Shown: piece by piece, positions 1 to 60,736 of the stretch | Layout: the number at the start of each line of letters is the position of its first letter | Position numbering within the stretch: the first letter of the stretch is position 1 | DNA from: a virus | IMG/VR virus record: IMGVR_UViG_3300047494_000097 | Coordinates: 1-60,736 of that record | Length of the DNA stretch: 60,736 nt | Direction: 5' to 3' (one strand) | Position numbers and translations under genes: made by a program | Notes under the pieces: generated by a model | What the model was told of the DNA's origin: nothing | Seen by the model: the letters and a program-made list of their open reading frames with translations, nothing else | Database searches by the model: none

Positions 1-108
1 CATCCGCTGCGCCGCGCCGCTGTCATCGACCAGGCGCACGGTGCCGACGGCCATCGCGTTGCGGATGCGCGCGACCGCCCGCGACACCTGATGGGTCCAG
101 GCATTCAC
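1..108 (-). CDS. Mu gp45-like baseplate protein, 5' fragment cut by the contig edge
   Basis: This is the first 36 codons of the gene that is complete at 60170-60706, present again because of the terminal repeat. Its GTG start at 108-106 overlaps the TGA stop of the gp44-like gene (GTGA), so the two genes are translationally coupled once the circle is closed. It is not a separate gene. Confidence 0.85.
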   Translation of the reverse strand, partial: MNAWTHQVSRAVARIRNAMAVGTVRLVDDSGAAQRM

Positions 109-126
109 GGCTGAGACGGACCGTTC
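1..126. repeat. Terminal direct repeat, left copy
   Basis: Bases 1-126 are identical to 60599-60724. Such a short exact end repeat is what an assembler leaves when a circular or circularly permuted molecule closes on itself. It lies inside the gp45-like and gp44-like reading frames, so it is not a natural cohesive or regulatory end. The unique genome length is therefore about 60.6 kb. Confidence 0.9.
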
Positions 127-1433
127 TCGATCGGCAGGAGGCGCACCGTCGGGCCGGTGTTCGTCGCCGGCGTGGTGGACGGCGCGGCCGCGGGGTTCTG
201 GCCCGCCAGCACAAGCTGGGCGTCGTAGGTAACCAGGGGGATCGGCTCGATCGAGAACGCCTCCTGCGCCATGACTTCGAGCTCCGCTGTGGTGCCGCTA
301 TCGGCGCTTCGCCGGAAACTGACGCTGCCGATCACCCAGGGAACCTGCGGCTGCAGGTGCAGGGCGGGAAGGTTCACATCGATGACGGCGTTTGGCGTCC
401 AGAGCGTGCCCGCCTGGTCGCGCCAGCTGTCGACGACGCATCGCAGCACCTGGCTCCGGCCGCGCCGCCTGGCGGCCTCCCATTGGGCGCGCTGCTCGGC
501 GATGAGCTGAATGTTCCCGCCGGCATCGGGCTGCGCCTCACCGGAGACGACGAACAGCTGCCGGAGGCGAGGCTGTCCGCCGAGCCCGGTGGTCGGCACG
601 CCGGGATCGGTCACCGTCGGAAACGGCTGGTTGCCGCTGGTGCCGGAGAGGTTTGAGATCTGGGCGTAGGGGTCCACGGGCGCCAGCGCTGGGATGTATT
701 TCTGATAGCGCTCGGCCATCGAGAAGTTGACGCTGGCTTCCTCGACGTTGACGCCCTGCGCAATTCCGGTGGCCATCTTGGTCTGCGCCACATCGGCGAG
801 CAGCAGGCTGCCGTCGGTGTCGTCGTAGACCAAAACCTGAAGGAACCGCGCGACCCTCTCGATGATCTCGTAGGGGGTCTCGGTGACGATGAAATTGAAC
901 TGCGGAAAGACGAAGCCGGTGCGCGAGGACGGCGATTTGATGGTGATGCCGTAGGGCGCGGCTAGGAACTGCGCCATGGAAAGGAACGAGCCGCCGGCGA
1001 TCGTGTTGCCCCACTGGTGGGCGGGATCGATGTTCACCTGCGCGGAGCTGTCGACCATATCGAGGCTGGCGCTGCGGCCAGCGACGCGAACCGAGTGGCG
1101 GTTCGGCCCGAGGCTCGCCTGATAGGTGTCGATGTAGCCGGTGAGCACCAGGTCGCCGCCCAGCTTGACCTGCACCGGCAGACCCTCGCGCAGGGTGTCG
1201 AACAGGTTGCTCGCAGGGTTGTAGTCGGTCAACTGCACATCGAAATCGGCCGGCACGCGCTCGCAGCTGCGGGTGACCCGGATATCCTCCCAGCCTGTGA
1301 TGATTTGGCCATTGACGGTCAAGGTCAGATCATCGGGCGGCGGCGATTTCGGAGTGCCAGGCGGCTTCGGGGCCGGGGTTGAGACGGTGGTGTTGAACTG
1401 GGAGCCGGGCGCCGCCATCCCGCTGCCGCTCAT
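105..1433 (-). CDS. Tail hub / baseplate protein, Mu gp44 (P) and P2 gpD family
   Basis: This 442-residue protein is the predicted central hub of a contractile-tail baseplate, the ring that joins the tail tube to the spike. The stretch around residues 35-130 (GWEDIRVTRSCERVPADF, followed by a GYIDTY segment and the HSVRVAGRSAS and DMVDSS segments) follows the conserved N-terminal pattern of Mu gp44. The N-terminus is extended by a Pro/Ser-rich segment and the C-terminus by a Pro/Ala tail. Its start overlaps the upstream stop (ATGA), and its stop overlaps the start of the gp45-like gene across the contig joint, matching the Mu order N-P-V. Family assignment is by pattern recognition. Confidence 0.85.
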   Translation of the reverse strand: MSGSGMAAPGSQFNTTVSTPAPKPPGTPKSPPPDDLTLTVNGQIITGWEDIRVTRSCERVPADFDVQLTDYNPASNLFDTLREGLPVQVKLGGDLVLTGYIDTYQASLGPNRHSVRVAGRSASLDMVDSSAQVNIDPAHQWGNTIAGGSFLSMAQFLAAPYGITIKSPSSRTGFVFPQFNFIVTETPYEIIERVARFLQVLVYDDTDGSLLLADVAQTKMATGIAQGVNVEEASVNFSMAERYQKYIPALAPVDPYAQISNLSGTSGNQPFPTVTDPGVPTTGLGGQPRLRQLFVVSGEAQPDAGGNIQLIAEQRAQWEAARRRGRSQVLRCVVDSWRDQAGTLWTPNAVIDVNLPALHLQPQVPWVIGSVSFRRSADSGTTAELEVMAQEAFSIEPIPLVTYDAQLVLAGQNPAAAPSTTPATNTGPTVRLLPIENGPSQP

Positions 1434-1966
1434 GACGACAGCGCCTGGAAGGACAGCGGGAACCAGGCCGGATGTGGCGGATCAACCCGCGCGATCAGCT
1501 CGTCGGCACGGGTGGCGTCGCCGTAGAGGTCGTAGGCCAGCACCAGGGCGGGCAGGGACCGGCCTCGGGTGACGGTGATGAGGCGCGGCAAGCTGGCGCC
1601 GATCGCGGTCAGGGTCTGCACCACATAGGCGCGCATCTGGCGGAGCGTGGTGTAGCCGTAGGTGTCCTCGGCGTCGCCGGCATAGAGGATCTCGGCATCC
1701 ATCACCGTGGTGATGGCAAGCCGCGTCGCGGCGGCTTCATCGTAGGAGGTCGGCTGATAGCTGGCCAGGGCATTCTGCACCGCGATCAGGGTGGCACGGC
1801 GACAGAGCGCGGCCGTCGCTTGGTCGGCGGCGGTGGCGGACGGTGCGCCGTTGCTGGCGAGGTTCAGCAAAATCCGGATCTGATCGGAAGGATCCTGCGC
1901 GACCGCGGCGACCGCGGCCGAGACAGCGGTGACCGCGGCGACCAAGGCATCAGACTGGGTGCTCAT
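1430..1966 (-). CDS. C-terminal half of a split Mu gp43-like protein (probable)
   Basis: The 178-residue product has an Ala/Val-rich helical N-terminus. Its C-terminal pattern (RGRSLPALVLAYDLYGD, then ADELIARVDPPHP and W.P) resembles the end of Mu gp43 (N), the tail/DNA-circularisation protein. It directly follows the gene for the gp43 N-terminal domain with an ATGA overlap. The two products sum to 463 residues, close to the usual single-chain length of about 490. I infer gene fission; an unrelated small tail protein is the alternative. Confidence 0.6.
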   Translation of the reverse strand: MSTQSDALVAAVTAVSAAVAAVAQDPSDQIRILLNLASNGAPSATAADQATAALCRRATLIAVQNALASYQPTSYDEAAATRLAITTVMDAEILYAGDAEDTYGYTTLRQMRAYVVQTLTAIGASLPRLITVTRGRSLPALVLAYDLYGDATRADELIARVDPPHPAWFPLSFQALSS

Positions 1967-2820
1967 AGCGCGGCGGCCAGGTTGGTGGCGACCGCGCCAG
2001 TGGTGCCCACCAGGGTGCGGGCGGTGGTGACGGACGCGAGCGCGCTGTCGACGGTGGCGGTGGCCGCCTGAAGAGCGGTGCGGCTGCCAGAATTATAGCG
2101 GCCGAAATTGCCCACCAGGCCGGTGACGGCGTGCATGACAAGCGAGGCGTCGCCGACCACCTGGGTCGCCTTGGCGACATAGCCGCTGACGGTGGCGACG
2201 ACCGCCTGGGCCTGGCCGATGCCGGCCGCGACCGAGCTCGCGAAGCTGGTGCCGATGCCGTCGGTCGACGGCGTGGCGCTGGCCAGCGGCGCCGGCGCGA
2301 CCTGGCTCGCAGTCGAGCTGCGGATGAAGCTGAAGTTCATCTCGACGACGCGGCCGAGATCGTAGCGCTCGGCACAGCTGAAGTCGGTCAGGACGCAGAT
2401 CTGGCTGCCCAGGGAGGGATGGATGAGCTCGCCTGGCCCGGCCAGCTCGTTCGCGGTCAGGAAGGCGGCGCGCTGGGTGTAGACGTCATCGCCGAAGATG
2501 AAGGCGGTGAACGAGAGCGTTCGGGTGCCCAGGCCAAGATCCTCGACCCAGACCTGGTTGTTGTAGGGATATTCGTGGACCGCGACGCGGCGGCCGACAT
2601 GCAGCTCGGTGACCCGGGCCGCCATGCGCAGGCCGCGCCAGGATGCCGGCTGGAGGTTGGCCGCCCACGGCCCCATCGCCGTGTTGGTGTTGGCGTAGAA
2701 GCCGCCCAGGCCGAGGTCGGAGGAGAGCTTGCTCGCGGCGCTGGCGAGCGTGCCGATCCCACGGACGACATTGTTGGCGGTGTTGAGGCCGCTCGTCAGC
2801 GGCGCCAGGACGCCGCTCAA
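1963..2820 (-). CDS. DNA circularisation / tail protein, Mu gp43 N-terminal domain (DNA_circ_N)
   Basis: This 285-residue protein has the conserved gp43 N-domain features: an opening WRGL segment, then HEYPY (residues 85-95), an FTAFIFGDDVY stretch and a GPGELIHPSLG turn with a downstream CSAE. The family works with the tail tube and baseplate in Mu-like myophages, and the circularisation label is historical. It sits immediately downstream of the tape measure (4-base overlap) and upstream of a gene that looks like the rest of gp43. The last 80 residues are Ala/Thr-rich. Confidence 0.8.
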   Translation of the reverse strand: MSGVLAPLTSGLNTANNVVRGIGTLASAASKLSSDLGLGGFYANTNTAMGPWAANLQPASWRGLRMAARVTELHVGRRVAVHEYPYNNQVWVEDLGLGTRTLSFTAFIFGDDVYTQRAAFLTANELAGPGELIHPSLGSQICVLTDFSCAERYDLGRVVEMNFSFIRSSTASQVAPAPLASATPSTDGIGTSFASSVAAGIGQAQAVVATVSGYVAKATQVVGDASLVMHAVTGLVGNFGRYNSGSRTALQAATATVDSALASVTTARTLVGTTGAVATNLAAAL

Positions 2821-4769
2821 AACCCACCACTGGCCGGCATCGGCTCCATGATCTTCAAGTTCGGCGCGGTGAAGAGGCCGGTCGAAACAGCCGAGGAGCG
2901 GCTACCAGCCGGCAAGCCGCGGATGTCTATGTTGACGTTGGCCGATCCCTTGACCGTCAATGACGGGTCAGGCGTGGGCGAGGCCGCGCCGCCGCCGACG
3001 GTGACCGGCGCACCCTGCGGCGCGGTGAGCGCCTGGTTGACGCCTGCCGCGACCTGCGCGGGATCGATCTCGCGGCCGGTCTCGCGGCGCGCCATTGCCC
3101 GGATCATCGCGGTGGCGGTCGAGGCGTCGTGCAGGTTGAGCGGATCCATCGGACTGACACCGAGGCGGGCAGCGACCTGCGCGGCATAGCGGCCGGTGTC
3201 GTTGCCGTCGCTCGCCGGCGCCCAGCGGCCGATGATGCCGGCGACGGTGTTCAGGCCCTGCTTGTCCTGGTAGGCGAGGAGCTGGCGCTCGGCCGCGGCG
3301 ACGCCGGCCGCCATGTCCTGATATTTGCCGAAGCGGCCGTCGCTGCCGATCGCACCTTGGCCGGAGCGATACTCGAGGTTGAGCGGGTTGTTGTTGCGGA
3401 TGCCTCTCGGATCTCCGGCCGACCGGCCAGGTGCGGGCGAGCTGTCACCCCAGAGCCATTGCGTGTGCTGCTTGACCCAGTCACCGATTCCGTTGCCCGG
3501 TCCGCCCGGTGCGTTTGGACCGTAGTTCTGCCCGTATTCGGGAATGCCGCTGTAGTCTTCAACCCCTTGATGAGGAACGCCAAGCTTGTTCAAGGCATAG
3601 GCGGTGACGACGATTCCGGCGCCGGCAAGTGCCGCGATCGCGGCAGGGCCAAGCAGGCCCAGCGCGCCCATCGCCGCCGCCAAGGTCGCAAACGGCGCCA
3701 GCATTGAGGCGAGCCACGTGCCGGCGAAGAAACCGGCGACGTCGATCGCGGCCGCCTTCCAGCCGCCGAGTGAATCGACGACGCTCTTGATCTCCTGACC
3801 GACCTTCTGGACACCCTCCCAGACCTGGTCCCACTTGATGTCCTTCAGCGCGTCGGCGAGGGCCTTGAACGCTTCGTGGACTTTCTGGCCGATAAAAGCG
3901 CGGTTCTGCTCGATCCAAACGACCATGTCGTGAACCAGCGGCTCGAGTACAGGCGCGATCTCGGCGCCGATGGTGTTGGCCAGGCCGCCGAGCGCGCCCT
4001 TCATGTCAACCAGGGTCTCTTGCAGCTTGTTGCCGTCGGCGATCTGCTTGTCGGTCAGCGTGCCCCAGGCCGCTGCCATCTTGTTCCACTCGGCAATGCC
4101 GGCCGAACCCTTGCGGAGCCACGGCAGCATTTCCTCGCCGGCGGCGCCGAGCGCTCCGATCGCCACGCGGGCCTGAAGCGCTGGGTTCTTCAGATTCGAG
4201 ATGTAATCGGCGATCTGCGGGAGGACGTCGCTGTATTTGCGGGCCGAGCCGTCGGCCTCGTGCCAGGCAATCCGCATCGATCCCATGAGCGAGACGAACT
4301 CGGGCGCCCGGCCGCCGACGGCATCGGTGAGATTGTCGTTGAGTGCCTTGATGCCCGAGGCCGAGGCTTCGGCCGACACGCCAGCCAGGGCCATCGAGCC
4401 CTGGAGCTTCTGCATGTTCTGCGTCGTGGTGCCGACGCGGATCGAGGCGTTGTTCAGCTTCTGCGCAAACGACGCGAAATCGGTCCCCAGCTTAGCAATG
4501 CCGGCCAGCGAGGCGGCCGAGATCAACGTGCCATAGGGGCCGAGCATCCGACCGATGCTGCGAAAGGCGTCGAAGCTGCTCTTCGCGATCCAGGTGAAGC
4601 TGTCGCGGACTTTGCTCAGGCCGGTCAGGTCGGCGAACTTGGACAGCGATTTCTGCACGCGCAACACGGGCGCCTGCGCCGCGGCGATGCGCTTGTTGAT
4701 GGCGTCAATTTTTTTCGATGCGTCATCAACAACGGTGACGCCGATCGAATAGGAGCCCTTATTTGCCAC
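2817..4769 (-). CDS. Tail tape measure protein with embedded muramidase-like domain
   Basis: The 650-residue product has an N-terminal helical region, a central hydrophobic segment (around residues 335-395, Ala/Leu/Gly-rich) and Ala-rich stretches typical of tape measures. Around residues 455-580 it carries a domain beginning RGIRNNNPLNLEYRSGQG and continuing with GLNTVAGIIGRWAP and a GRYAAQVAARLGV segment. This matches the virion-associated lysozyme-like pattern often annotated as structural protein P5. It would set tail length and locally open peptidoglycan during DNA entry. It starts inside the 3' end of the chaperone frameshift product, the standard position for a tape measure. Confidence 0.85.
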   Translation of the reverse strand: MANKGSYSIGVTVVDDASKKIDAINKRIAAAQAPVLRVQKSLSKFADLTGLSKVRDSFTWIAKSSFDAFRSIGRMLGPYGTLISAASLAGIAKLGTDFASFAQKLNNASIRVGTTTQNMQKLQGSMALAGVSAEASASGIKALNDNLTDAVGGRAPEFVSLMGSMRIAWHEADGSARKYSDVLPQIADYISNLKNPALQARVAIGALGAAGEEMLPWLRKGSAGIAEWNKMAAAWGTLTDKQIADGNKLQETLVDMKGALGGLANTIGAEIAPVLEPLVHDMVVWIEQNRAFIGQKVHEAFKALADALKDIKWDQVWEGVQKVGQEIKSVVDSLGGWKAAAIDVAGFFAGTWLASMLAPFATLAAAMGALGLLGPAAIAALAGAGIVVTAYALNKLGVPHQGVEDYSGIPEYGQNYGPNAPGGPGNGIGDWVKQHTQWLWGDSSPAPGRSAGDPRGIRNNNPLNLEYRSGQGAIGSDGRFGKYQDMAAGVAAAERQLLAYQDKQGLNTVAGIIGRWAPASDGNDTGRYAAQVAARLGVSPMDPLNLHDASTATAMIRAMARRETGREIDPAQVAAGVNQALTAPQGAPVTVGGGAASPTPDPSLTVKGSANVNIDIRGLPAGSRSSAVSTGLFTAPNLKIMEPMPASGGF

Positions 4770-5207
4770 GGCGCTGTCTCTGTTTCAGCTCCAGCTCGAT
4801 CATCTTGTTGGCCTCCTGCGCATAGAAGACCGCATCGGTGCCGGTCAGCGCCAATGCGTCCTGCAGGCCACCCTGATAAAATCGACCGATTTGCGCCGTC
4901 AGCTCTCGATAGTTGGAAGGCCACGAGACAAAAAATTGTTGAGGAATGCCCAGGCCGCATTGTGCGTGCTGACGCGGATCTTCTGGATCACCGGAAGCGG
5001 GATGCCCGAGACGCGCGCGATGATGACGCACTCGCGGTTGTGGATGCTCTCCATGTTCGGGCCGTTGCGCATCTGGCCGTCGCCCTGGATGACCTCGCCG
5101 ATCGTCGGCTCGCGCAACGTCATCATCGAATAAAGTTTGTTCTGAAACTCGATCGGCGGGTTGATCTCGAATGTGCCCGTGGCATCCGTCTCTTGATGGT
5201 CGCTCAT
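4759..5207 (-). CDS. Tail assembly chaperone, -1 frameshift fusion product
   Basis: Two overlapping frames in the tape-measure-proximal position encode this product: the zero-frame protein (4899-5207) and a downstream frame ending at 4759. A canonical slippery heptamer T TTT TTG lies at 4935-4929 on the minus strand, in the zero frame. A -1 slip there joins the frames into a protein of about 149 residues, the G/GT-like arrangement of tail chaperones. The added C-terminus (GRFYQGG, ALTGTDAVFYAQEANKMIE) is well formed, supporting its translation. The fusion is inferred from the heptamer and frame layout. Confidence 0.75.
4899..5207 (-). CDS. Tail assembly chaperone, zero-frame product (Mu gp41-like)
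   Basis: This 102-residue protein is made without frameshifting. An opening beta-rich segment (NPPIEFQNKLYSMMTLREPT) followed by a helical region resembles the Mu gp41 / phage tail assembly protein E pattern. The start overlaps the tail tube stop by ATGA. In this family the short product is made in excess and coats the tape measure before tube polymerisation. Confidence 0.75.
   Translation of the reverse strand: MSDHQETDATGTFEINPPIEFQNKLYSMMTLREPTIGEVIQGDGQMRNGPNMESIHNRECVIIARVSGIPLPVIQKIRVSTHNAAWAFLNNFLSRGLPTIES
4929..4935 (-). promoter_or_regulatory. Programmed -1 ribosomal frameshift site (T TTT TTG)
   Basis: On the minus strand the heptamer TTTTTTG is read as AAT TTT TTG in the zero frame. 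Slipping back one base allows TTT to re-pair and continues into the frame ending at 4759. The position, about 35 nt before the zero-frame stop and just before the tape measure, is the usual one for tail chaperone frameshifts. Confidence 0.75.
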
Positions 5208-5584
5208 CCGATGGTTTGCTCCGTCACCTGCGGGCCTTCGAAGCGCACCGTGAAGGTGCCCTCCTGGGTCCTGACCTCACCGACCTCGGTGTTCCACATG
5301 CCTGCGCCATAAATCTGCTTGCCGTTGGCCTGGAGAACGATCACCTCGACGTTGGTCATCTGATTGAAATTCTGCACCGGATAGTCGGGCCGATCGCGCA
5401 GCGTGGCACCGATGAAGCCCTGCGTCGGCATCTCGCTGAAGCCCTCGACGGCAGTCTGCCCCTTCAACGTCTCGCGGACGACCGTGACGGCGTTCCAGAC
5501 GAGATCGCTGACAACGTCCCAGGCGTCGCCATTGATCGTCATGGACGCAATGCCGGCTAGACGCCGGCTCGTGGTTCCCGACAT
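5204..5584 (-). CDS. Tail tube protein (Mu gpM family)
   Basis: This 126-residue protein has the size and layout of Mu-like tail tube subunits. An early GIASMTINGDAWDV segment is followed by a central loop (GFSEMPTQGFIGATLRDRP) and the terminal EGTFTVRFEGPQV strand. It polymerises into the inner tube under the sheath. It follows the sheath gene after a 31-base gap and overlaps the chaperone start by ATGA, the order found in Mu. Confidence 0.9.
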   Translation of the reverse strand: MSGTTSRRLAGIASMTINGDAWDVVSDLVWNAVTVVRETLKGQTAVEGFSEMPTQGFIGATLRDRPDYPVQNFNQMTNVEVIVLQANGKQIYGAGMWNTEVGEVRTQEGTFTVRFEGPQVTEQTIG

Positions 5585-5615
5585 TTCGGATGCTCCGTTT
5601 TAGGAAGATCGCCGA

Positions 5616-7103
5616 TTAAGGCTTCGAAAACGCGACCAACATGGCGACGACGCGGAGCTGATTGGCGACCTGGATTGGCAAATACAGCTCCACCAAGCCA
5701 TTGCCCGCGTTCACCGCGTCGGCCTGGTCGGAGAACTGCTGGGCGTTCTGGCACAGCCCTTGAAGACAGAGGTTGCCGTAGGTGGCGATCACCGAGAGCA
5801 GGATCACCTGAGCCGTCGTCATAGCACTGCCAGGCGGAATGCGGGTGCCGTCGGCGACGAGGATTTTCTGAAAAAACTGCGACTGGAGCTGCGTTCGAAT
5901 GGCGCGGATGACCGCCATCAGCGTGTACATCGTCTCCACGTCGAGATAGCTGTTGTCCGGCGCACCGGCAGCGTTGAGCTGATAGGTGGTGACCAGGCGC
6001 TGGGTCTGGACGGTGCCCTGCTGCGACACGTTAATCGTCGACATGCCATCATAGAGCAGCGAATTCTGCTCGCCGACGGTGAAGCGATCGGCGATCGGCG
6101 GCGCCAGGACGTTCAGGGTCAGACCGTTGAGCGGAACTGCCGGGTTGGCGCGCAGCGAGACCGCGGCGGCGGCGCATAGATCCGCCGCGATCGCAAAGGA
6201 CGCGGTCGGGGTATTCTGGATCGGCAGGATCGTCATGTGCTGATCGTTGCGCGAGGTGCCGAGCGTGACGGCCTGCGCGAATGTGCCGTTGAAGCCTGCG
6301 AAGCAATGGCCGAACGTCTCGACCGACCACGACCAGGTGCCGCTGGTGTCATTGAAATAGTTGCCGATGTCGGTCAGCGACGTGGGATCGTTGAAGGCAG
6401 TCGCCATGAAATCATAGCCGCCGCCAGCGGCAAGATTGCTCAGCGCGGTGGCCAGTGCGGTCGAAGGGTTGGTGGCGCCGTTGGCCATCTTTACGACCGT
6501 GGCTGCCAGCCCCGCCGGGCTCGCCTCATAGGGTGGTCCGACATAGGCCAGCCGAATGTCGATGTCGTTGCCGGCCGCGCCCTTGTTTTTCGCGGTGACA
6601 GTCAACACGCCGGCGTTGGCCGTCACGTTGACCGGTAGATTGGGCAACAATCCAGCCGCGGTTACCAAATTCTGACAAACGGTGGTCGGGGTGTCGCCGA
6701 CATTCACGGCGCAGAACACCTGCACGCCGGCGATGTAGAGCGGGAATGTGCCAACAGCGGTGGCGGCTCCCGTCAGCGTCACGGTGCCCGTTGCCGCCAC
6801 GGACGCTGGATCATCGGCAAGCGGCAAAATCCAAAGGTCGCCATAGAGATCGATCTTGCGATAGCGATAGGCCATGATGGCAGCCTGGCTGCCCTCGCCC
6901 ATCGCCAGCTGAATGTCGGTCGTCGATGAGAAATGATAGGGCACGCCGGTGGCGGCGGTGCCGCTCGCCAGTTTCTGCGCGACGATGATCGTGCGCTGAA
7001 GCGGCTGACCGCTATTGGCGTTCTGATTGTTCAGCTCGGCGTAGACGCCGGGAACCCGGTTTGAGACCGGGTATTGTTTGAACGTGATGGTAGAGCCACT
7101 CAT
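5616..7103 (-). CDS. Contractile tail sheath protein (Mu gpL family)
   Basis: At 495 residues the protein has the length of Mu gpL. The N-terminus (SNRVPGVYAELNNQNANSG) carries the conserved VPGVY motif of Mu-like sheaths. Repeated beta segments with GAAGNDIDI follow, and the C-terminus (PIQVANQLRVVAMLVAF) is typical. It forms the contractile outer tail layer, so the particle is a myovirus. The start overlaps the DUF2635 gene by ATGA. Confidence 0.92.
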   Translation of the reverse strand: MSGSTITFKQYPVSNRVPGVYAELNNQNANSGQPLQRTIIVAQKLASGTAATGVPYHFSSTTDIQLAMGEGSQAAIMAYRYRKIDLYGDLWILPLADDPASVAATGTVTLTGAATAVGTFPLYIAGVQVFCAVNVGDTPTTVCQNLVTAAGLLPNLPVNVTANAGVLTVTAKNKGAAGNDIDIRLAYVGPPYEASPAGLAATVVKMANGATNPSTALATALSNLAAGGGYDFMATAFNDPTSLTDIGNYFNDTSGTWSWSVETFGHCFAGFNGTFAQAVTLGTSRNDQHMTILPIQNTPTASFAIAADLCAAAAVSLRANPAVPLNGLTLNVLAPPIADRFTVGEQNSLLYDGMSTINVSQQGTVQTQRLVTTYQLNAAGAPDNSYLDVETMYTLMAVIRAIRTQLQSQFFQKILVADGTRIPPGSAMTTAQVILLSVIATYGNLCLQGLCQNAQQFSDQADAVNAGNGLVELYLPIQVANQLRVVAMLVAFSKP

Positions 7104-7369
7104 GTCGGCGTCCCTTCATGGGCGTGCGGAGCCGGCGCGGTGCTCGGGGGCGTGGGTGTGGGCGTTGCCGTCACACCAGGATTTTCGAGAGCGATTGCGG
7201 GCGCCGGCGTGCTGACAGCGGGGCTCGAAATCTCGACATCGCCCGCGGTAATTCTGCGGAGCCACCAAGGGTCGCGATCGTCGACCGTCATGCCAGCTGC
7301 GCTGAGATAACGACCAGGCGGCCCTGGCATCGGGACCATCAGTCCCGGCTTGGTAGGTTTGATAAACAT
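7100..7369 (-). CDS. DUF2635-type tail protein (Mu gp38-like)
   Basis: This 89-residue protein begins MFIKPTKPGLMVPMPGPPGR, then has a DPWWLRRITAGDVEI segment. That is the short pattern of DUF2635 proteins encoded between the tail terminator and sheath in Mu-like phages. The second half is Pro/Thr/Ala-rich low complexity. The molecular role is unknown. Position and motif support the assignment. Confidence 0.8.
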   Translation of the reverse strand: MFIKPTKPGLMVPMPGPPGRYLSAAGMTVDDRDPWWLRRITAGDVEISSPAVSTPAPAIALENPGVTATPTPTPPSTAPAPHAHEGTPT

Positions 7370-7382
7370 GAGGGATGCCCTC

Positions 7383-7940
7383 TCAGAACTGGATGTCGAA
7401 GCCGGTCTTCGGGGTTTCTGAGTTGGGCGGCTGGGTGTCCGCCTGGATCTCGGTGAGCGGTGTGCCCGTGGGCATCCAGCCTTCGAGATCGCTCAGTGTG
7501 ATGTCGAGCGCGAACTCGAACTGGTAGCGAAGCCGCGCGCGGTCCATGTCGATGACGTCGCCGCTCACAAATCGAAAGCCGCGTGTCTCAACGTTGGCGC
7601 TCGGGTTGGTCGGATCCCAATCTGGCCGCCAGTTCAGGATCGCTTTGCAGATGTCGTAGAAAAAAGTCGTGACACTGTCGGTCGGTGCCTGCCCGCGGCG
7701 ATCGAGGCTGTTGTCGAGATCGATGACGATGCCGGTTTTGACCGTGACCATCTGCCACAGGCCGGTCATGCTTTCGTTGTCGCTGGCCTCCATGCCGAGC
7801 GGCAGCACGTATGCCGCCGGGCGCTCCATCCAGACCTGGTCGGCGATGGCGTTCGCATATTGCGCGGCACCGGCGACGCGACTTTCAAACACCGGCGCCG
7901 CGGCGCGGAGCTGGGTGATGACCTGGCTGATGAGTTGCAA
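7383..7940 (-). CDS. Tail terminator-type protein (Mu gp37-like, DUF1834)
   Basis: This 185-residue protein has the WMERPAAYVLPLG segment, a central TVKTGIVIDLDN strand and a C-terminal RARLRYQFEFALDI strand typical of Mu gp37-like proteins, which cap the tail and join it to the head connector. It lies between the gp10-like protein and DUF2635, the expected order. The family is recognised by pattern only. Confidence 0.75.
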   Translation of the reverse strand: MQLISQVITQLRAAAPVFESRVAGAAQYANAIADQVWMERPAAYVLPLGMEASDNESMTGLWQMVTVKTGIVIDLDNSLDRRGQAPTDSVTTFFYDICKAILNWRPDWDPTNPSANVETRGFRFVSGDVIDMDRARLRYQFEFALDITLSDLEGWMPTGTPLTEIQADTQPPNSETPKTGFDIQF

Positions 7941-7947
7941 AGCCGGA

Positions 7948-8472
7948 TCAGGCTTTCTGGCGCTGGAATTTCAGGCCGTCGTTGATGGCGGCCGCAATGC
8001 GCTTTTCGATGGATGACGCGCGCATCTCAAGGGCGACGGAGATGAACGGACGCGGCAGAAGCACGCGGCCACCGGGTGCGCGGTTTCCAGAGCGGTGCTT
8101 GCCTTTTCGTTTTCCATTGATGCGATATTTTCCCGTTTGAAAACCGCCACCCTTGGCGCCACCCTCAAGAAATTTGGCCGGGAAACCATCTCGAACGACG
8201 ACCGTCTCGCGGTCTTTGGAGAGTCTTACTTTGAGCGTGCCGATCATCTGCCCACTGACGCGAACTGGTGGTTGCCCTGGCGCCGAAGCGCGGTAATGGC
8301 CCCGTCCGCTGGAGCCTTTGACGGCATACATGCGACCGCCTCCATCGGCTTTGCTGGCAAGCTTTTTCGCCACGGATGCAATCTCATTGCCGGCGGCTCG
8401 GAGCACTTTTCGCACCTGCGTTTTGTCGAGCTCGAGCCGGCCGGCTTTGACGGTGATAACGAGACCCGGCAT
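7948..8472 (-). CDS. HK97 gp10-like head-tail / tail completion protein
   Basis: The 174-residue basic protein has the HK97 gp10 pattern: an N-terminal helix with repeated Lys/Arg (VRKVLRAAGNEIASVAKKLA), a central strand region (VRVSGQMIGTLKVRLSKD) and a RPFISVALE motif near the C-terminus. It joins the connector to the tail. The linker GKYRINGKRKGKHRSGNRAP is unusually basic and glycine-rich. Its start overlaps the upstream stop by one base. Confidence 0.75.
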   Translation of the reverse strand: MPGLVITVKAGRLELDKTQVRKVLRAAGNEIASVAKKLASKADGGGRMYAVKGSSGRGHYRASAPGQPPVRVSGQMIGTLKVRLSKDRETVVVRDGFPAKFLEGGAKGGGFQTGKYRINGKRKGKHRSGNRAPGGRVLLPRPFISVALEMRASSIEKRIAAAINDGLKFQRQKA

Positions 8473-8849
8473 CAGACCGCCTCCCGCTTTTCTTGCTCGG
8501 CCTCGATTTCCAGAAACCGCTTGCGGCCGTTCAGCTCTTTGACGCGCCGGATCCGGTAGACGTCGATCCGCTTGCGGCCGTGATAGAGCTTGGTGTTGCG
8601 CAGAATGACGTGGCGTGTGTCCAGCCAGGGCAGCCAGCGAAGCCAGATCATATGTGTGACCGGACGATCCGTTTGCTGCGCGGCATAAAACGTCTGCGGG
8701 TATAGATCTTCGACTTTGGCGTGCACGCGGACGGCGTTGTTCAGCGTCTCCTCGATGCCGGTGAGGTCGTCGGGCACCTGCACACGCTCGGCGAGGAACA
8801 CCAGCCAGCGCAGCTCGTTGACCGCGACGCGCTGGTTGTTGTTGCCCAT
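8472..8849 (-). CDS. Head-tail adaptor (phage_H_T_join / gp16-like stopper)
   Basis: This 125-residue small beta-barrel-type protein has the pattern LRWLVFLAERVQVPDDL, HMIWLRWLPWLDTRHVILR, then DVYRIRRVKELNGRKRFLEI. It is typical of SPP1 gp16/HK97 gp9-like stoppers that close the portal after packaging. It lies between the gp6-like connector and the gp10-like protein. Confidence 0.75.
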   Translation of the reverse strand: MGNNNQRVAVNELRWLVFLAERVQVPDDLTGIEETLNNAVRVHAKVEDLYPQTFYAAQQTDRPVTHMIWLRWLPWLDTRHVILRNTKLYHGRKRIDVYRIRRVKELNGRKRFLEIEAEQEKREAV

Positions 8850-8850
8850 T

Positions 8851-9492
8851 TCACCCGCCGAACGTAACGAGCCTGTTCATGCCGAGCAGGCGCTTGGCAA
8901 ACGTTGGGATCTCGCCATCCGTGTCGCCGCGGTTTTCATAGAGGTGCGCGAGGATCGCGAGGACGCCGGCGACGATCGAGCCGGGCACATAGGAGCCATC
9001 CGGGCCGTAGCCGCAGGTGAACCGAAAGAGCAGGTAATCCTGGCCGCCGGGGATCGCACCGGCGTGGAAGTTCACGCGGCCCAGGCGGAGATCCGCGTCA
9101 TACTCCGACGGGTCGAGCTGCTGGTCGGTTTGGCCCCAGATCCCATAGCCGACATTGTCGACCGACTGCAGCGGCCGCCGCGGCAGATCCGTCGGGTAGT
9201 TCATGACGTTCGGCCAAGGATACCAGAGCGGATAGATCGTGATCGGGAAGGGGAGCGAGACGAACGGGTATGCGCCAGTGAACGGCTTCTGGCTGATGCA
9301 GTACTCGAGCTGCTGGGTGATGAACGAAGTGCCGGTGTAGTCCTGCGCATAGTCGCGCGCCGCAGCCATCAGGATCTGGATCAGGTCGTCGTCGTCGTTG
9401 TTGTCGACCCGCAGGTGCTTCTTCGCCTGATCGAGCGTGACGACCTCTTTGACAGGCGCGGTGATGACCGCCAGCGTGGCGTAGGCGGGCAT
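8851..9492 (-). CDS. Head-tail connector (gp6-like / phiE125 gp8 family)
   Basis: This 213-residue protein contains VVTLDQAKKHLRVDNNDDDD and DYAQDYTGTSFITQQLEYC, the hallmark N-terminal helices of gp6-like connectors. The C-terminal helix (GVLAILAHLYENRGD) matches the family end. It is predicted to form a ring below the portal. The gene overlaps the upstream Ala/Pro-rich protein by one base. Confidence 0.85.
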   Translation of the reverse strand: MPAYATLAVITAPVKEVVTLDQAKKHLRVDNNDDDDLIQILMAAARDYAQDYTGTSFITQQLEYCISQKPFTGAYPFVSLPFPITIYPLWYPWPNVMNYPTDLPRRPLQSVDNVGYGIWGQTDQQLDPSEYDADLRLGRVNFHAGAIPGGQDYLLFRFTCGYGPDGSYVPGSIVAGVLAILAHLYENRGDTDGEIPTFAKRLLGMNRLVTFGG

Positions 9493-9959
9493 TAACTCGC
9501 CGGCGTTGCCGGAACCGCCGTCGTCGTTGCGGAGGACGTCGCTGCCGTTGCAGGCGCGGGGGCTGCCGGCGCGGTGACGACGGGTGCAGAGTTCGGCGGG
9601 TTCACCTCTCCGCCGTGCTGGGCGTAGGTGGCAGGCAGGTTGCCGGACGCCAGGGTGCCGGTGTTGATCACGGTCCGCTCGGGCGCTGGCTCTTTGCCGA
9701 TGAGGCTGGTGTCGAGCCCGGCGGCGATCGGATCCGCGGGCGCCTGGCCGGGACCGTGCACGTGATTGATCAAGGTGCCGTCGGCATGCCCCGGGACCGT
9801 GCTGCCCTCGATGTTCTTGAGGCCGGGCGAATAGCTTTTGCCTGGCGATGGCACCAAGGGCGCGGCACCGATCGTGAACGGAGGCGGATCCGCCACGACT
9901 TCCGGGGAAGGGTCAGCTTTCGGCGCCGGCTTGGCGCTCGCGGTTTTGCTGTCGCTCAT
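9492..9959 (-). CDS. Unknown Ala/Pro-rich virion-region protein
   Basis: The 155-residue product is low complexity, rich in Ala, Pro, Thr and Ser at both ends. A more regular core (TLINHVHGPGQAPADPIAAG) sits in the middle. No family is recognised. It lies between the capsid and the gp6-like connector, where head decoration or spacer proteins are found, so a minor capsid role is possible but not shown. Confidence 0.6.
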   Translation of the reverse strand: MSDSKTASAKPAPKADPSPEVVADPPPFTIGAAPLVPSPGKSYSPGLKNIEGSTVPGHADGTLINHVHGPGQAPADPIAAGLDTSLIGKEPAPERTVINTGTLASGNLPATYAQHGGEVNPPNSAPVVTAPAAPAPATAATSSATTTAVPATPAS

Positions 9960-9972
9960 GGAGTGTCGTTCC

Positions 9973-10224
9973 TTACTTCGTCACCATCGCGGCGCCGGCG
10001 GTGAGCCGCGACCGGTCATGAACGACGATGGCGATGTTGCGCCGCGCGAGCATTTCAGCGTCACGCGGCGAGAAACCGGCCTCCTGCCCGCGCTGAAACG
10101 CGGTGGGACCGAACGCATGCCAGCGTCGGAACCGGACGGTGACCTCGTCGGGCGGAGGCGCCGCGTCGCCGATCGAGGTTTGTGGGGTGCCACCCGCGGC
10201 CGTGGCGGCGTCTTTTGCTGACAT
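9973..10224 (-). CDS. Small unknown head-region protein
   Basis: This 83-residue protein has a disordered N-terminus and a compact C-terminal half (VTVRFRRWHAFGPTAF then GFSPRDAEMLARRNIAIVV). The SPRDAEML segment resembles a short helix-turn unit seen in small proteins just downstream of HK97 capsid genes. No function can be assigned. Confidence 0.6.
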   Translation of the reverse strand: MSAKDAATAAGGTPQTSIGDAAPPPDEVTVRFRRWHAFGPTAFQRGQEAGFSPRDAEMLARRNIAIVVHDRSRLTAGAAMVTK

Positions 10225-10248
10225 GGAATGAGCTCCCTATTGATGCGA

Positions 10249-11826
10249 TTATGGGCGGCCGGGCAGGGTGCCACCCGGCGCCACGGCGCTGACGTTGGCC
10301 GGGTTGTTGGAACCCGTCGGCGCCGCGGTGCCCCAGGTGCTCGGCGCGGCCGAGGCGTCGCCGCTGGGCGCCTGCACGTAGTAGGCGGTGCCCCCGCTGA
10401 GGTTTGTGTAGCCAGCCGGAACCCAGCCAGGCAGGGACGCGACGCAGAGCGACGCGAGGTGGCGCATGTTGAAATCATGCTCCTCGATCACCCGAAACGC
10501 CGTCTGGTCGCGAGTGAATGCGCTCACGGAATTGCCGCCGGCGTCCTTGTAGGAAGCCACGTCGGACGCATCGATCACGACGTTGTACGTCTCGGCGAGG
10601 ATCACGTCGTTCATGTCGACCAGGAACAGGAATGTGCCGTTGTTCACCGGCGATTGCGTCGTGCCGGTGTTGACGTTGGTCGGCAGCTGCTGGGTGACCA
10701 TGAAGGGATACTTCATCAGCGTCCCGGCATCGAGCTCGTCCTTGTAGACGAAGTTGCCGACCTGATCGCGCAGCCCGGAGAGGAACGCCTCGGTGAGCGG
10801 CGAGCCGATCCAGACTGGCCGGATCATCCGGGACATGTTCATCCGCAGGGTCATCTTCATGCCCAGTAGGGTGCCGACAACGGCGGTCAGAATGGTGGCG
10901 TTGTCGGTGGCGGTGAATGCCGCGACGGTCAGCTTGTTCGATGTCGGCACCAGGTTGAGGAAACCGATCGGCGAGCCGGCGGAGCCGTCGCCGAGCTGGA
11001 ACGCGAGATCCTCGCGGCGCGCAACCGTCTGCACCAGGTCGTCGCGGACGATGCCCTCGACGCCGATCGCGGCGCGGCGGATCAGATCGTTCGAGACAGG
11101 GACCAAAGCTGTCAGCTTTTTTGCATTCAGCTGCAGGTCGTCGAACGTTTCCTGGCTGGCAACGATGTCGTCGAGCTCGCCCTGGTAGCCGGCGGTGGCA
11201 CCCCCTGACATGCGCGGAATGGTCATGTTGCCCAGTGGCATCGGCAGAACGACGGGCCCCGCCTTGCGGATGACCGTCTCGGCGCGAAGCAGCTCAATGA
11301 ACTCGGTGGCGAAGGCCTGCGGCACCAGCGCGCCGCCGGTGGCGACGCCGGAGCTGTTCAGCGCCTTGGCGACGTCTTTGTCGCCGAACCGGCGCTCGAT
11401 GAACGCTGCGGCGCCGTTCATGCCGAGGCCGCCCTTGGCGTGGAAAATCCCGATCGCAAAGCGGGCGATCTTGAAGCCCTTCTGCTCGGGGATCTGGAAC
11501 TCGCCATAGCCGTGCGGCGTCATCAGCGTGTGGCCTGTCGCGCCGCCGGCTTTGACAACCGGCACGCCGGCGGCGGCCTCGCTATCGTCGCTGCCGACAT
11601 CCTGGGCGCTGTCGCCCTCCATCTGCAGGGCGGTCTCGACCCGCTCAATGCGCGCGGTCAGTGCGGAGAGCTGCCCTTCAATCTCGGCGAGGCGGGCGGC
11701 CTCGCTTTCCGGCATCTCCTCGCCGTCCTTCATCGCCATTTCTTTGGCGACGAGGGCGATGGCTTCCTTACGCAGGAGAGCCTGCTGGTGACGCAGTTCC
11801 TTCAGCTTCGCACTGAAAACGGACAT
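10249..11826 (-). CDS. Major capsid protein, HK97 fold, with N-terminal delta/scaffold region
   Basis: The 525-residue protein forms the icosahedral shell. Residues 1-65 are a charged coiled coil (LKELRHQQALLRKEAIAL onward), the delta domain removed by the prohead protease. A linker follows, then the HK97 core with FATEFIELLRAETVIRKAG, PRMSGGATAGYQGE and PVSNDLIRRA. About 50 extra Gly/Ala/Pro-rich residues end the protein. I prefer the ATG at 11826 to the one at 11838, because GGAG lies six bases ahead of it inside a conserved leader (11831-11869). Confidence 0.9.
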   Translation of the reverse strand: MSVFSAKLKELRHQQALLRKEAIALVAKEMAMKDGEEMPESEAARLAEIEGQLSALTARIERVETALQMEGDSAQDVGSDDSEAAAGVPVVKAGGATGHTLMTPHGYGEFQIPEQKGFKIARFAIGIFHAKGGLGMNGAAAFIERRFGDKDVAKALNSSGVATGGALVPQAFATEFIELLRAETVIRKAGPVVLPMPLGNMTIPRMSGGATAGYQGELDDIVASQETFDDLQLNAKKLTALVPVSNDLIRRAAIGVEGIVRDDLVQTVARREDLAFQLGDGSAGSPIGFLNLVPTSNKLTVAAFTATDNATILTAVVGTLLGMKMTLRMNMSRMIRPVWIGSPLTEAFLSGLRDQVGNFVYKDELDAGTLMKYPFMVTQQLPTNVNTGTTQSPVNNGTFLFLVDMNDVILAETYNVVIDASDVASYKDAGGNSVSAFTRDQTAFRVIEEHDFNMRHLASLCVASLPGWVPAGYTNLSGGTAYYVQAPSGDASAAPSTWGTAAPTGSNNPANVSAVAPGGTLPGRP

Positions 11827-11830
11827 GGTA

Positions 11831-11869
11831 GGCTCCATCTGAGGGAAAGCCGCGTCATCACGACGGGGC
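11831..11869 (-). promoter_or_regulatory. Conserved stem-loop leader ahead of the capsid gene
   Basis: On the minus strand this 39-base leader contains a hairpin (GCCCCGTC, loop GTGAT, GACGCGGC; one mismatch), an 8-base variable spacer, and AGATGGAGCC, which carries the capsid ribosome-binding site. The same leader occurs at 52628-52666 with 34 of 39 bases identical and identical spacing. A translation-enhancing or RNA-stabilising element for abundant virion proteins is inferred. Confidence 0.55.
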
Positions 11870-11936
11870 GTTGGCGCTGCTCAGGGCAGCAGGCGGGACT
11901 TGCCCAAGGTCCAGACGGGGCAGGCGAAAAACGAAA

Positions 11937-12629
11937 CTAGGTGAAAGTGATTCGACGGGCCTGCAGCTGACGCTGGCGACGCGCCTCGCGGACTGCTTCG
12001 AGCGCCGCCTGGGCCAGCGCGGCGGCCTCTACGTCCTTGGGGTTGGGTACCTCGCCGGCCATCGAAATTACAGGGTCAAGCAGCGCATCTGGATTGCATG
12101 GCACGCCAACGACGCTGATTTCGAGCAATTCGGAAGAGTGGAAGTCGATGCCTGCAAACCAGTCATCCGCCCCGCGCTCTTTATCGTCAGTGATATCCCA
12201 TTCGAGTGGCTTAAAACCGACTGAAACGGCGGTCATGAAGCCCGCTTTGTAGCTTCTATAAGCGTCTTCGGCGAAGACACCTGTGACTGGATAATCGGCC
12301 GATTTGAACTCAAAAACGGATTTCAAAGCCCCGTCGACAACGCCGATCGAAAGTGCCTTGCCGATGACCTTGTCATGCTCATGCATCCAAAGGACGAGCG
12401 GGTTCTTTATGTAGTTATCAAGTTTCCAGCCACTTTGATTGATGACGTCATTTTCGCGGTCGACCGTAGAGGTAGAGCATGTGAATTGAAGCGTTCTGGC
12501 TGCGTTTTCTGGATCGGGTGCATCGGCAGACAAGAAGCCTTCCTTAAAGACCGCCATCTCTGGCGCAAGACGTTGATTTTTCCGAACCATCGATTTGAAC
12601 TGATTGGCTGTCAGGCGGCGTAAGATCAT
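11937..12629 (-). CDS. Prohead maturation protease (HK97 family, S78)
   Basis: This 230-residue serine protease of herpesvirus-assemblin type cleaves the capsid delta domain. Visible features are the early STVDRENDVINQSGW segment, His83/His85 in WMHEHDKVIG and Ser136 in TAVSVGF, followed by ELLEISVVGVPCNPDA. This gives the His/Ser pair and the family signature. It sits between portal and capsid in the standard order. A small out-of-frame ORF (12544-12702) overlaps its 5' end. Confidence 0.9.
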   Translation of the reverse strand: MILRRLTANQFKSMVRKNQRLAPEMAVFKEGFLSADAPDPENAARTLQFTCSTSTVDRENDVINQSGWKLDNYIKNPLVLWMHEHDKVIGKALSIGVVDGALKSVFEFKSADYPVTGVFAEDAYRSYKAGFMTAVSVGFKPLEWDITDDKERGADDWFAGIDFHSSELLEISVVGVPCNPDALLDPVISMAGEVPNPKDVEAAALAQAALEAVREARRQRQLQARRITFT

Positions 12630-12702
12630 TTAATCTCCCTTTCAGCACCAAGAGTTCGGCGCGGAGGGCTTCAATCAGCTTGTTCTTTTCGTAATGCCTC
12701 AT
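12544..12702 (-). CDS. Possible small coiled-coil protein overlapping the protease start
   Basis: A 52-codon frame begins in the 102-base portal-protease gap and runs 86 bases into the protease gene in another frame. Residues 2-27 (RHYEKNKLIEALRAEL, then LVLKGRLNDL) form a charged amphipathic helix unlike random shadow translation. The open frame extends upstream without an ATG. It could be a short scaffold-like peptide, or the helix could be a relic. Evidence is limited to composition. Confidence 0.35.
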   Translation of the reverse strand: MRHYEKNKLIEALRAELLVLKGRLNDLTPPDSQSVQIDGSEKSTSCARDGGL

Positions 12703-12731
12703 CCAGCGATTGCTGGGATCGTCGGCCCGCT

Positions 12732-14042
12732 TTAGTTTGACGTCTCGGCGGGTTTCGGCGTCGGATTCGGCGCCATGTCACCAGGCGTCTGCGTCGGCGT
12801 GTTCAAAGCCCCAATGTTCAGCGGGCGATTGTAGTCGTCGCCGTTGGGGATGCGGTCCCGCCCCTCGAGGAGCCGAACCTCATTGACGGAGAGGAACCCA
12901 TTGTTCAGGCCAACGGCGTTCGCGTCGTAGCGCGTCTTGCGGTCTGCCCGGAGCAGTTCGTCCCAATTCCAGTCGAACGTGAAGTCGCCGCGCTCGTCGT
13001 CGAAGAGGAGCTTATTCTCGCACTCCTGCACGATCTGCGTCGCGTCCGGCAGAAGCGCGTCGTTGATGTAGGCTTGCTCGGCGATTTCCATGTTCGAGTA
13101 AGTTGACCCCGTCAGGTCCATAACCTTGTGGGGTGGCACGCGGAAGAGCCGGCAAATCTCGTTGCTTTGGAATTTACGCGTCTCGATGAACTGCGCATCC
13201 TCGCTGGTCATCGAGATCTTGGTAAACTTCATTCCCTCCTCGAGGACGGGCACCTTGTGGGCGTTCTGCACGCCCTGGAACTTGTCGCCAAAGCTGCGGC
13301 TGATCTGATCTTTCGCGAGGTCCGAGAGCGAACCGGGATGCTCGAGGACGCCGGACACCTGGGCGCCCTGGCGGAAGAGAATTGCGCCGTGCTGCTGGGT
13401 GGCCAGCGCCAGGCCGATGGCCTCCTGGCTGGCCGCGATCGGTGAGACGCCGATATAGCCAGCGTCCATCGGGAAGTTCTTGATGTGCAGCACGTTCTCG
13501 GAATGGAACCGCTTTGGCTCGCTGTTGGGCGCCAGCAGCGGGTGCGACATCATGTAGAACATCTCGCCGCCCGGGCTGATCCTGGGCGAGCAGCTGTCCG
13601 GATGGATCGGGATCAGATCCAGCGGGTCGCCGCCGGCGTTGCGACGGATCACCACATAGGCGTTGCCGCGCAGGCAGATCGAGGTCTCGATGAACTGCTT
13701 AAAGGTGAACGGCGTCATCCAATCGTTCGGGCGCATCAGTAGCCGGGCGATCGGGTGAGAGGTGTCGATCTTTGCGCCGCCGCCGGCCTCGCGGCGCTTC
13801 AGCCGTAACGGAACCTTCGCGAGATCCTCGGATCGGGCTTTGACGCAGCCATAGACCGTCGTCGATTGGATGGCTGTGAACTGTGAAACCGGGACGCCGG
13901 TCGAGCTCGGAAAGCCGCCCAGCGCCCAGAACAGCGTCGGCGTTGGGAACGCGAGCGACCCTCCGCTGCCAGGTCCATCCTTGGCAACCGACGGAAAGAA
14001 TTGCGGCTCACGCGCGAGCCGAGAGAGGCGGGGAGGCGGCAT
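12732..14042 (-). CDS. Portal protein, HK97 family
   Basis: This 436-residue protein forms the dodecameric portal through which DNA is packaged. Family features include the STTVYGCVKARSEDLAKVPL segment near residue 70, PNDWMTPFTFKQFIE, the HIKNFPMDAGYIGVSPI region, and RLFRVPPHKVMDLTGSTYSN with a downstream LLPDATQIVQECENKLL helix. The C-terminus is Pro/Thr-rich. Unusually, a secreted-type protein gene separates it from the terminase. Confidence 0.92.
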   Translation of the reverse strand: MPPPRLSRLAREPQFFPSVAKDGPGSGGSLAFPTPTLFWALGGFPSSTGVPVSQFTAIQSTTVYGCVKARSEDLAKVPLRLKRREAGGGAKIDTSHPIARLLMRPNDWMTPFTFKQFIETSICLRGNAYVVIRRNAGGDPLDLIPIHPDSCSPRISPGGEMFYMMSHPLLAPNSEPKRFHSENVLHIKNFPMDAGYIGVSPIAASQEAIGLALATQQHGAILFRQGAQVSGVLEHPGSLSDLAKDQISRSFGDKFQGVQNAHKVPVLEEGMKFTKISMTSEDAQFIETRKFQSNEICRLFRVPPHKVMDLTGSTYSNMEIAEQAYINDALLPDATQIVQECENKLLFDDERGDFTFDWNWDELLRADRKTRYDANAVGLNNGFLSVNEVRLLEGRDRIPNGDDYNRPLNIGALNTPTQTPGDMAPNPTPKPAETSN

Positions 14043-14579
14043 TTACCAGGTGACGGTACCGGTCTTGTAGATCTGGCCGCGCGTCATGGTGAGGCCGGTG
14101 GCCGCCGTGACGCTCGAGCCGTCGCTCGAGGTGCCGATGGTGGCGCCGGAGGTCAGCGTGCCCTGGGAAAACTTGCTGCTGAAGATCGTCGCCTGCGACG
14201 TCAGGGTAAACGCAATGGCGCCGACATCGCCGCGATCGCCGGGCGTCGAGAGCGAAATCGACGTGGCCAGCGGAATGACGGCGATGAGGTTGCCACCGGT
14301 GAGCGCGTCATAAAGCCCACGGCCGACCACCGTGCCGGTTGCGGTCTGCAGGAACGAGAACGGGATCGAGTTGACGGTTTTGCCGTAGACCATGTCGGTC
14401 ATGGCGATCGGCTGCCGCGAGTATCCGGTTGCAGTCAGCTCGGTGCAGCTGGTCGCGGTGACCGCCGTGCAGTCGGACAGGAAGCCGACAAACGCATCGG
14501 CCTTCGCCGAGATGATTGCGGCTCCGACCAGGACAGCCGCCAGCGCACCTACGCGAAGGGCTTTGAAAAAGTTTTTCAT
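14043..14579 (-). CDS. Sec-signal protein between terminase and portal, function unknown
   Basis: From the ATG at 14579 the product has 178 residues and begins MKNFFKALRVGALAAVLVGA followed by an AKADA cleavage-like site, a textbook signal peptide. A GAGGA ribosome-binding site overlaps the terminase stop, which decides this start over the longer open frame reaching 14789. The mature part is beta-rich with two cysteines (SDCTAVTATSCTEL) and ends in GQIYKTGTVTW. I do not recognise the family. A periplasmic or surface role, or a decoration protein, is possible. Confidence 0.75.
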   Translation of the reverse strand: MKNFFKALRVGALAAVLVGAAIISAKADAFVGFLSDCTAVTATSCTELTATGYSRQPIAMTDMVYGKTVNSIPFSFLQTATGTVVGRGLYDALTGGNLIAVIPLATSISLSTPGDRGDVGAIAFTLTSQATIFSSKFSQGTLTSGATIGTSSDGSSVTAATGLTMTRGQIYKTGTVTW

Positions 14580-14589
14580 GCTTTTTTCC

Positions 14590-16281
14590 TCAGACGAATG
14601 AGATGCCGCGGGTCTCGTAGACGGAGCGTTTCGGGCGGGCTTCCATGCACCGGGCGATCGCCATGATGGTGGCAATCGCGGCGTCAATTTTCTGTTCCGG
14701 CCGGGGCTTGCGCGGGTAGACGTTGGCGCGGGCGTCGTAGTGGCCGACCACGTTGCCGATGCACCACTCGAGCACCGGGTTGCCGTCATGCGCGAGCCGG
14801 CCGGCGCGCATTGCGGCGTCGAGCTCCTTCGTGGCCGGGCTGAAGTTCTGCGTATTTGGCCGGAATTCGACCATCGGCAGGCCCTCGGCGATCATGCGCT
14901 GGGCGAACTGCGTCGCCGCCCACGGGTCGAACGCGATGCTCTGGATCCGGAACCGCTTGGCAAAGTCGAGCAGGTCGTCCTCGATGACCGAAAAATCCGT
15001 TTCGTTGCCGGACGTCACGGTCAGATATTGCTCAGCCGCCCAGCCAGGGTAGGACGGGTTGCGCGCCTCCATCACCGCGGCTTCGTTCAGGTAGCAGCGG
15101 GCAAACACACGATAATGCAGGTTGTGCGTCTCGGGATCTTCTTCGGCGAACACCAGCGAGAGCGCGGCAATATCCGTCTTGCTGGCGAGGTCCAGGCCGA
15201 GGTGGCAGGATCTGCCCTCGAGCTGATCGAGATCCAGGTCGCGATCGGCGCAGGCCCGCCAGGTCCGCATGGAAAACAGCGCCTCGTCGGCGCCCATCCA
15301 GACGTTCAGGTGCTTCGTCATCGCCGCCGCTTCCTGGGCGGGGTTGTTGCGCGCCTGCTTCATGATGCCGCGCACGGCGTCAGGTTGGACACTCTGACCC
15401 CAGCCTGGGTTGCATTTGATCCAGGTCTCCTCGGACCAGGGATCGTCGCCGTCGTCGACCGTGTAGATCAGGCCGAACAGGGTGTCGTCCTCGGCTTTGC
15501 CGTCGAGCACGCGCACCGTGTAATCCCAGAGCTGCTTGCCGATGCCGGAGGTGTTCGAGGTGGCGGTCGAAATACTGAGCAGCAGGGGATGCCGGCGCTT
15601 GCCCATCGCCGTGCGCAGCACGTCGTAAACCTCGGACGTCTTGTGCGAGCCGATCTCGTCGCAGACGGCGATGTGGACGTTCAGGCCGTCAAGCGCCTTG
15701 GCGTCGGAGGAGACGGCGGTGAACCGGGAGGCCGTGGTCTCCTGGAAGATCGACTTGCTGAGCTCCTTAATGCCGTAGGCACCGCGGAAGTCGGGCGAGC
15801 GGCGCACCATGTTCTGGGCGGTCTCGAACAGGATCCGCGCCTGGTCGCGCGTGACCGCGGCGGCGTAGCCCTCGGCGCCCTCTTCGCCCTCACAGAAGGT
15901 GAGATAAAGAACCACCGGCGCCGCGATCGTCGTTTTTCCATTGCCGCGCGGAACGAAAACGACGGCCTGACGGAACCGACGGCTGCCGGTTTCTTTGTCG
16001 TAGAACCCGAAGACGTTCGCATAAATGAACTGCTGCCAGCCCATCAGTCTCAGGGGCTTGCCGCCGAGCGGGCCTTTGATGTTCGGCAGAAGGCCCGCCA
16101 GCATCATCGGCGCCTCAGCGGCGGCTGGGCGGAATTCCCAGGGCGATCGTCCGGCCTCGGCGGCCGCCAGGTCGTCGCTGAACCGCTGGCACGCTAGACG
16201 CACGAGGCGGCCGGCGGGAATTTTGCCCGCCAGGACGCCGGCGCAATAGTCCAGCGCCCCGTCGACGCCAGACGTCGCCAT
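14590..16281 (-). CDS. terL: Terminase large subunit (Terminase_1 family)
   Basis: The 563-residue packaging motor has an ATPase domain with Walker A PRGNGKTT (residues 111-118) and Walker B IAVCDE (204-209). The coupling segment (LLSISTATSNTSGIGKQLWD) follows. The C-terminal RNase H-like nuclease has the acidic LGLDLASKTDIAAL motif and a late HYDARANVYPRK segment. It pairs with the P27-type small subunit and an adjacent HNH endonuclease, a combination associated with cos-type packaging in HK97-like phages. Confidence 0.93.
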   Translation of the reverse strand: MATSGVDGALDYCAGVLAGKIPAGRLVRLACQRFSDDLAAAEAGRSPWEFRPAAAEAPMMLAGLLPNIKGPLGGKPLRLMGWQQFIYANVFGFYDKETGSRRFRQAVVFVPRGNGKTTIAAPVVLYLTFCEGEEGAEGYAAAVTRDQARILFETAQNMVRRSPDFRGAYGIKELSKSIFQETTASRFTAVSSDAKALDGLNVHIAVCDEIGSHKTSEVYDVLRTAMGKRRHPLLLSISTATSNTSGIGKQLWDYTVRVLDGKAEDDTLFGLIYTVDDGDDPWSEETWIKCNPGWGQSVQPDAVRGIMKQARNNPAQEAAAMTKHLNVWMGADEALFSMRTWRACADRDLDLDQLEGRSCHLGLDLASKTDIAALSLVFAEEDPETHNLHYRVFARCYLNEAAVMEARNPSYPGWAAEQYLTVTSGNETDFSVIEDDLLDFAKRFRIQSIAFDPWAATQFAQRMIAEGLPMVEFRPNTQNFSPATKELDAAMRAGRLAHDGNPVLEWCIGNVVGHYDARANVYPRKPRPEQKIDAAIATIMAIARCMEARPKRSVYETRGISFV

Positions 16282-16296
16282 AAGATGGTCTTTCGG

Positions 16297-16818
16297 TTAG
16301 GTCAGGCCGCCCTGCAGCAGTTTCAGCTTCGTCCAGGGGCTGTCAGGCGTCGGCATGGTCGCCGGCGCCTCGGCACCGCCTCGAGGCACCAGGCGCGGCC
16401 GAGCGGCCGGCGTAAAGCCCAGTTCGCTGGCGCAGCGGATCATCAGATCGGCGCTCTGGTTGATGACGCGGAGGTAGGGCGACATGATCGTGTCGCCTTG
16501 GCGCCCTTTCGCGAGCAGCGGCAGCGGATTGTCCGAGTCTTGCCTGGCCTGCATCTGGATCGCTTGGCGGTGGCGATCCTCGGCCTCGCACCAAGCCACC
16601 ATGACGCCTCGGTCGATTTTCGCGAGAACGTCCGCCGGCGCGTTGGCCATCGCGTAGGTCCATGACTCGCGCTGGCCCGGCGTCAAATAGTCCGGCGCTT
16701 CCAGGCGACCATAAGCGACAGGCTCAGCGGCCCGGCTTTGATGTCGCTTTTTGCGAAGTGTGCCATGCAGCTTGAGAAGCGGTGTCGGTTTCGGCTTCGG
16801 GCCAGGGGTTCGGGCCAT
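16297..16818 (-). CDS. terS: Terminase small subunit, P27 family
   Basis: This 173-residue protein opens with the basic MARTPGPKPKPTPLLKLHGT segment, followed by APDYLTPGQRESWTYAMANA and a helical region, the usual P27 pattern. It recognises phage DNA and regulates the large subunit. It lies eight bases after the HNH gene stop and 15 bases before the large subunit. Confidence 0.85.
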   Translation of the reverse strand: MARTPGPKPKPTPLLKLHGTLRKKRHQSRAAEPVAYGRLEAPDYLTPGQRESWTYAMANAPADVLAKIDRGVMVAWCEAEDRHRQAIQMQARQDSDNPLPLLAKGRQGDTIMSPYLRVINQSADLMIRCASELGFTPAARPRLVPRGGAEAPATMPTPDSPWTKLKLLQGGLT

Positions 16819-16825
16819 TTTTCCT

Positions 16826-17167
16826 CTATCGGCCGCCGCGCATCCGCTCGAGCCGCGCTGCTTCGGCCTGGTCGCGGGCGGTGCGCTCGCTGTGGCAGCT
16901 GGCGCAGAGCGGCCGCAGGTTTGTCCATTCGAGCCGCAGATCCGGGCGGCGCTCGATGGTTTGAATGTGGTCGACCTGGGTGGCCTCGACCACTTCGCCG
17001 CGCTCCTGGTGGAACAGACAAAGCGGGTGGGCGGCCAGGAATGCGCGCCTTAGCTTTTCCCACGTGCGGTCGTAACCACGAGAGTGGGCGGAGCCGCGAT
17101 ATTGGGAAAATGGGCTGGCGCCAGAGCTGGCATGAGCCGGGCGGTGCACCGGCGGGCGACTCGGCAT
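16826..17167 (-). CDS. HNH endonuclease, packaging-associated
   Basis: The 113-residue protein has a zinc-finger HNH core: HPLCLFH, then ATQVDHIQTIERRPD, then NLRPLCASCHSERTA (paired Cys with VDH and N). HNH proteins directly upstream of terminase small subunits assist cos cleavage in HK97-type phages. It is the first gene of the leftward virion operon, and the start is followed by a basic, Pro/His-rich tail. Confidence 0.88.
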   Translation of the reverse strand: MPSRPPVHRPAHASSGASPFSQYRGSAHSRGYDRTWEKLRRAFLAAHPLCLFHQERGEVVEATQVDHIQTIERRPDLRLEWTNLRPLCASCHSERTARDQAEAARLERMRGGR

Positions 17168-17353
17168 GGGTTTCGTGAAACCTTCGCCTGCCCGGTCGAC
17201 CCCGAGCGTGGTTTTTCTGGGGTCAAAACCCGTCCGGTGTCAATCCTTTGTGCGTTGGGAGAAACCAAAACCCAAATCTGGCATTCACCCGCCGCTGTTT
17301 TTGTTGCAACAATAACTCTTGCGACAATGACTTTTTGTTGCTACATTTAGGTC
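17168..17353. promoter_or_regulatory. Divergent promoter region with perfect palindrome TTGTTGCAACAA
   Basis: This AT-rich intergenic region separates the leftward packaging/virion operon from rightward brnT. A perfect 12-base palindrome TTGTTGCAACAA lies at 17301-17312. Two overlapping rightward promoter readings are possible: TTGTTG with GACAAT at 16 bases, or TTGCGA (17319) with TACATT (17342) at 17 bases. The palindrome is a plausible BrnA operator. A leftward late promoter is expected here but none is clear. Confidence 0.45.
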
Positions 17354-17635
17354 ATGGAAATCGAGTTCGACCCGGCGAAATCCGAAAGTAATCTCCGCAA
17401 GCATGGGATTTCTCTGGCCGACGCCGAACTGATGAACATCAACGAAGCCACCGTCGAACCGGATACCCGGTTCGACTACGGCGAACAGCGCTTTCGCGCC
17501 TGGGGCTTGATCGCCGGGGTTTTGCACATTCTCGCCTTCACGATCCGCGGATCCAAAATCCGCGCAATCTCGCTTCGCAAATCAAATGCAATGGAAAACC
17601 GCCGCTATGAAAAAAATCAAGAAAAATCAGAATGA
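17354..17635 (+). CDS. brnT: BrnT-type toxin (type II toxin-antitoxin)
   Basis: This 93-residue ribonuclease-fold toxin has the family opening IEFDPAKSESNLRKHGISLA (residues 3-22). It continues with DAELMN, a central DTRFDYGEQRFRAWGLI strand pair, and the IRAISLRKSNAMENRRYE end with the catalytic-region Arg/Lys residues. BrnT cleaves RNA and is blocked by BrnA, encoded just downstream with overlap. It is divergent from the packaging genes and was probably acquired as a cargo cassette. Confidence 0.88.
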   Translation: MEIEFDPAKSESNLRKHGISLADAELMNINEATVEPDTRFDYGEQRFRAWGLIAGVLHILAFTIRGSKIRAISLRKSNAMENRRYEKNQEKSE

Positions 17636-17930
17636 TTACGAAGAAAAGCCAATCGACGATGATGAAAACCCTGAGTTGACCGAAGAAGATTTCGCGCGTG
17701 GGCGGCCGTTCAAAGAAGTGTTTCCTGAGCAATACGCAGCCTGGGAAGCAAACGGCCGTCAGCCCATCAAAGCGAAGCCGATCGGCAGGCCGCCTGTCGA
17801 AAAGCCAAAAGTGCACATTGGTTTTCGGCTTTCCCAGGACGTAGTCGAGCGCATTCGATTGTCAGGGGCTGGATACAACGCGCGGGTCGAGAAAGTATTG
17901 CGCGATGCGCTGGATGCCGGACAGTTCTAA
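17607..17930 (+). CDS. brnA: BrnA-type antitoxin
   Basis: This is an antitoxin of about 107 residues (ATG at 17607; the frame is open from 17586). An acidic N-terminal half (PELTEEDFARGRPFKEV) wraps the toxin. A C-terminal ribbon-helix-helix-type segment (KVHIGFRLSQDVVERIRLSG) would bind the operator upstream of brnT. The gene overlaps the 3' end of brnT, as is usual for this pair. Confidence 0.85.
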   Translation: MKKIKKNQNDYEEKPIDDDENPELTEEDFARGRPFKEVFPEQYAAWEANGRQPIKAKPIGRPPVEKPKVHIGFRLSQDVVERIRLSGAGYNARVEKVLRDALDAGQF

Positions 17931-17937
17931 CGATCTG

Positions 17938-18330
17938 TCAGGCCGCCGGCGGCGCCAGGTTCTCCATCGGGACATTCAGAACGGCGGCCAATTTGCGAAG
18001 CGCTGCGACGCTTCCGGGCTTTTTGCCCTTTTCGATCTCGTTCAAATAGGCTGGGCTGATTTCCGCCGCTGCCGCCAGCGCTGTTTGGCTGAGGCCAGCG
18101 CGCTTGCGCCAAATGGTGACCGGTGAGACGCCGTCGAGGATCTGCAGGGCCTCCTCGCCGGTGTAGGATTGCCGGATCACCTCATCCAGCCCAATCGCCT
18201 CAATTTGCGCATCAAGCCGCGCCACGGACGCCGGATAGGCGGCATCTCGAAGAAATGCCTCCCAGTCAGCGCGGAGGAAGGTGATGGTCGTTGCGTCCTC
18301 GGCAACCGGTTTCGGAAACGGTGTGTTCAT
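17938..18330 (-). CDS. Xre-family antitoxin of a HigBA/RelE-type module
   Basis: From the ATG at 18330 the protein has 130 residues. An N-terminal region with WEAFLRDAAYPASVARLDAQ precedes a C-terminal Cro/CI helix-turn-helix (LSQTALAAAAEISPAYLNEI, then EKGKKPGSVAALRKLAAVL). The start overlaps the toxin stop by ATGA. It should neutralise the toxin and repress the operon, perhaps at the inverted repeat at 18587-18601. Confidence 0.85.
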   Translation of the reverse strand: MNTPFPKPVAEDATTITFLRADWEAFLRDAAYPASVARLDAQIEAIGLDEVIRQSYTGEEALQILDGVSPVTIWRKRAGLSQTALAAAAEISPAYLNEIEKGKKPGSVAALRKLAAVLNVPMENLAPPAA

Positions 18331-18578
18331 CGGTAAATATCCTTTCGCGGCCCAACCTCTGTGACGATCATTGCCCCGGCGGTGAGGCGATAAATCGCCC
18401 GGTAATTCCCTTTGCGCATGCGCCACACTCCCGGGGTTCCGACCATCTGAGTGACGAAGCTCAAACGCTGCGGATGGGCATCGGCAACTTGCTTAAGAGC
18501 CGCGACGATACGTTTGCCATCGGCCTTCGGCAGCTTGGCGATTTGCGAGAGAGCGGCGGGGAGGATGACTAACTTCAT
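18327..18578 (-). CDS. RelE/ParE-superfamily toxin (HigB-like)
   Basis: The 83-residue toxin has the compact RelE pattern: LPAALSQIAKLPKADGKRI, a central VTQMVGTPGVWRMRKGNYRA segment with the conserved WR.R.G.YR motif, and a terminal EVGPRKDIY. It likely cleaves mRNA or interferes with gyrase. Toxin-first order is typical of HigBA. It lies tail to tail with brnA. Confidence 0.85.
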   Translation of the reverse strand: MKLVILPAALSQIAKLPKADGKRIVAALKQVADAHPQRLSFVTQMVGTPGVWRMRKGNYRAIYRLTAGAMIVTEVGPRKDIYR

Positions 18579-18586
18579 GCTGCATA

Positions 18587-18601
18587 TTCGCTGATCGCGA
18601 A
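18587..18601. promoter_or_regulatory. Inverted repeat TTCGC-N5-GCGAA, candidate toxin-antitoxin operator
   Basis: A perfect 5+5 inverted repeat with a 5-base centre lies 9 bases upstream of the RelE-type toxin start, within an AT-rich promoter-like stretch. The position fits autoregulation by the Xre antitoxin. Confidence 0.45.
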
Positions 18602-18624
18602 CAATATTGCAAGCGAAAACTTAG

Positions 18625-18902
18625 CTAATAGAGAATATTTATCGGGTGTCGAATCTGGACATGCAGGGCTTTCACCTGCCGCCGCATTGCCCCCGGCTGG
18701 TCGCGGCTTCCGGCATAGGGATACGTCTGCCCGAAATGCACCGACAACGCGGCCAGGGCCGGGACGAGACGCCGGGCTTCCACCAGCTGCGAGCGTTCCG
18801 CTCTCTGCTCGGAATTTCACCGGTGCCCCCGGCAGGCAGCATCAGCTGCGCGTAGCGACGCCGGTTCGTATCGTTCTCGCCAGCATATAGGGTGTCGCTC
18901 AT
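18625..18902 (-). pseudogene. Small unknown gene, apparently frameshifted
   Basis: From the ATG at 18902 the frame reads MSDTLYAGENDTNRRRYAQL then MLPAGGTGEIP, and degenerates into Arg/Trp/Pro-rich text until a stop at 18672. In the -1 frame from about 18803 a natural-looking continuation appears (QLVEARRLVPALAALSVHFG, then QTYPYAGSRDQPGAMRRQV) ending at 18625. A single-base indel therefore seems to split one protein of about 92 residues. No slippery heptamer is visible. It overlaps the upstream gene by ATGA. Confidence 0.55.
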
Positions 18903-19084
18903 CGCGAACAACCCGCAACCCGCGCGTCGGCCTCTTGGCGCGTGTCGGCAACCTCGATCACGCCGAAGTCGTCCTCGATTGCGACAAAGGTGTCGCCGAA
19001 GCGCGAAACGTGCTCGACCAGGCGCAGGGTGCCGCTCTTGGCGGCGATGGCGATGGCGACGTCGGTGGCGGAAAGAAGACGCAT
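18899..19084 (-). CDS. Small unknown protein (61 aa)
   Basis: Start ATG at 19084 with a GGGGGATC ribosome-binding site. It encodes LLSATDVAIAIAAKSGTLRL followed by a strand-rich part (RFGDTFVAIEDDFGVIEVAD) and ends AGCSR. It forms a two-gene unit with the frameshifted gene at 18902 (ATGA overlap). No family recognised. Confidence 0.55.
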   Translation of the reverse strand: MRLLSATDVAIAIAAKSGTLRLVEHVSRFGDTFVAIEDDFGVIEVADTRQEADARVAGCSR

Positions 19085-19280
19085 GGGAGATCCCCCAAAG
19101 GCCGCGGCGGGATTGCCGGGCTGCTGCTCTGCTTTCCGCCCCAGCCCTTGAGGACTGGCAGCGCCGGCGGTGCCCCGCGCCGGTGGGAGGAAGCGGTCCA
19201 GGCCGCGTCCATGTCGAGTGTTTTGCCAGAAATGCCCGCGCACGACAAGAAGAAAATACGCTGAAACAGCATATTTTCGG

Positions 19281-19309
19281 TTTACAATTACGTCGTATTA
19301 GCGCATAAA
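19281..19309 (+). promoter_or_regulatory. Promoter TTTACA-N17-CATAAA ahead of the hydrophobic peptide gene
   Basis: The -35 hexamer TTTACA (19281-19286) and -10 hexamer CATAAA (19304-19309) are separated by exactly 17 bases in a local AT-rich patch of otherwise GC-rich DNA. Predicted transcription starts at about 19316, the first base of a perfect 9-bp GC-rich hairpin. Confidence 0.5.
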
Positions 19310-19315
19310 ACTGAG

Positions 19316-19455
19316 GCCGGGCGGATTGGCCGCCCGGCACCCAGAGGAGCTAGAGATGGTTATCTCAGTGACTCTGCTGTGGAGAAGATGGAGCCTTACA
19401 GTTTCCATCATCTTCTAAACCGCGGCTTCCGGGGTGGGGCACAAACCCACCCCGG
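19316..19455 (+). ncRNA. Highly structured short transcript region with stacked hairpins
   Basis: Four inverted repeats follow each other. GCCGGGCGG-ATTGG-CCGCCCGGC spans 19316-19338. GAGAT-GGTT-ATCTC spans 19353-19366 and covers the peptide start. An imperfect arm pair AGAAGATGGA/TCCATCATCTTCT lies within the peptide gene. CCGGGGTGGG-N7-CCCACCCCGG spans 19429-19455. A 5'-terminal hairpin, a sequestered start and a 3' hairpin on a transcript of about 140 nt is the layout of type I toxin mRNAs. No U-tract follows the last hairpin. Confidence 0.45.
19356..19418 (+). CDS. 20-residue hydrophobic peptide, candidate type I toxin
   Basis: The peptide MVISVTLLWRRWSLTVSIIF is preceded by an ideal ribosome-binding site (AGAGGAG, six bases before ATG) and a good promoter. 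Hydrophobic residues flank a central WRRW, resembling membrane-acting peptides of type I toxin-antitoxin loci. It sits in the toxin-antitoxin island. No antisense RNA promoter could be assigned confidently. A leader peptide controlling the downstream Xre gene is the main alternative. Confidence 0.45.
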   Translation: MVISVTLLWRRWSLTVSIIF

Positions 19456-19494
19456 TTGCAGGGTTCACATAGCTGAAACCGGGGCTTACCGCAA

Positions 19495-19746
19495 ATGACT
19501 TCGGACGAGCTGACAGCATTTCGCAAAGGTCTCGGCCTGACCCAGACCGAAATGGCCGGACGGGTCGGCCTCAGTCTGCGGGCCTATCAGGAGATCGAGG
19601 GCGGCGCCTCTAAGGTTCGGCCGCTCCATGTGGCGGCAGCCGAGCGGGCCGCCCTGACGCTGGCCGTCGAGCGCGGCGAGCCGATGTTGGCGCCGGTGAG
19701 CGTGCGGCGCGAGGCCCTCGAGCTGGCCAGGCTGATTGCCGGCTGA
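19495..19746 (+). CDS. Xre/Cro-type DNA-binding protein
   Basis: This 83-residue helix-turn-helix protein has the pattern DELTAFRKGLGLTQTEMAGR then VGLSLRAYQEIEGGASKVRP, typical of small Xre regulators of alphaproteobacterial prophages. It ends in a helical ERAALTLAVERG segment. It may regulate the MazE/MazF-like genes that follow or the peptide locus upstream. Confidence 0.75.
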   Translation: MTSDELTAFRKGLGLTQTEMAGRVGLSLRAYQEIEGGASKVRPLHVAAAERAALTLAVERGEPMLAPVSVRREALELARLIAG

Positions 19747-19800
19747 GGTGGCGATGAACTGAACTGGCATCCGGCGGACACATGTGTTACCTGTAACACC

Positions 19801-20031
19801 ATGCAACCCCGTCCCACCTCTCGCGATCGCATCGCCCGGCATCGCGCCTCCCAGAAAGAGCGCGGATTGCGCGCGGTCGTGCTGTGGCTGCCGGACCTCA
19901 ACGATCCCCATTACCGCGCTCGGCTCGCCGAGGAATGCCGCCGCCTCTCTCGAATGACCGCCGAGGAGGCCGCCATTGTTGACGACTTCGCCCAAATTGC
20001 CGGGCCGGGGCCAGATGACGGGTGGCGATAG
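19801..20031 (+). CDS. MazE-like antitoxin (DUF3018 type)
   Basis: The 76-residue antitoxin has the DUF3018 pattern: RDRIARHRASQKERGLRAVV, LWLPDLNDP, then RLAEECRRLS and a terminal DDGW motif. It ends inside the start of the MazF-like gene (10-base overlap), the usual order and coupling for this module. Confidence 0.82.
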   Translation: MQPRPTSRDRIARHRASQKERGLRAVVLWLPDLNDPHYRARLAEECRRLSRMTAEEAAIVDDFAQIAGPGPDDGWR

Positions 20032-20384
20032 AGGCTGACGCCATCCGGCGGGGCTGTGTGATCCTGGTCAGGATACGAGGCGACAAAGCCCGGCCTGCCG
20101 TGGTGGCTCGGTCCGACCTTCTCGCCACCTTGCCTTATGCGACGGTGCTACCGATCAGCAGCGACCTCCGCACCAATGCCAGCCTGCGCGTCGACATAGC
20201 CGCCACGCCGGAGAACGGGTTGCGCGTCGCGTCGCAAGTCATGACGGACTGGCCGCAGACAGTTCGGCTTGATGAAGTGGGCCAGGTGATCGGCCAGGTC
20301 GACGCGGAGACTATGCGCCTGGTCACGCGACAGATGGCCGTGGTGCTGGGGATCGGCGCCGGCAGGGGTAGACCTCGCCGATGA
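20022..20384 (+). CDS. MazF/PemK-type endoribonuclease toxin
   Basis: This 120-residue protein, GTG start, has the MazF signatures IRRGCVILVRIRGDKARPAV, a PYATVLPISSDLR segment with the catalytic-region Ser/Thr, and ASQVMTDWPQTVRLDEVGQV. MazF toxins cut mRNA at short motifs. It is the third type II toxin in a 3-kb stretch. Confidence 0.88.
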   Translation: MAIEADAIRRGCVILVRIRGDKARPAVVARSDLLATLPYATVLPISSDLRTNASLRVDIAATPENGLRVASQVMTDWPQTVRLDEVGQVIGQVDAETMRLVTRQMAVVLGIGAGRGRPRR

Positions 20385-20498
20385 CCTGGAAACACCCCCC
20401 CAAAATGAACGGAAATGCGAACGATGGATGACGGAAAACCGCAAAAAGCGACCGAGACTGGTGGGTTCAGTGGTGGCGAGAGCGGCCAAAACTGCGGG

Positions 20499-20530
20499 AT
20501 TTTCGCGAAAAATAACAAAAAGCTTTTATT
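20499..20530. terminator. AT-rich palindromes between convergent genes (possible terminator)
   Basis: TTTTCGCGAAAA (20500-20511) and AAAAGCTTTT just after it lie between the rightward mazF-like gene and the leftward early operon, which meet here. Short A/T palindromes with T-runs on both strands could stop both transcripts. The stems are weak. Confidence 0.3.
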
Positions 20531-20813
20531 CGTTTTTGCGCGCCCCCCAGCGCCGGCAAGCCGGATCCTGGGCGCGGACTTCGGTCCCGCCGCCGCCCGT
20601 CCATATGGCGCGCATCAGCTCGCACTTGAGATACACCTTCGCCATCTGGTTCCGTGCCAAGTGCCGGCAGCTCTTGCACGTCTCGCCCGCCGGCCCAGAT
20701 CCAGGCGGGGCAGCGTGGCCCGTTTTCTTCGATGGCTTTCGGCCGGCAAGCGCGGACGGCGGCAGCACCATCAGGTCAAATGAGGGGCTGCCATTATCAG
20801 CGCGGATCGGCAT
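20526..20813 (-). CDS. Small phage zinc-binding protein
   Basis: Up to 95 residues (an internal ATG at 20771 is an alternative start). The C-terminal half has the Cys pattern ETCKSCRHLARNQMAKVYLK C, IWTGGGGTEVRAQDPAC, RW, a recurring early-gene phage protein likely binding one zinc ion. The function is unknown. It is the last gene of the leftward early operon. Confidence 0.7.
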   Translation of the reverse strand: MPIRADNGSPSFDLMVLPPSALAGRKPSKKTGHAAPPGSGPAGETCKSCRHLARNQMAKVYLKCELMRAIWTGGGGTEVRAQDPACRRWGARKNE

Positions 20814-21099
20814 TTTTCACGACCTTGTAGGCGTCGATCGGGATCATGCCGCCGTCGACGCTGATCAGGCAGTCCTGCATCGGACTCCAGGTCCAGAAGA
20901 AGCCCATCGCGTCTGCCTTCGTTTGGCAGGCGGTCTTGTCGAGCATCATTCCAACCCAAATGGCGATACCAAAAAACGCGCCGAGCGCGAGGAAAATGAA
21001 CACGACGACGCCGAGCCAATCGTTCCAAACATAGCAAAACCGATCCCACACCCGCTTGTGGAACGGCGGCGGCTCGTAATCAGGCCACGCGAACGGCAT
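20797..21099 (-). CDS. Single-pass membrane protein
   Basis: From the ATG at 21099 it encodes 100 residues. A Trp/Pro-rich N-terminus (MPFAWPDYEPPPFHKRVWDR) is followed by a hydrophobic segment (LGVVVFIFLALGAFFGIAIW) and a short exposed domain with two Cys and DGGMIPIDAYKVV. Function unknown; possibly an envelope-acting early protein. It overlaps the previous gene by 20 bases. Confidence 0.65.
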   Translation of the reverse strand: MPFAWPDYEPPPFHKRVWDRFCYVWNDWLGVVVFIFLALGAFFGIAIWVGMMLDKTACQTKADAMGFFWTWSPMQDCLISVDGGMIPIDAYKVVKNADPR

Positions 21100-21340
21100 C
21101 GCTTCGTCCTCGAGATCTAGCGGATGAGAACCCCTTCGGCGGTGGCGGCCGCGGAACCGCCTCATGCTCGGCGCAACGGACGTCGGCCTGGTCGAGCGCG
21201 TGATAGGCAAACACGCACGCCACCGGCGCGCCCAGCCACCGGAGCGGCGACCACCTGGCGCGCTGATGCGTCGGGTGTTTGCAAACATTGTCCGGCTGGC
21301 GCAGGTGCTTGCAGTTGGTGGCGATGAAAATGAGCGTCAT
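21080..21340 (-). CDS. Small Cys/His-rich protein
   Basis: Start ATG at 21340 gives 86 residues beginning MTLIFIATNCKHLRQPDNVC KHPTHQRARW. Two Cys with nearby His residues suggest a zinc knuckle, similar in style to small phage early proteins. The C-terminal 30 residues are low complexity and may reflect an overlap into the next gene. Unknown function. Confidence 0.5.
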   Translation of the reverse strand: MTLIFIATNCKHLRQPDNVCKHPTHQRARWSPLRWLGAPVACVFAYHALDQADVRCAEHEAVPRPPPPKGFSSARSRGRSDAVRVA

Positions 21341-21393
21341 GCGGCGATCCCCAATGGAGCCGGAAAGAGGTTCATTTGCCGAATAAATTGAAC

Positions 21394-21423
21394 ATTCTAC
21401 TCTCGGTTTATTTTCTTCAACAA
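21394..21423 (-). promoter_or_regulatory. Leftward promoter TTGTTG-N18-TAGAAT
   Basis: On the minus strand TTGTTG (21423-21418) and TAGAAT (21399-21394) are separated by 18 bases in an AT-rich patch within the 251-base gap upstream of the gene at 21340. The rest of the gap (21424-21591) shows no gene or clear signal. Confidence 0.4.
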
Positions 21424-21591
21424 AAAACTCGCAACGTGGCCGAGCGATAAATCTTTGGGGGGGCGGTCCGCAAACATGTGGGTGCCAGGTTGAGACCCCC
21501 CTACTTTCGGAAGAGGAACGCCGAGGCGCCCACCAGGGGGCATCGGAGTGGTTTGGGTGCGGGCAGGAGGGTCGAGCCACAGGCGAGGCTG

Positions 21592-21867
21592 CTACGCGCT
21601 GCCGCCGCGTTCGTGCTCAGGCGCCGGCCTCGCATCCATGCGATCAGGTGTGATGGCGTAGGCGGCCTTGATGAGCGTCGATGCGATCCTCGTCATCATA
21701 TGCATGAAGTCTTGCCTCGCCCCAGGATAGTCTTCCACGATGCGCATGCTGATACACCCGAGCAGCTGCGCATCTTTCATGCTGTCGATGGGTGCGAGGT
21801 AAGCGTTCCACATAGCACCCTCAACGCGCATGGCGAGCCGAACAGGAGCGGTCGCGCGCTGGTTCAT
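21592..21867 (-). CDS. Unknown early protein (91 aa)
   Basis: The product contains LAMRVEGAMWNAYLAPIDSM, then LLGCISMRIVEDYPGARQDF, with a helical C-terminus. It looks like a compact folded protein. A GGA/GAG-rich ribosome site precedes the ATG. No family recognised. Confidence 0.6.
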   Translation of the reverse strand: MNQRATAPVRLAMRVEGAMWNAYLAPIDSMKDAQLLGCISMRIVEDYPGARQDFMHMMTRIASTLIKAAYAITPDRMDARPAPEHERGGSA

Positions 21868-21873
21868 CTCATC

Positions 21874-21966
21874 TCATTCCTTCATGGCGCCCGCGCCCTG
21901 AGCCGGATTGTCGCTGTGGCCGGAGCGGAGGCGGTAGGGCCAAGAGATAAGTTCGGTCACCAGCAA
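21874..21966 (-). CDS. Possible 30-residue small protein
   Basis: A TTG start (21966) lies four bases after GAGGG. The frame reads LVTELISWPYRLRSGHSDNP then AQGAGAMKE and stops seven bases before the next gene. It fills an otherwise empty 120-base gap in a tightly packed operon. Its reality depends on the TTG start. Confidence 0.35.
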   Translation of the reverse strand: MLVTELISWPYRLRSGHSDNPAQGAGAMKE

Positions 21967-21987
21967 GTATCCCTCAAGGTTCGGGGT

Positions 21988-22191
21988 TTATGGAGTTACT
22001 GCGCACGCAAGGGCGCGAAGGTTCTCGATCGTCAAGCCGTTCATACCCTCGCCGTCGTCGCGCTGGTTGACGGGATCAGACTTGATCGACCACACATCCT
22101 TGCCGTCATAGCTGCGCTGGTAGTGAAGCGTAACCGTGCGGCCATAGGCATCTGTGCCGATCGGGAAAGACGCTGCTTTTGGCTTCAGCAT
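21988..22191 (-). CDS. Unknown early protein (67 aa)
   Basis: ATG at 22191 is preceded by GGAGG, which favours it over the longer frame to 22239. The product (KAASFPIGTDAYGRTVTLHY, then SYDGKDVWSIKSDPVN) looks like a small beta-sheet protein. Function unknown. Confidence 0.6.
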   Translation of the reverse strand: MLKPKAASFPIGTDAYGRTVTLHYQRSYDGKDVWSIKSDPVNQRDDGEGMNGLTIENLRALACAVTP

Positions 22192-22214
22192 TAGCGGCCT
22201 CCGGTTTGGGGGTT

Positions 22215-22382
22215 TTAGGGTGCCTGCCGCTCGACCCACTGCTCGACCGCAGAAAGGGACTGCTCACGGGCGGCGTTCGAGATGTCGTTTGCCCTCGGGC
22301 CACTGGCATCCTTGTCGAACAGGTACAGGCACAAGGCGACATTGGGGAAGATGCGCTCCAATAAGCGCATCGTCTCCTGCAT
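22215..22382 (-). CDS. Unknown early protein (55 aa)
   Basis: An AAGGAT ribosome site precedes the ATG at 22382. The protein reads MQETMRLLERIFPNVALCLY, LFDKDASGPRANDISNAARE, then QSLSAVEQWVERQAP: two amphipathic helices with a loop. It fills the gap between neighbouring operon genes. No family recognised. Confidence 0.6.
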   Translation of the reverse strand: MQETMRLLERIFPNVALCLYLFDKDASGPRANDISNAAREQSLSAVEQWVERQAP

Positions 22383-22439
22383 ATCCTTTCTGTGCTTCTG
22401 TTGGGATCGGGTCCATTCCTGGGTCGATGCGCGGGGGCA

Positions 22440-22685
22440 TTAGGAGGTCAATTCCTTGACGGTCCACATCACCGATTCTTCCAGCGCAGTGAGGCCGAGC
22501 GAACGATAGCGGCCCGGCTTCACGCGCTCAAAAAGGGCTTCCAGTTCCGTGGCCTTGCTCTTGATGTCGTCATGCAACGCCTTCTCGTCGTCGGTCAGCG
22601 CGCGGTATTTCGGCCGAAAACGAGTGACCTCGATCGCATCTGCGCTCTGCCGCGCGTCCGGCATTCCTTCGTAAACGTGAGCCAT
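22440..22685 (-). CDS. Acb2/Tad1-like hairpin protein, candidate anti-CBASS/anti-Thoeris sponge
   Basis: This 81-residue protein has, from residue 23, FRPKYRALTDDEKALHDDIK then SKATELEALFERVKPGRYRS and LGLTALEESVMWTVKEL. This matches the pattern YR.L...E..L...IK....EL..L....R....T.L....M...+ of the Acb2/Tad1 hairpin domain (DUF7681). Those proteins bind cyclic nucleotide alarm signals and blunt CBASS or Thoeris defence. Position among small early genes fits. The assignment is by motif recall and needs structure or profile support. Confidence 0.55.
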   Translation of the reverse strand: MAHVYEGMPDARQSADAIEVTRFRPKYRALTDDEKALHDDIKSKATELEALFERVKPGRYRSLGLTALEESVMWTVKELTS

Positions 22686-22686
22686 A

Positions 22687-22968
22687 TCAATGTCCTTTCA
22701 GGGCGTCGGGGTTTTTGGTAGTGCCGGAAGTGGCGGCAAGCTGAGCCAGAACGTCCAGGTTCCCATGCTTTAGATTGGCCGCCACGACCTTCATTGCCAT
22801 GGCTGGCGTCACCGTGCGCTGATCCTGTAGCGCGACGATCTTGCCCACCAGGTTCGCCGCAATCGCCAGCAATTCGAGCGAACTGACCTTGCTGGCGTGC
22901 TTGTTCACCAAGGCAGCCAATTCTTGATAGGCAACCTCGTGCTCTGCCTTCGCGATGTGAACGCTCAT
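22687..22968 (-). CDS. Unknown early helical protein (93 aa)
   Basis: All-helical composition: HIAKAEHEVAYQELAALVNK, then SSLELLAIAANLVGKIVALQ, then VTPAMAMKVVAANLKHGNLD. It is one base upstream of the Acb2-like gene, so both are probably translated together. Function unknown. Confidence 0.6.
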   Translation of the reverse strand: MSVHIAKAEHEVAYQELAALVNKHASKVSSLELLAIAANLVGKIVALQDQRTVTPAMAMKVVAANLKHGNLDVLAQLAATSGTTKNPDALKGH

Positions 22969-23006
22969 GTGCCGACCTTCGGGCCTTCGCGCCCATCCAT
23001 CTCATA

Positions 23007-23294
23007 CTAAGTGAATTTGCCATCCTCGCCAACTGGAAGGTGCTCGCGGCACTTGCAGCAGTACGTGGCGCTGTAAAACGCCGGATCGCGCGCATACGTC
23101 TCAGCAATGCCGCGCCCCATGGTGGTGATCGTGCCGCAGGTCAGATGGCGGTAAGCGTCTCGGTAGGGGCGAACAAAGCCCTTTGCGCGCTCGTCGGCAC
23201 TCAGAACGACATAGCCTTTCTGCTGGCCGTTCGCCTGGATTTCGCGGTGATCGTCGGTGACCGGTGAGCCATCGGTTAGCGTTACGTCTTCCAT
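23007..23294 (-). CDS. Conserved phage zinc protein (95 aa)
   Basis: Contains GYVVLSADERAKGFVRPYRD, then HLTCGTITTMGRGIAETYAR and YSATYCCKCREHLPVGE. Paired Cys (TCGT and CCKC) suggest a zinc site. This pattern recurs in phages and prophages of Proteobacteria. No function is known. Confidence 0.7.
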   Translation of the reverse strand: MEDVTLTDGSPVTDDHREIQANGQQKGYVVLSADERAKGFVRPYRDAYRHLTCGTITTMGRGIAETYARDPAFYSATYCCKCREHLPVGEDGKFT

Positions 23295-23579
23295 CTAAGC
23301 CTCGGGTTTTTTCGGGTCAAAGAACTCAAGTACTTCCGCAGATGGAACGGGCTCGCCGGCCGGCACATCCGAGAGCTCATACGACCACCAAACACCAGGC
23401 GCGAACCCAATGATCGCGTTTTGCTCGGGGCAACCTGGCAACGCGATGTTGCGCACGATCAGAGAACCCGTCTCATCGTGGTAAATCTGCAAATAGTGGC
23501 CGAAATATTCAGCCGTGCCGTTCTCAGTGAGAAAGACAGCGCATCGCCGCATGACCAAAGGCACTTGTGTCGGCTTCAT
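23295..23579 (-). CDS. Unknown protein (94 aa)
   Basis: The ATG at 23579 overlaps the upstream stop (ATGA). A beta-rich product: CAVFLTENGTAEYFGHYLQI, then GFAPGVWWSYELSDV, with an acidic C-terminus. No family recognised. Confidence 0.55.
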   Translation of the reverse strand: MKPTQVPLVMRRCAVFLTENGTAEYFGHYLQIYHDETGSLIVRNIALPGCPEQNAIIGFAPGVWWSYELSDVPAGEPVPSAEVLEFFDPKKPEA

Positions 23580-24529
23580 GCTTTGCTCACCGGTTTGCCC
23601 CAATAGTGATCCGCAAGCGCCTCGAGCCCCTCACAGAGAAGCGCCGGAATTGTCGATCGCCGGCGCCGCAGCCGTTTGGCGCAGCTGTCGACGCTAAACC
23701 GGCCGAGCACGATCCATTGCACCGTCGGAAGACAGTCAGCCGGGATTGCACCAAACGCGGCGCGAACCTGGCGCGCGGCGTGCAGCTTCGGCACGCTGAC
23801 GTCGGGCACCGTGGACGTATCCACAACAGGCGAGCCAAACCCGACGCCACCAGACAGCCCGGTCACCGCTTCGAGCTGCGAGCGGAGCAGCTCCGCGGCG
23901 TCATACATTCGCTGACTCACAGTTTTTGCCGCGAGCAGGGTATGAAGGTGATCGACCCGCCGCGCCCGGCGGATCCGTCGTTTCGGATCGTCCGGATCGG
24001 CCGCGTCCTGGTCGACCTGCACGAGGGGCGCCCGCAACAGCTCGCCCTCGCGCGAATAGACGCTGAGAAGCGCGATTGGCGCGCCATAGTCCTGGCCCTC
24101 GACAACGCCAGATTGGCTCGCCATTCGCTGAGCGAGCTCGATCTGCCGCTTCTCGCCGCGTGTCGCAGCCCGCTGATGCTTTCCAGGGTTCTCACCGCCG
24201 CTGCGCCAGCGCGGCGCCGAGGCAGGCTGGGCGGGCGTGGCGCGGCCGAGTGACGGGCCCAGACTGGTGCGCTGGGGTGGTGGCACCGGCCAAGCACCCA
24301 CAGGCCTGTCGCCAACGCTCTCAGCCGACACAGGGCGCAGGCGGAGGCGGAAGCAGTGGCCTCGAATGTCACCAGCCCGCTCGAGGCGGGTGACGCGAAC
24401 GATTTCATAAACGCGGTGGCCCTTGGCGGCTGCCACCAATGTGCCGGCAGTAGGCTCGACGGCATGAACGCGAGCTCGACGGGTGACGACGTCGAACTCA
24501 CCGGATTTTCGGGACACGTTTGAAGCCAC
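23576..24529 (-). CDS. Possible transcription regulator (late-activator style C-terminus)
   Basis: The 317-residue protein, GTG start, has a basic, Pro-rich N-terminal half and a helical C-terminal half: RMYDAAELLRSQLEAVTGLS, ARQVRAAFGAIPADCLPTVQ, then RLRRRRSTIPALLCEGLEAL. The latter resembles the architecture of late-gene regulators and DUF6456-like proteins, with a sigma region 4-like end. It lies just after the replication ATPase, where late activators can occur. Family assignment is weak. Confidence 0.4.
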   Translation of the reverse strand: MASNVSRKSGEFDVVTRRARVHAVEPTAGTLVAAAKGHRVYEIVRVTRLERAGDIRGHCFRLRLRPVSAESVGDRPVGAWPVPPPQRTSLGPSLGRATPAQPASAPRWRSGGENPGKHQRAATRGEKRQIELAQRMASQSGVVEGQDYGAPIALLSVYSREGELLRAPLVQVDQDAADPDDPKRRIRRARRVDHLHTLLAAKTVSQRMYDAAELLRSQLEAVTGLSGGVGFGSPVVDTSTVPDVSVPKLHAARQVRAAFGAIPADCLPTVQWIVLGRFSVDSCAKRLRRRRSTIPALLCEGLEALADHYWGKPVSKA

Positions 24530-24530
24530 C

Positions 24531-24767
24531 TCATGTCAGGACGGGTGCGCCACTTTGCGCCAGTAAAGTGCGCCAGTTCGCGAAGTGGCGCAGGAGGTGG
24601 TGCGCCAGTTTCTGCGCCACTTGTGCGCCGGTTTCTAGGGGGACTACGTCCCCTAGAACCGGCGTAGCGCGGAACTGGAGCGCCACCGTATCGATTTCGG
24701 CGGTGATTTTGCGCCAGTTGTGCGCCAGTTGTGCGCCAGTTCGCAGAGTCGAAATAAATACGGTCAC
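24531..24767 (-). CDS. Possible 78-aa protein encoded within iteron-like repeats
   Basis: A GTG start overlaps the ATPase stop (GTGA) and the stop lies one base before the next start, exactly as in the rest of the operon. The product repeats TGAQLAHNWR and TGAQVAQKLAHHLLRHFANW motifs because the DNA repeats TGCGCCAGTT. It may be coding, or the reading frame may be a by-product of the repeats. Confidence 0.4.
   Translation of the reverse strand: MTVFISTLRTGAQLAHNWRKITAEIDTVALQFRATPVLGDVVPLETGAQVAQKLAHHLLRHFANWRTLLAQSGAPVLT
24546..24741. repeat. Iteron-like repeats TGCGCCAGTT and long hairpin, candidate replication origin
   Basis: Nine direct copies of TGCGCCA or close variants start at 24546, 24556, 24569, 24601, 24613, 24624, 24710, 24721 and 24732, with inverted copies near 24586 and 24674. 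The last three repeat at exactly 11 bases, one helical turn. An imperfect palindrome of about 37 bases (24627-24663, centred on GACTACGTC) lies among them. The cluster adjoins the RepA-type ATPase gene. An origin is inferred. Confidence 0.5.
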
Positions 24768-26002
24768 GGACGTTTCGTGTCATCGACAGACACTCCCTTC
24801 TTCTCTTTTCGTTCCGTATTTTTGAAGGTCGTGATGAGAAGCAAACCGGTTCGAAGCCACTGGTCGATGACCTGCTGTGCCTGCTTGTCGGTATGCTCGC
24901 AGAATTTCTTGACAACATTGCCAGCCCAACGCGGCGATCTACCGCCTCGCATCGTCGGCGCGTAGGGTTCGCCGTCGAGGCCCGCTTCGAGCTCGTCAAG
25001 GATCTCGTTGATGCGTTTCGGATCGAGCGCCGCCAACGGGCTGGTGGGGCGCCATTTCGAGATTGCCTGAACGTGGTCGCCGTTCGGGTAGACCTCGTCG
25101 CCGTTTTGCAGATCGACACTGTTCAGCCGGAACCAGGTCGCGGCATCCGCCGGCGGCGCCAGGTTTTGCTTGCCCTCGTCCAGCCGGACGTAGAAGCGCC
25201 GCTCTTTGCTGGCGATACCGAAGCCGTCGGCCTCTTGCTCGGTCATTGGCGTGAGGGTGAAGCCGGCGCGGATCGCGTCTTTCAGCGCGCCACCGCCGCG
25301 GCCGTCGTCGATCTGGCCTGCCACGCCACCCTTGCGCATATGGTGGGACAGCAGGACACCGGCGTTGCCGGCATCGGCGAGCTCAGCCCAGGCGCGGCCG
25401 GCGGCATTCATCTGGCCGTTGTCGTTCTCCTGGATCTCCACTGAATTGATAAACGGGTCGACGAACACGACGTCGATACCGTTGTCGCAGACGAACTCGG
25501 TGAGCAGCTTCTTATCGGGAAACCAGACCGCATCGTCGTAGCTGCCGGTGCTCTGCGCGAACACCAGGCGGCGCTTACGGCCATGCTCGACGAAGAGCTT
25601 TCCCTGGAAGTCGGCCGTCGAAACGCCGTGATAGTTGAGGGTCGCCACCATGCGGCGATCGAACTCTTCGGCTGGATCCTCGAGGTTCAGCATCAGCACG
25701 TTCAACGGCAGGAACACGTGTTGCCCGATCAGACCGCGGCCGATCAGCATGGAAGTGCCCATGCTCATGGTGAGCGCCGTTTTGCCGACGCCGCCGGACG
25801 CCACCAGGAGGGAGACGAACCGGCGCAGCAGGACATTGCCGTAGAGCCACTGGCGCGGCGGAATATAGGACGGGGGCAGCCAGAGCGACGCGCCGAGCGG
25901 CTCGCGCTTTTTCTTGGCCTGGTCAGAGCCGCGGCCGAACGAACCGCCGCTGGTGCGTCCGCTGAGCCACTCATCGCCGGCATCGTCAAATGCATCTGCC
26001 AT
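24764..26002 (-). CDS. RepA-type RecA-fold replicative ATPase (AAA_25)
   Basis: This protein of about 412 residues has Walker A SGGVGKTALT, a Walker B-like strand (DVVFVDPFINSVEI), a preceding VLMLNLEDP segment and a SHHMRKG sensor-like loop, the pattern of hexameric RepA/RSF1010-type helicases. It would load or act as replicative helicase for phage DNA. Starts at 26008 (GTG) and 26002 (ATG) are both possible. The C-terminus includes a winged-helix-like region (RWAGNVVKKFCEHTDKQAQQ). Confidence 0.8.
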   Translation of the reverse strand: MADAFDDAGDEWLSGRTSGGSFGRGSDQAKKKREPLGASLWLPPSYIPPRQWLYGNVLLRRFVSLLVASGGVGKTALTMSMGTSMLIGRGLIGQHVFLPLNVLMLNLEDPAEEFDRRMVATLNYHGVSTADFQGKLFVEHGRKRRLVFAQSTGSYDDAVWFPDKKLLTEFVCDNGIDVVFVDPFINSVEIQENDNGQMNAAGRAWAELADAGNAGVLLSHHMRKGGVAGQIDDGRGGGALKDAIRAGFTLTPMTEQEADGFGIASKERRFYVRLDEGKQNLAPPADAATWFRLNSVDLQNGDEVYPNGDHVQAISKWRPTSPLAALDPKRINEILDELEAGLDGEPYAPTMRGGRSPRWAGNVVKKFCEHTDKQAQQVIDQWLRTGLLLITTFKNTERKEKKGVSVDDTKRP

Positions 26003-26010
26003 CACCACAG

Positions 26011-26526
26011 CTATTCATCACCGCCGGACACCTCTGCGTTGTGACGGAGACGGCGGCGAAACAGAGCCCGGTTCATGGCCCAGCCGACGAACCCAGGAGG
26101 GACGGTGGGCGAGCTGTCGCGGGCGGCTTGCTTGACGGCTGCGAGGGCCTGGTGCTCGGTGCAGCCCGGCCGCATCAGAACGGTGGTCGCCGCCCGGGTC
26201 ATCACCTCGAGCTGGGGGAGATAGACGCGCTGCATCTGGTCCTCGATCGCCTCATCGAGGAGCTGTCGGACGTAGGGTCGCACCACAAACGCCATCGGGA
26301 TCTTGGCGTCGATTTCGAGGGCGGCATCCATGATTTCGCGCATGCACACGGAGAAATCCCAGCCGGCGACGATGCTGTAGCGGGCGACGCGCACCAGGTT
26401 TGCCGCCAGGTGCTCGCGCAGGATCCGGCGCTCGGTTCCGTGGTCGGCGCGGATCTCCTGCAGGATCAGGTCGAGCCCGCGGCGGACATCGGCCGCGATC
26501 GGCGAAGCGTTGAGGAGCTTGCTCAC
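26011..26526 (-). CDS. Unknown replication-region protein (171 aa)
   Basis: A GTG start at 26526 overlaps the previous stop (GTGA). It encodes a helical protein with VSKLLNASPIAADVRRGLDL, REIMDAALEIDAKIPMAFVV and a Val/Arg-rich end. It lies immediately upstream of the RepA-type ATPase and may be a loader or initiator partner. No family is identified. Confidence 0.55.
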   Translation of the reverse strand: MSKLLNASPIAADVRRGLDLILQEIRADHGTERRILREHLAANLVRVARYSIVAGWDFSVCMREIMDAALEIDAKIPMAFVVRPYVRQLLDEAIEDQMQRVYLPQLEVMTRAATTVLMRPGCTEHQALAAVKQAARDSSPTVPPGFVGWAMNRALFRRRLRHNAEVSGGDE

Positions 26527-26798
26527 GGCCGCGGTTTTCCCTCTCGATTGTGGCAGACAGGGCAGGGGCCGAAGCCGGGCGGCATGCGGGCGAACACATG
26601 CACCCAGCCGGCGCCGTCGCACTGGCGGCAGGGCGGAACGGGCGGAATGGTGAGCTCGTCGGGTGGGCAGAGCATCGTGTGCTCGGTGCCGTTGCGGCGC
26701 TGCAGCTCGAGCAGGGAAAGAGCGGAGCGTATCCCGTCGAAGTCATCCGCGATCGGAGGCCCGGCGGGGTGGTCTTTCCAGGGCGGGGCGATGCTCAT
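26523..26798 (-). CDS. Small zinc-ribbon protein, DnaJ-like Cys motifs
   Basis: The 91-residue product carries CRQCDGAGWVHVF and, 14 residues on, GFGPCPVCHNREG, two CxxC knuckles like those of DnaJ central domains. It probably binds one zinc and acts in protein or DNA binding. It overlaps both neighbours. Confidence 0.65.
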   Translation of the reverse strand: MSIAPPWKDHPAGPPIADDFDGIRSALSLLELQRRNGTEHTMLCPPDELTIPPVPPCRQCDGAGWVHVFARMPPGFGPCPVCHNREGKPRP

Positions 26799-27010
26799 GT
26801 TCCGATTTCTCCGACGGTCGCATCGTGCTCATCGACGAACGCAAAACACAGCGCGAGCAGAGTGACCGACGGCCAAATGCCTTTTGATCGCATCAGACTT
26901 CGCAGTAGGCGCTCTATGGAAAGGGCTTTCTCGTCTCGGTTAAGATCCGAGGTGACAATGTATCGAACAGCCTGCGCAACCTCCGTCGGAAAGCCCTCTC
27001 GCGTTTTCAT
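26795..27010 (-). CDS. Small helical protein (71 aa)
   Basis: ATG at 27010 overlaps the upstream stop. Sequence MKTREGFPTEVAQAVRYIVT, SDLNRDEKALSIERLLRSLM, then a hydrophobic SVTLLALCFAFVDEH helix. Unknown function. Confidence 0.6.
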   Translation of the reverse strand: MKTREGFPTEVAQAVRYIVTSDLNRDEKALSIERLLRSLMRSKGIWPSVTLLALCFAFVDEHDATVGEIGT

Positions 27011-27195
27011 TTCCGCACCCAATTTTCTTTGCGGCTCCGCTCCCAAATCTTGTCGAGTGCAGAAGCCGTCGTCTCGAATTCGTTGTGAAAATCGCGCCGG
27101 CTCGGCTGCTCGCGCTCCAGCCACCGGCCGACGGCGGCGAGATATTGCAGGCGAGCCGAAATCAGGCTGACGCGGTCGAGGGCGGCTTGATTCAC
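27007..27195 (-). CDS. Small helical protein (62 aa)
   Basis: Encodes MNQAALDRVSLISARLQYLA, then AVGRWLEREQPSRRDFHNEF, with a basic end. It overlaps the RuvC-like gene stop and the next start by four bases. Unknown function. Confidence 0.6.
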   Translation of the reverse strand: MNQAALDRVSLISARLQYLAAVGRWLEREQPSRRDFHNEFETTASALDKIWERSRKENWVRK

Positions 27196-27761
27196 GCCAT
27201 CACCCGCGCGCGCTGCCGCGTCCTGATCACCGATGTCCGATAGGCCCAGAGAATCGCCGCGTCGCCGGCGTTATCATCGACGACAGTCCAGCCCATCCGG
27301 GCGCAGTAGGTCATCACCGCGGCTTTCGCCTGCACTCGCGGGAGGCGCCCGGTGCCGAGCACGGCTTTGCGCACAGTGTTCACGTGCTCCTCGAGGCAGG
27401 GCACGTCCTGTCGGTAGCATTCCGAGAGCACGAGGGCGGCCAGTCCCAGTTGCTGGCGCGCCGATGCCTCGTTTTTGCGGCCCTCGCCGGCGGCTTTCAT
27501 GGCCTCGCCGAGCGGCGCTTCCATGATGACCTCGGCCACCTGCCAGTCGCTGATGAAGTCGGCGAGCTCGTTCTCCAGGGCGGCGTAGCTTGCCCCCATG
27601 CCAAGGTGAGTCGGCAGCTTCCAGACGCCGGTGAGCGGCCGCGGCGCGCCTGGCACGCCGTACGCCCAGCCGGTCATGGACGAGAGGTCCAACGCCAAAA
27701 CGCCGCCCTGCTGGGGCAGGGACGGCGCGGTGGGCTCATCAGGGCGCTCGGGGCGCGGCAT
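27192..27761 (-). CDS. RuvC-like Holliday junction nuclease
   Basis: This 189-residue RNase H-fold protein has LALDLSSMTGWAYG (Asp25), EVIMEAPLG (Glu81) and VVDDNAGDAAILW (Asp162/163 and Asp167), the four acidic sites of RuvC-type resolvases. It likely resolves recombination or replication branches before packaging. Phages of this type often place it in the replication operon. Confidence 0.85.
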   Translation of the reverse strand: MPRPERPDEPTAPSLPQQGGVLALDLSSMTGWAYGVPGAPRPLTGVWKLPTHLGMGASYAALENELADFISDWQVAEVIMEAPLGEAMKAAGEGRKNEASARQQLGLAALVLSECYRQDVPCLEEHVNTVRKAVLGTGRLPRVQAKAAVMTYCARMGWTVVDDNAGDAAILWAYRTSVIRTRQRARVMA

Positions 27762-27763
27762 GA

Positions 27764-28336
27764 TCAGACCAATGAGGCCGAATCTGTTGCGCCCGCGGCA
27801 TGGCCATTGGCGCCGGCTTTGCGGCGGCCGCGGCGTGGGTTCGCCTCTGTCACGCCGGGCTTCTGCTCCTTGGCCCGCTTTTGCGCGCCGGAAAGCCAGC
27901 TGCGGTCGTAGGTGGAGTAGGGTTCGGAGCCAGCGACATAGGGATTCGCGTCGCGCGCCTTGCCCTCAAGGCCGGCATAGTAGCCGTCCTCCTGCGCCTG
28001 CCAGAGCTGCTGCTGCTGCGAAGCCTCCTCCGGGACGGGCGTGTAAGTGGTCTCGAACAGCGTCTTCTGGCTGCCAATCGGCATGTCGAGCCACACGGCA
28101 TACTGGAAAAATTTCCGCAGCTGACTCTCCGCCTGGTCGTCCTCGAGCTTGGCGAACCGCTCGATCAACCGGAGCGTGTCGAGATCCACGCCGTCGGTCT
28201 TCGCCTGCTTTTTTGCCCGAGCGATCGACATGGATAGGTCGCGTTGTTCGCGGGCCATGTCACGGATTTTGCGGTAATGCTCCAAAAACACGTCTGGTCG
28301 CAGATTACCGAGTTTGTCTGGCTTGGCTTTTGCCAT
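27764..28336 (-). CDS. GapR-like plus Rmf/CrpP-like fusion protein
   Basis: From ATG 28336 (GGAG upstream) the protein has 190 residues. Residues 15-90 (LEHYRKIRDMAREQRDLSMS, then ARAKKQAKTDGVDLDTLRLI) match the GapR/DUF2312 coiled-coil pattern that clamps overtwisted DNA. Residues 125-165 (EDGYYAGLEGKARDANPYVA, then DRSWLSGAQK) match the ribosome modulation factor/CrpP pattern GY.AG..G....NPY...WL.G. The tail is basic. It is the first gene of the leftward operon. Confidence 0.65.
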   Translation of the reverse strand: MAKAKPDKLGNLRPDVFLEHYRKIRDMAREQRDLSMSIARAKKQAKTDGVDLDTLRLIERFAKLEDDQAESQLRKFFQYAVWLDMPIGSQKTLFETTYTPVPEEASQQQQLWQAQEDGYYAGLEGKARDANPYVAGSEPYSTYDRSWLSGAQKRAKEQKPGVTEANPRRGRRKAGANGHAAGATDSASLV

Positions 28337-28550
28337 CAGAGGACTCCTATTCGAATGGGGTGAAAGCGACCGCCGGTAACGATGCCGCATGCCTGGGCAA
28401 ACGGCCCATGGACGCATCGCCGGAACGATTTATAGCCGCCGCCATGACGCGCGATTTGTATGCAAAGTGGCCCATCAGGCGGCTTCCCCCTTACCGGAGG
28501 AGCCGCCCGGGCTCAGCATCGGGACTGTCAAGGAACCGATGGAGAGAGGG

Positions 28551-28820
28551 ATGACTGAGGAAGAGTTCGCCAAAGAGTTGGGCGATCTGCGAAAGTAGGT
28601 GGGTTTTCTGGCGATTTTTGTCGGCCAAGCGCTGGCGTGTGTCGCAAATAGCCATCCGGATATTTTGCAACGCCTCGATGACGTCATCGCTTCGTTCGAC
28701 GGCTTTGCGCTGGAGGATCCAAACCGACAGCCGATCATGACGAACATCCGTTTTGGGGCCGACCAGGAGATGTCTTTCCAGCGAACGCGTCTTCCGCCTG
28801 ACGAATCTGCGCCTCCGTGA
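28551..28820 (+). pseudogene. Small membrane-like gene interrupted by an in-frame amber codon
   Basis: From ATG 28551 the frame reads MTEEEFAKELGDLRK, TAG (28596-28598), then VGFLAIFVGQALACVANSHP and DILQRLDDVIASFDGFAL. The two parts look like one protein of about 90 residues with a Trp or Gln codon changed to amber. A GTG at 28599 could restart translation, but its ribosome site is weak. TAG is a normal stop elsewhere in this phage. The 3' part overlaps a leftward ORF. Confidence 0.5.
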
Positions 28821-28941
28821 AAAAACCGCAGTTTTTCCAGCGCCGCATCGCCGCTTTGATGCGGCGCGCCTCCACCCGCTTTCTGAACGCTCTCAGCCCC
28901 GCTGACAGCCGCCGCGGTAGGGGAGGGGAGGGGCGCGTCAT
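28735..28941 (-). CDS. Possible small basic protein (68 aa)
   Basis: The frame from ATG 28941 reads RLSAGLRAFRKRVEARRIKA then MRRWKNCGFFTEAQIRQAED. It looks natural and DNA-binding, but it overlaps the rightward frame at 28551-28820 by 86 bases and lacks a clear ribosome site. One of the two is probably not expressed. Confidence 0.35.
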   Translation of the reverse strand: MTRPSPPLPRRLSAGLRAFRKRVEARRIKAAMRRWKNCGFFTEAQIRQAEDAFAGKTSPGRPQNGCSS

Positions 28942-29036
28942 GCGGCTTCGCCGTTGCCAGAGAAGCGCGTGATGGCGCGGCATTTCTTGAGAAGAAGGTC
29001 GAGCTGCTCGGCGCACTCGCCAGCGCGCAGAGCGGT

Positions 29037-29393
29037 ATGCTTTCGATCCAGCAGGAGCATCAAGCGGCGCTGGCCTTGGTAGACGAGCTGAAAGAAAAGA
29101 TCGTGCAGATGGAACATTGGGAGACTGAGAAGAAACGCTACGCGCTGAAGGCTGTGGCTCCGGGAGCGTTTGCCTACGCGGTTAAGCCAAATCGCCGCCG
29201 CGCCGAAACGCCGCATTGGCTGTGTGCAACATGCTACCAGGCCGGTAAAAAAGGATTTCTCCAGGCGAGCCTGCGCTCGACGGACAAAAACAAAAAAGTT
29301 TGGGTGTGCGCGCTGTGCCCGACCGAGATCGTCGTGCCCTGGAGCCGCACGCCGGAATGCGAGGCGCCCGCGGAAAGCGCCCGGGGTGCGTGA
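29037..29393 (+). CDS. Conserved zinc-ribbon protein with coiled-coil N-terminus, probably 5'-truncated
   Basis: The 118-residue product has a helical start (EHQAALALVDELKEKIVQME then HWETEKKRYALKAVAPGAFA) and a zinc ribbon (WLCATCYQAGKKGFLQ, WVCALCPTEI). Related proteins in prophages and genomes are longer at the N-terminus. Here the frame stays open and looks coding upstream (GAAFLEKKVELLGALASAQS) but has no start codon, suggesting loss of the original 5' end. Confidence 0.65.
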   Translation: MLSIQQEHQAALALVDELKEKIVQMEHWETEKKRYALKAVAPGAFAYAVKPNRRRAETPHWLCATCYQAGKKGFLQASLRSTDKNKKVWVCALCPTEIVVPWSRTPECEAPAESARGA

Positions 29394-29398
29394 GTGCG

Positions 29399-29602
29399 TC
29401 ATGCGGCGCGGCCGGGTTCGGCGAACAAAACAGCCAAATCGGGCCGTATTTCGGCCGGTCGAATACCGGAAATTTCAGCCAGTTTTGCGACGTGCTCAGG
29501 AGGAACAGTCTTCCATCCGAGGATAGTGCTGTGATGACGGCCGATAGCCTTAGCAACCCTGGACGGGCCTCCGGCCATTTTGATGATTTCGTCGATCTCC
29601 AT
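29399..29602 (-). CDS. Cro/YdaS-type repressor
   Basis: From ATG 29602 the protein has 67 residues: MEIDEIIKMAGGPSRVAKAI, then GRHHSTILGWKTVPPEHVAK, a compact helix-turn-helix like YdaS/Cro. It is divergent from the CI-like gene. Its promoter (29638-29609) places the expected transcription start at the ATG, so the message may be leaderless. It would favour lytic growth by repressing the CI side. Confidence 0.8.
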   Translation of the reverse strand: MEIDEIIKMAGGPSRVAKAIGRHHSTILGWKTVPPEHVAKLAEISGIRPAEIRPDLAVLFAEPGRAA

Positions 29603-29608
29603 GATCTG

Positions 29609-29638
29609 AATGTCGGCTTTTCCAACAAAAAACGTCAA
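29609..29638 (-). promoter_or_regulatory. Leftward promoter of the Cro-like gene with CI-type half-site
   Basis: On the minus strand TTGACG (29638-29633) and GACATT (29614-29609) are 18 bases apart. Between them is GTTGG, followed by AAAA, the half-site found in the palindromes at 29657 and 32151. The same arrangement CTTGACG-N6-GTTGGAAAA recurs at 32174 on the plus strand, pointing to joint control by one repressor. Confidence 0.55.
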
Positions 29639-29656
29639 GGGCGAATGATGGATAAT

Positions 29657-29675
29657 CCAACACAATTTTGGTTGG
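29657..29675. promoter_or_regulatory. Operator CCAAC-N9-GTTGG
   Basis: A perfect inverted repeat with a 9-base centre, directly after a GATAAT -10-like hexamer (29651-29656) facing the CI-like gene. It fits autoregulation of the repressor. Confidence 0.55.
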
Positions 29676-29682
29676 CAAAGCC

Positions 29683-29697
29683 CACAATGTGCTTGTG
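29683..29697. promoter_or_regulatory. Inverted repeat CACAA-TGTGC-TTGTG at the CI start
   Basis: A perfect 5+5 palindrome with a 5-base centre overlaps the probable GTG starts of the CI-like gene. Its sequence differs from the CCAAC/GTTGG operators, so it may be the Cro site. Confidence 0.4.
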
Positions 29698-30072
29698 AAA
29701 ACACCTGCTCACGGAACACCAGGCGCACGGCTCCGTGCCGCACGCAAAGCCGAAGGTAAGACCCTCGAAGAGTTAGCCGAACACGCCGGCTACTCCAGGG
29801 GGCATGTCAACAACATGGAATTGAATAAAGACCTTGGCGGGAGAGAAGCGTGGAAGGCAGTTGCTGAAGCCTTGGGATTGTCGATCGATTATTTGTTAAA
29901 GGGAAGTTTGCTTCTCGACCAATCCGCCGAAAGCGTCGGCGAAAGCATTGATGACCCGCAGGAAATGGAGCTTCTCGTCTATTTCAGAATGCTGCCTCAG
30001 CAAAGCAAAGATCTCATTTTGGCGGTCATCAGGGGAACGGGAGGCGGCGCTGGCAAGACGAAAGCCGCTTAA
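29689..30072 (+). CDS. CI-like lysogeny repressor
   Basis: A protein of about 127 residues with an N-terminal Xre helix-turn-helix (GARLRAARKAEGKTLEELAE then HAGYSRGHVNNMELNKDLGG) and a short C-terminal helical region (ELLVYFRMLPQQSKDLILAV). It lacks the S24 peptidase domain of lambda CI, so induction cannot be by RecA-stimulated self-cleavage. Starts at 29668 (TTG), 29689 or 29695 (GTG) are possible and none has a strong ribosome site. Confidence 0.75.
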   Translation: MLVKTPAHGTPGARLRAARKAEGKTLEELAEHAGYSRGHVNNMELNKDLGGREAWKAVAEALGLSIDYLLKGSLLLDQSAESVGESIDDPQEMELLVYFRMLPQQSKDLILAVIRGTGGGAGKTKAA

Positions 30073-30246
30073 CTGCACCACCTCTCCCATCGCCCGCTCC
30101 CAGAACATTATTTGAACAGTAAAGCCAACCGATCCAAAAAATGGGAGACGGTTTCAACTCACAAGATTGCGACTTTTTGCCGCGAAGTGCCGGGGTCCTT
30201 GGTCTGAGCGTCGACTTATTAACATCCCCTTTGTTGAGGACTATAT

Positions 30247-30423
30247 ATGGTGATCAAACGTAAGAAGGGTGGTTCCGGGGACGGGGATGACACGGGCGGT
30301 CAAAGCCGTGACAGCGCCGAAAGAGCAGATGAAAAGAGAGCGCAGTATCGGCCAATCACGCCTCGCCCTAATCCTCCGAAACCTAAGCCTTCCGAACCGA
30401 GGCCGCCTAAAAAGGAACGCTGA
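30247..30423 (+). CDS. Small Lys/Pro-rich protein (58 aa)
   Basis: GAGGA lies six bases before the ATG. The product is strongly charged (MVIKRKKGGSGDGDDTGGQS then a Pro/Lys/Arg tail, PRPNPPKPKPSEPRPPKKER). It is directly upstream of a two-TM protein and probably co-translated. Function unknown. Confidence 0.55.
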   Translation: MVIKRKKGGSGDGDDTGGQSRDSAERADEKRAQYRPITPRPNPPKPKPSEPRPPKKER

Positions 30424-30428
30424 AGTTT

Positions 30429-30947
30429 ATGGCCGATTGGAATGAGCGCCGTCACATTCTTGACTATGATAGCGCCGTCGCGCTCCGGTATCATGGCCGA
30501 CGGAAATCTTTCTTGGATATGTGCGCCCGCATTGGCCCAGCTCTCTCCGTAATTTTCGGAAGCGGCGCATTCGCGACGATTATCGTGCACGACGTGTTTT
30601 GGGCGGCAGTCTGCGCGCTTGTTGTGACGATCGCCAGCGCGCTGAACCTCGCCTTTGGGATAGCCGAGCGAGCGCGGCTGCATGAGAGCCTATTTAGACG
30701 CTGGGGTGAAATTCGCGTCGGCCTGGCGGCATTGACCGAGAATGATGACGCGGAGCTTCGGAAGCTTGAAATCAGCCGCGAGACACTCGACGCTGAGAGC
30801 CCTTGGCAACTCCTAGCCCTGTCGGTGCTGTGTGAAAATGAGGAAAAGGATTTCCGCCGCGAAGGCCCGCTTTATAAGGTCGAATGGCTTCAAAGAGCTC
30901 TCGCGAACTGGCTGACGTTACCCGGTTGGAAGCCGGTCGCTGATTGA
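30429..30947 (+). CDS. Two-transmembrane protein near immunity genes
   Basis: The 172-residue protein has a cytoplasmic N-terminus, two hydrophobic segments at about residues 38-80 (IGPALSVIFGSGAFATIIVH, VFWAAVCALVVTIASALNLA) and a C-terminal helical domain (LRKLEISRETLDAESPWQLL). The layout resembles 2TM effector-type (SLATT-like) membrane proteins. Position beside the repressor suggests expression in the lysogen and a possible exclusion role, which is an inference. Confidence 0.6.
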   Translation: MADWNERRHILDYDSAVALRYHGRRKSFLDMCARIGPALSVIFGSGAFATIIVHDVFWAAVCALVVTIASALNLAFGIAERARLHESLFRRWGEIRVGLAALTENDDAELRKLEISRETLDAESPWQLLALSVLCENEEKDFRREGPLYKVEWLQRALANWLTLPGWKPVAD

Positions 30948-31066
30948 GCCAAGGCGAAGGGGCTTCACTGGCGATGAGGCCGCTAAACAAACCAACACCG
31001 GGCCCACGGGAAGAACTGCTATGGATGAGTCGTTGAAAAAGGAACAAAACAAAGACGATAAAGATA

Positions 31067-31588
31067 CTAAAAAATAAAAAGTGCGACGAAAGCTGCCAAA
31101 GGAGAGGCTAAAAAAAGAAACCACGACGCTTTTAAGTATTTGGAAAAACCAATCAATCTTTTTTCATTTTCAATTATAGTGGCTTGGTAACCACCAGCAA
31201 AATATTCTAAATATTCAAGCTCGGTTTGAAATTTCTCATCCAACAGATATTTGGGCTGATATCCCGAAACTCCCCACTTATAGGGCCAGAAAATGCCGAT
31301 CACGATAACGAAGCCTGCCAAGAAAAGGCAGGCTGCCCCGATCGAGGCGGCTGCGCGATAGGTCTCCGAGACTGCGCCGGCGCCCAAAACAAAGGTTCCT
31401 GCGACAGACCATCCCAAAATGCTTGTCGCCCGCGATTCCATCGCGGCCAGGTTCGACGCCTGCGCGCTCAAGTGGAGTTCCGCGTGCCTGACGGCCTGGG
31501 TCGCACGCCAGAGTCGAAGGCCGTCCCCTTCGATTTCACCGACTTCTATCTCACCTGATGGCGTTTTTTCACGAACTGATGCTGACAT
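31067..31588 (-). CDS. Multi-pass membrane protein, opposite strand to its neighbours
   Basis: From ATG 31588 the product has 173 residues. A helical N-terminus (ATQAVRHAELHLSAQASNLA) is followed by hydrophobic spans (ILGWSVAGTFVLGAGAV, ASIGAACLFLAGFVIVIGIF) and a final one (FLFLASPLAAFVALFIF). It is a lone leftward gene with AT-rich flanks inside the rightward region, suggesting an independently expressed accessory gene. Superinfection exclusion is possible. Confidence 0.6.
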   Translation of the reverse strand: MSASVREKTPSGEIEVGEIEGDGLRLWRATQAVRHAELHLSAQASNLAAMESRATSILGWSVAGTFVLGAGAVSETYRAAASIGAACLFLAGFVIVIGIFWPYKWGVSGYQPKYLLDEKFQTELEYLEYFAGGYQATIIENEKRLIGFSKYLKASWFLFLASPLAAFVALFIF

Positions 31589-31700
31589 GCCCATAGCCTA
31601 CAAAATTTAAACCGGTAAGGTTAGGGCATTCAGAAATGGTCACTTCGTCAGCCAAGTTGAAGGCGCTGGTGTATTAGGTCATTTGCCGATTGGAGCGTCG

Positions 31701-32102
31701 ATGTTCGGCTGGCTATTTGGACGCAATCGAGCCGAACAACCGCCGGCACCGCGGCTCGCCATCGAGCGCGAGTTCCCGACCATGGTGGTCGGCGTTTCTC
31801 ACAAGAATCCCGATGGGACGAAGCGCCAAGAAATCATCGAAAAATTTGTAACGCGCAATCGTCAACTAATTTTGGCGTTCGAAGACAGCAACCCCAAAGA
31901 CAAAAACGCCGTCGCGGTTCACGTCAAAAATGTCGGGCAGATCGGCTACTTGGATCGCAATCTCGCAAAACAGACGCGTGACCTGGTTGCGAAGGGCAAG
32001 ACCATCAAGGTCCGCCTGGACCGCGTCGTCGGCGGCGAGCCGAGCAAACCAAGCTACGGCGTTGCTTTGATTTACGAAATTTGGAGCGCCGAGGAAGAGT
32101 AG
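31701..32102 (+). CDS. Stand-alone HIRAN-domain protein
   Basis: ATG at 31701 has GGAG five bases upstream and is preferred over 31683. The 133-residue protein contains a HIRAN domain: VVGVSHKNPDGTKRQEII, LAFEDSNPKDKNAVAVHV, QIGYLDRNLAKQ. HIRAN domains bind DNA ends or stalled forks and are usually fused to helicases; here it is alone. It may act with the recombination genes downstream. Confidence 0.75.
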   Translation: MFGWLFGRNRAEQPPAPRLAIEREFPTMVVGVSHKNPDGTKRQEIIEKFVTRNRQLILAFEDSNPKDKNAVAVHVKNVGQIGYLDRNLAKQTRDLVAKGKTIKVRLDRVVGGEPSKPSYGVALIYEIWSAEEE

Positions 32103-32150
32103 GGACCGGCAGTCGCCTTCGGTTTGTGACCAAAAGAAAAAATCAAAAAA

Positions 32151-32204
32151 GTTGGAAATACCAACAAATCTCGCTTGACGGATAATGTTGGAAAAACCCA
32201 CAAT
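32151..32204 (+). promoter_or_regulatory. Repressor-controlled rightward promoter of the recombination operon
   Basis: A perfect inverted repeat GTTGG-AAATA-CCAAC (32151-32165) precedes TTGACG (32175-32180) and CACAAT (32199-32204), 18 bases apart, with another GTTGG (32187-32191) in the spacer. CTTGACG-N6-GTTGGAAAA is shared with the Cro-like promoter. The expected start is about 32211, 14 bases before the next gene. Confidence 0.6.
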
Positions 32205-32224
32205 CCCCCACCACCGGGGGCCGC

Positions 32225-32491
32225 ATGTCAACCATTCTTTGCTTTCCGCAATCCAACGTCATCCGGCTCCTTCCGATCGCCGCGAATGACGCGCCCGGCG
32301 CCGGCGGCCTCTCGGCGCAGGCCATCCGGTCCGCCCTTCGCCACCTCGAGCTGTCGGTCCTCTACCTGAACTGCGGCTACCGCATCGCCCCAACGACGAT
32401 TGCCGGCACGGCCATGCATCAGGCCGCGCTCGACGTCGATCCCGTGGTGGCCCGTCTGCAAGCATCCCTGCAAAACATGGAGAGTGTATAA
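32225..32491 (+). CDS. Unknown first gene of the rightward operon (88 aa)
   Basis: Begins MSTILCFPQSNVIRLLPIAA and continues with helical GGLSAQAIRSALRHLELSVL. It has a GGGGG ribosome site and overlaps the next gene. No family recognised; probably a small early regulator or host-takeover protein. Confidence 0.6.
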   Translation: MSTILCFPQSNVIRLLPIAANDAPGAGGLSAQAIRSALRHLELSVLYLNCGYRIAPTTIAGTAMHQAALDVDPVVARLQASLQNMESV

Positions 32492-32715
32492 TGGACATTG
32501 GTCACACGGAGCATTTTGCCGGCGCGAATGGGCGCGTCAGCTTGATGAAAAGCGAGGGCAAACAGACGACGTTTCACATCTCCATCATGACGTTTCCAGA
32601 AGTGCCCCTGTACACAACGATCTTTCTCACCGAGTTGCAGGCGGAAGAGCTCGAGCGCGCGCTGAACCGCTGCCGAGCGGCGAACCAGGCGGATGCGCAG
32701 GCGGTGGCGGCATGA
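32491..32715 (+). CDS. Unknown protein (74 aa)
   Basis: Two beta strands (GRVSLMKSEGKQTTFHISIM) then a helix (LTELQAEELERALNRCRAAN). It overlaps both neighbours, consistent with coupled translation. Function unknown. Confidence 0.6.
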   Translation: MDIGHTEHFAGANGRVSLMKSEGKQTTFHISIMTFPEVPLYTTIFLTELQAEELERALNRCRAANQADAQAVAA

Positions 32716-32996
32716 ACAAGATCGCTGACGAATCCCTGATGTCGCTCTACAGCGACGCCGACATCGAAATGTCGCAGGTTCTGAAAGGCACCGGTGATCC
32801 TCGGCAGGATCTTCGAGATCTTCGCGCTTTTCACAGCCGGACGTTCGACATCGAGCCTGGTACACAGATGCACACACTCCGTTCGCGCGCCGTCGAGATG
32901 GCGCTGCACCGGATCGAGGAAGAGGTGGGCCAGCTGCAGGCCCAGGCGATGAACCAGGCGCGCCAGATCGGGCGTCGCCGGCCGAAATTCTGGTAA
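32712..32996 (+). CDS. Unknown helical protein (94 aa)
   Basis: ATG at 32712 overlaps the previous stop (ATGA). The sequence DESLMSLYSDADIEMSQVLK, then LRSRAVEMALHRIEEEVGQL, is helical with a basic end. It directly precedes the exonuclease gene. Confidence 0.6.
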   Translation: MNKIADESLMSLYSDADIEMSQVLKGTGDPRQDLRDLRAFHSRTFDIEPGTQMHTLRSRAVEMALHRIEEEVGQLQAQAMNQARQIGRRRPKFW

Positions 32997-33007
32997 GGCG
33001 CTGAGTG

Positions 33008-33970
33008 ATGGCAGATGACGATCTTGTTGATGTCACCAAGCGCGGAGACGACTGGCATCGCCTCCGCGCGCAGAATGTGGGCGGCTCGGAAGTGGCCGCG
33101 CTCTTCGGCCTCCAACCGCAATACGCACTGAGCCTCTATGCGCTCTGGCACATCAAAGCCGGCAACGTGCCGCCTCCGCCAGTGGACGGCGAACGCATCG
33201 AGTGGGGCCTCGAGCTCGAGCAGGTTATCGCGAAGATGGCGGCGAAGCGCGGCGGCTGGCAGATCCGCAAAGGCGGGTATGAAGTGGACCGCACGACGCC
33301 CGGACTGGGCTGCACCCTCGACTATATCATTGATGCGCCGGCGGAAGCGGAGAAGGAGCTCGGCTTTTCCGGGCCTGGTGCTCTCGAGCTGAAAAATGTC
33401 GACTGGCTCGTGCATCGCCGCAGCTGGCTGGACGATGAGCCGCCGGAGCATATTGTTCTGCAGCTGCAGCACCAGCTGGCCGCGACCGGCTTCGCCTGGG
33501 GCGTCGTCGCGGCGCTGGTGGGTGGCAACCATCTCCTGCTGTACCGCTACGCCGCAAGGCCGAAGATCATCGACGCCATCCGCGAGCGCGTCACCGAATT
33601 CTGGCGGAGCATCCGCGAAAAGCGGGAGCCGAAACCCGACGGCAGCAGCGGTGCGATGCACACCATTCGCCACAGGTTTCATCCCGCCGGCGACCGGCCT
33701 GTCGACATGACCGACGACAACGAACTGCCGGAGCTTTGCGCCAGGAAGCTGCGCCTCGAGGAACAGCGCAAGGCCGCGGAGCGCGAGGAGGACGACGTCA
33801 AGGCCCAGATCATGGCCAAGCTTGGCAACGTGCGGTGCGCGATGCTCGACAATTTCTTCATCACCCAGACGATCATCCCGGAAAATCCGGGGCGCCCTCC
33901 GAAACCGGGTGAGCTGATCGGCAAGCGCGCCGAGGTCCGACGGCTGGCGGTGAAGGAAGCAACGCGATGA
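33008..33970 (+). CDS. YqaJ-type viral recombinase (lambda exonuclease fold)
   Basis: This protein of about 320 residues opens with DDWHRLRAQNVGGSEVAALF, the YqaJ start motif. It continues with GLELEQVIAKMAAKRG, an acidic pair in LGCTLDYII and PGALELKNVDW (the D...E.K nuclease core), and QLQHQLAATGF. It degrades one DNA strand to feed the annealing protein encoded downstream. The GTG at 33005 is an alternative start. Confidence 0.85.
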   Translation: MADDDLVDVTKRGDDWHRLRAQNVGGSEVAALFGLQPQYALSLYALWHIKAGNVPPPPVDGERIEWGLELEQVIAKMAAKRGGWQIRKGGYEVDRTTPGLGCTLDYIIDAPAEAEKELGFSGPGALELKNVDWLVHRRSWLDDEPPEHIVLQLQHQLAATGFAWGVVAALVGGNHLLLYRYAARPKIIDAIRERVTEFWRSIREKREPKPDGSSGAMHTIRHRFHPAGDRPVDMTDDNELPELCARKLRLEEQRKAAEREEDDVKAQIMAKLGNVRCAMLDNFFITQTIIPENPGRPPKPGELIGKRAEVRRLAVKEATR

Positions 33971-35145
33971 GCGACGCCGGCGAACAGACTGCACTGGCCG
34001 TCATTCCGCCGTCGGCGATCTCCACGATTATTGCGGCCGACGAGGATGACATCCTCGGCCGGCTCTCGCGGAAAGTCGCCAATTTCAAACAGGATGTCTC
34101 GACAAAAGCTGGGCGCGACGCCATGCGGTCGTTTGCCCGCGAAATCGCCTCGAGCAAGGTGCAGCTGCTCAATCTGGGCAAGTCGCTGAAAGAGGACGCG
34201 CAGAAGCGGGTGAAGGCGATCAACGCGGAGGAGCGCGTGATCGAGGCCCGCATGGATGAACTGCGCGACGCGATCCGCGCACCGCTCACAGCCTATGAGG
34301 AGAAAGAGAAGGCTCGGGTCGAGGCCCATGAGAGGGCGCTGTCGGAGCTCGTCGAGGCGCCCTGGTATGGCCAGACGGAAACGGCGGCCGAGCTGCGCGA
34401 GCGGCTCGAGCTTCTGCTGAATTATCCGGCGCGCGACTGGGAAGAGTTTAGCGATCGGTTCGCCGAAACGATGGCTGACGAGATCCAGCGCACCAATCGG
34501 CTTATCGCCGCGGCCGATAAGCGTGAGGCCGAGGCCGCGGAACTGGCTCGTCTGCGGGAAGCGGAAGCCGAGCGCAAGCGCCAGGAGGCGCAGCGCCAGA
34601 AAGAGGAACGCGACCGCCAAATCGCCGCGCAGGCGGCCGAGCGCGCCCGGATCGAGGCGGAACGCATCGCCGAGCGCGACCGCCAGGCCGTGCTGCAGGC
34701 GGCCGCGGAAGAGCGGGCCCGGGTCGAGCGTGCCGCCGCCGCGGAGCGAGCCCGTGCTGAGCAGGCCGAGCGTGAACGCGAGGCAGCAGCCGCTGAGAAC
34801 AGGCGCCAGCTCGATCTCGCAGAGAAGCGCCGAATCGCCGCCGAGCAGATGGCGGAGGCCGCGCGGAAAGAAGCGGAAGCGAAGGCCGAGCGTGAACGCG
34901 CGGCAGCCGTCAAGGCTGAACGCGATCGCATCGCCGCCGAACAGGAAGCAGCGGAAGCTGATGCGCGCGCGCGGGCAACAAACAGGGCCATCCAAGCCCG
35001 GGTCAGCCGCGAGATGCGCGAGGACATCACCGCTGAGCTGCTGGCGAACAACCTCGAGCCGGGGGCGATCCTCGAGGACATCGCGAGCCAGATCGTTGGC
35101 GCCATCGCCAACGGGAAAGTGCGGCACTGCCGCGTCGAATATTGA
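33967..35145 (+). CDS. Long coiled-coil protein of the recombination operon
   Basis: The 392-residue protein has an N-terminal helical domain (REIASSKVQLLNLGKSLKED and onward). Residues from about 170 to 345 are almost pure Ala/Arg/Glu heptad text (AERKRQEAQRQKEERDRQIA is typical). The C-terminal cap is REMREDITAELLANNLEPGA. Similar proteins sit between exonuclease and annealing genes in many phages (DUF1351-like). It may bridge or scaffold the recombinases. Confidence 0.7.
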   Translation: MSDAGEQTALAVIPPSAISTIIAADEDDILGRLSRKVANFKQDVSTKAGRDAMRSFAREIASSKVQLLNLGKSLKEDAQKRVKAINAEERVIEARMDELRDAIRAPLTAYEEKEKARVEAHERALSELVEAPWYGQTETAAELRERLELLLNYPARDWEEFSDRFAETMADEIQRTNRLIAAADKREAEAAELARLREAEAERKRQEAQRQKEERDRQIAAQAAERARIEAERIAERDRQAVLQAAAEERARVERAAAAERARAEQAEREREAAAAENRRQLDLAEKRRIAAEQMAEAARKEAEAKAERERAAAVKAERDRIAAEQEAAEADARARATNRAIQARVSREMREDITAELLANNLEPGAILEDIASQIVGAIANGKVRHCRVEY

Positions 35146-35163
35146 GGGAAGGAATATAGTCAG

Positions 35164-35442
35164 ATGAGAGACGAAAAAATTCCGCTTGGCGCAACGGCGC
35201 GGGATACGTTGTCAGGCTACGTTGGTGTTTGCACCGGGCGTTTCCTGTATCTTTACGGATGCGTCCGCATTGAGCTTCAAGCTTTTGGGTTCGACAAGTA
35301 CGGCAAGCCAAAAGAGTCGATCATTATCGACGAATTGCGCGCCGAATTTGTGAGCGACACGCCAACGATCAGTGCGCCGGAAATCGCGACCGGCGGCCCG
35401 GCAAAGACACCACAACGCGCGTCGCCCCCGAGGCGGTCATGA
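35164..35442 (+). CDS. Conserved small phage protein (92 aa)
   Basis: The pattern IPLGATARDTLSGYVGVCTG, RFLYLYGCVRIELQ, then KPKESIIIDELRAEFV is a recurring beta-barrel-like small protein of phage genomes. No function is known. Its end overlaps the start of the annealing protein gene. Confidence 0.65.
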   Translation: MRDEKIPLGATARDTLSGYVGVCTGRFLYLYGCVRIELQAFGFDKYGKPKESIIIDELRAEFVSDTPTISAPEIATGGPAKTPQRASPPRRS

Positions 35443-36584
35443 GTGACACGACCGAGCTTGCGAACCGCTTCGGCGATGGCGGACAGACAGTGCTGAACCG
35501 GTCGGCGCCGGCGGCGCGGCCTGCGAGCCAAGCTACCCAAGTCGAACAGTCCCGCGCGGTCGCCGAGGTGCGCGCCGCGGTGCTGATCGCCATGGAGCGG
35601 CCGCGCGATCGCATCCAGGCGCTCTCCGAGATGCGTGAGGTTTGCGCCATTCCGGCGCTGGCCGATCGGGCGTTTTTCAGCGTGCCGCGCGGCAGCGAGA
35701 CGGTGAACGGCGCCAGCATCCACCTCGCCCGCGAGCTCGCCAGGTGCTGGGGCAACATCGACTATGGTGTGAAAGAACTTGCGCGCGACGACGTCGCCGG
35801 GCAAAGCGAGCTGCTCGCCTTCGCCTGGGATCTCCAAACCAATGCGAGGAGTGAGATCGTTTTCGTGGTGCCACACACCCGCGGCCGAAACAGAACGCGC
35901 CTGACCGACACTCAATCGATCTACGAGAACAACGCGTCATTTGCAGGTCGCCGTCTGCGCGAGGCGATCTTCGCGGTGCTGCCGGTCTGGCTGAAATCCG
36001 AGGCTGAGGAAATCTGCCAGCGCACCATCGAAGGGGTCGGCGCGGAGAAGCCTCTCATGCAGCGCATCGCCGACACCCGATCGGCATTTGAGGCCCTCGG
36101 CGTGTCGAGCGACATGCTCGAGCGGAAGCAGGCCAAGCCGCTCGTGAACTTCCTGCCAAGCGACCTGGCGACGCTTCGGGTGATCTATCAGTCGCTTAAG
36201 CGGAACGAAATCACGATGGATGAGGCGTTTCCGCGGCCTGAGCCGAGCGAGCAGGGTGTCAAGGAAAGCAAACTCTCGAACATTGAGGCAAAGCTGGAGG
36301 CTCGCGGCGTGCCGCCCGCGGAAAGTGCGCCACCGGTTGACGACCCGGCCCCCGGCAAAACGCCGCCCCCAGCTGAAGCAGAACAAGCCGAGCAATCTAC
36401 CTCCGGCGAGCTGCAGGCGATGCTGCGCGAGATCAACGAGACAGCGACGCTCAGCGCCCTTGATGCGCTCCTGCGGAACGCGGCGTTCAAGGCCCGCGGC
36501 AAACGCCTAGCCGAGGACGAGCAGCGCCTGGTGGAGCGCATGGTGCAGAAGCGCCAGGATGTTCTGAAGGCGGCCGCGGCATGA
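35439..36584 (+). CDS. Probable single-strand annealing protein
   Basis: The 381-residue protein contains AVAEVRAAVLIAMERPRDRI, FFSVPRGSETVNGASIHLAR, CWGNIDYGVKELARD and SEIVFVVPHTRGRNRTRLTD. This pattern recurs next to phage exonucleases and is annotated as a RecT/Sak-type recombinase. It would anneal single strands made by the YqaJ nuclease. The C-terminal third is Pro/Glu-rich linker plus a small helical domain. Confidence 0.65.
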   Translation: MSDTTELANRFGDGGQTVLNRSAPAARPASQATQVEQSRAVAEVRAAVLIAMERPRDRIQALSEMREVCAIPALADRAFFSVPRGSETVNGASIHLARELARCWGNIDYGVKELARDDVAGQSELLAFAWDLQTNARSEIVFVVPHTRGRNRTRLTDTQSIYENNASFAGRRLREAIFAVLPVWLKSEAEEICQRTIEGVGAEKPLMQRIADTRSAFEALGVSSDMLERKQAKPLVNFLPSDLATLRVIYQSLKRNEITMDEAFPRPEPSEQGVKESKLSNIEAKLEARGVPPAESAPPVDDPAPGKTPPPAEAEQAEQSTSGELQAMLREINETATLSALDALLRNAAFKARGKRLAEDEQRLVERMVQKRQDVLKAAAA

Positions 36585-36883
36585 CAAAAAAGCGGCCCAA
36601 GAAGGAACTGGTCGGCGTCGATCCACCGGCGCCCCAGATCGATCTCGCCGACGCGAAGCTGCGCTTGGCGGTCGAGATGATTGGCTACGCCCTCCGCGAC
36701 ATCGGCCTCGCCCTCGTTCAAGGCCCACGGGAGGAAAACCAGGTCATGCGCGGGAAAGCCGCGCTCGGTCTCGAGCGCGCGGCCGCCTACGTGCGGGGCG
36801 AGGATTACGTGGTCGCGGCGGCGCCGCAGCACGCCAACATCCAAGCCGACGCGGCGGCGATCAAAAAAGGAGCGACCGCATGA
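36581..36883 (+). CDS. Unknown protein (100 aa)
   Basis: Basic start (MTKKRPKKELVGVDPPAPQI) then a helical body (KLRLAVEMIGYALRDIGLAL). It overlaps the annealing protein by four bases. Function unknown. Confidence 0.55.
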   Translation: MTKKRPKKELVGVDPPAPQIDLADAKLRLAVEMIGYALRDIGLALVQGPREENQVMRGKAALGLERAAAYVRGEDYVVAAAPQHANIQADAAAIKKGATA

Positions 36884-36971
36884 ATACGAAGAAGATATTG
36901 AATAAGTAGAGATCGATCGAACCAACATTCAAAACTAGCTAAAATATACGCGTAGCAAAGGAAAATACGAC

Positions 36972-37295
36972 ATGACCAAAACCAAAGGCTTCCGCCAAGG
37001 CGATGTTCTGGTGATCCCCGTCGGGGCAATTCCGGCGTCGGCCAAACCGGTGGATCATGAAAACGGCCGCGTCATCCTCGCGCACGGAGAGGCGACTGGT
37101 CATCATCATTCGTTTGGCCACAACCAGGGCGTGACGATGTTTCGCGACGACGGTGGCGCCTCCTACATTCAGGTCACTGCGCCAACGAACCTGGTTCACC
37201 AGGAACACACCGCGCTGCAAGCGACGCCAGGCACTTACGAAGTGCGACGTCAGCGCACATACGTGTCAGGCCTCGTGCGCCGGGTCGCAGACTGA
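36972..37295 (+). CDS. Conserved small protein with HGEATGHHH motif
   Basis: The 107-residue product (FRQGDVLVIPVGAIPASAKP, then RVILAHGEATGHHHSFGHNQ, ending YVSGLVRRVAD) belongs to a family I recall as neighbouring DUF6745-type proteins in bacteria. A His cluster suggests metal binding. It is 25 bases upstream of the DUF6745-like gene here. Confidence 0.65.
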   Translation: MTKTKGFRQGDVLVIPVGAIPASAKPVDHENGRVILAHGEATGHHHSFGHNQGVTMFRDDGGASYIQVTAPTNLVHQEHTALQATPGTYEVRRQRTYVSGLVRRVAD

Positions 37296-37319
37296 TCAAC
37301 GGGAAACCGGGGTATTATT

Positions 37320-38678
37320 GTGGAAAAAATTGAAAAATTGACACCCGATCAAATCGCCCGGTTTCCTGAGTTCGTCGAGAAATGGACGAAGATCGGTCTA
37401 TGCACGGAACCCGCGGATCGTCTGCGCGCCAAGGCCGCGATTCGGCGCATGTATGAGATTGCGGGGCTTGCGCCCCCGAAACAGATTGTTTGGTGCGGGT
37501 CGCCGTTCAGTATGGCTCTCACGCGGGCCATTGTTTTGAAAATGCCGAAAGTCAGGGACAGCGTCAGGGACAGCGTCTGGGACAGCGTCGGGGCCAGCGT
37601 CGGGGCCAGCGTCTGGGCCAGCGTCAGGGACAGCGTCAGGGACAGCGTCGGGGCCAGCGTCTGGGCCAGCGTCTGGGACAGCGTCGGGGACAGCGTCAGG
37701 GACAGCGTCGGGGCCAGCGTCTGGGACAGCGTCGGGGCCAGCGTCTGGGACAGCGTCGAGGACAGCGTCTGGGCCAGCGTCAGGGACAGCGTCGAGGACA
37801 GCGTCGAGGACAGCGTCAGGGACAGCGTCGGGGCCAGCGTCTGGGCCAGCGTCAGGGACAGCGTCAGGGACAGCGTCAGGGACAGCGTCTGGGCCAGCGT
37901 CGGGGCCAGCGTCTGGGACAGCGTCGGGGCCAGCGTCTGGGACAGCGTCTGGGCCAGCGTCGGGGCCAGCGTCGGGGTCAGCGTCGGGGACAGCGTCTAC
38001 GGCCAACACGACGCGCACTGGCTCGCATTCTACCGTTATTTCTGCATCGTCACCGGCCTTGTCAAACAGACCGAACGTCTTGAAGGCTTGTGGGAATTTG
38101 CCCGCTCGGCCGGGTGGGCCATTCCGTGCCGAGATGTCTGCTTTATCTCCGAGCGCCATAATGGATTGTCTCGCGACCAGCGCGGGCGTTTGCACAATGA
38201 AACCGGCCCGGCGGTCGAATATCCGGATGGCTGGAAAATTTACGCGGTTCACGGCGTGCGCGTGCCGGCCGCGATTATTGAGGCGGCTGACACAATTACT
38301 GTCGAGACCATTCACGCCGAACGAAATTCTGAAATTCAGCGTGTGATGATTGAGCGCTTCGGCTGGGATCGCTACGCGTCTGAGTGCGGCGCCGAGCTGA
38401 TTGACCACGATGACCGCTGGGGCACGCTGTTTCGGCGCAAGACGAGCGCTGGCGAGCCTATCGTTTATCTTGAGGTTATCAACCGAAGTGCTGAGCCTGA
38501 CGGCACATTCCGCCACTATATTTTGCCGGTGCATCCAGAATGCCGCCCGCTTCCGGATCCGGAAGACCAGCGCGGCGATCTGGGTGACCGCCAACCGCTT
38601 ACCGCTCTTAATGCCGTTGCCAGCACATTTGGAATGACGGGCGCAGAGTATAAGCGCCTGGTGGCGGCGGAATCGTGA
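37320..38678 (+). CDS. DUF6745-like protein with 37 tandem tetrapeptides
   Basis: The 452-residue protein, GTG start, has an N-terminal domain (LTPDQIARFPEFVEKWTKIG then MYEIAGLAPPKQIVWCGSPF) and a C-terminal domain (LHNETGPAVEYPDGWKIYAV, HGVRVP) matching the DUF6745 pattern. Between them residues 79-226 consist of 37 copies of [RWGE][DA]SV. The copies differ only at the first two positions. The repeat probably forms a regular solenoid or fibre. No function is known. Confidence 0.7.
   Translation: MEKIEKLTPDQIARFPEFVEKWTKIGLCTEPADRLRAKAAIRRMYEIAGLAPPKQIVWCGSPFSMALTRAIVLKMPKVRDSVRDSVWDSVGASVGASVWASVRDSVRDSVGASVWASVWDSVGDSVRDSVGASVWDSVGASVWDSVEDSVWASVRDSVEDSVEDSVRDSVGASVWASVRDSVRDSVRDSVWASVGASVWDSVGASVWDSVWASVGASVGVSVGDSVYGQHDAHWLAFYRYFCIVTGLVKQTERLEGLWEFARSAGWAIPCRDVCFISERHNGLSRDQRGRLHNETGPAVEYPDGWKIYAVHGVRVPAAIIEAADTITVETIHAERNSEIQRVMIERFGWDRYASECGAELIDHDDRWGTLFRRKTSAGEPIVYLEVINRSAEPDGTFRHYILPVHPECRPLPDPEDQRGDLGDRQPLTALNAVASTFGMTGAEYKRLVAAES
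37554..37997 (+). repeat. 37 x 12-bp coding tandem repeat (NGGGNCAGCGTC type)
   Basis: The consensus unit encodes X-D/A-S-V. The AGCGTC half is invariant, while the first codon alternates AGG, TGG, GGG or GAG and the second GAC or GCC. The 12-bp period keeps all frames open on both strands, which produces long false ORFs. Copy number can change without frameshift. Confidence 0.95.
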
Positions 38679-38721
38679 CCGCCGACCATCTCTTAGGCGT
38701 CGTCCGCCTCGGCGTATTGCC

Positions 38722-39342
38722 GTGAGTGCCGACGACTGGATCGTCTTCGGCTCGACGATCAGGAACCGCTCATGCGGCGGCTGTACCATGTGCTGCACGC
38801 TCCTGCCGGTCGAGATGCCGACTGGCCTCAAGCCGCACGGCGTGCGCTGCAAAGCCGTCTGCTCGAAAGGGTGCAAGGTCTATGTTCACCGCCCGGATCC
38901 ATGCCGCTATTGGTCCTGCCGGTGGCTCTTCGACGACAAAACAAGCCAACTGCGGCGCCCGGACAGGAGCGGCTATGCGATCGATCCGACGCTCGACGTC
39001 ATCCTGGTTAACGGGGTCGAGCACCACGCGGTGCAGATCTGGGTCGACCCGGCGCGGCCAAATGCCCATCGGGATCCGGCGCTCCGTTTTTACCTGACAG
39101 AGCTGGACCTGCCGGCGATTGCCCGGCTGGGCGAGACGAATGGCATCTTGGTGGTGCCTCCGGGGCTCACCGCAGAAGGCGACTGGATGGAGATCGCAGT
39201 CAATTTCGATCACGACCTTCGCGCGAAGATCCTGGCAGGTCGCCAGCAGCTCGAGCGGAAGACACTCAGAGCGGCCGCAGTGGGCGGCACGGCGCTGTCG
39301 GCTCCGCGGCCGACGCCGAAACGCATGAAGGAGGCCGGGTGA
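38722..39342 (+). CDS. Cys-rich metal-binding protein (YkgJ-like N-terminus)
   Basis: The 206-residue product, GTG start, has CGGCTMCCTLLPVEMP, then VRCKAVCSKGCKVYVHRPDP and CRYWSCRWL, nine cysteines in about 50 residues. It resembles zinc/iron-chelating YkgJ-type proteins. The remainder is a mixed alpha/beta domain. Its role in the phage is unknown. Confidence 0.65.
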   Translation: MSADDWIVFGSTIRNRSCGGCTMCCTLLPVEMPTGLKPHGVRCKAVCSKGCKVYVHRPDPCRYWSCRWLFDDKTSQLRRPDRSGYAIDPTLDVILVNGVEHHAVQIWVDPARPNAHRDPALRFYLTELDLPAIARLGETNGILVVPPGLTAEGDWMEIAVNFDHDLRAKILAGRQQLERKTLRAAAVGGTALSAPRPTPKRMKEAG

Positions 39343-39674
39343 TGGAACGAACGAACGCCATGCCACCACCGGCCATGTCAGCGGCCCAGGTGGCCCGGCT
39401 TTGGGGCGTCTCCCAGCGCCAAGTCTATGACCTTTGCGCGCGAGGGGAGCTCGGGCATCTACGGATCGGCGGGTCGATCAGGATCCGGCCGGCAGACGTA
39501 GAAGCATATGAGGCACGCCAATGGGTCGCCCCCGTCTCGACAGCCCCAATTACCACCTCCTCCAGCGCGGACATTTCTTTTATGTCACGTGGAGCGAGGG
39601 CGGCGAAAAACGACGCGTTTCAACGGGGACAGGCGAGCGTCGGGCGGCCGAACGGTGGCTCGCGCAATTCATAG
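39339..39674 (+). CDS. Excisionase / MerR-type helix-turn-helix protein
   Basis: The protein has the HTH_17 pattern MSAAQVARLWGVSQRQVYDL, CARGELGHLRIGGSIRIRPA DVEAYE. Such proteins act as recombination directionality factors beside integrases. The gene overlaps the integrase start by 154 bases. The last 40 residues read through the overlap and may be dispensable. Confidence 0.75.
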   Translation: MMERTNAMPPPAMSAAQVARLWGVSQRQVYDLCARGELGHLRIGGSIRIRPADVEAYEARQWVAPVSTAPITTSSSADISFMSRGARAAKNDAFQRGQASVGRPNGGSRNS

Positions 39675-40627
39675 CCGGGCGCGAGAACCCGGCACCCCCA
39701 GCCCAGCCGACCATCACCGAGATCCTCGCGGCGTATGCCCGCGATCGACGGCCGTCCGTGGCATCACCCGCCACCATGGATCACTGTGTGGCGTCGCTGG
39801 TGCGGCACATGGGTGATCTTCAGCCCGATCACATGACGCGCGAGCGCAGCCGGTTCTACGCGGCCGCTCGCCGACGGGAAGGATATGAAGTAGGCCCCGC
39901 CGGCGCCAAGCGCACGAAGGCGGTGGCGAACGGAACCATTGCCCGGGAGCTGGTGATCCTGCGCGCCGCCCTCCGGTGGGCCATCGCCGAGCGGTGGATC
40001 GAAAATGCCCCCAGCGTCGAGCTGCCGCGCCAGGGTGAGCCGCGCGAGCGATGGTTGACGCGAGTGGAGGCCGAGCGCCTCATCGAGGCAGCCCAGGCCC
40101 CCCATGTGCGCCTGTTCTTGCTGCTGGCTCTGCACACAGCGGCGCGCGCGGGTGCCATCCTCGATCTGCGATGGGAGCAGGTCGACCTCGATCAGGCGCA
40201 CATCAGATTTGGCCGGGGAACCGGGAACAAGGGTCGGTCGGTGCTGATCCCGATCAATGACGTGCTGCTGCCAGCGCTGCTCGAGGCAGCCGAGGCGCGC
40301 ACCTGCGAATACGTGGTCGAGTATCGCAGTGAGCGCGTGGGGTCGGTCAAGCACGGAACGGAGGCCGCCGCTCGGCGCGCGCAGCTGCCAGGTGTGACGC
40401 CGCACGTCCTCCGCCACACGGCCGCGACCTGGATGGTGACCGCCGGCGTGCCGATCGAGGTGGTGGCGATCTTCCTCGGCCACACGAATCCCGCGGTTAC
40501 CTTCAGGGTCTACGCAAAATATGTCCCGGGCTACCTCCGCGGCGCTGCCGCGGCACTGGCGGGCGGATCAGTAACAGGGCCAGTGGCCCATAAACCCACT
40601 TTCCGGCTTGTGAAGAAAGAGGCGTAA
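39521..40627 (+). CDS. int: Tyrosine-type site-specific integrase
   Basis: The 368-residue recombinase has the full catalytic set: Arg209 in TAARAGAILDLRW, His295 and Arg298 in HVLRHTAA, His321 in FLGHTNPA and Tyr331 in FRVYAKY. The SAM-like core-binding domain is at about residues 60-160. It integrates the phage at the tRNA-Thr gene whose 3' half lies 15 bases downstream. Confidence 0.93.
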   Translation: MGRPRLDSPNYHLLQRGHFFYVTWSEGGEKRRVSTGTGERRAAERWLAQFIAGRENPAPPAQPTITEILAAYARDRRPSVASPATMDHCVASLVRHMGDLQPDHMTRERSRFYAAARRREGYEVGPAGAKRTKAVANGTIARELVILRAALRWAIAERWIENAPSVELPRQGEPRERWLTRVEAERLIEAAQAPHVRLFLLLALHTAARAGAILDLRWEQVDLDQAHIRFGRGTGNKGRSVLIPINDVLLPALLEAAEARTCEYVVEYRSERVGSVKHGTEAAARRAQLPGVTPHVLRHTAATWMVTAGVPIEVVAIFLGHTNPAVTFRVYAKYVPGYLRGAAAALAGGSVTGPVAHKPTFRLVKKEA

Positions 40628-40641
40628 GTTGTTGAAATATT

Positions 40642-40686
40642 TGGTGCTGTTGCAGGGATTTGAACCCTGGACCTCTCCCTTACCAA
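40642..40686 (-). other. attP core: 3' half of tRNA-Thr(GGT)
   Basis: Read on the minus strand, the 45 bases contain anticodon loop TTGGTAA (anticodon GGT), GGGAG stem strand, AGGTC variable loop, CAGGG-TTCAAAT-CCCTG T-arm, CAACAGC acceptor strand and ACCA. Upstream bases no longer pair as an anticodon stem, so this is a fragment. Integration here would restore the 3' half of the host tRNA gene. Confidence 0.8.
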
Positions 40687-40713
40687 AGGCTATCCGCGTC
40701 GCGAACGCTTTGC

Positions 40714-40774
40714 TTTTGCGCGCAAATTTCTTTACAATCGTGCCGAATTTTGCGAATTTTTCGCGAGTTTTGCG
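40714..40774. repeat. TTTTGCG repeats, candidate integrase arm sites
   Basis: Three direct TTTTGCG copies at 40714, 40748 and 40768, with a TTTTTCGCG variant between, lie in an AT-rich stretch beside the attP core. Their number and placement fit arm-type integrase sites. The rest of the gap to 40940 is AT-rich without a visible gene. Confidence 0.4.
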
Positions 40775-40940
40775 CACTAATGAGGCCAGTGGACCGCAAA
40801 TAAACAGCCCTCGCGAGCAGTCCCTATTCGAGGGAGTGATCCAAAAGTCAATCAATTTACACGCTGAAAAAGTCGTAAAAACTTTTCAAACGGAAATCGC
40901 CAGCGGCACCTGCCAAACCGCGGCGCTGAGGCGCTGACCG

Positions 40941-41321
40941 GTGGTGGCGTATTCCTTCCAGCCTCGGTTCGTTGGCCCGATCATCGAGGGCACGAAGGCG
41001 CAGACGATTCGCGCCGTCGGTCGGCGTCGGCATGCCCAGCCTGGTGATCAGTTGCAGCTCTACACCGGCATGCGGACGCGGAGATGCCGTCTGATCGGCC
41101 GCGCCACCTGCACATCGCTCTGGCCTATCAGCATCAGCTTGGCCGCCAACAGCATCGCCCTTGGCGACGAACCAGTCCTTGATCTCGATTCGTTCGCGCG
41201 ACAGGACGGCTTTGCAGGCTGGCGCTCGATGCGTCTCTTTTGGCAGGACACCCACGGCAAGGCGCTGGCCGAACCGTGGCATGGCTTCGTTGTTAGCTGG
41301 GCTGACCTGGTGCCCGCATGA
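40941..41321 (+). CDS. ASCH-like domain protein
   Basis: The 126-residue protein, GTG start, opens with YSFQPRFVGPIIEGTKAQTI RAVGRRRHAQPGDQLQLYTG, the typical ASCH/PUA-like start in phages, and ends WHGFVVSWADL. ASCH domains bind RNA or modified nucleotides. It begins a short coupled set downstream of attP. Confidence 0.65.
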   Translation: MVAYSFQPRFVGPIIEGTKAQTIRAVGRRRHAQPGDQLQLYTGMRTRRCRLIGRATCTSLWPISISLAANSIALGDEPVLDLDSFARQDGFAGWRSMRLFWQDTHGKALAEPWHGFVVSWADLVPA

Positions 41322-41419
41322 TCAGCGATCGCCGCAAGCTGTCGGCCGACGACGTCGCCTTCATCCGCGCGCCTGGCCCAACGGAGGTGCGCGCCGGGGA
41401 GCCGGGACGACCTCGATGA
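41318..41419 (+). CDS. Possible 33-residue truncated helix-turn-helix protein
   Basis: The ATG overlaps the previous stop and the TGA overlaps the next start (ATGA both sides). It reads MISDRRKLSADDVAFIRAPG and then Pro/Arg-rich text. The SADDVAFIRA start is common in small HTH proteins, so this may be a shortened relative kept for translational coupling. Confidence 0.4.
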   Translation: MISDRRKLSADDVAFIRAPGPTEVRAGEPGRPR

Positions 41420-42048
41420 AGGGCTTCCACCGACTCGGCTTTGAGCTGACCCAGGAGATGACCGGCTCGAGCTCCCGCACGATCGCTCGGTTTGCCTGCG
41501 TCCGATGCCACGCAACCTATGACGTTGCCGTGAAAAACGGCGAGCCGCTGAGCCCGATCGGTATCTCACAGAAGGCTGCCCGAGCCGGCTGGCAAGCCGA
41601 CGCTTCGAAGAAAACCCGGATCCTTTGCCCAAGCTGCCTCGCGGCGCCTCGGGCCAACGATCCCGATGAATTGCTCCGAAAGGTGGTCCCGATGACAGTG
41701 ACGCCCATCAAGCCGGCCGAGCAACCTACGCCCTCGGCTGACCAGCGGCTCAAGATCCGCAGCTTGCTCGATAAGCATTTCGACGACGGCGTTGGGATGT
41801 ATCTCGACGGCATGACGGACCAGAGGTTGTCGGAAATGGTCGGCTGCCCTCGCATCGTCGTCGAGACAATCCGCGAGGTCGGATACGGCCCGATCAGGGT
41901 GGATCCTGTGGTCGCCGGGCTGCGCGGTGAGCTCGAGGCGATCAAGCGGCAGCTCGACACCATCCAAGCCAGCATGAACGCGACGATGGCGAGGCTGACG
42001 GAGGCGAAGGAAAAAATCGATCGGCTCTCGGCGTCCCGAGCGGCTTGA
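41416..42048 (+). CDS. Zinc-ribbon protein with coiled-coil tail (210 aa)
   Basis: From ATG 41416, an N-terminal zinc ribbon (FACVRCHATYD and ILCPSCLAAP) is followed by a helical middle with an HTH-like segment (DGMTDQRLSEMVGCPRIVVE) and a coiled coil (MARLTEAKEKIDRLS). It is probably DNA-binding. Family unknown. Confidence 0.6.
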   Translation: MKGFHRLGFELTQEMTGSSSRTIARFACVRCHATYDVAVKNGEPLSPIGISQKAARAGWQADASKKTRILCPSCLAAPRANDPDELLRKVVPMTVTPIKPAEQPTPSADQRLKIRSLLDKHFDDGVGMYLDGMTDQRLSEMVGCPRIVVETIREVGYGPIRVDPVVAGLRGELEAIKRQLDTIQASMNATMARLTEAKEKIDRLSASRAA

Positions 42049-42148
42049 TGACCCAGAGGAACGCGAGCGCGTCCGAGCTGCGCTTGAGGGACGTGAGGCG
42101 GTGTGGCCGCCGCAGGGAGAGACGAATGCAAGCCAGGAGTGAACCATC

Positions 42149-43123
42149 ATGACCCCAACCATCACTGACACGACGCTGGGCCCCTACGTCGTCGCTGCAG
42201 GAGGCGCCGTGGCAGCATTTGTTGACGTCAGCATCAGCGATCCCCCGATTATCTTCCAAGGTTTCCCTGTGGGCGGAACCGGGACGCTAAGCATCCATCT
42301 GACCGGTGATCCCGATGCGACAGTCTCGACCAGCCAGAGCGATGCGCAAGGAACATGGGACGAATCGACACAGACGCTCACGCAATATGTCGGTGTCGCG
42401 CGGCAACTTCCGAACGACCTCGCGATCGACACAGTTCTTGCCGGCGATGTGATCAACGTGCCGACACTTGCCGCCGGGACGAGCGACACAATTGACGCCT
42501 GGGTCAGCTTCTTGACTGCTTACGACCAGGTGGCGTCCCCCGCGCCAGGTGGTGGCTTGACCGGCGTGACGTTGCCTCCAACGGACACGACCGACGCGTC
42601 GCCGGTTGTGATCGATGCCAGCGGACCGGCAGTGACAATCTCCACGCCAACGGCCGCTGCTTCGCCGGTGTCGACAAATGCGAGCATCGCGTCCGCATCC
42701 TCTGTTGTTGCTCCGGTCAGCACACCAGCCATCACACAGGCAACGGTCGCGACGATGCCGCCACTTTTGATCGCCGGCGATCCCATGTCAGACCAAGCGC
42801 AGGTCTCGCGGTTATATTACGCGACGCTCGACCGAGGCCCGGATCCGACTGGACTCGCCAATTGGACGAACGAAATGCAATCCGGCGTTGACATCACGAC
42901 AATCGCGGCAGGGTTTGTGAACAGTCCGGAATTTTTGGCGGACTACGGGGCCACGTCAGATATCTCGTTTGTGACAATGCTCTACGCCAATGTGCTGGAT
43001 CGCGCGCCGGACTCTTCCGGATTGGCCAACTGGACAAACGCGCTGAATGCTGGAGTGCTGTCGCGAACACAGGTGGTTGTCGGATTTTCAAATAGCCAGG
43101 AATTTATCAACAACCTTGGCTGA
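42149..43123 (+). CDS. DUF4214-containing surface-type protein, candidate lysogenic conversion gene
   Basis: The 324-residue protein has an N-terminal beta-rich part, a Thr/Ala/Ser-rich linker and a C-terminal pair of DUF4214 units: LYYATLDRGPDPTGLANWTN with FVNSPEF, and LYANVLDRAPDSSGLANWTN with FSNSQEF. DUF4214 repeats are usually found in large secreted bacterial proteins such as S-layer or RTX-type adhesins. AGGAG precedes the ATG. It stands alone at the end of the rightward genes beside attP, the usual place for cargo. Confidence 0.7.
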   Translation: MTPTITDTTLGPYVVAAGGAVAAFVDVSISDPPIIFQGFPVGGTGTLSIHLTGDPDATVSTSQSDAQGTWDESTQTLTQYVGVARQLPNDLAIDTVLAGDVINVPTLAAGTSDTIDAWVSFLTAYDQVASPAPGGGLTGVTLPPTDTTDASPVVIDASGPAVTISTPTAAASPVSTNASIASASSVVAPVSTPAITQATVATMPPLLIAGDPMSDQAQVSRLYYATLDRGPDPTGLANWTNEMQSGVDITTIAAGFVNSPEFLADYGATSDISFVTMLYANVLDRAPDSSGLANWTNALNAGVLSRTQVVVGFSNSQEFINNLG

Positions 43124-43152
43124 TGACGTGCACTGCGTCAGAAACAAACAAA

Positions 43153-43177
43153 AGGCCGCCCCCTAAAGGAGCGGCCT
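43153..43177 (-). terminator. Terminator of the leftward virion/lysis operon
   Basis: AGGCCGC and GCGGCCT form a stem with further CC/GG pairing across a short loop. On the minus strand the hairpin is followed by TTTTGTTTGTTTC. It lies between convergent genes, 69 bases after the last leftward gene. Confidence 0.7.
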
Positions 43178-43245
43178 AAGTTTGGGAGGAAACGCGAACA
43201 TGTCGCGTTGGAAGCGTAGCCGACGGCGTGGGCGGCCGCCAGAAC

Positions 43246-43629
43246 TTATGCGCTGAGAGCCGTCGGCGGGGTCGTCGGCGCGGCGGCGGGGTTTTTCACG
43301 TTATTCGCAATTGCCGTGATGCCGTCGGCCGCGACATTGCCCAGAGAGATCGCCGCCGTCGCCAACGTGGCCACCGCGGAGGTGGCGGTTTGAGCGTCGC
43401 CGGCGGCATTGTCGAGCGCATTCTGAGCGGCGGAGAGGGCGGCGTTCGCCGCGGACACCAGAGGCGTGACGACGGGCGTCAGCGCCGGGTCGGCCGCCTC
43501 AAGCACCACCTCGCCCAGACCAAGTGCGACGCCGACAGTACGGCTCGCTTCGCCAAACGCAGCCTCGATGGTGGGGAGATCGCTTTCGATCCCAGCAATC
43601 GCATTCGAAAGAACAGTGGCAAGCGACAT
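43246..43629 (-). CDS. Ala-rich unknown protein at the end of the lysis cluster
   Basis: The 127-residue product (MSLATVLSNAIAGIESDLPT, then a helical Ala/Val/Thr-rich body) is low complexity and mildly hydrophobic. It follows the holin-like gene after one base. Function unknown. Confidence 0.55.
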   Translation of the reverse strand: MSLATVLSNAIAGIESDLPTIEAAFGEASRTVGVALGLGEVVLEAADPALTPVVTPLVSAANAALSAAQNALDNAAGDAQTATSAVATLATAAISLGNVAADGITAIANNVKNPAAAPTTPPTALSA

Positions 43630-43630
43630 T

Positions 43631-43978
43631 TTATGCTCCTGTGTTTGACGATGTGGCAGGCGGCGTGGGCTTAACGAAACCGGTGATCTGGGCGCGCGTG
43701 ATGTAGCGCATCGCGTAGCTGCCGAGGACGACGCCTGCGCCAGCCACTAGATTGCAAGTGTCGTCGCTCCAACCAAGCCCCCAGTGAGCCGCGGCCCATG
43801 AAACAACCGTGACGGCCAAGGTACCCCAGGGCGACTTACTCGCAATCAGGGATTTCCCTTTTATCGCGTCGGCAAGTTTCGGATCGGCGGCCGAAAGGAA
43901 AGCGATCAGCTGCGGCAAGTTCTTCGCTTGGCTGATGGCGAAGTCGCGCGCCTCTGCGACGTGCGGGCTGATCTTCAT
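43631..43978 (-). CDS. Holin-like membrane protein
   Basis: From ATG 43978 (ATGA overlap with the lipoprotein gene) it has 115 residues: a soluble helical N-terminus (ARDFAISQAKNLPQLIAFLS) then hydrophobic segments (WGTLAVTVVSWAAAHWGLGW, NLVAGAGVVLGSYAMRYITR). Position in the lysis cluster suggests a holin, but no family motif is clear. Confidence 0.5.
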   Translation of the reverse strand: MKISPHVAEARDFAISQAKNLPQLIAFLSAADPKLADAIKGKSLIASKSPWGTLAVTVVSWAAAHWGLGWSDDTCNLVAGAGVVLGSYAMRYITRAQITGFVKPTPPATSSNTGA

Positions 43979-44454
43979 GGCGACACCAAAGCTTTGATAT
44001 CGGTTTGTGGCTTTTTCGACAGAAGCCATTTGAACGCGTTGTAGGGCCGCTTTCTGGTGGTGTTTGCAGGATCCCGGAGGCACTCGCTGAGTAGAGGGCT
44101 GCAGGCGCTGTAGGGCGGCGCTATGCCGGCGACATGCGATTGCGGAAACGCAACGCGCGCAACCTCACCGGTGTCGAGCACCGTGAGCGCCATCTTGCAG
44201 GATCCTGCGCCACCAAACGAGAGCGACACGCCCTCGACGTCGAGGTCGAACCCCTTGTCGGTATTCGTGGTGGTGTATTCGACAACCCCCTCATGGGTGT
44301 CCGTCTGCAAAAAGGTGAAATCGGTGCCGGCACAGCCGACCAGGTCGCCTATATCCATGCCGATGAGACTGTGCGACGAGAATGGATCCCGCGCCTCCTC
44401 GGTTACGACGGCGCCGCATCCGGCGAGCAACAGCACGAAAACGAATGCCCTCAT
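43975..44454 (-). CDS. Lipoprotein of the lysis cluster
   Basis: MRAFVFVLLLAGCGAVVTEE is a type II signal with lipobox LAGC. The 159-residue protein has several further Cys residues and a beta-rich body. It follows the spanin pair directly. It may act at the outer membrane in lysis or be a moron; unknown. Confidence 0.65.
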   Translation of the reverse strand: MRAFVFVLLLAGCGAVVTEEARDPFSSHSLIGMDIGDLVGCAGTDFTFLQTDTHEGVVEYTTTNTDKGFDLDVEGVSLSFGGAGSCKMALTVLDTGEVARVAFPQSHVAGIAPPYSACSPLLSECLRDPANTTRKRPYNAFKWLLSKKPQTDIKALVSP

Positions 44455-44675
44455 GGCTTCACCTCAGCGCAGGCGCGCACCGCATCGCGCAGAGCAGCAT
44501 AGTCCTCGAGGAATGTCGGCCAGAGCGCGCCAGGCGCGACGGCATCGCGCTCCCGTGCGATCTCACTCGTCTCCTGGAGTGAATAGCGCCGGAGCGGAAT
44601 CAGGCTGCAGGCGTTCTCAAAATGATCCGTCGCGCAGCCGCCGATCGAGCTCGTCGCCAGTACGAGGCGCAGCAT
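44451..44675 (-). CDS. Outer-membrane spanin-like lipoprotein (Rz1 type)
   Basis: From ATG 44675 it begins MLRLVLATSSIGGCATDHFE, with lipobox IGGC, and continues for 74 residues. The gene starts inside the 3' end of the inner-membrane spanin gene in another frame, the classical Rz/Rz1 arrangement. It would span the periplasm with its partner and fuse membranes at lysis. Confidence 0.65.
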   Translation of the reverse strand: MLRLVLATSSIGGCATDHFENACSLIPLRRYSLQETSEIARERDAVAPGALWPTFLEDYAALRDAVRACAEVKP

Positions 44676-44811
44676 TTTCAGCGCCGCTGATCTTGCGCTC
44701 GAGCTCATCGGTTGCAGCCTCAGCTTTGACGTTTTCCTGATCGCGAGCGCGTCGCTTTCCGGCCCAATAGGCGAGGAGCAGTCCGACGATCGATTTGAAC
44801 CAGGCGATCAC
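44617..44811 (-). CDS. Inner-membrane spanin-like protein (Rz type)
   Basis: A GTG start at 44811 overlaps the endolysin stop (GTGA). The 64-residue protein has an N-terminal membrane segment (IAWFKSIVGLLLAYWAG) and a charged helical periplasmic part (KAEAATDELERKISG). It is short for an i-spanin, but topology and overlap with the lipoprotein gene support the role. Confidence 0.65.
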   Translation of the reverse strand: MIAWFKSIVGLLLAYWAGKRRARDQENVKAEAATDELERKISGAENAAPRTGDELDRRLRDGSF

Positions 44812-45383
44812 GAAACCAGCTGCCCTGGCTTCGCCGCTGCCGGCGTGGCAGGGATGAGGGCCGCCGCGGCGGTTTGGCTGGAATGCACGCGGTTGTCGAC
44901 GCCCTGTAGAAACGATGCACGCCACGCCGGCGGCCGGGTGGCGTAGAACGCCAGGTGCGCCGCCGCCAGGTGTGCCAGCAACGCGCCTGCGTCGGCCGCA
45001 CGTGTGGCAGCAATGGTGTTGGGCCCGATCCATCCGTCCACGTCGTCACCGGTGAACCCGAGGCACTCCTGCAGCTCAATGGCGCTGCGGTGTGGGCTCG
45101 CGTTCACGCCAAAGTCGTAGACCATCAGAGCGGCGTACGGGACCAGGTCATCGCCGCGGATCGGGTTCCAATAGCCGACGGCATAAAACGCCTCGAGCTC
45201 CGTGTCGGATATGTTGCGGAGGTCATCCATCGTCGGCGTCGGCATGCCTTTCGCGTGCCGCCAGGCCACGAACTGGTCGTAGGTAACGCCCTTCATGGTG
45301 GCGCCGCCGGGATCGTCTGGGCTGTCTGTCCAGAGGCCCTCCCAGGACAGGGTAAATTTGAAGCAGGTCGGGAAAGAGCTCAC
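44808..45383 (-). CDS. Endolysin, glycoside hydrolase family 108 muramidase
   Basis: The 191-residue enzyme opens with FTLSWEGLWTDSPDDPGGAT, containing the catalytic Glu15 in WEG, followed by MKGVTYDQF and YDFGVNASPHRSAIELQECL, then a peptidoglycan-binding-type end (GDDVDGWIGPNTIAA). It cleaves the glycan backbone for lysis. There is no signal peptide, so a holin is needed. Confidence 0.88.
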   Translation of the reverse strand: MSSFPTCFKFTLSWEGLWTDSPDDPGGATMKGVTYDQFVAWRHAKGMPTPTMDDLRNISDTELEAFYAVGYWNPIRGDDLVPYAALMVYDFGVNASPHRSAIELQECLGFTGDDVDGWIGPNTIAATRAADAGALLAHLAAAHLAFYATRPPAWRASFLQGVDNRVHSSQTAAAALIPATPAAAKPGQLVS

Positions 45384-45811
45384 GGTTCGTCCCCCGGCTT
45401 TGGATCTTCGAGAGCGCGGATCTTGATCGCCGGCATCGCGACCTGTGGCAGTCCTGCGGAGGCTAAACGGCCATTAGCTTCCGCGAGCGCGTCTCGGAAA
45501 ATACGCAGGATGCTGTGCGAAAAAGCCTCCCACCATCGGGCGAGCCACCAGCCGCGATCCCGGTCTCTCTGGGCTTCCCTTGTGGCGCTCTGCTCGGTGA
45601 TCAATCGCGCTCGCAAGTCCGCGATGTCGTCGCGATAGGCTTTGCGGATCAGCTCCTCTTCGCGGTCCAGCCTATCTTGTGCAGTTTCCTCGGCATCTGC
45701 TTCAGCGTGATGCCGGGCTCGGTAGGCCTGCAATCGCGCGCCGATGAGCGCGACGAGAACCGGCGACGCCGCACCGGCGATGATGCCCCACGTCTCGAGA
45801 TCTGATGCCAT
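45380..45811 (-). CDS. Membrane-anchored coiled-coil protein
   Basis: A single hydrophobic segment (WGIIAGAASPVLVALIGARL) precedes a long charged helix (HHAEADAEETAQDRLDREEE and onward). The 143-residue layout resembles i-spanins or DUF2730-type phage proteins. It overlaps the endolysin by four bases. A second spanin candidate or lysis accessory. Confidence 0.55.
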   Translation of the reverse strand: MASDLETWGIIAGAASPVLVALIGARLQAYRARHHAEADAEETAQDRLDREEELIRKAYRDDIADLRARLITEQSATREAQRDRDRGWWLARWWEAFSHSILRIFRDALAEANGRLASAGLPQVAMPAIKIRALEDPKPGDEP

Positions 45812-46210
45812 TCAACGGAGGTTTCCACACAGACGCCCGACAGCAAACATGTTGATGCCGACAAAACCAGCGAAGGGGATGATGTTCGGATAGAAGCCAA
45901 CGCTGGCACACGCACCGAGCGCGATGAACCCGTAGAACCATCCGGCGAAGAACGCCGACGCCGCGCGCGGCCAACGGAGATCCAGGACGAGGGTAATGAA
46001 CTGCGCTGCGCCGACGAATAAAGCGAAAAGTTCGATCGCGGCGCCCGGCATGATGGAGGTGATCACGCCGTTGGAGGCGATCGGTCGCACCTCGGCGTTC
46101 ATGACGAAGCTCGCTGAACCCCAGCCGATTGCCACCAGCGCGGACCAGAACTCGGCCCACCAATGGCCGCGGCGGATCAGGTTAAAAATGTAGTGGAGAA
46201 TTTGTCTCAT
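45812..46210 (-). CDS. Multi-pass membrane protein A
   Basis: From ATG 46210 the 132-residue protein has about four hydrophobic spans (FWSALVAIGWGSASFV, IMPGAAIELFALFVGAAQFI, ASAFFAGWFYGFIALGACAS, FAGFVGINMFAVG). It overlaps membrane protein B. Such pairs before endolysins in myophages are of unknown role; a pinholin or antiholin is possible. Confidence 0.6.
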   Translation of the reverse strand: MRQILHYIFNLIRRGHWWAEFWSALVAIGWGSASFVMNAEVRPIASNGVITSIMPGAAIELFALFVGAAQFITLVLDLRWPRAASAFFAGWFYGFIALGACASVGFYPNIIPFAGFVGINMFAVGRLCGNLR

Positions 46211-46632
46211 GCTCGGTCCACCGCCCATTGCTGCGAGGCGAGCAAGCACATCACGCCACCGAATATCCAAAATAGCGCGCCCCCGGCCAGCATGCCGCTC
46301 TCGCGATAGATATAAATTTGCACCCAGATCCCGAGCGTGATCCAAACCCAGGCGCAGGCGCACATCACGGCAAGCCTTAACGCGTGCGAGTCAATGCCGA
46401 CGACGATCAGCATCCCGACCGAGAGCGAAACCAACAGCGTCGCCCATGCCCAGATCGGCATGACGCGGTCCTCGAGCGCCTCGTAGAGCGGCGTCGCAAC
46501 CATCCAGTCGGGAAAGAACAACGGCCCGGCATTGCTCAACGCCCAAAGCGCCAGCACGACGGTGCTGGTGCTTGGGTCGAGGTTGAGCAGGCGCGTGATC
46601 ACGGCACCGGCAGCTTTTGGGGCGGCGTCCAC
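46207..46632 (-). CDS. Multi-pass membrane protein B
   Basis: The 141-residue product has four hydrophobic spans (VVLALWALSNAGPLFF, IWAWATLLVSLSVGMLIVVG, ALRLAVMCACAWVWITLGIW, MLAGGALFWIFGGVMCLLA). Like its partner, it lies between fibre and lysis genes. Unknown function. Confidence 0.6.
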   Translation of the reverse strand: MDAAPKAAGAVITRLLNLDPSTSTVVLALWALSNAGPLFFPDWMVATPLYEALEDRVMPIWAWATLLVSLSVGMLIVVGIDSHALRLAVMCACAWVWITLGIWVQIYIYRESGMLAGGALFWIFGGVMCLLASQQWAVDRA

Positions 46633-46799
46633 GTCGATCCGCCCGGCACTTTGGTCGTCGGCGAGTGCCCGGTGAACGGATTAGGCGCGACGCGCCGGCG
46701 TTCCATTGGGGTTTTGGGTGCCGGCGGCGTGGTGGACGCCGGCGTCGCACCCGTTGCCGCTGGCGCGCTGGTGACGGTGCTCGATGTGGTCTCGCTCAT
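46599..46799 (-). CDS. Thr/Pro-rich small protein
   Basis: From ATG 46799 (ATGA overlap with the GH16 gene) it has 66 residues: MSETTSSTVTSAPAATGATP then a Pro-rich segment ending WTPPQKLPVP. Low complexity; perhaps a flexible virion linker. Function unknown. Confidence 0.45.
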   Translation of the reverse strand: MSETTSSTVTSAPAATGATPASTTPPAPKTPMERRRVAPNPFTGHSPTTKVPGGSTWTPPQKLPVP

Positions 46800-48526
46800 G
46801 CCCAAACTCCCACTTGCCGATAGGTTGACGTGCCGATCGCGCCGGCGTTGGGAGCGCCTTCCCAGCCGTTCGGTGTGCCGACGGCGAGGTTAAGCAGCAG
46901 GAACCACGGATTGTTCCCGGCCTGCGCATAATCAGGCGTTGGAAACTGGCCGGTCTGCTGGCCGTCAGCGTAGAAGGTGATGAACTTCTCGCGGACGTCG
47001 GCGATGATCTGGTGGAATCCTGCGCCGAAATCGGGCGACATGTTCGGCCTGCAGTAGTTGCTCTCCCAGGTGCCACCCACCGGTCCGTGAACCGTCTGCT
47101 GGATGTAGTTTGTGGCGCCCTGCCACTGTTCGAAAATATCGATCTCGCCGACATAGGCGTAGCCGTTCAGGACGTTCAGGAGCCAGCCTGCAGGCCACCA
47201 GCCCGGCCCCTCGCAGCCCTGCACCTCGAGGACGAATGTGCCGAACGGAATGCTGAAAAGCTGCGCGGTCGTGAGGCAGCCTGAGTCGTAGGCTTGCCCA
47301 GCCGGGTTGTTGAATCCCGCCAGCGACGCCGGCTTGGCGGTGATCAACAGATTTCCGCTGCTATCGAAGGTGAACGGATCGTAGGGATCGGTGTCAGGGT
47401 CGCAATAATACTCGGCCTCGACGCCGGCGTTGAGCGAGCGATTTGCACCGGGCGGAATGGTGGTGCTCCACTCCGTGTTCGATCCGTTGATCGAGGTCCT
47501 GATGTTTTTCCAGTCGGACTGGCCGACATAGAACTTCGGGTCGCCGGAAATTCCAGGTGGAAGCCAGAGCGATGTCGCAGTCGTCGAGATCGGTGCCGCC
47601 GGCACGGTGGTCGAGCTGCTCGTGCTCGAGTTGATGCTGGCAGCTTGGCCGACGAACGTGCCGGCGACGTTGGTCGCGGCGACCGTCCAAACCTGGCCGC
47701 TCTTGTTCGTCTGGGTGACGCCCGTCGGATTGCTTGCGCTGACGCCCTCCATCTGAATGCTGACGACGTTGTTCGAGCTGGTGACAGTGAACGGCGTGCC
47801 CTGCCAGGGCGTAAGTTGCAGCTGACCGGACGGGGTGATCTCGTAGGCCTGCCCATTCCCGTCGTAGATCGGCACGCCAGGCTGAGTGACGACCGTGCCG
47901 ATCGGACTGGCGGCCGGAATCGCCGGCGCCATTGTCGCACCGCTTGTGACGCTGGTCGTGCTCGTGCTTGTGGCCGGCGCGCTTGTGGTCGACGTGCTTG
48001 AGGTGGCCGAGGTGGTCGTTGCCGGCGTAAACGCCACCGGCGCCGCCGAAGCCTTGCCGACATATGTGCCGGGGACGTTGGTGCTGGCAATCGTCCAGAT
48101 GGCGAGCGACGTGTTGACCTGCTGCATGCCGTTTGGGTTCGCGGCCGTCGGCTCGACGACCATGATCGCGATCACCTCGCCGCTGCTGGTGACGGTGACC
48201 GCGGTCCCACCGAACGGCGTGAGCAGGAGTTGCCCGGGGTTGGAGATCAAGCTGTAGGCGTTGCCGGCGCCGTCATAGACGGGCACGCCAGGTTTCGTGA
48301 CGATGGTGCCCACCGGCGTTGCGGCCGGCTTGCTGAGGGACGTCGCCGTGCCGCCGCCGGTTACGGTGGAGCTCGATGCTGAGGAGACGCTGATCGTCGC
48401 GCTTGCGCTGATTGCACTTTTCGTGACGGCGCTCGTCGCGGTGCCCCCGCTGACCACGGATGGCGCTGCCTCGACGGAAATCTCGACGGTGTCGCCTGGA
48501 AAGAGGGTGAGTTTGGTATCAACCAT
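46796..48526 (-). CDS. Tail-associated GH16-family glycan hydrolase
   Basis: The 576-residue protein has a Ser/Thr/Ala-rich N-terminus, then two related units of about 95 residues (GTIVTKPGVPVYDGAGNAYS and GTVVTQPGVPIYDGNGQAYE). The C-terminal GH16 jelly roll carries the catalytic motif GEIDIFEQW (Glu461, Asp463, Glu466). GH16 enzymes cut beta-1,3/1,4-glucans or related polymers. As part of the fibre cluster it is likely a capsule or exopolysaccharide depolymerase. Confidence 0.85.
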   Translation of the reverse strand: MVDTKLTLFPGDTVEISVEAAPSVVSGGTATSAVTKSAISASATISVSSASSSTVTGGGTATSLSKPAATPVGTIVTKPGVPVYDGAGNAYSLISNPGQLLLTPFGGTAVTVTSSGEVIAIMVVEPTAANPNGMQQVNTSLAIWTIASTNVPGTYVGKASAAPVAFTPATTTSATSSTSTTSAPATSTSTTSVTSGATMAPAIPAASPIGTVVTQPGVPIYDGNGQAYEITPSGQLQLTPWQGTPFTVTSSNNVVSIQMEGVSASNPTGVTQTNKSGQVWTVAATNVAGTFVGQAASINSSTSSSTTVPAAPISTTATSLWLPPGISGDPKFYVGQSDWKNIRTSINGSNTEWSTTIPPGANRSLNAGVEAEYYCDPDTDPYDPFTFDSSGNLLITAKPASLAGFNNPAGQAYDSGCLTTAQLFSIPFGTFVLEVQGCEGPGWWPAGWLLNVLNGYAYVGEIDIFEQWQGATNYIQQTVHGPVGGTWESNYCRPNMSPDFGAGFHQIIADVREKFITFYADGQQTGQFPTPDYAQAGNNPWFLLLNLAVGTPNGWEGAPNAGAIGTSTYRQVGVWA

Positions 48527-48539
48527 CCGAAATGGCTCC

Positions 48540-48848
48540 TCAGTTCAGCGCGTAGAAGGTTCCGGCGGCGCCGCCCGAAAGCACGATTTTCGTCGTCGCA
48601 TAGGGAAGCGTTTGCCAGGTGCCGGTTCCGGTGACCGGAATGGCGATGGTTGAGCCGTCGAGCAGCGTCACGGTGATCGTTCCCGCCGCCGTCAGCACAA
48701 AGCCGATGCCGCGCGCTGGCGCGTAGGACGTGCCGGACGTGATCGCGGATGACTGCGAGTAAGAAGGCGGCCAGGTCAGCTGAACCTGCTGCGCCTGGGC
48801 GAGCATGGGTGCCACCAAAAGCATGGCGGTTAAAAGCAAACGTTTCAT
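48540..48848 (-). CDS. Small Sec-signal protein of the fibre cluster
   Basis: MKRLLLTAMLLVAPMLAQAQ is a clear signal peptide with an AQA cleavage site. The mature 80 residues are a beta-sandwich-like domain (VLTAAGTITVTLLDGSTIAI, TLPYATTKIVLSGG). A secreted protein inside a virion gene cluster is unusual. Function unknown. Confidence 0.65.
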   Translation of the reverse strand: MKRLLLTAMLLVAPMLAQAQQVQLTWPPSYSQSSAITSGTSYAPARGIGFVLTAAGTITVTLLDGSTIAIPVTGTGTWQTLPYATTKIVLSGGAAGTFYALN

Positions 48849-48863
48849 GTAAGACCTCGTCGT

Positions 48864-49220
48864 TTAGGCGCCGGATCCGGCGCTTACGGTCACCGCGAAA
48901 TCGACCGGAAGCTGGTCACAAGTGACGTTGCTCCATAGGGCGAGTGTCTGGCCGCTTCCGAACTTTGCGGCTGCCAGAAGCTGATACTGCGCGCCCGGCA
49001 TTAGGCCGCTCACCAGGACGCTGACGACCTGACCATTGATGCCGGGCAAGCTGAGATGGCTCGACGGATTGGTGTCGACGACATCAACGCCGGTGGAATT
49101 GATCTGCCAGGACACTGAAGTGATCGGGTCGGCAGGGTTGCCGATCTGTTGGGTGAAGTCGAATGAGTAGACCGCGTTCTCTTGCGGATCCGCGTTGGTG
49201 AAATCCCGACCCACATACAT
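48864..49220 (-). CDS. Beta-rich protein of the fibre cluster (118 aa)
   Basis: The sequence AVYSFDFTQQIGNPADPITS, ISWQ-like SVSWQINSTGVDV and MPGAQYQLLAAAKFGSGQTL resembles a single Ig-like/FN3-type domain found as separate proteins in phage tail operons. It overlaps the large fibre gene by one base. Probably a virion surface component. Confidence 0.6.
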   Translation of the reverse strand: MYVGRDFTNADPQENAVYSFDFTQQIGNPADPITSVSWQINSTGVDVVDTNPSSHLSLPGINGQVVSVLVSGLMPGAQYQLLAAAKFGSGQTLALWSNVTCDQLPVDFAVTVSAGSGA

Positions 49221-51856
49221 CAGAGGCTCCTCGGCGCTCCGCCCAGAATGGAAAGCTTTGCACCTCGGCCAGGCCCCACGAGTGAGTGACCGGCACCGTG
49301 TCCAGCCAGTCGCTTGCCTTCCTGCGGCGGGAAGTTCGAGGCCTGCCCGGAGGCGATGATGCGCGGCAGTAGGATGGCGCCCTCGAATACCGGCGCGGTG
49401 CCGGCCGACCCGGTGAAACTGAAACCGCCGAATGCGATTGTCCCGACGGCGGCGTTGCGGCTTCCGGCGGCGCCTGAGACGACGATCGGCGAAACGCTGA
49501 TCGCCGCTTGCGCGGTTTGCAGTTGCAGGGCGACGCCAGCGGGTTGCACCACCGGCACCGTGATCGAACCGGCGGCGCTTTCAGCTAAGCCAGCCTCGCC
49601 GCCGATCGTTGGCGTCGGGAATGCGACGCTGCCGACGGCGGCGATCGATTGCGTGGCCTGGCCGGCGAGCGTCACGCCGAGGCTGACCGCGCCGACGGCA
49701 GGATTGTTCTGAGCGGCAACGCCCGCGGCGGTGGTAGGCGGCAAAGTGACGACGCCGGCGGCCGCCTGGGCTTGGCTGGCAACACCGGACGGGACAATCG
49801 CCGGGAGCACCACCTGGCCGATGGCGCCGCCGCCGGACAAGGCGGTGCCGGAGATCTGGACAGCGCCGACTGTGAGGTTGGCGACGGCGACATTCGATTG
49901 GGCCGCGACGCCGGTCGGTAGCACTGCAGGGACGGCAACCGACGCCGACGCGTTATTGGCTTGCGCGGCCGAGGCGGACGCTTGGAGAGCCGCCAGCTGG
50001 ACGGCGCCGACGGCCAGGTTCGTCTGCGCAGCAGCGCCGGCGGCGTTGACGGATGGAACCGAAATCGCCGCACTGGCCTGCAGAGAAAAGCTGGCCGAGC
50101 CCGTCGCCACCAGCCCCGGCAGCTGCACCATCGCGCTGGCCGGGTTCTGCTGGGCTCCGGAGCCGGCTGCGACGGGGGTCGGAAGCGAGATAGCCGCGGC
50201 GGCGGTGTTGGCCTGTGTGGCGCTCCCGGCCGCCTGTAGGGCAGGGAGCGTGACCGCCGCGGCCGCCGGATTGCTCTGGGTAGCCGAACCGGACGCAGCG
50301 ATCGCCGGAAGGCTGACCGTCGCGGTTGCCTGCCAGGTGAGCGCAGCGACGCCGGTGGCTATGAGTGCGCCGAGCGAGACGGCGCCGGTGGCGTTCTGCT
50401 CCTGGCTCGCCGACCCCGCAGCAATGATCCCGGGGACCGTGACGGCGCCGGTGGCTTGGCGGGTGAGCGTCGCTGTGGCGATAACGACGATCGCGGGCAG
50501 GACGATTGAGGCCGCCGCGCTGTCGAGCTGCGTCGCAGAGGCTCCCGGCGCGATCGCCGGCAGGGTGACGACGCCGGCGGCCGCCTGGGCTTGGCTGGCC
50601 GCGGCCGTGACGGCGATGGCCGGTAGGGCAATCTGACCCGCGGCTGAATTTGCCTGCGAAGCGTTAGCGACGACCGCGACGGAAGGCAGGACAATGGAGC
50701 TCGAGGCCACGTCCGTCTGGCTCGCCGAAGCCGTCGGCACCAGGCCAGGGATGGTGATGGAACACGATGCGGCGTTCGTCTGCGAGGCCGTCGCCGAAAG
50801 CGATAGGCCAGGAAGCGTGACCTGGCCGGAGGCTTGGCTGACCTGGCTCGCGGCAGCACTCGGCGTGATGCTCGGAAGAATGACTGAGCCGGCGGCGATG
50901 TTCTGCTGGGTCGCGTTCGCCACCAGCTGCGTGGCCGGCAAAACGATAGATGCCGAGGCGGCGTTGAGCTGCGACGCTGTCGCGACTGGCTGTAGCTGGG
51001 GAAGCGTGATTGACGCGCTGGCGGCGTCGGTCTGCGTTGCCGTGGCGGTCGGAACAACCGCAGGCAGGTTGACGGCGCCTGTGGCCGATAACGGTTGAGC
51101 GCTTCGGGGTATAAAAAACTTGACGCCGAGAGGCGGACGTTCGACCGGCGGGTGGTCGATGTATTGGACCGAGTAAGGGGACGTGCCGAGATCACCGAGG
51201 CCGATGCGCGCCGGCCCGTAATCGTTCAGGTCGCCATCGAGGCGATAATACGAGACCAGCTCGCTCCGCTCCGCCACGGCCAGCGGGCTGACGCCGCGCG
51301 CCATCAGCTGCAGGTCGGTAAACGGAACCTCGCAGTTCCAGAGGCACGCCTCGGCTAGGTGCGTGTTTGCGTTCGAAAGATCGCCCACCGACGGGATGAC
51401 GCTGCCGACGGTGAAATGGTCATAAGTCGAGGCGACAACGCTGTTGCTGTCGAGAAGCTGAGTATCGGCGACGCCGCCCGCCGGCAGCTGCGACATATAC
51501 GCCAATCTGGCTGACAGGCCCCTGTAGGTGGCGGCGGCAAAGATCCAGGTGTTTGCCGGATAGGAGCCAGATGAGCTCGAGGTGCCGGTCGAGTAATAGT
51601 TGAAGATGTAGCGCTCGGTGCCGGCGCTGTCTTTTTCGTCGGGGACGCAGGCGACCTGGTTCGGCGAGCCGCCGGCATAGAACAGCAGGCCGGCATATTG
51701 TTGGCCACCGCTGAGATTGGCCAGGCCGCAGTGAAACACCGGAACCGGGCTGAGAAGCCGAAGCCATCCGGTGAGGGTGAACGGCCGCTGCTGCGACGGC
51801 CAGCTGAGAGCACGACCGAGGACCGCGGTGGAGGAGCTGGCGCCGACAAGTGCCAT
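49220..51856 (-). CDS. Large fibre-like protein: LamG-type head and 21-residue repeats
   Basis: The 878-residue product starts with a concanavalin/LamG-like domain (residues 1-235: RPFTLTGWLRLLSPVPVFHC, WIFAAATYRGLSARLAYMS, HLAEACLWN). Residues about 260-825 are some 27 repeats of 21 residues with the core S-I-x-L-P...A-T-A-S-Q. The tail is basic and Gly-rich. LamG domains bind glycans; the repeats probably form a beta-solenoid shaft. It is likely a receptor-binding side fibre. Confidence 0.7.
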   Translation of the reverse strand: MALVGASSSTAVLGRALSWPSQQRPFTLTGWLRLLSPVPVFHCGLANLSGGQQYAGLLFYAGGSPNQVACVPDEKDSAGTERYIFNYYSTGTSSSSGSYPANTWIFAAATYRGLSARLAYMSQLPAGGVADTQLLDSNSVVASTYDHFTVGSVIPSVGDLSNANTHLAEACLWNCEVPFTDLQLMARGVSPLAVAERSELVSYYRLDGDLNDYGPARIGLGDLGTSPYSVQYIDHPPVERPPLGVKFFIPRSAQPLSATGAVNLPAVVPTATATQTDAASASITLPQLQPVATASQLNAASASIVLPATQLVANATQQNIAAGSVILPSITPSAAASQVSQASGQVTLPGLSLSATASQTNAASCSITIPGLVPTASASQTDVASSSIVLPSVAVVANASQANSAAGQIALPAIAVTAAASQAQAAAGVVTLPAIAPGASATQLDSAAASIVLPAIVVIATATLTRQATGAVTVPGIIAAGSASQEQNATGAVSLGALIATGVAALTWQATATVSLPAIAASGSATQSNPAAAAVTLPALQAAGSATQANTAAAAISLPTPVAAGSGAQQNPASAMVQLPGLVATGSASFSLQASAAISVPSVNAAGAAAQTNLAVGAVQLAALQASASAAQANNASASVAVPAVLPTGVAAQSNVAVANLTVGAVQISGTALSGGGAIGQVVLPAIVPSGVASQAQAAAGVVTLPPTTAAGVAAQNNPAVGAVSLGVTLAGQATQSIAAVGSVAFPTPTIGGEAGLAESAAGSITVPVVQPAGVALQLQTAQAAISVSPIVVSGAAGSRNAAVGTIAFGGFSFTGSAGTAPVFEGAILLPRIIASGQASNFPPQEGKRLAGHGAGHSLVGPGRGAKLSILGGAPRSL
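49382..51079 (-). repeat. About 27 degenerate 63-bp (21-aa) repeats
   Basis: Each unit encodes SI.LP, a hydrophobic stretch, then A.A.Q.. and AA.A before the next unit, with period exactly 21 residues. Copies diverge at DNA level, so this is an old structural repeat rather than a recent expansion. Confidence 0.85.
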
Positions 51857-51860
51857 GCGG

Positions 51861-52217
51861 TCAGACTCCCGTGACGATCTCCGCCTGCGCTGCGACGGTC
51901 ACGCTCTGGCCGGTGTTGCCGGTGAAGACGACCTCGAAATACATCACGCTGTCGGGCAGATCGAACTCGCCCTGATAAACGGTGCTGGCAGCGACGCCCG
52001 CGCTTTCCTGCTGATAGAGCTCCCAGGTCGAGCCGTCGCCCGAAATCTTCAGCTGCGCCGAGCACGGCAACGTTGGCGCCGTGCTGCCGTTGGTGATCTG
52101 CCAGGTGACGGAAGCCCCATAAGCCGTCGTGACATTTTCGGAGCTGCTGGTGGTGGTTGAACCAGCGGCATTCGTCGTGCTCGAGAGGATGACCGCGTAG
52201 GTCTTTGTCGCCGCCAT
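51861..52217 (-). CDS. Beta-rich virion-cluster protein (118 aa)
   Basis: MAATKTYAVILSSTTNAAGS is followed by Thr/Ser-rich strands (SVTWQITNGSTAPTLPCSAQ, YFEVVFTGNTGQSVTVAAQA). It looks like a small beta-sandwich; it overlaps the upstream gene by one base. No family recognised. Confidence 0.55.
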   Translation of the reverse strand: MAATKTYAVILSSTTNAAGSTTTSSSENVTTAYGASVTWQITNGSTAPTLPCSAQLKISGDGSTWELYQQESAGVAASTVYQGEFDLPDSVMYFEVVFTGNTGQSVTVAAQAEIVTGV

Positions 52218-52621
52218 CAGACGTCAGCCACCTTGAAGCTGAGCGACAGCGTCACCTGCACGCCGGTGTTCAAGGTCGTCGAGCCGATGATGATGTCGGC
52301 GCTGCTCGTGCCCACGGTGAGGTCTTCGCACACGGTAGTGCCATTGCTCTCGGTAAGCCGCGCGAAGCTGGCGGTGCCGTTGGCGCTCGGCGTGACGGTC
52401 GCGCTGACGAAGCTGGCGGTGGCGGTGGTGTAGCCGCCGGAGGTGGTGTCGCTGCTGAACGCGGTGGCGGAGAATGTCCAGGTGGCGAGAACGGTGTCGC
52501 CCGAAAGCGCCGTCTCCGGCGACACCGGCTCGGTGCCCGAATACATTGTCAGAGTGCCACCGTTCAACAACGCCTTGATGGCATCGAGACCCGCGGTCGC
52601 GGCAAGTTGGGAAATATTCAT
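52217..52621 (-). CDS. Beta-rich protein with capsid-type leader
   Basis: The 134-residue protein starts MNISQLAATAGLDAIKALLN followed by GGTLTMYSGTEP and many Ser/Thr/Ala strands. It has the same 39-base stem-loop leader as the capsid gene, which suggests strong expression and perhaps a repeated virion subunit. The family is unknown; similar N-termini occur in phage structural proteins. Confidence 0.6.
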   Translation of the reverse strand: MNISQLAATAGLDAIKALLNGGTLTMYSGTEPVSPETALSGDTVLATWTFSATAFSSDTTSGGYTTATASFVSATVTPSANGTASFARLTESNGTTVCEDLTVGTSSADIIIGSTTLNTGVQVTLSLSFKVADV

Positions 52622-52627
52622 GTCTTT

Positions 52628-52666
52628 GGCTCCATCTTCGGGACGGCCGCGTCATCTCGACGGGGC
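52628..52666 (-). promoter_or_regulatory. Conserved stem-loop leader, second copy
   Basis: This matches 11831-11869 at 34 of 39 bases, including the hairpin GCCCCGTCG.GATGACGCGGC and AGATGGAGCC ribosome site. It lies seven bases before the ATG at 52621. Confidence 0.55.
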
Positions 52667-52676
52667 AGGGACTTCG

Positions 52677-53816
52677 TTACTTGCTGAGGGTTGCGATCTT
52701 CGCCTCGAGCGCCGCAATGCGCGCGTTGCTTTCCTGAAGCGCCGCCACCACGAGCGGCGTCAGCTTGCCATAGTCGACGCTCTGCAAAAGCATCTTGCCG
52801 TCCTCGTCGACCGCGTCTTTCTCGCCATGCACTACATGAGGAACGATGGCCTGCAGCTCGTGAGCGATGAAACCGGTGTGACGCGAGCTGCTCGGGCCGC
52901 CTAGCAGGGCATTTGGCACGTCATAGGTGATCGGCCGTAGCGCATCTAGCATCGAGGTCGCATCGGCCAAGGGAAGGACGTTCGACTTGATGCGGTAGTC
53001 GGAGTTGCTGCCGTAGACAGCATCGAAGCCGGTTGTGGTGGTGATCTGGCCGACGACGTTCGGACCCCAGATGAACTGGCAGATCGCGGTGACACTGCCG
53101 CCGATACCGAAGATCCCGGCCGCCTGGCTACCGCTGAAGCAGTTGACCGAACCGGTCGAGCTGAGCGTGGCGCCGACCTGCTGGTTGGCCGTCGGATTGA
53201 CACCGGCGCCATAGGGCGAGGCGCAAAGAAAGCCGCTATAGACGGAGACGTTGTTGCCCGAGGCGACGTTGATTGATCCGGTGAAGTTCGCGCCGGTGAG
53301 CGCCGCATAATTTGCGGCGACATAGCCGAAGGTCGGAAAATTTGTGTTGACCCAGGGATAGGTGGCGAACGTCGCAGCCGCGTTGGCGGCGGTCTCATAG
53401 GTCGCCTGGACATAGGAAAGCGTCGCGAAAGTGGCGTCGGTGTAGCTGCGAAAGGCGAACAAGCCGAGATCGGTGGTGTCGACGGTGGCTTTCAGGCCGG
53501 TCGTGCTCCAGCCAATGTCGACCTGGTTGTTGGTCTGGCCGATTCCGCCGCCCATGTTCACGTAGGAGCCGGCGGCCTGGAACAGTTTTTTCAGCGCGGT
53601 AAGTAGCTGGGTGTTGGTGCCTTTGGAGAGGGCGATGCTGGCTGCGAGGACGACGCCCGCGATCTCCTCCTGGACCATGTTGAGCCAGTCATTGTCGACG
53701 ATCGTGGCCGGTATGCCGCCGGCCGCACTTCCCTCAGTGAAAAAGCCGCCGGTGCCCGCCGCCGCTGGTGTCGGCAGAACAGCTGCCTGGGTTCCGTTGT
53801 CGACGCGATAAGCCAA
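52677..53816 (-). CDS. Tail fibre with S74 intramolecular chaperone domain
   Basis: The 379-residue protein has a fibre N-terminus (MAYRVDNGTQAAVLPTPAAA) and a middle beta region. Its C-terminal peptidase S74/ICA domain reads DYRIKSNVLPLADATSMLDA, HTGFIAHELQAIVPHVV, then a coiled coil ALQESNARIAALEAKIATL. The ICA domain trimerises the fibre and is self-cleaved at the Ser in SDYRIK-type sites. Confidence 0.88.
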   Translation of the reverse strand: MAYRVDNGTQAAVLPTPAAAGTGGFFTEGSAAGGIPATIVDNDWLNMVQEEIAGVVLAASIALSKGTNTQLLTALKKLFQAAGSYVNMGGGIGQTNNQVDIGWSTTGLKATVDTTDLGLFAFRSYTDATFATLSYVQATYETAANAAATFATYPWVNTNFPTFGYVAANYAALTGANFTGSINVASGNNVSVYSGFLCASPYGAGVNPTANQQVGATLSSTGSVNCFSGSQAAGIFGIGGSVTAICQFIWGPNVVGQITTTTGFDAVYGSNSDYRIKSNVLPLADATSMLDALRPITYDVPNALLGGPSSSRHTGFIAHELQAIVPHVVHGEKDAVDEDGKMLLQSVDYGKLTPLVVAALQESNARIAALEAKIATLSK

Positions 53817-53831
53817 TGGCCCGACTCCGTT

Positions 53832-54404
53832 TCAGCTATAGCCGAACAGCAAGGTCAGATGCGCTGGCGCGATCTTGCGCATCACGCACTCAAGCTGACT
53901 GTTGCCCCAGGCCGCAAGCGCATCGCCGGCGACCGACTGGCCGGCCCGAAAATAGGTGATCGTGTTCAGCGCGCTGTTGATGCGCCACTGGTAGGCCAAC
54001 GCAGTGCTGCCGGTGAATTCGGTGATCGTGATGGTGAAGCCGAGCGCCGCCGCGACGGAGATGAAATACGGCACTGACTGTCCACCTTGGGCCGCGATTC
54101 TGGCGGCGATCGCGGCAAGGCGCTGGGCGAAGGTCGGGTTGAGCGGCGTGCAGCTGTCCGGCAGACCGAGGGTCGCTTCCCATTCTGTGATGAGCTCGAC
54201 GGTCGAGGTCGGAAAGCTGTCGACTAGGAGGTTGCTGTCGCGCGCGGAAAGCCGCTGGTAGGTGCCTAGCAGGGAGAGGATGACTTGGCTTTGAAATGCC
54301 GAGGGATCTCGGGACCAGATCTCGCCTTGCGGCAGATGGTCCTGGAACTTCTGCGCGAAGTCCGCGACCGTCAGCGATGCCGTCGGCGGCAGGCGATCAC
54401 TCAT
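53832..54404 (-). CDS. Mu gp48-like baseplate protein (DUF2313)
   Basis: The 190-residue protein contains FAQKFQDHLPQGEIWSRDPS, ELITEWEATLGLPDSCTPLN and FAQRLAAIAARIAAQGGQSV, the DUF2313/YmfQ pattern. It links baseplate wedge to tail fibres. It is 13 bases downstream of the gp47-like gene. Confidence 0.85.
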   Translation of the reverse strand: MSDRLPPTASLTVADFAQKFQDHLPQGEIWSRDPSAFQSQVILSLLGTYQRLSARDSNLLVDSFPTSTVELITEWEATLGLPDSCTPLNPTFAQRLAAIAARIAAQGGQSVPYFISVAAALGFTITITEFTGSTALAYQWRINSALNTITYFRAGQSVAGDALAAWGNSQLECVMRKIAPAHLTLLFGYS

Positions 54405-54417
54405 CTGGTGTGTCCGT

Positions 54418-55548
54418 TTAGGTGTAGGTGATCGTTCCGAGTGTCAGCAGCGTGCCAGAAGGCGCGGTGATCGGCGCCGATGGCGAGCTGACGGTGAAGG
54501 TCGTGATACCCTCTACGCCGGCGATCGCGGTCTCCCAGCTGTTCGGATAGAGCGTGCCGCCGGGGCTGATGACGTCGGAGGCATGCATCGCGGTGAGCGC
54601 GGCCGTGATCGCGTTCTTGATGAGCGTCGTCGCCGGCGAGAGGTTGGCGATGGTGTAGTTCACCGCCTGGGCGGCCGGTGCCTCGGCATAGACAAGGGCG
54701 GTCACCGGGCGGCGCGGGTAGATGTAGTTCGCCAGGACGAGCTGGTCGCCGGTCGCGGCCGTCGCACGGGTCTCCGCCGCCGCGACGCCATTCGTGCCTT
54801 GCGGGAAGCCGCCATAGGCGGCCTGCGTCACGTCCTCCATGAAATAGATCACGACCGTGCCGGGCCCGTTGCCGAGCGGCACGACCCAGACACGGGTCAC
54901 ACCGGGAACGGCCAGCGCCCAGGCCTCATAGTCGGTGATCGCGCCGCCCTGGCTGGGTGCGGCATAGGCGGCCAGCACGCGGTTCTTGTAGGCGTCCTGG
55001 GTCTCCTGGTCGGCGCCGCCGGCAATCTCCGCGCTGGCAACGCCGGTCGGCGGGGCGCCTGAGATCGGCGCCACCAGGAGGAAGGTGGTGCCAGCGGCAG
55101 CCTCGCTGGCCGCCGCCGGAACCGTCGCCTTTACGGTGACCGTCACCGTCGTCGATCCCGCCGCCAGCACCGCGTCGGCCGTGGTGGTGTAGGCCACACC
55201 ATCGGAACGGTTGATCGGCGTGCCAGCGGGGATGTCCGCCGGCGCCGTCGCCGGGCTGGTGGCGGTGAACGTGACCGGACCGCTGGCGGCCGTCGCATCC
55301 TCGGGCAACACGCCGCGCAGCGCGCCCCAGCCATAGAGGAACTCGTCGCTCGAGGTCCACGGCACCGCCTGCTCGGCAATCCAGTCCTGGTAGGCGTAAT
55401 GCTCATACGCCAGACCTGCCATGGCATAGGCCAGCACAGGCAGGATGCCAAAACGAAGCTGGCTGTCGATGCCCGACAGGTCGGCGCCTTGGATGTCCTG
55501 GATCGCCTCGGTTCGCAGCTCGGACAGAGTTGGACGGCTATAGGGCAT
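54418..55548 (-). CDS. Baseplate J-like wedge protein (Mu gp47)
   Basis: This 376-residue protein has the wedge family start (MPYSRPTLSELRTEAIQDIQ), FLYGWGALRGVLPEDATAAS and GGADQETQDAYKNRVLAAYA with ITDYEAWALAVPGVTRVWV. It forms the triggering wedge of contractile baseplates. Confidence 0.9.
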   Translation of the reverse strand: MPYSRPTLSELRTEAIQDIQGADLSGIDSQLRFGILPVLAYAMAGLAYEHYAYQDWIAEQAVPWTSSDEFLYGWGALRGVLPEDATAASGPVTFTATSPATAPADIPAGTPINRSDGVAYTTTADAVLAAGSTTVTVTVKATVPAAASEAAAGTTFLLVAPISGAPPTGVASAEIAGGADQETQDAYKNRVLAAYAAPSQGGAITDYEAWALAVPGVTRVWVVPLGNGPGTVVIYFMEDVTQAAYGGFPQGTNGVAAAETRATAATGDQLVLANYIYPRRPVTALVYAEAPAAQAVNYTIANLSPATTLIKNAITAALTAMHASDVISPGGTLYPNSWETAIAGVEGITTFTVSSPSAPITAPSGTLLTLGTITYT

Positions 55549-55554
55549 GGGCGG

Positions 55555-58500
55555 TCAGCCTCCGGTGGGCAGACCCGACAGATGCCCAAACCAGGCGGCT
55601 TGCCTGAGCACAATGCCGCCCCAGCCTTGCTCACCGAACCCGTCATTTTCAGACAGAGGCGACACGGTTGGATGGCCGCATTCGTTGGTGATCACGTTGA
55701 ATGTGCAGCCGTTGCCGCCGGCCGGGAGGATGTCGGTCTGGAAAACAGGAACCACTTCGCCGCCGACGTTCCAGACCATGCCGAGCTGAGCTTGCGAAAC
55801 GTCGGTGTAGCCGGTGCTGTCGTTGGCTTGGCTGCTGACCGGGCCGGTGGCGCCGTTGACGTTGTATTCCATGTAGCCCTGCGCGACGATCGTGCCGTCG
55901 ATCAGGATCGTAATGTAGTTGCCATTCCAGTCGGCCACGAGATGCCTGACCGTTCTCGGAACGTAGTTGGTCTGACACCAGAAATAGCCATTGTTCCAGT
56001 TGCCGCTGCCAAGGGAATAGCTGGTGTGGGGCGCGATGCTGTACGTTTCGCCATAGTAGGAATAGGGCGTCGCGAAATCGAGCTGAGCGCCATATTCCAG
56101 CTGGCCGTTGACCATCGACGAACAGCCTGTGTTGCTGAGCGCAAAGTCGTCGTTGAGATCGATTTCATGGCCATTGCTGCCACTCACGGCCAGAGGGGTG
56201 CCATTGTTGGTGGTGCCGTATGGATTGTTGTTCGGGTAGGGCGTCAGCTGCATTCCGGTGAACAGCCAAGTCGTGAACCAGCTGTGATAGCCAACTGGCG
56301 GGATGTAATCGAACTCCAGCACCATTCCGGGCCGGAAATACGCGGGGATGCGATAATACCCAGCGTAGATCTGCTCTGGCGTGCATTTGTTGTGGTTCTG
56401 CGCGCAGAGGGCTTTGACGTGCAGACCGTCCGCCTCGACAGGAATGAGGTCATTCGGATCGCCCACTGGATAGGTGCGATTGACCGAAAAGAAAGCGCTT
56501 TGCTCGCCATAGCCTTGTCCGGTGTCCTGCGGGCTGCCGATCGCCGCGCCATAGTTTCCTTCGAGATAGTTGGTGTAAATGTAGTTTCGGAACTGGGTCG
56601 AGGACGTGATATTCGGTGCAACCGTTTCTCCGGAGACGACGCCGCTCGTGCCGAAGATCATGTCGAAATAGGGCGTCAGGCCGGCGACACTCGACGGGTT
56701 TCCATAGGGCACGCTGCCGGGGATCTGCGGCAGAATGTTCGTGGTCGGATAGTTGACCGTCGTCAGGAAAGTGTTGGTCGCATCACCTGGCCCGACGGCC
56801 TGCGGCGTGTCACCGGAGGTCGCGGCAAAGCCGAAGATGTCGGTGTAGCCGTCATAAGTGCCATACGAGCTGTCAGTGCTGGCGCTGTCCATGAAAAGCC
56901 CGATGTGGTCGGGATTTCCCAGCGCCGCGAGCGTCGTGGTGTAAAGGATGTGATAGGTATTGCCAGTTCCGCTCAGCGAATAGCTGAAGTTCACATTTGT
57001 GCCGTCGGTGTCGATCCGATAGGTCGTTTCGGCCGTCCAGACGGCGTATTGGCTGTAGGCGGCCGCGGTGAATAGGTTCGTGGCGTTCGCGCCCTGGAGA
57101 CTGGTTTCGCTGATAACGTTGATGTTCGACGCCGCATCGTTGGCGCCGCTGTCATCGATCAGCGTGTATTTTCCCGTCGTCGACGAATAGAGATACATGC
57201 CGAGGTTGTAGCCGCCATTGCCGTTCGGATTGTCCATCGCGACGGTGTAGGTGGCCGGGCCCGACGCGAGCTTGGTCATCAGGCTCTTGGCATTGGTCGC
57301 ATTCGCGTGCCGCGGATCGAGCAGCTTCAACGGCGACGAGGGCGTCCCGGTGCCGGAGATCGAAGCCGTGCCCTGGTTGTTCCACCCAAAGGTGCTGCCG
57401 CCGATGGTGGCGACGGTCGAGCCGGAATCGGTCACCAAGCTGATCGCCGAGCCCGCCGGATAGGATCCCGCGGAGGTCGGCGTGCCGTTCGCTTCCACGG
57501 AGTAGGGGCCGGTCGCAAAGCTGCTGACGGCCGCGACTTTGTAGAAATACTCGACCGTGGATAAGCCGGTATCAACGAAAGGCAGCTGCACATTGGTGGC
57601 GATCGGGCTGCTCGGGTTTTCGCCGCCGCTGGTCGTCGAGCGGGTGATCGTGTAGCCGGTCACCGGCGGGTAGGCGACGACCGGCGTCGCGTTGATGGTG
57701 TTTTGCGCGGCACCAGCGGTGACCGTCACACCGGTCGGCGCCGTCGGCGCGGCGGCGGTCAACGCCGTCACACCGGGCGCGATCAGCTGCGGATTGGTGA
57801 CCCCGCCGGCATAATCAAGGCGCGTAAGGGTGACGACATCAGGCGTGCTTGTGGCGGTTTGATATTCCGGCACAACGTTGATGCCGATTTCCGTGGGATT
57901 GCCGAGCGTCGTCGCCGGCTGGCTGGTGATCTCGGTCCAGTCGGCGGCCTGGCCATCAAGCGAATACCAGAACTGATAGTTGATGCCGTCATAGATGACG
58001 CGGAACCAGATCGGGCTGCCATAAACCGGCGTCGGGATCGTGCCGATGTTCGGATAGACGCCGGCATAGCTTGAATAGTTGGTGTAGTTTTCGACGGCGA
58101 TCTGATTGTTTTCTTCACCGAACAGGGAGAGCTGACCGGTGGTTGGGTTGAGAAGCGCGACGCCGCCCTGGAAATATTCCTCCGCCGGATGGCTGATGGT
58201 GAGCTGGACGGTGTAGGTGCCGACCGCGCCGGTCATCGGCGTGACCAGGCTCGAGACACCGGGACCGACGCCCGTCGCGGCGCCGGTCAGCACGATCGGA
58301 CTGGTGCCGCCGCCGGTCTCGGTGGTGGTGCTGACCGTCGACTGATGGCCCCAGACGAAGCCCGCGCCATTGAGCGAGACGACCGGGCTTGACGGCTGGG
58401 CTACGGTCGGGGTGCCAGATGCCTCGTTGCTCGGCGAGCTCTCGCCGCCAGTGCTGACAGAGGTCAGCTTGTAATAAACCGGCGTGCCGGCGGGCTCGGT

Positions 58501-59598
58501 GTCGTTGTAAGGCCCGTTTCCAGTGATGGCGGTCACATAGGGGGTCGAACCTTCGCCATTCGGGGTCAGGCTTTTGTAGAGGTTGTGCGACGCCGGCGCT
58601 GTGCCGGTGCTCGCATTGACCCAGGAGATGATGTTGACGCCGACGCCTGGCGTGACGGCGAGCGTAGGCGGGTTCGGCGCGGTGTGGATCGTCTGCGGAG
58701 TGGCCGTTGCTTCATTGCTGAACGGGCTTTGGCCGGCGCTGTTGACCGCGGTGAGCTTGTAATATTCGGCGACACCGTTCGCCGCGACATCGGTGTAGGG
58801 ACTGGACCCGGAGATCAGGATGCCGGTCGTGCTTTCGCCGTTGGCGGCTAGGCCCTTGTAGAGATAATGCGCTGTGATCGGCGCGCCGTTGGAGGCGCCG
58901 TCAGTCCAGCTGATCGTGTTCTCGCCATTGCCGCTCATCGCGACCAAGGTCGGCGCGGCCGGCGGACTGACGGTGCCGATCGCGACGCCGCTTGCTTCGT
59001 TGCTCACCGGCGAGGGGCCGGCGATGTTGTTCGCCGTCATCTCGTAAAATTCGGTGATGCCGACTTGCGCGGTGCTATCGGTGTACGGGCTCTGGCCGGT
59101 GATCGGGATCGCGACCGTGCTCAGCTCGCCATTCGAGACCAGGCTGCGATAGAGGCTGTGGCTGGTGATCGGGGCGCCGCCGGTGGTCGTGCTGTCGACC
59201 CAGCTGACGACGTTCTGGTTCAAACCAGGTGCGACGGTGATGGTTGGTGCGCCTGGCGGGGTGGCCGCTGGCGCGAGGATCACCGGAACACCGCCGACGG
59301 TGATGTGGACGTTCTTGTTGGCGTCGATGGTTATCTGCGGCAGGTTCGACGTCGAAATGTCGATTGTGCCGGTCAGCTTGAGGTTGGTGGCAACACCGCC
59401 GTTGATGTCGACCTTTTTCGCCAGCTCTGCATTGATCGCCGCGTTTTCTTCGGTCGGCGAGATCTTCGGGACCGAGGGAACCTCGACGGGACCTTGCAGG
59501 TTGAGACCGCCGGGCGATTGTGCGAGCACCATCGACACACCGCCGACGGTCGCGAGAACGACGGCGATTGCGGCGAATGATTTCCAAAATCGCCTCAT
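55555..59598 (-). CDS. Giant Sec-signal fibre: FN3 domains and GH16-like C-terminus
   Basis: The 1347-residue protein begins with a signal-like segment (MRRFWKSFAAIAVVLATVGG then VSMVLAQ). FN3-type units follow at about 113-205, 211-300, 307-398 and 640-735, each ending YYKLTAVN...SPFSNEA-like. Concanavalin-like parts lie between. The last 380 residues resemble GH16 (FRPGMVLEFDYIPPVGYHSW, HEIDLNDDF near residue 1145), but the third acid is Asp rather than Glu. It lies between gp46-like and gp47-like genes. A glycan-binding or cleaving fibre is inferred. Confidence 0.7.
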   Translation of the reverse strand: MRRFWKSFAAIAVVLATVGGVSMVLAQSPGGLNLQGPVEVPSVPKISPTEENAAINAELAKKVDINGGVATNLKLTGTIDISTSNLPQITIDANKNVHITVGGVPVILAPAATPPGAPTITVAPGLNQNVVSWVDSTTTGGAPITSHSLYRSLVSNGELSTVAIPITGQSPYTDSTAQVGITEFYEMTANNIAGPSPVSNEASGVAIGTVSPPAAPTLVAMSGNGENTISWTDGASNGAPITAHYLYKGLAANGESTTGILISGSSPYTDVAANGVAEYYKLTAVNSAGQSPFSNEATATPQTIHTAPNPPTLAVTPGVGVNIISWVNASTGTAPASHNLYKSLTPNGEGSTPYVTAITGNGPYNDTEPAGTPVYYKLTSVSTGGESSPSNEASGTPTVAQPSSPVVSLNGAGFVWGHQSTVSTTTETGGGTSPIVLTGAATGVGPGVSSLVTPMTGAVGTYTVQLTISHPAEEYFQGGVALLNPTTGQLSLFGEENNQIAVENYTNYSSYAGVYPNIGTIPTPVYGSPIWFRVIYDGINYQFWYSLDGQAADWTEITSQPATTLGNPTEIGINVVPEYQTATSTPDVVTLTRLDYAGGVTNPQLIAPGVTALTAAAPTAPTGVTVTAGAAQNTINATPVVAYPPVTGYTITRSTTSGGENPSSPIATNVQLPFVDTGLSTVEYFYKVAAVSSFATGPYSVEANGTPTSAGSYPAGSAISLVTDSGSTVATIGGSTFGWNNQGTASISGTGTPSSPLKLLDPRHANATNAKSLMTKLASGPATYTVAMDNPNGNGGYNLGMYLYSSTTGKYTLIDDSGANDAASNINVISETSLQGANATNLFTAAAYSQYAVWTAETTYRIDTDGTNVNFSYSLSGTGNTYHILYTTTLAALGNPDHIGLFMDSASTDSSYGTYDGYTDIFGFAATSGDTPQAVGPGDATNTFLTTVNYPTTNILPQIPGSVPYGNPSSVAGLTPYFDMIFGTSGVVSGETVAPNITSSTQFRNYIYTNYLEGNYGAAIGSPQDTGQGYGEQSAFFSVNRTYPVGDPNDLIPVEADGLHVKALCAQNHNKCTPEQIYAGYYRIPAYFRPGMVLEFDYIPPVGYHSWFTTWLFTGMQLTPYPNNNPYGTTNNGTPLAVSGSNGHEIDLNDDFALSNTGCSSMVNGQLEYGAQLDFATPYSYYGETYSIAPHTSYSLGSGNWNNGYFWCQTNYVPRTVRHLVADWNGNYITILIDGTIVAQGYMEYNVNGATGPVSSQANDSTGYTDVSQAQLGMVWNVGGEVVPVFQTDILPAGGNGCTFNVITNECGHPTVSPLSENDGFGEQGWGGIVLRQAAWFGHLSGLPTGG

Positions 59599-60170
59599 TC
59601 GTAGTCTCCCGTTTCATAGTCAGGCGTGTAGTCAGACGGGCCGTTATCGGGCACGACGATGGGCGGAGGTGTGACGATCGGCGTATAGGTCGAGGGGACG
59701 CCGGTGGCCGGCTGCGGAGCAGGGACATCGGTCCAGGCCCAGCTGAAATTGAACCCGAGCGTGGCGTTGCCGGGCTGCTCGACGACGACGCTGATGAGGA
59801 TGGTGGTCGGGCCGTTCCAGAAGCACTGAACGCTGACGCCGGAGGCCACGCCGTCGTCGACGAGCCATTGCAGCGCTTCAAGACAGATGTCCTCGGCGCG
59901 GCGCAGCAGCGTCGTCTCGTCTGTCTTCACCGCGCGACGCAGCTGCCAGAGCCGTGATCCGATCGGCGTGGTGGTATAGGTGTCGGCCCACCATCCCATC
60001 AGCTCGGGCGAGCTGCCGGCGGGCGGAACGTAGCCAGCCTCGGCGCGACGCCACGAGAACAGGCTGACGCACACGGCGGTGTGGATCCCGCCATCGGTGG
60101 CCAGGCCGCCGAGCGCGGCGAACCAGTCGCCCTCGAAGAGCGCTGGCACCCAGGCGATCGCAATATCCAT
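59595..60170 (-). CDS. Mu gp46-like baseplate protein
   Basis: The 191-residue protein has GGIHTAVCVSLFSWRRAEAG, GWWADTYTTTPIGSRLWQLR and EALQWLVDDGVASGVSVQCF, the GP46 pattern. It is a baseplate wedge component near the hub. The C-terminal 40 residues are Pro-rich. Confidence 0.88.
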   Translation of the reverse strand: MDIAIAWVPALFEGDWFAALGGLATDGGIHTAVCVSLFSWRRAEAGYVPPAGSSPELMGWWADTYTTTPIGSRLWQLRRAVKTDETTLLRRAEDICLEALQWLVDDGVASGVSVQCFWNGPTTILISVVVEQPGNATLGFNFSWAWTDVPAPQPATGVPSTYTPIVTPPPIVVPDNGPSDYTPDYETGDYE

Positions 60171-60706
60171 CAGGAACCGGGGACGGGCTCGCCGCTGGAG
60201 CTGCTGCCGGACTGCACGCCCGAGACGCGCAGCTCGCGCATCGCCACCTGGTCGGATGTGCCCTGGCCGGCGGTGATGTCGCCGGTGGCAGTGATCGCCC
60301 CGGTGACCGCCAGCGTCGGGGTGATAATGTTCAGCGCGGTGGCGGCGGTGATCTCGAGCGTGCCGCCCTGCTTGAGATGAATGTGATTGCCAGCACCGTC
60401 ATCGAGCGCCCATTCGCCAGGTTTCAGGCCTTTGGTCCGGGTGCCGGGATCATTCGACCCCATGACGATGCCGCGGTTGCGGTCGCCGCCGGTGAACATC
60501 ATCACCACCTGCGTGCCGACGGGCGGGCAGGAGCTGAAGCCCCAGTGGTAGCAGACTTCCTGGTTGTTCAGCATCTCGATCGCGCTGATCTCGACCTGCA
60601 TCCGCTGCGCCGCGCCGCTGTCATCGACCAGGCGCACGGTGCCGACGGCCATCGCGTTGCGGATGCGCGCGACCGCCCGCGACACCTGATGGGTCCAGGC
60701 ATTCAC
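60170..60706 (-). CDS. Mu gp45-like baseplate spike protein
   Basis: The 178-residue protein, GTG start, contains WGFSSCPPVGTQVVMMFTGG, DRNRGIVMGSNDPGTR and LKPGEWALDDGAGNHIHLKQ, the Mu gp45 (V) pattern, then a beta-helix-like end (ITPTLAVTGAITATGDITA). It forms the membrane-piercing spike below the hub. It is coupled to the gp44-like gene across the contig joint. Confidence 0.9.
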   Translation of the reverse strand: MNAWTHQVSRAVARIRNAMAVGTVRLVDDSGAAQRMQVEISAIEMLNNQEVCYHWGFSSCPPVGTQVVMMFTGGDRNRGIVMGSNDPGTRTKGLKPGEWALDDGAGNHIHLKQGGTLEITAATALNIITPTLAVTGAITATGDITAGQGTSDQVAMRELRVSGVQSGSSSSGEPVPGS

Positions 60707-60736
60707 GGCTGAGACGGACCGTTCAGGTGTCGCGGG
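60599..60736. repeat. Terminal direct repeat, right copy, plus 13-base fold-back end
   Basis: 60599-60724 repeats 1-126. The final 13 bases (60724-60736) are the reverse complement of 60676-60688, inside the repeat, and do not match the continuation at 127 onward. This fold-back is most likely a chimeric read end, not biology. Confidence 0.8.

What the first reader, a model, noticed from the sequence alone, without database searches (positions are those of the whole stretch)
19281..19455. Candidate type I toxin: promoter, hairpins and a 20-residue membrane peptide
A 17-spaced promoter starts at a 9-bp GC hairpin. A start-sequestering hairpin and an optimal ribosome site precede a hydrophobic WRRW-centred peptide. 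A perfect 10-bp hairpin lies downstream. The architecture matches type I toxin mRNAs, but the peptide resembles no family I know, and it sits among type II modules.
Basis: partly seen in the sequence, partly recalled or inferred. Interest (0 to 1): 0.75.

Follow-up and report, generated by a model that had tools for sequence, protein, structure and literature searches.

The report
Phage micro-peptide gene with antisense RNA
This is a previously undescribed tiny phage gene, found in about 50 other viruses and genomes related to root-nodule bacteria, that makes a 20-22 residue peptide from a tightly folded messenger RNA and is faced by what looks like its own antisense RNA gene and followed by its own repressor gene, so it probably works like a toxin held in check by RNA.

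Summary
Promoter, 5' hairpin, start-site hairpin, 20-codon ORF and post-stop hairpin recur in about 50 other loci, mostly Rhizobiales phages and prophages. They were found through the peptide, the downstream HTH protein, the RNA structure, or the 5' leader alone. A covariance model built without the window finds it end to end (E = 3e-6). The frame is under protein constraint. New here: a conserved minus-strand promoter just after the last hairpin (TTGAAG-N16-CTATAT, 16-nt spacer in 23 of 23 representatives) and a minus-strand intrinsic terminator upstream (19 of 22). Together they define a 150-245 nt antisense RNA covering the leader and ORF. An Xre-type HTH gene follows, usually with twin palindromic operators at the sense promoter. 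Best reading: a type I-like toxin-antitoxin cassette with an added autoregulator. Toxicity and both transcripts are untested. The peptides look like cationic amphipathic beta-hairpins, not the transmembrane helix usual for type I toxins; the window's copy is the most hydrophobic. No Rfam, Pfam or NCBIfam family matches.

The parts
19252..19278 (.). palindrome GAAAATACGCTGaaaCAGCATATTTTC, probable HTH operator upstream of the sense -35
   Evidence: I8, 92% complementary; relatives have twin palindromes 24-33 bp apart here; in the window only one is clear
19281..19309 (+). sense promoter TTTACA-N17-CATAAA
   Evidence: relatives have TTGCNN-N17-(C/G)ATAAC at the same place
19316..19338 (+). SL1: 9-bp GC hairpin at the predicted 5' end of the sense mRNA; on the minus strand the same inverted repeat plus CTCAGTTTTAT is an intrinsic terminator-like site for the antisense RNA
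19343..19375 (+). SL2: predicted hairpin holding the AGAGGAG ribosome site (19343-19349) and the AUG (19356-19358)
   Evidence: counterpart UGAGC/GCUCA hairpin in all 18 relatives, A-U to G-U in one
19356..19418 (+). micro-ORF, 20 codons, MVISVTLLWRRWSLTVSIIF
   Evidence: ungapped alignment with relatives MS(I/V/F)KLTxQVR(F/I)G(K/R)WR(V/L)(T/A)(I/L)SI(G/S)R; coding test on relatives
19381..19415 (+). SL3: hairpin inside the ORF
   Evidence: relatives pair UGGAGA/UCUCCA within the same codons
19429..19455 (+). SL4: 10-bp hairpin with 7-nt loop right after the stop codon
   Evidence: I17; z = -4.1
19467..19494 (-). antisense promoter TTGCGG (19494-19489)-N16-CTATGT (19472-19467)
   Evidence: 16-nt spacer at the same place in 23 of 23 representatives
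19306..19461 (-). predicted antisense RNA, about 155 nt, complementary to SL4, the micro-ORF, the ribosome site and SL1
   Evidence: inferred from the antisense promoter and terminator; transcript not shown
19495..19746 (+). Xre-type HTH protein, 83 aa, probable autorepressor
   Evidence: HTH_3, HTH_31; structure model pLDDT 95; homologues follow the micro-ORF in nearly all phage relatives

Best explanation
The segment is one copy of a mobile cassette carried mainly by phages of Rhizobiales. A repressible promoter makes a short, highly structured mRNA. It has a hairpin at its very 5' end, a hairpin that hides the ribosome site and start codon of a 20-22 codon ORF, a hairpin inside the ORF, and a stable hairpin right after the stop. 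The mRNA continues into the gene for an Xre-type HTH protein, which probably binds palindromes at the sense promoter and shuts it off. A second promoter, on the other strand just after the last hairpin, makes an antisense RNA that covers the leader and the whole ORF and ends at an intrinsic terminator. The most likely working is type I-like: the peptide is harmful or growth-modulating, the antisense RNA blocks its translation, and the HTH protein limits transcription. Release would occur when HTH and antisense RNA fall away, or before they build up in a newly infected cell. Shown by sequence: the anatomy, coding constraint, RNA-structure constraint, and conserved antisense promoter and terminator. 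Inferred: both transcripts, antisense pairing, HTH autorepression, and toxicity.
For: Homologous layout in about 50 other contigs and genomes. R1 finds the window at E = 3e-6 although it was built without it. Coding: variable columns by codon position 10/3/11; frame +0 mean BLOSUM 0.63, the other five frames negative, shuffled-column null -0.91 +/- 0.36 with maximum 0.23 in 300; 27 of 27 leader-selected loci have an intact 22-codon ORF. RNA: post-stop hairpin z -4 to -7; ORF more stable than synonymous recodings, mean z -1.8, though not in the window. Antisense promoter: 16-nt spacer in 23 of 23 representatives, summed score 211 versus 161.6 +/- 3.2, close to the S. meliloti consensus CTTGAC-N17-CTATAT (PMC2873474). 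Minus-strand terminator significant in 19 of 22, plus strand in 1 of 22. Twin palindromes that match each other within a locus but differ between loci. The window copy lies among BrnTA, ParE-like and MazE/PemK modules.
Against: No transcript, toxicity or pairing data. Type I toxins reviewed in PMC8309996 are mostly transmembrane alpha-helices; here relatives are cationic with beta-type amphipathicity. An HTH partner is not a type I feature. The window's antisense promoter is weak (8 of 12; p = 0.23 taken alone) and its second operator is unclear. In the window the ORF is not more structured than synonymous recodings. The peptide-pattern searches select for conserved C-terminal residues.
Confidence: 0.55

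Rival explanations
1. Leader-peptide control of the HTH gene, like tap/CopA control of repA on plasmid R1: translation of the micro-ORF, opposed by the antisense RNA, sets expression of the downstream repressor, and the peptide itself has no target.
For: Micro-ORF and hairpins lie directly upstream of a regulatory gene on one transcript, and the antisense RNA covers the leader. SL4 lies between the ORF stop and the HTH start.
Against: The amino acids are conserved, not just an open frame. Copies without an HTH gene keep the peptide (L026; chromosomal L051, L053, L054). HTH genes appear to have their own ribosome site beyond SL4.
Confidence: 0.2
2. Counter-defence operon built like acr-aca: the peptide inhibits a host protein (a defence or host enzyme), perhaps by adding a beta-hairpin to it, and the HTH protein is the autorepressor that shuts the operon after early infection.
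For: Small gene followed by an 80-100 aa HTH gene with twin palindromes at the promoter. The HTH model resembles Aca2 (33-35% identity) and Aca10 (33%) among the top PDB folds. HTH proteins and operators vary while the peptide is nearly constant, as expected for a shared host target.
Against: A 20-22 aa inhibitor would be unusually small (own knowledge). The fold match is generic (E about 0.02; other Xre regulators score the same). An antisense RNA gene and a sequestered start site are not expected. Chromosomal copies exist.
Confidence: 0.13
3. The RNA, not the peptide, is the active part: a structured sense RNA or the antisense RNA acts in trans as a regulatory RNA, and the ORF is secondary.
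For: Four conserved stem-loops, rare codons fixed by pairing (AGA), strong RNA conservation and compensatory changes.
Against: Substitutions are conservative only in the sense frame, the second codon position is almost invariant, and there is no frame-broken copy among 27 unbiased loci.
Confidence: 0.1
4. Ordinary intergenic sequence with chance hairpins.
For: GC-rich DNA gives many inverted repeats.
Against: Same architecture in about 50 other loci; independent model hit at E = 3e-6.
Confidence: 0.02

Closest known systems
Type I toxin-antitoxin modules (hok/sok, tisB/istR, aapA/isoA, zorO/orzO)
   Same: Short peptide on a structured mRNA with hidden start site and a 5'-end hairpin; antisense RNA gene overlapping it; carried by phages and mobile DNA
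   Different: Peptide is cationic and beta-patterned rather than a transmembrane helix in most members; an HTH autoregulator gene is part of the transcript; toxicity untested; no sequence relation to any known family
acr-aca operons (Aca2, Aca10 autorepressors)
   Same: Small gene, then a small HTH gene of similar fold, palindromic operators at the promoter
   Different: 20-22 aa peptide, antisense RNA gene and start-site hairpin; no anti-CRISPR evidence
R1 plasmid copB/copA/tap-repA control
   Same: Leader peptide, antisense RNA over the leader, and a protein repressor acting on the same transcript
   Different: Downstream gene is an HTH protein, not a replication initiator; peptide sequence is conserved; copies exist without a downstream gene
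Rfam and Weinberg-type structured RNA motifs
   Same: Conserved multi-hairpin RNA in phages
   Different: No Rfam 15 match in the window element or in seven relatives; coding constraint is present

Membership tests
Type I toxin-antitoxin | short peptide-coding gene under protein-level selection | tested here: met
   (relatives); the window copy is one divergent member
Type I toxin-antitoxin | antisense RNA gene overlapping the toxin mRNA | tested here: inconclusive
   Conserved minus-strand promoter and terminator in the family; weaker in the window; no transcript data
Type I toxin-antitoxin | structured mRNA with sequestered ribosome site | tested here: met
   predicted folds; z-scores
Type I toxin-antitoxin | peptide is toxic and the antisense RNA neutralises it | not testable with these tools
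   needs expression assays
Type I toxin-antitoxin | hydrophobic transmembrane alpha-helix (usual, not universal) | tested here: not met
   net charge +4 to +6, GRAVY about -0.1 to 0.5, beta moment above alpha moment in relatives; the window copy alone is hydrophobic (GRAVY 1.38)
acr-aca operon | downstream autoregulatory HTH with inverted-repeat operators at the promoter | tested here: met
   (relatives); only one palindrome is clear in the window; DNA binding itself not shown
acr-aca operon | upstream product inhibits CRISPR-Cas | not testable with these tools
   -
R1-type leader control (tap/CopA) | downstream gene expression depends on leader translation | not testable with these tools
   Indirectly disfavoured by copies without an HTH gene
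Any Rfam family | match at or near the gathering score | tested here: not met
Any Pfam or NCBIfam family for the peptide | profile match | tested here: not met
   PHROGs gives only phrog_7536 at E = 0.033 for a relative, not upheld

The most novel reading that the evidence does not exclude
A new kind of three-part phage cassette: a 20-22 aa peptide, predicted to be a cationic beta-hairpin, made from a four-hairpin mRNA and controlled at once by a cis-antisense RNA and a co-transcribed, fast-diverging HTH autorepressor, with related stand-alone copies in Rhizobiales chromosomes. The constant peptide would act on a conserved host target, while repressor and operators diversify so that prophages sharing a cell do not cross-regulate.
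Probability: 0.4. Interest if true: 0.82.

Novelty: new variant of a known kind. Interest (0 to 1): 0.72.

Why it matters
My literature searches found no type I module described in rhizobia or their phages. This family is small enough to synthesise, occurs in about 50 elements, and is not annotated in at least one deposited phage genome (RHph_TM3_3_3). A peptide this short whose sequence, mRNA fold, antisense promoter and antisense terminator are all conserved is a clean test case for RNA-controlled peptide action. If the beta-hairpin reading holds, it would widen the known kinds of RNA-regulated toxins and point to a conserved target in Rhizobiales.

Tried and rejected
DNA similarity to deposited phages and plasmids with the window sequence itself: nothing useful. 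tblastn of a relative's peptide against plasmids: none. Exact window pattern in viral contigs: none. Rfam: none. phrog_7536 as a longer homologue: weak hit (E = 0.033), only two marginal matches in 41 genomes plus an unrelated cyanobacterium, so dropped. More distant HTH relatives L005-L014 have no element. Wider Alphaproteobacteria with R1 gave only the known Rhizobium genome; with the peptide profile one further hit at E = 6.6e-6 in G619 (L056) showed no R1 match and was not followed. HTH bound to the RNA hairpins (as in Aca2) was considered: operators vary between loci while hairpins do not and do not resemble them, so disfavoured. An antisense-strand protein was considered: minus frames score negative.

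Full report
What is in the window. The window is a 60,736-base virus record. They are TTTACA-N17-CATAAA at 19281-19309, a perfect 9-bp hairpin at 19316-19338 where transcription should start, AGAGGAG six bases before ATG 19356, the 20-codon ORF 19356-19418, and a perfect 10-bp hairpin at 19429-19455. The predicted fold places the ribosome site and AUG in one hairpin (19343-19375) and adds a hairpin inside the ORF (19381-19415). An Xre-type HTH gene starts at 19495. Around it lie terminase genes and three type II modules: BrnT/BrnA, a ParE-like toxin with an HTH protein, and MazE/PemK.

Relatives. The HTH protein led to L002 (61-63% identical) and L003/L004. Both carry, immediately upstream, a 22-codon ORF followed by a GC hairpin. 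Patterns from those ORFs, a named phage (Rhizobium phage RHph_TM3_3_3, where the ORF is not annotated), an RNA-model search and a 5'-leader search together gave about 50 other contigs and genomes. Peptides read MS(I/V/F)KLT(V/F/L)QVR(F/I)G(K/R)WR(V/L)(T/A)(I/L)SI(G/S)R. The window's MVISVTLLWRRWSLTVSIIF aligns without gaps, starting two codons later, and is the most divergent (25% identity). That it belongs is shown independently: covariance model R1, built from 18 relatives without the window, matches 19315-19467 end to end at E = 3e-6, with the next match at E = 4.8.

The ORF is coding. Among 17 distinct ORFs, variable columns by codon position are 10, 3 and 11. Substitutions are conservative only in frame +0 (mean BLOSUM 0.63; the other five frames -0.39 to -1.36), and no shuffled-column control of 300 reaches this (maximum 0.23). 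Some loci were selected with a pattern inside the ORF, so I repeated the search with the 5' leader only (SL1 and ribosome site). Of 28 loci, one is cut by the contig end and all 27 others have an intact ORF of exactly 22 codons followed by an HTH gene. One decayed copy, L015, has a broken start region and no HTH gene but keeps the antisense promoter sequence. L026 keeps the peptide but has lost the HTH gene and a recognisable sense promoter. L052 has lost its stop codon.

The RNA is structured too. RNAalifold finds four stem-loops with changes on both sides in seven pairs. The post-stop hairpin has z of -4 to -7 in every distinct member. The relatives' ORFs are mostly more stable than synonymous recodings (mean z -1.8); the window's ORF is not (z +0.4). 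The rare codon AGA for Arg15 is invariant in 17 of 17, as pairing with the TCTCC of codons 18-19 requires.

An antisense gene. Between the last hairpin and the HTH start, every representative has on the minus strand TTG(A/C)NN, exactly 16 bases, then a (C/T)TATAT-like hexamer. In 23 of 23 representatives with dissimilar spacers this is the best minus-strand promoter match; the summed score is 211 against 161.6 +/- 3.2 for dinucleotide shuffles (maximum 170). The consensus is that of S. meliloti sigma-70 promoters, CTTGAC-N17-CTATAT (PMC2873474). The hexamers were fixed after a first look, but they follow the published consensus, and the plus-strand control is not enriched. The predicted start lies at the foot of SL4. 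On the same strand a significant intrinsic terminator follows in 19 of 22 representatives against 1 of 22 on the plus strand, usually about 235 nt downstream; in the window it is SL1 itself with a U tract. The window's own antisense promoter is TTGCGG-N16-CTATGT, weak alone (p = 0.23) but in register with the family. The predicted antisense RNA is about 155 nt here and covers SL4, the ORF, the ribosome site and SL1.

The HTH gene and operators. About two thirds of the loci have twin palindromes 24-33 bp apart around the sense -35, identical or nearly so within a locus and different between loci; the window shows one clear palindrome. The HTH proteins are only 24-42% identical to the window's outside L002, while the peptides stay nearly constant. 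The HTH model (pLDDT 95) resembles controller proteins of restriction systems, Aca2, Aca10 and HipB, consistent with autorepression. DNA binding is inferred.

A stand-alone branch. R1 also found four syntenic chromosomal copies in one 15-genome family of Rhizobiales (L051-L054). They lie between an HD-domain gene and convergent NifU-like and folE genes (gene names read by eye from the translations). They have 20-21 codon ORFs such as MKMTITLRLGKWRVTISISR, no HTH gene, and possible antisense promoters in two of the four. This argues that the peptide matters apart from the HTH gene.

What the peptide may be. In relatives, hydrophobic residues alternate and the register flips at the central G-K/R, as in a two-residue-turn beta-hairpin; the beta moment exceeds the alpha moment (0.84-1.07 versus 0.23-0.37) and net charge is +4 to +6. 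In the window the alternation is weak (p = 0.41) and GRAVY is 1.38. No structure was predicted, because the tool needs 30 residues. Type I toxins reviewed in PMC8309996 are mostly transmembrane alpha-helices.

Verdict. I commit to a type I-like toxin-antitoxin cassette with an added HTH autorepressor (0.55). Leader control of the HTH gene (0.20), an acr-aca-like counter-defence operon (0.13) and an RNA-only function (0.10) remain. I do not file it as a type I member, because toxicity, the transcripts and neutralisation are untested and the usual transmembrane helix is not met.

Noticed in passing
window 17354-18578 and 19801-20384: Three type II toxin-antitoxin modules within 3 kb: BrnT/BrnA, a ParE-like toxin with an HTH protein, and MazE-like/PemK, beside the terminase genes.
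   Followed up: partly
L051-L054: Chromosomal stand-alone copies of the micro-ORF with hairpins, without an HTH gene, syntenic in one Rhizobiales family; one copy (L052) has lost its stop codon.
   Followed up: partly
L024 (MN988468.1:1139-1204, minus): The micro-ORF is present but unannotated in Rhizobium phage RHph_TM3_3_3, between a tRNA-Met and the HTH gene and near a NusG-like antiterminator gene.
   Followed up: partly
L023 2360-2499, minus: Match to the alphaproteobacterial sRNA family ar35 (RF02346, 47.1 bits) about 0.5 kb upstream of the cassette in one prophage.
   Followed up: no
L050, about 60-105 bases upstream of the micro-ORF: The sense -35 (TTGACT) lies inside a 13-bp hairpin with U tracts on both strands, so sense promoter and antisense terminator share one inverted repeat.
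   Followed up: no
L036, L038, L040, L043 (upstream of the cassette): In these elements the cassette sits between a CsbD-like gene (L036 not checked) and a large primase-like gene rather than by the terminase, so it occurs in different mobile contexts (identities read by eye).
   Followed up: no
window 18902-19243, minus: ORF of 114 aa just upstream of the cassette without a Pfam match; may not be a gene.
   Followed up: no

Follow-up and report, generated by a model that had tools for sequence, protein, structure and literature searches.

An Acb2-like hairpin protein, probably a sponge for CBASS cyclic nucleotides, encoded by a putative temperate phage

We analysed a viral contig of 60.7 kb (60,736 nt; record IMGVR_UViG_3300047494_000097), hereafter the window. 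The record encodes TerL, a capsid protein of the Phage_capsid family, a sheath protein, a Baseplate_J protein, a YqaJ recombinase and an integrase, and from these genes we infer a temperate, contractile-tailed phage. The two ends of the record (1–138 and 60599–60736) repeat each other with 131 of 138 bases identical, which suggests a circular or terminally redundant genome that was assembled with a slightly divergent overlap. At 37542–38678 (+), the window also holds a 378-aa ORF that opens with short repeats of the type S-V-x-D/A-S-V-W/G-A/D.

On the minus strand, exactly at 22440–22685 where the initial annotation had placed an 81-aa protein, lies an ORF with an ATG start whose 81-aa product is MAHVYEGMPDARQSADAIEVTRFRPKYRALTDDEKALHDDIKSKATELEALFERVKPGRYRSLGLTALEESVMWTVKELTS; we call this the acb2-like gene. 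A ribosome-binding-site-like (Shine-Dalgarno-like) AAAGGA motif (22693–22698, −) is found 7 nt from the ATG. This motif overlaps the 3′ end of the preceding gene, which encodes 93 aa (22687–22968, −), and the TGA stop of that gene adjoins the acb2-like start. Because of this overlap and adjacency, the nucleotide sequence indicates that the two genes are probably translated together.

Small ORFs on the same strand surround the acb2-like gene (21592–23294, plus 20797–21099), with an AAA_25 ATPase gene on one side of the block and that of the large terminase on the other. The initial annotation had read these small genes as a likely anti-defence cluster. The block itself is present, but its proposed role gained no backing, as none of the neighbours matched a known inhibitor or a Pfam, PHROG or NCBIfam family of known function; the NCBIfam search returned nothing meaningful. 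Megablast with a 12-kb piece of the window found no match among phage records. Two upstream genes did recur with the acb2-like gene elsewhere: the 93-aa gene, with homologues in loci L002 and L022, and a 95-aa gene (23007–23294, −), with homologues in L002, L022 and L049. The order in L022 was that of the window (95-aa gene homologue, 93-aa gene homologue, then sponge gene), and homologues of one or both lay near the sponge gene in L002 and L049, suggesting from gene order that the three form a small cassette.

Among the relatives described below, a conserved gene of ~90 aa (cluster c1), without a Pfam match, began where the acb2-like gene ends or shortly beyond it in ten loci (L010, at 3641–3913, L015, L016, L018, L019, L021, L022, L024, L029 and L050), and an eleventh copy lay upstream of the acb2-like gene in L035. 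We regard c1 as a candidate: it may encode a partner of the acb2-like protein or be a second counter-defence gene. Recombination genes (YqaJ, ERF and NinB) lay close to the acb2-like gene in some relatives. Separately, three toxin-antitoxin-like units occupy 17354–20384 of the window, between the terminase genes and the small-gene block: a BrnT toxin (17354–17635, +), a ParE-like toxin (18327–18578, −) with an HTH partner (17938–18330, −), and an HTH gene (19495–19746, +) with a PemK/MazF toxin (20022–20384, +).

Relatives of the acb2-like protein were found on 40 viral contigs in the viral contig scan and on 10 bacterial contigs in the bacterial genome scan. Most were 60–86% identical to the window protein over the full length. 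All ten bacterial carriers were Alphaproteobacteria by record title, including Phenylobacterium, Bradyrhizobium, Acetobacter and Azospirillum. Median pN/pS relative to the window copy was 0.24 (hairpin 0.20, first 26 residues 0.33), and these figures are rough, with synonymous sites near saturation. The gene is thus real and conserved, and under purifying selection. Its surroundings were highly variable: over the 50 loci, the immediate upstream neighbours fell into 43 clusters and the downstream neighbours into 35. Because the neighbours are so diverse, the comparison of loci indicates that the gene moves independently of its flanks. A conserved gene sequence with flanks that change in nearly every relative is as expected of an accessory counter-defence gene. 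One relative (L041, 6001–6333) carried a 29-residue insertion in the inter-helix loop and K at the conserved T66 position, and represents a natural loop variant.

The protein belongs to the Acb2/Tad1 hairpin family by sequence. PF24729 (Acb2_Tad1_hairpin) matched residues 26–77 (22455–22610, −) with 57.5 bits (gathering cut-off 27, E = 1.6e-15), so the spaced hairpin pattern proposed in the initial annotation is real. On the same profile the characterised Pseudomonas phage Acb2 and T4 Vs.4 scored 66.1 and 71.4 bits, respectively. PF24729 matched no other protein of the 60.7-kb record and nothing in 14 control genomes. PHROG 1454 was matched at E = 3.6e-8 and PHROG 717, which holds the Vs.4 homologues reported by Jenson et al. 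(PMC10097602), weakly at E = 0.006. A profile of 37 sequences from the acb2-like clade (alignment A1) aligned by hhalign to one of 41 sequences from the Pseudomonas Acb2 clade (alignment A2) with a probability of 96.9 (E = 1.4e-10) over residues 26–79. In searches of PDB sequences, phmmer with the single acb2-like protein gave chance matches only, and the clade profile gave no significant match, reaching Acb2 at E ~1. A further profile, A3, matched 8h2j and 7uq2 strongly, but both sequences are inside A3; its independent PDB matches were weak (9ptq, E = 0.008; Tad1, 0.03–0.05).

AlphaFold2, run with alignment A1, predicted two antiparallel helices with high confidence in the core (pLDDT 96–98), and the N-terminus was of low confidence. 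Helix 1 (residues 32–52; 22530–22592, −) holds K42, L48 and F52, and helix 2 (residues 59–80; 22446–22511, −) holds R59, T66, M73 and K77. The model consists of this helical hairpin after a short N-terminal segment, with no other folded domain. Thus the fold check that had been set beforehand as a refutation test of the annotation came out in its favour. In a Foldseek search of all PDB chains, the Acb2 structures 8h2x and 8h2j ranked first (probability 0.97–0.99), followed by 7uq2 (Vs.4) and then Tad1 chains, and Acb2/Tad1 hairpin proteins also ranked first among viral models. Because the Foldseek E-values against the PDB were weak (0.35) and the VIA-align Z of 6–7 for Acb2-type matches was similar to that for unrelated helical hairpins, the predicted fold corroborates the sequence result and alone would neither prove it nor discriminate between hairpin families. 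The model contained no strands of at least three residues and has ~30 residues before the first helix. The Tad1 N-terminal beta-sheet domain is absent from the model, and hence the protein appears to be Acb2-type and not Tad1.

We compared the ligand pocket with that of Vs.4, where Y8 and F82 stack against cGAMP and Y8, H11, K23 and R79 bind it, and where L29, F33, A66, A73 and A77 lie in the hexamer interface (PMC10097602). In that protein T68M lowers ligand affinity (PMC12657230), and the F82C and Y8A variants are non-functional in a Panoptes assay (PMC12657218). By alignment A3 the Vs.4 ligand residues Y8, F82, H11, K23, R79 and T68 correspond to Y27, T80, L30, K42, K77 and T66 of the acb2-like protein, and the interface residues to L48, F52, G64, S71 and T75. 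Y27 (22605–22607, −), the counterpart of the base-stacking tyrosine (Y11 in Pseudomonas Acb2), was present in 37/37 relatives and in Acb2 and Vs.4. K42 (22560–22562, −), equivalent to the cGAMP-contacting K23 (Acb2 K26), was likewise found in 37/37, and T66 (22488–22490, −) in 36/37 as well as in Acb2 and Vs.4. Position 77 (22455–22457, −) was K in all 37 relatives, a conservative change from the cGAMP contact R79 (Acb2 R85). Besides M1, the only invariant columns in a 13-sequence alignment that included Acb2 and Vs.4 were Y27, K42, T66 and M73.

The ligand set was more conserved than random hairpin columns (P ~0.017); the hexamer-interface counterparts were not unusually conserved (P = 0.82). 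On the second check set beforehand, for missing ligand-binding residues, most are kept, with Y27, K42 and T66 identical and K77 conservative, and it is the F82 and H11 positions that have changed. The proven Pseudomonas Acb2 is also changed at these two positions (A88, L14). The classical Acb2 C-terminal tail ending in Phe was missing from the acb2-like protein in the alignment. At the other end, an N-terminal extension (residues 1–26; 22608–22685, −), visible in the alignments and part of the low-confidence region of the model, adds ~16–20 residues relative to classical Acb2 and Vs.4. Its residues D10, R12, Q13, F23, R24 and P25 were invariant.

We also searched the host genomes for the relevant defences. 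A CD-NTase (SMODS) match above cut-off was found in four of the ten bacterial genomes with the acb2-like gene. PADLOC models confirmed a cyclase with an adjacent effector or accessory gene at three of these four loci (cyclase with TRIP13 and a TIR effector; cyclase with an HNH-SAVED effector; cyclase with a weakly matching E1-E2-like gene). The remaining locus, where only ORFs around the SMODS match were scanned, had a phospholipase effector beside the match, and ThsB genes occurred in the same region. ThsB genes were present in three of the ten genomes. In Bradyrhizobium sp. dw_78 (L138), which also carries the acb2-like gene, ThsB (765–1250) and a CBASS-type SMODS cyclase match with a CapV-like phospholipase (4781–7409) were found within 7 kb. 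A strong enrichment of CBASS in these hosts was first suggested by class-wide controls, in which 0/96 genomes were over the cut-off, but family-matched controls gave 11/61 and 6/60 (index genomes included). Because of this family-matched background, enrichment is suggestive at most. Moreover, a phage gene and a CBASS system that share a genome are no proof that one targets the other.

We conclude, with a probability of about 0.7, that the protein is an Acb2-type sponge for CBASS cyclic nucleotides. The sponge identity put forward in the initial annotation was thus supported in its Acb2-like, not its Tad1-like, form by the PF24729 match, the hairpin and the ligand residues; from homology, we infer its activity, including hexamer formation, ligand identity and protection against CBASS. 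Most likely, helical-hairpin monomers would assemble into a hexamer whose pockets between protomers would capture the cyclic oligonucleotides that the host's CBASS cyclases produce as messengers when the cell is infected. The Y27/K42/K77 pocket would take up cyclic dinucleotides, and cyclic trinucleotides might possibly be held too. With the messengers withheld, the effectors would stay inactive and the phage would escape abortive infection.

Beyond this reading, we regard as a tentative idea, with the odds clearly against it, that the relatives are an Acb2 subfamily in their own right, widely exchanged among alphaproteobacterial phages, in which the N-terminal extension (D-x-R-Q ... F-R-P) and the missing C-terminal aromatic remodel the pocket and give a ligand range not described for Acb2, such as a cADPR isomer or an unusual CBASS messenger. 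Also unlikely is the alternative that the protein is a nucleotide sponge for a signal other than a CBASS cyclic oligonucleotide, with a Thoeris-type cADPR isomer or some other messenger of defence as its natural ligand. Several observations point this way. The structure 9ptq, which contains 3′cADPR, was among the top structural matches (Z = 7.0), its sequence matches the mixed family profile, and it has a short hairpin loop like that of the acb2-like protein; furthermore, the family covers Acb2 and Tad1 with different signals (PMC12043709), ThsB genes were found in the hosts noted above, the Vs.4 C-terminal aromatic is lost, and the N-terminal extension is conserved. Against this, the residues that are kept are those contacting cGAMP in Vs.4, and the model lacks the beta-sheet domain of Tad1. 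Tad1 gcADPR pockets use that domain, and Acb2 and Tad1 bind different signals (PMC12043709). Because the domain is absent, the model makes the Tad1 route of gcADPR binding unlikely. Because 9ptq shows that Acb2-type hairpins can hold 3′cADPR, a cADPR-type ligand is possible, and anti-Thoeris activity is possible on that entry only.

It is more doubtful still that the hairpin was recruited to a non-defence role, for example in virion assembly or gene regulation. Helical hairpins are a common structural element, and in Sinorhizobium phage Aussie the homologue sits among head-tail genes, between those for the head-to-tail adaptor and the stopper. However, one would expect the gene for a structural part to stay in its context, whereas the neighbours differ in nearly every locus, and the ligand-pocket residues are the most constrained of the hairpin columns by the comparison given above. 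Lastly, a spurious ORF, that is, a chance frame in this GC-rich region with its many chance ORFs on both strands, can be dismissed because of the ~50 relatives and the median pN/pS of 0.24, together with the Pfam match.

An Acb2-type sponge for CBASS messengers thus remains our preferred reading. Whether CBASS and Thoeris can halt a phage depends on sponges, and the Panoptes defence is set off by Acb2 itself (PMC12657218, PMC12657230). The relatives form an Acb2 clade that is compact, mobile and highly conserved and that occurs in phages of Bradyrhizobium, Caulobacteraceae, Acetobacter and related bacteria; it extends the family beyond the hosts of characterised Acb2 proteins. Since it lacks the stacking phenylalanine found in Vs.4, the protein is also a natural variant that would make ligand specificity directly testable.

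Pseudomonas phage Acb2 (8h2j, 8h2x; 'p26'; sequence L057) binds 3′3′-cGAMP. It shares the Pfam domain with the acb2-like protein and a profile alignment over the whole hairpin, and its Y11, K26, R67, T74 and M81 correspond to Y27, K42, R59, T66 and M73. In the acb2-like protein, by contrast, the YR-L motif is preceded by ~16 extra residues, the inter-helix loop is much shorter, K77 stands in place of R85, and there is no Ala-x-Pro-x-x-Phe C-terminal tail. T4 Vs.4 (Acb2; 7uq2) has the same domain at ~21% identity, and its Y8, K23, T68, M75, W76, L29 and F33 have identical counterparts; the acb2-like protein differs in T80 for F82, L30 for H11, K77 for R79, the shorter loop and the N-terminal extension. 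'Acb2 homolog 43' in complex with 3′cADPR (9ptq) is a short-loop hairpin like the acb2-like protein and matches its C-terminal half, but is remote in sequence, with an alignment that stops short of the Y27 region. Tad1 (7uav, 8kbb and others) has the C-terminal helical hairpin in common with the acb2-like protein, whereas its N-terminal four-stranded sheet domain, which helps bind gcADPR, was not predicted here. Short-loop Acb2/Tad1-hairpin proteins of Sinorhizobium phage Aussie and other phages (L042–L044; annotated as hypothetical) are 34–42% identical over the aligned length and share the signature YR-L...K...SLA-T...E--MW-VK--T and D-x-R near the N-terminus; their N-terminal region is shorter and without the FRP motif. 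Compared with these systems, the acb2-like protein is a clear, fairly ordinary addition to a known family of viral counter-defence sponges.
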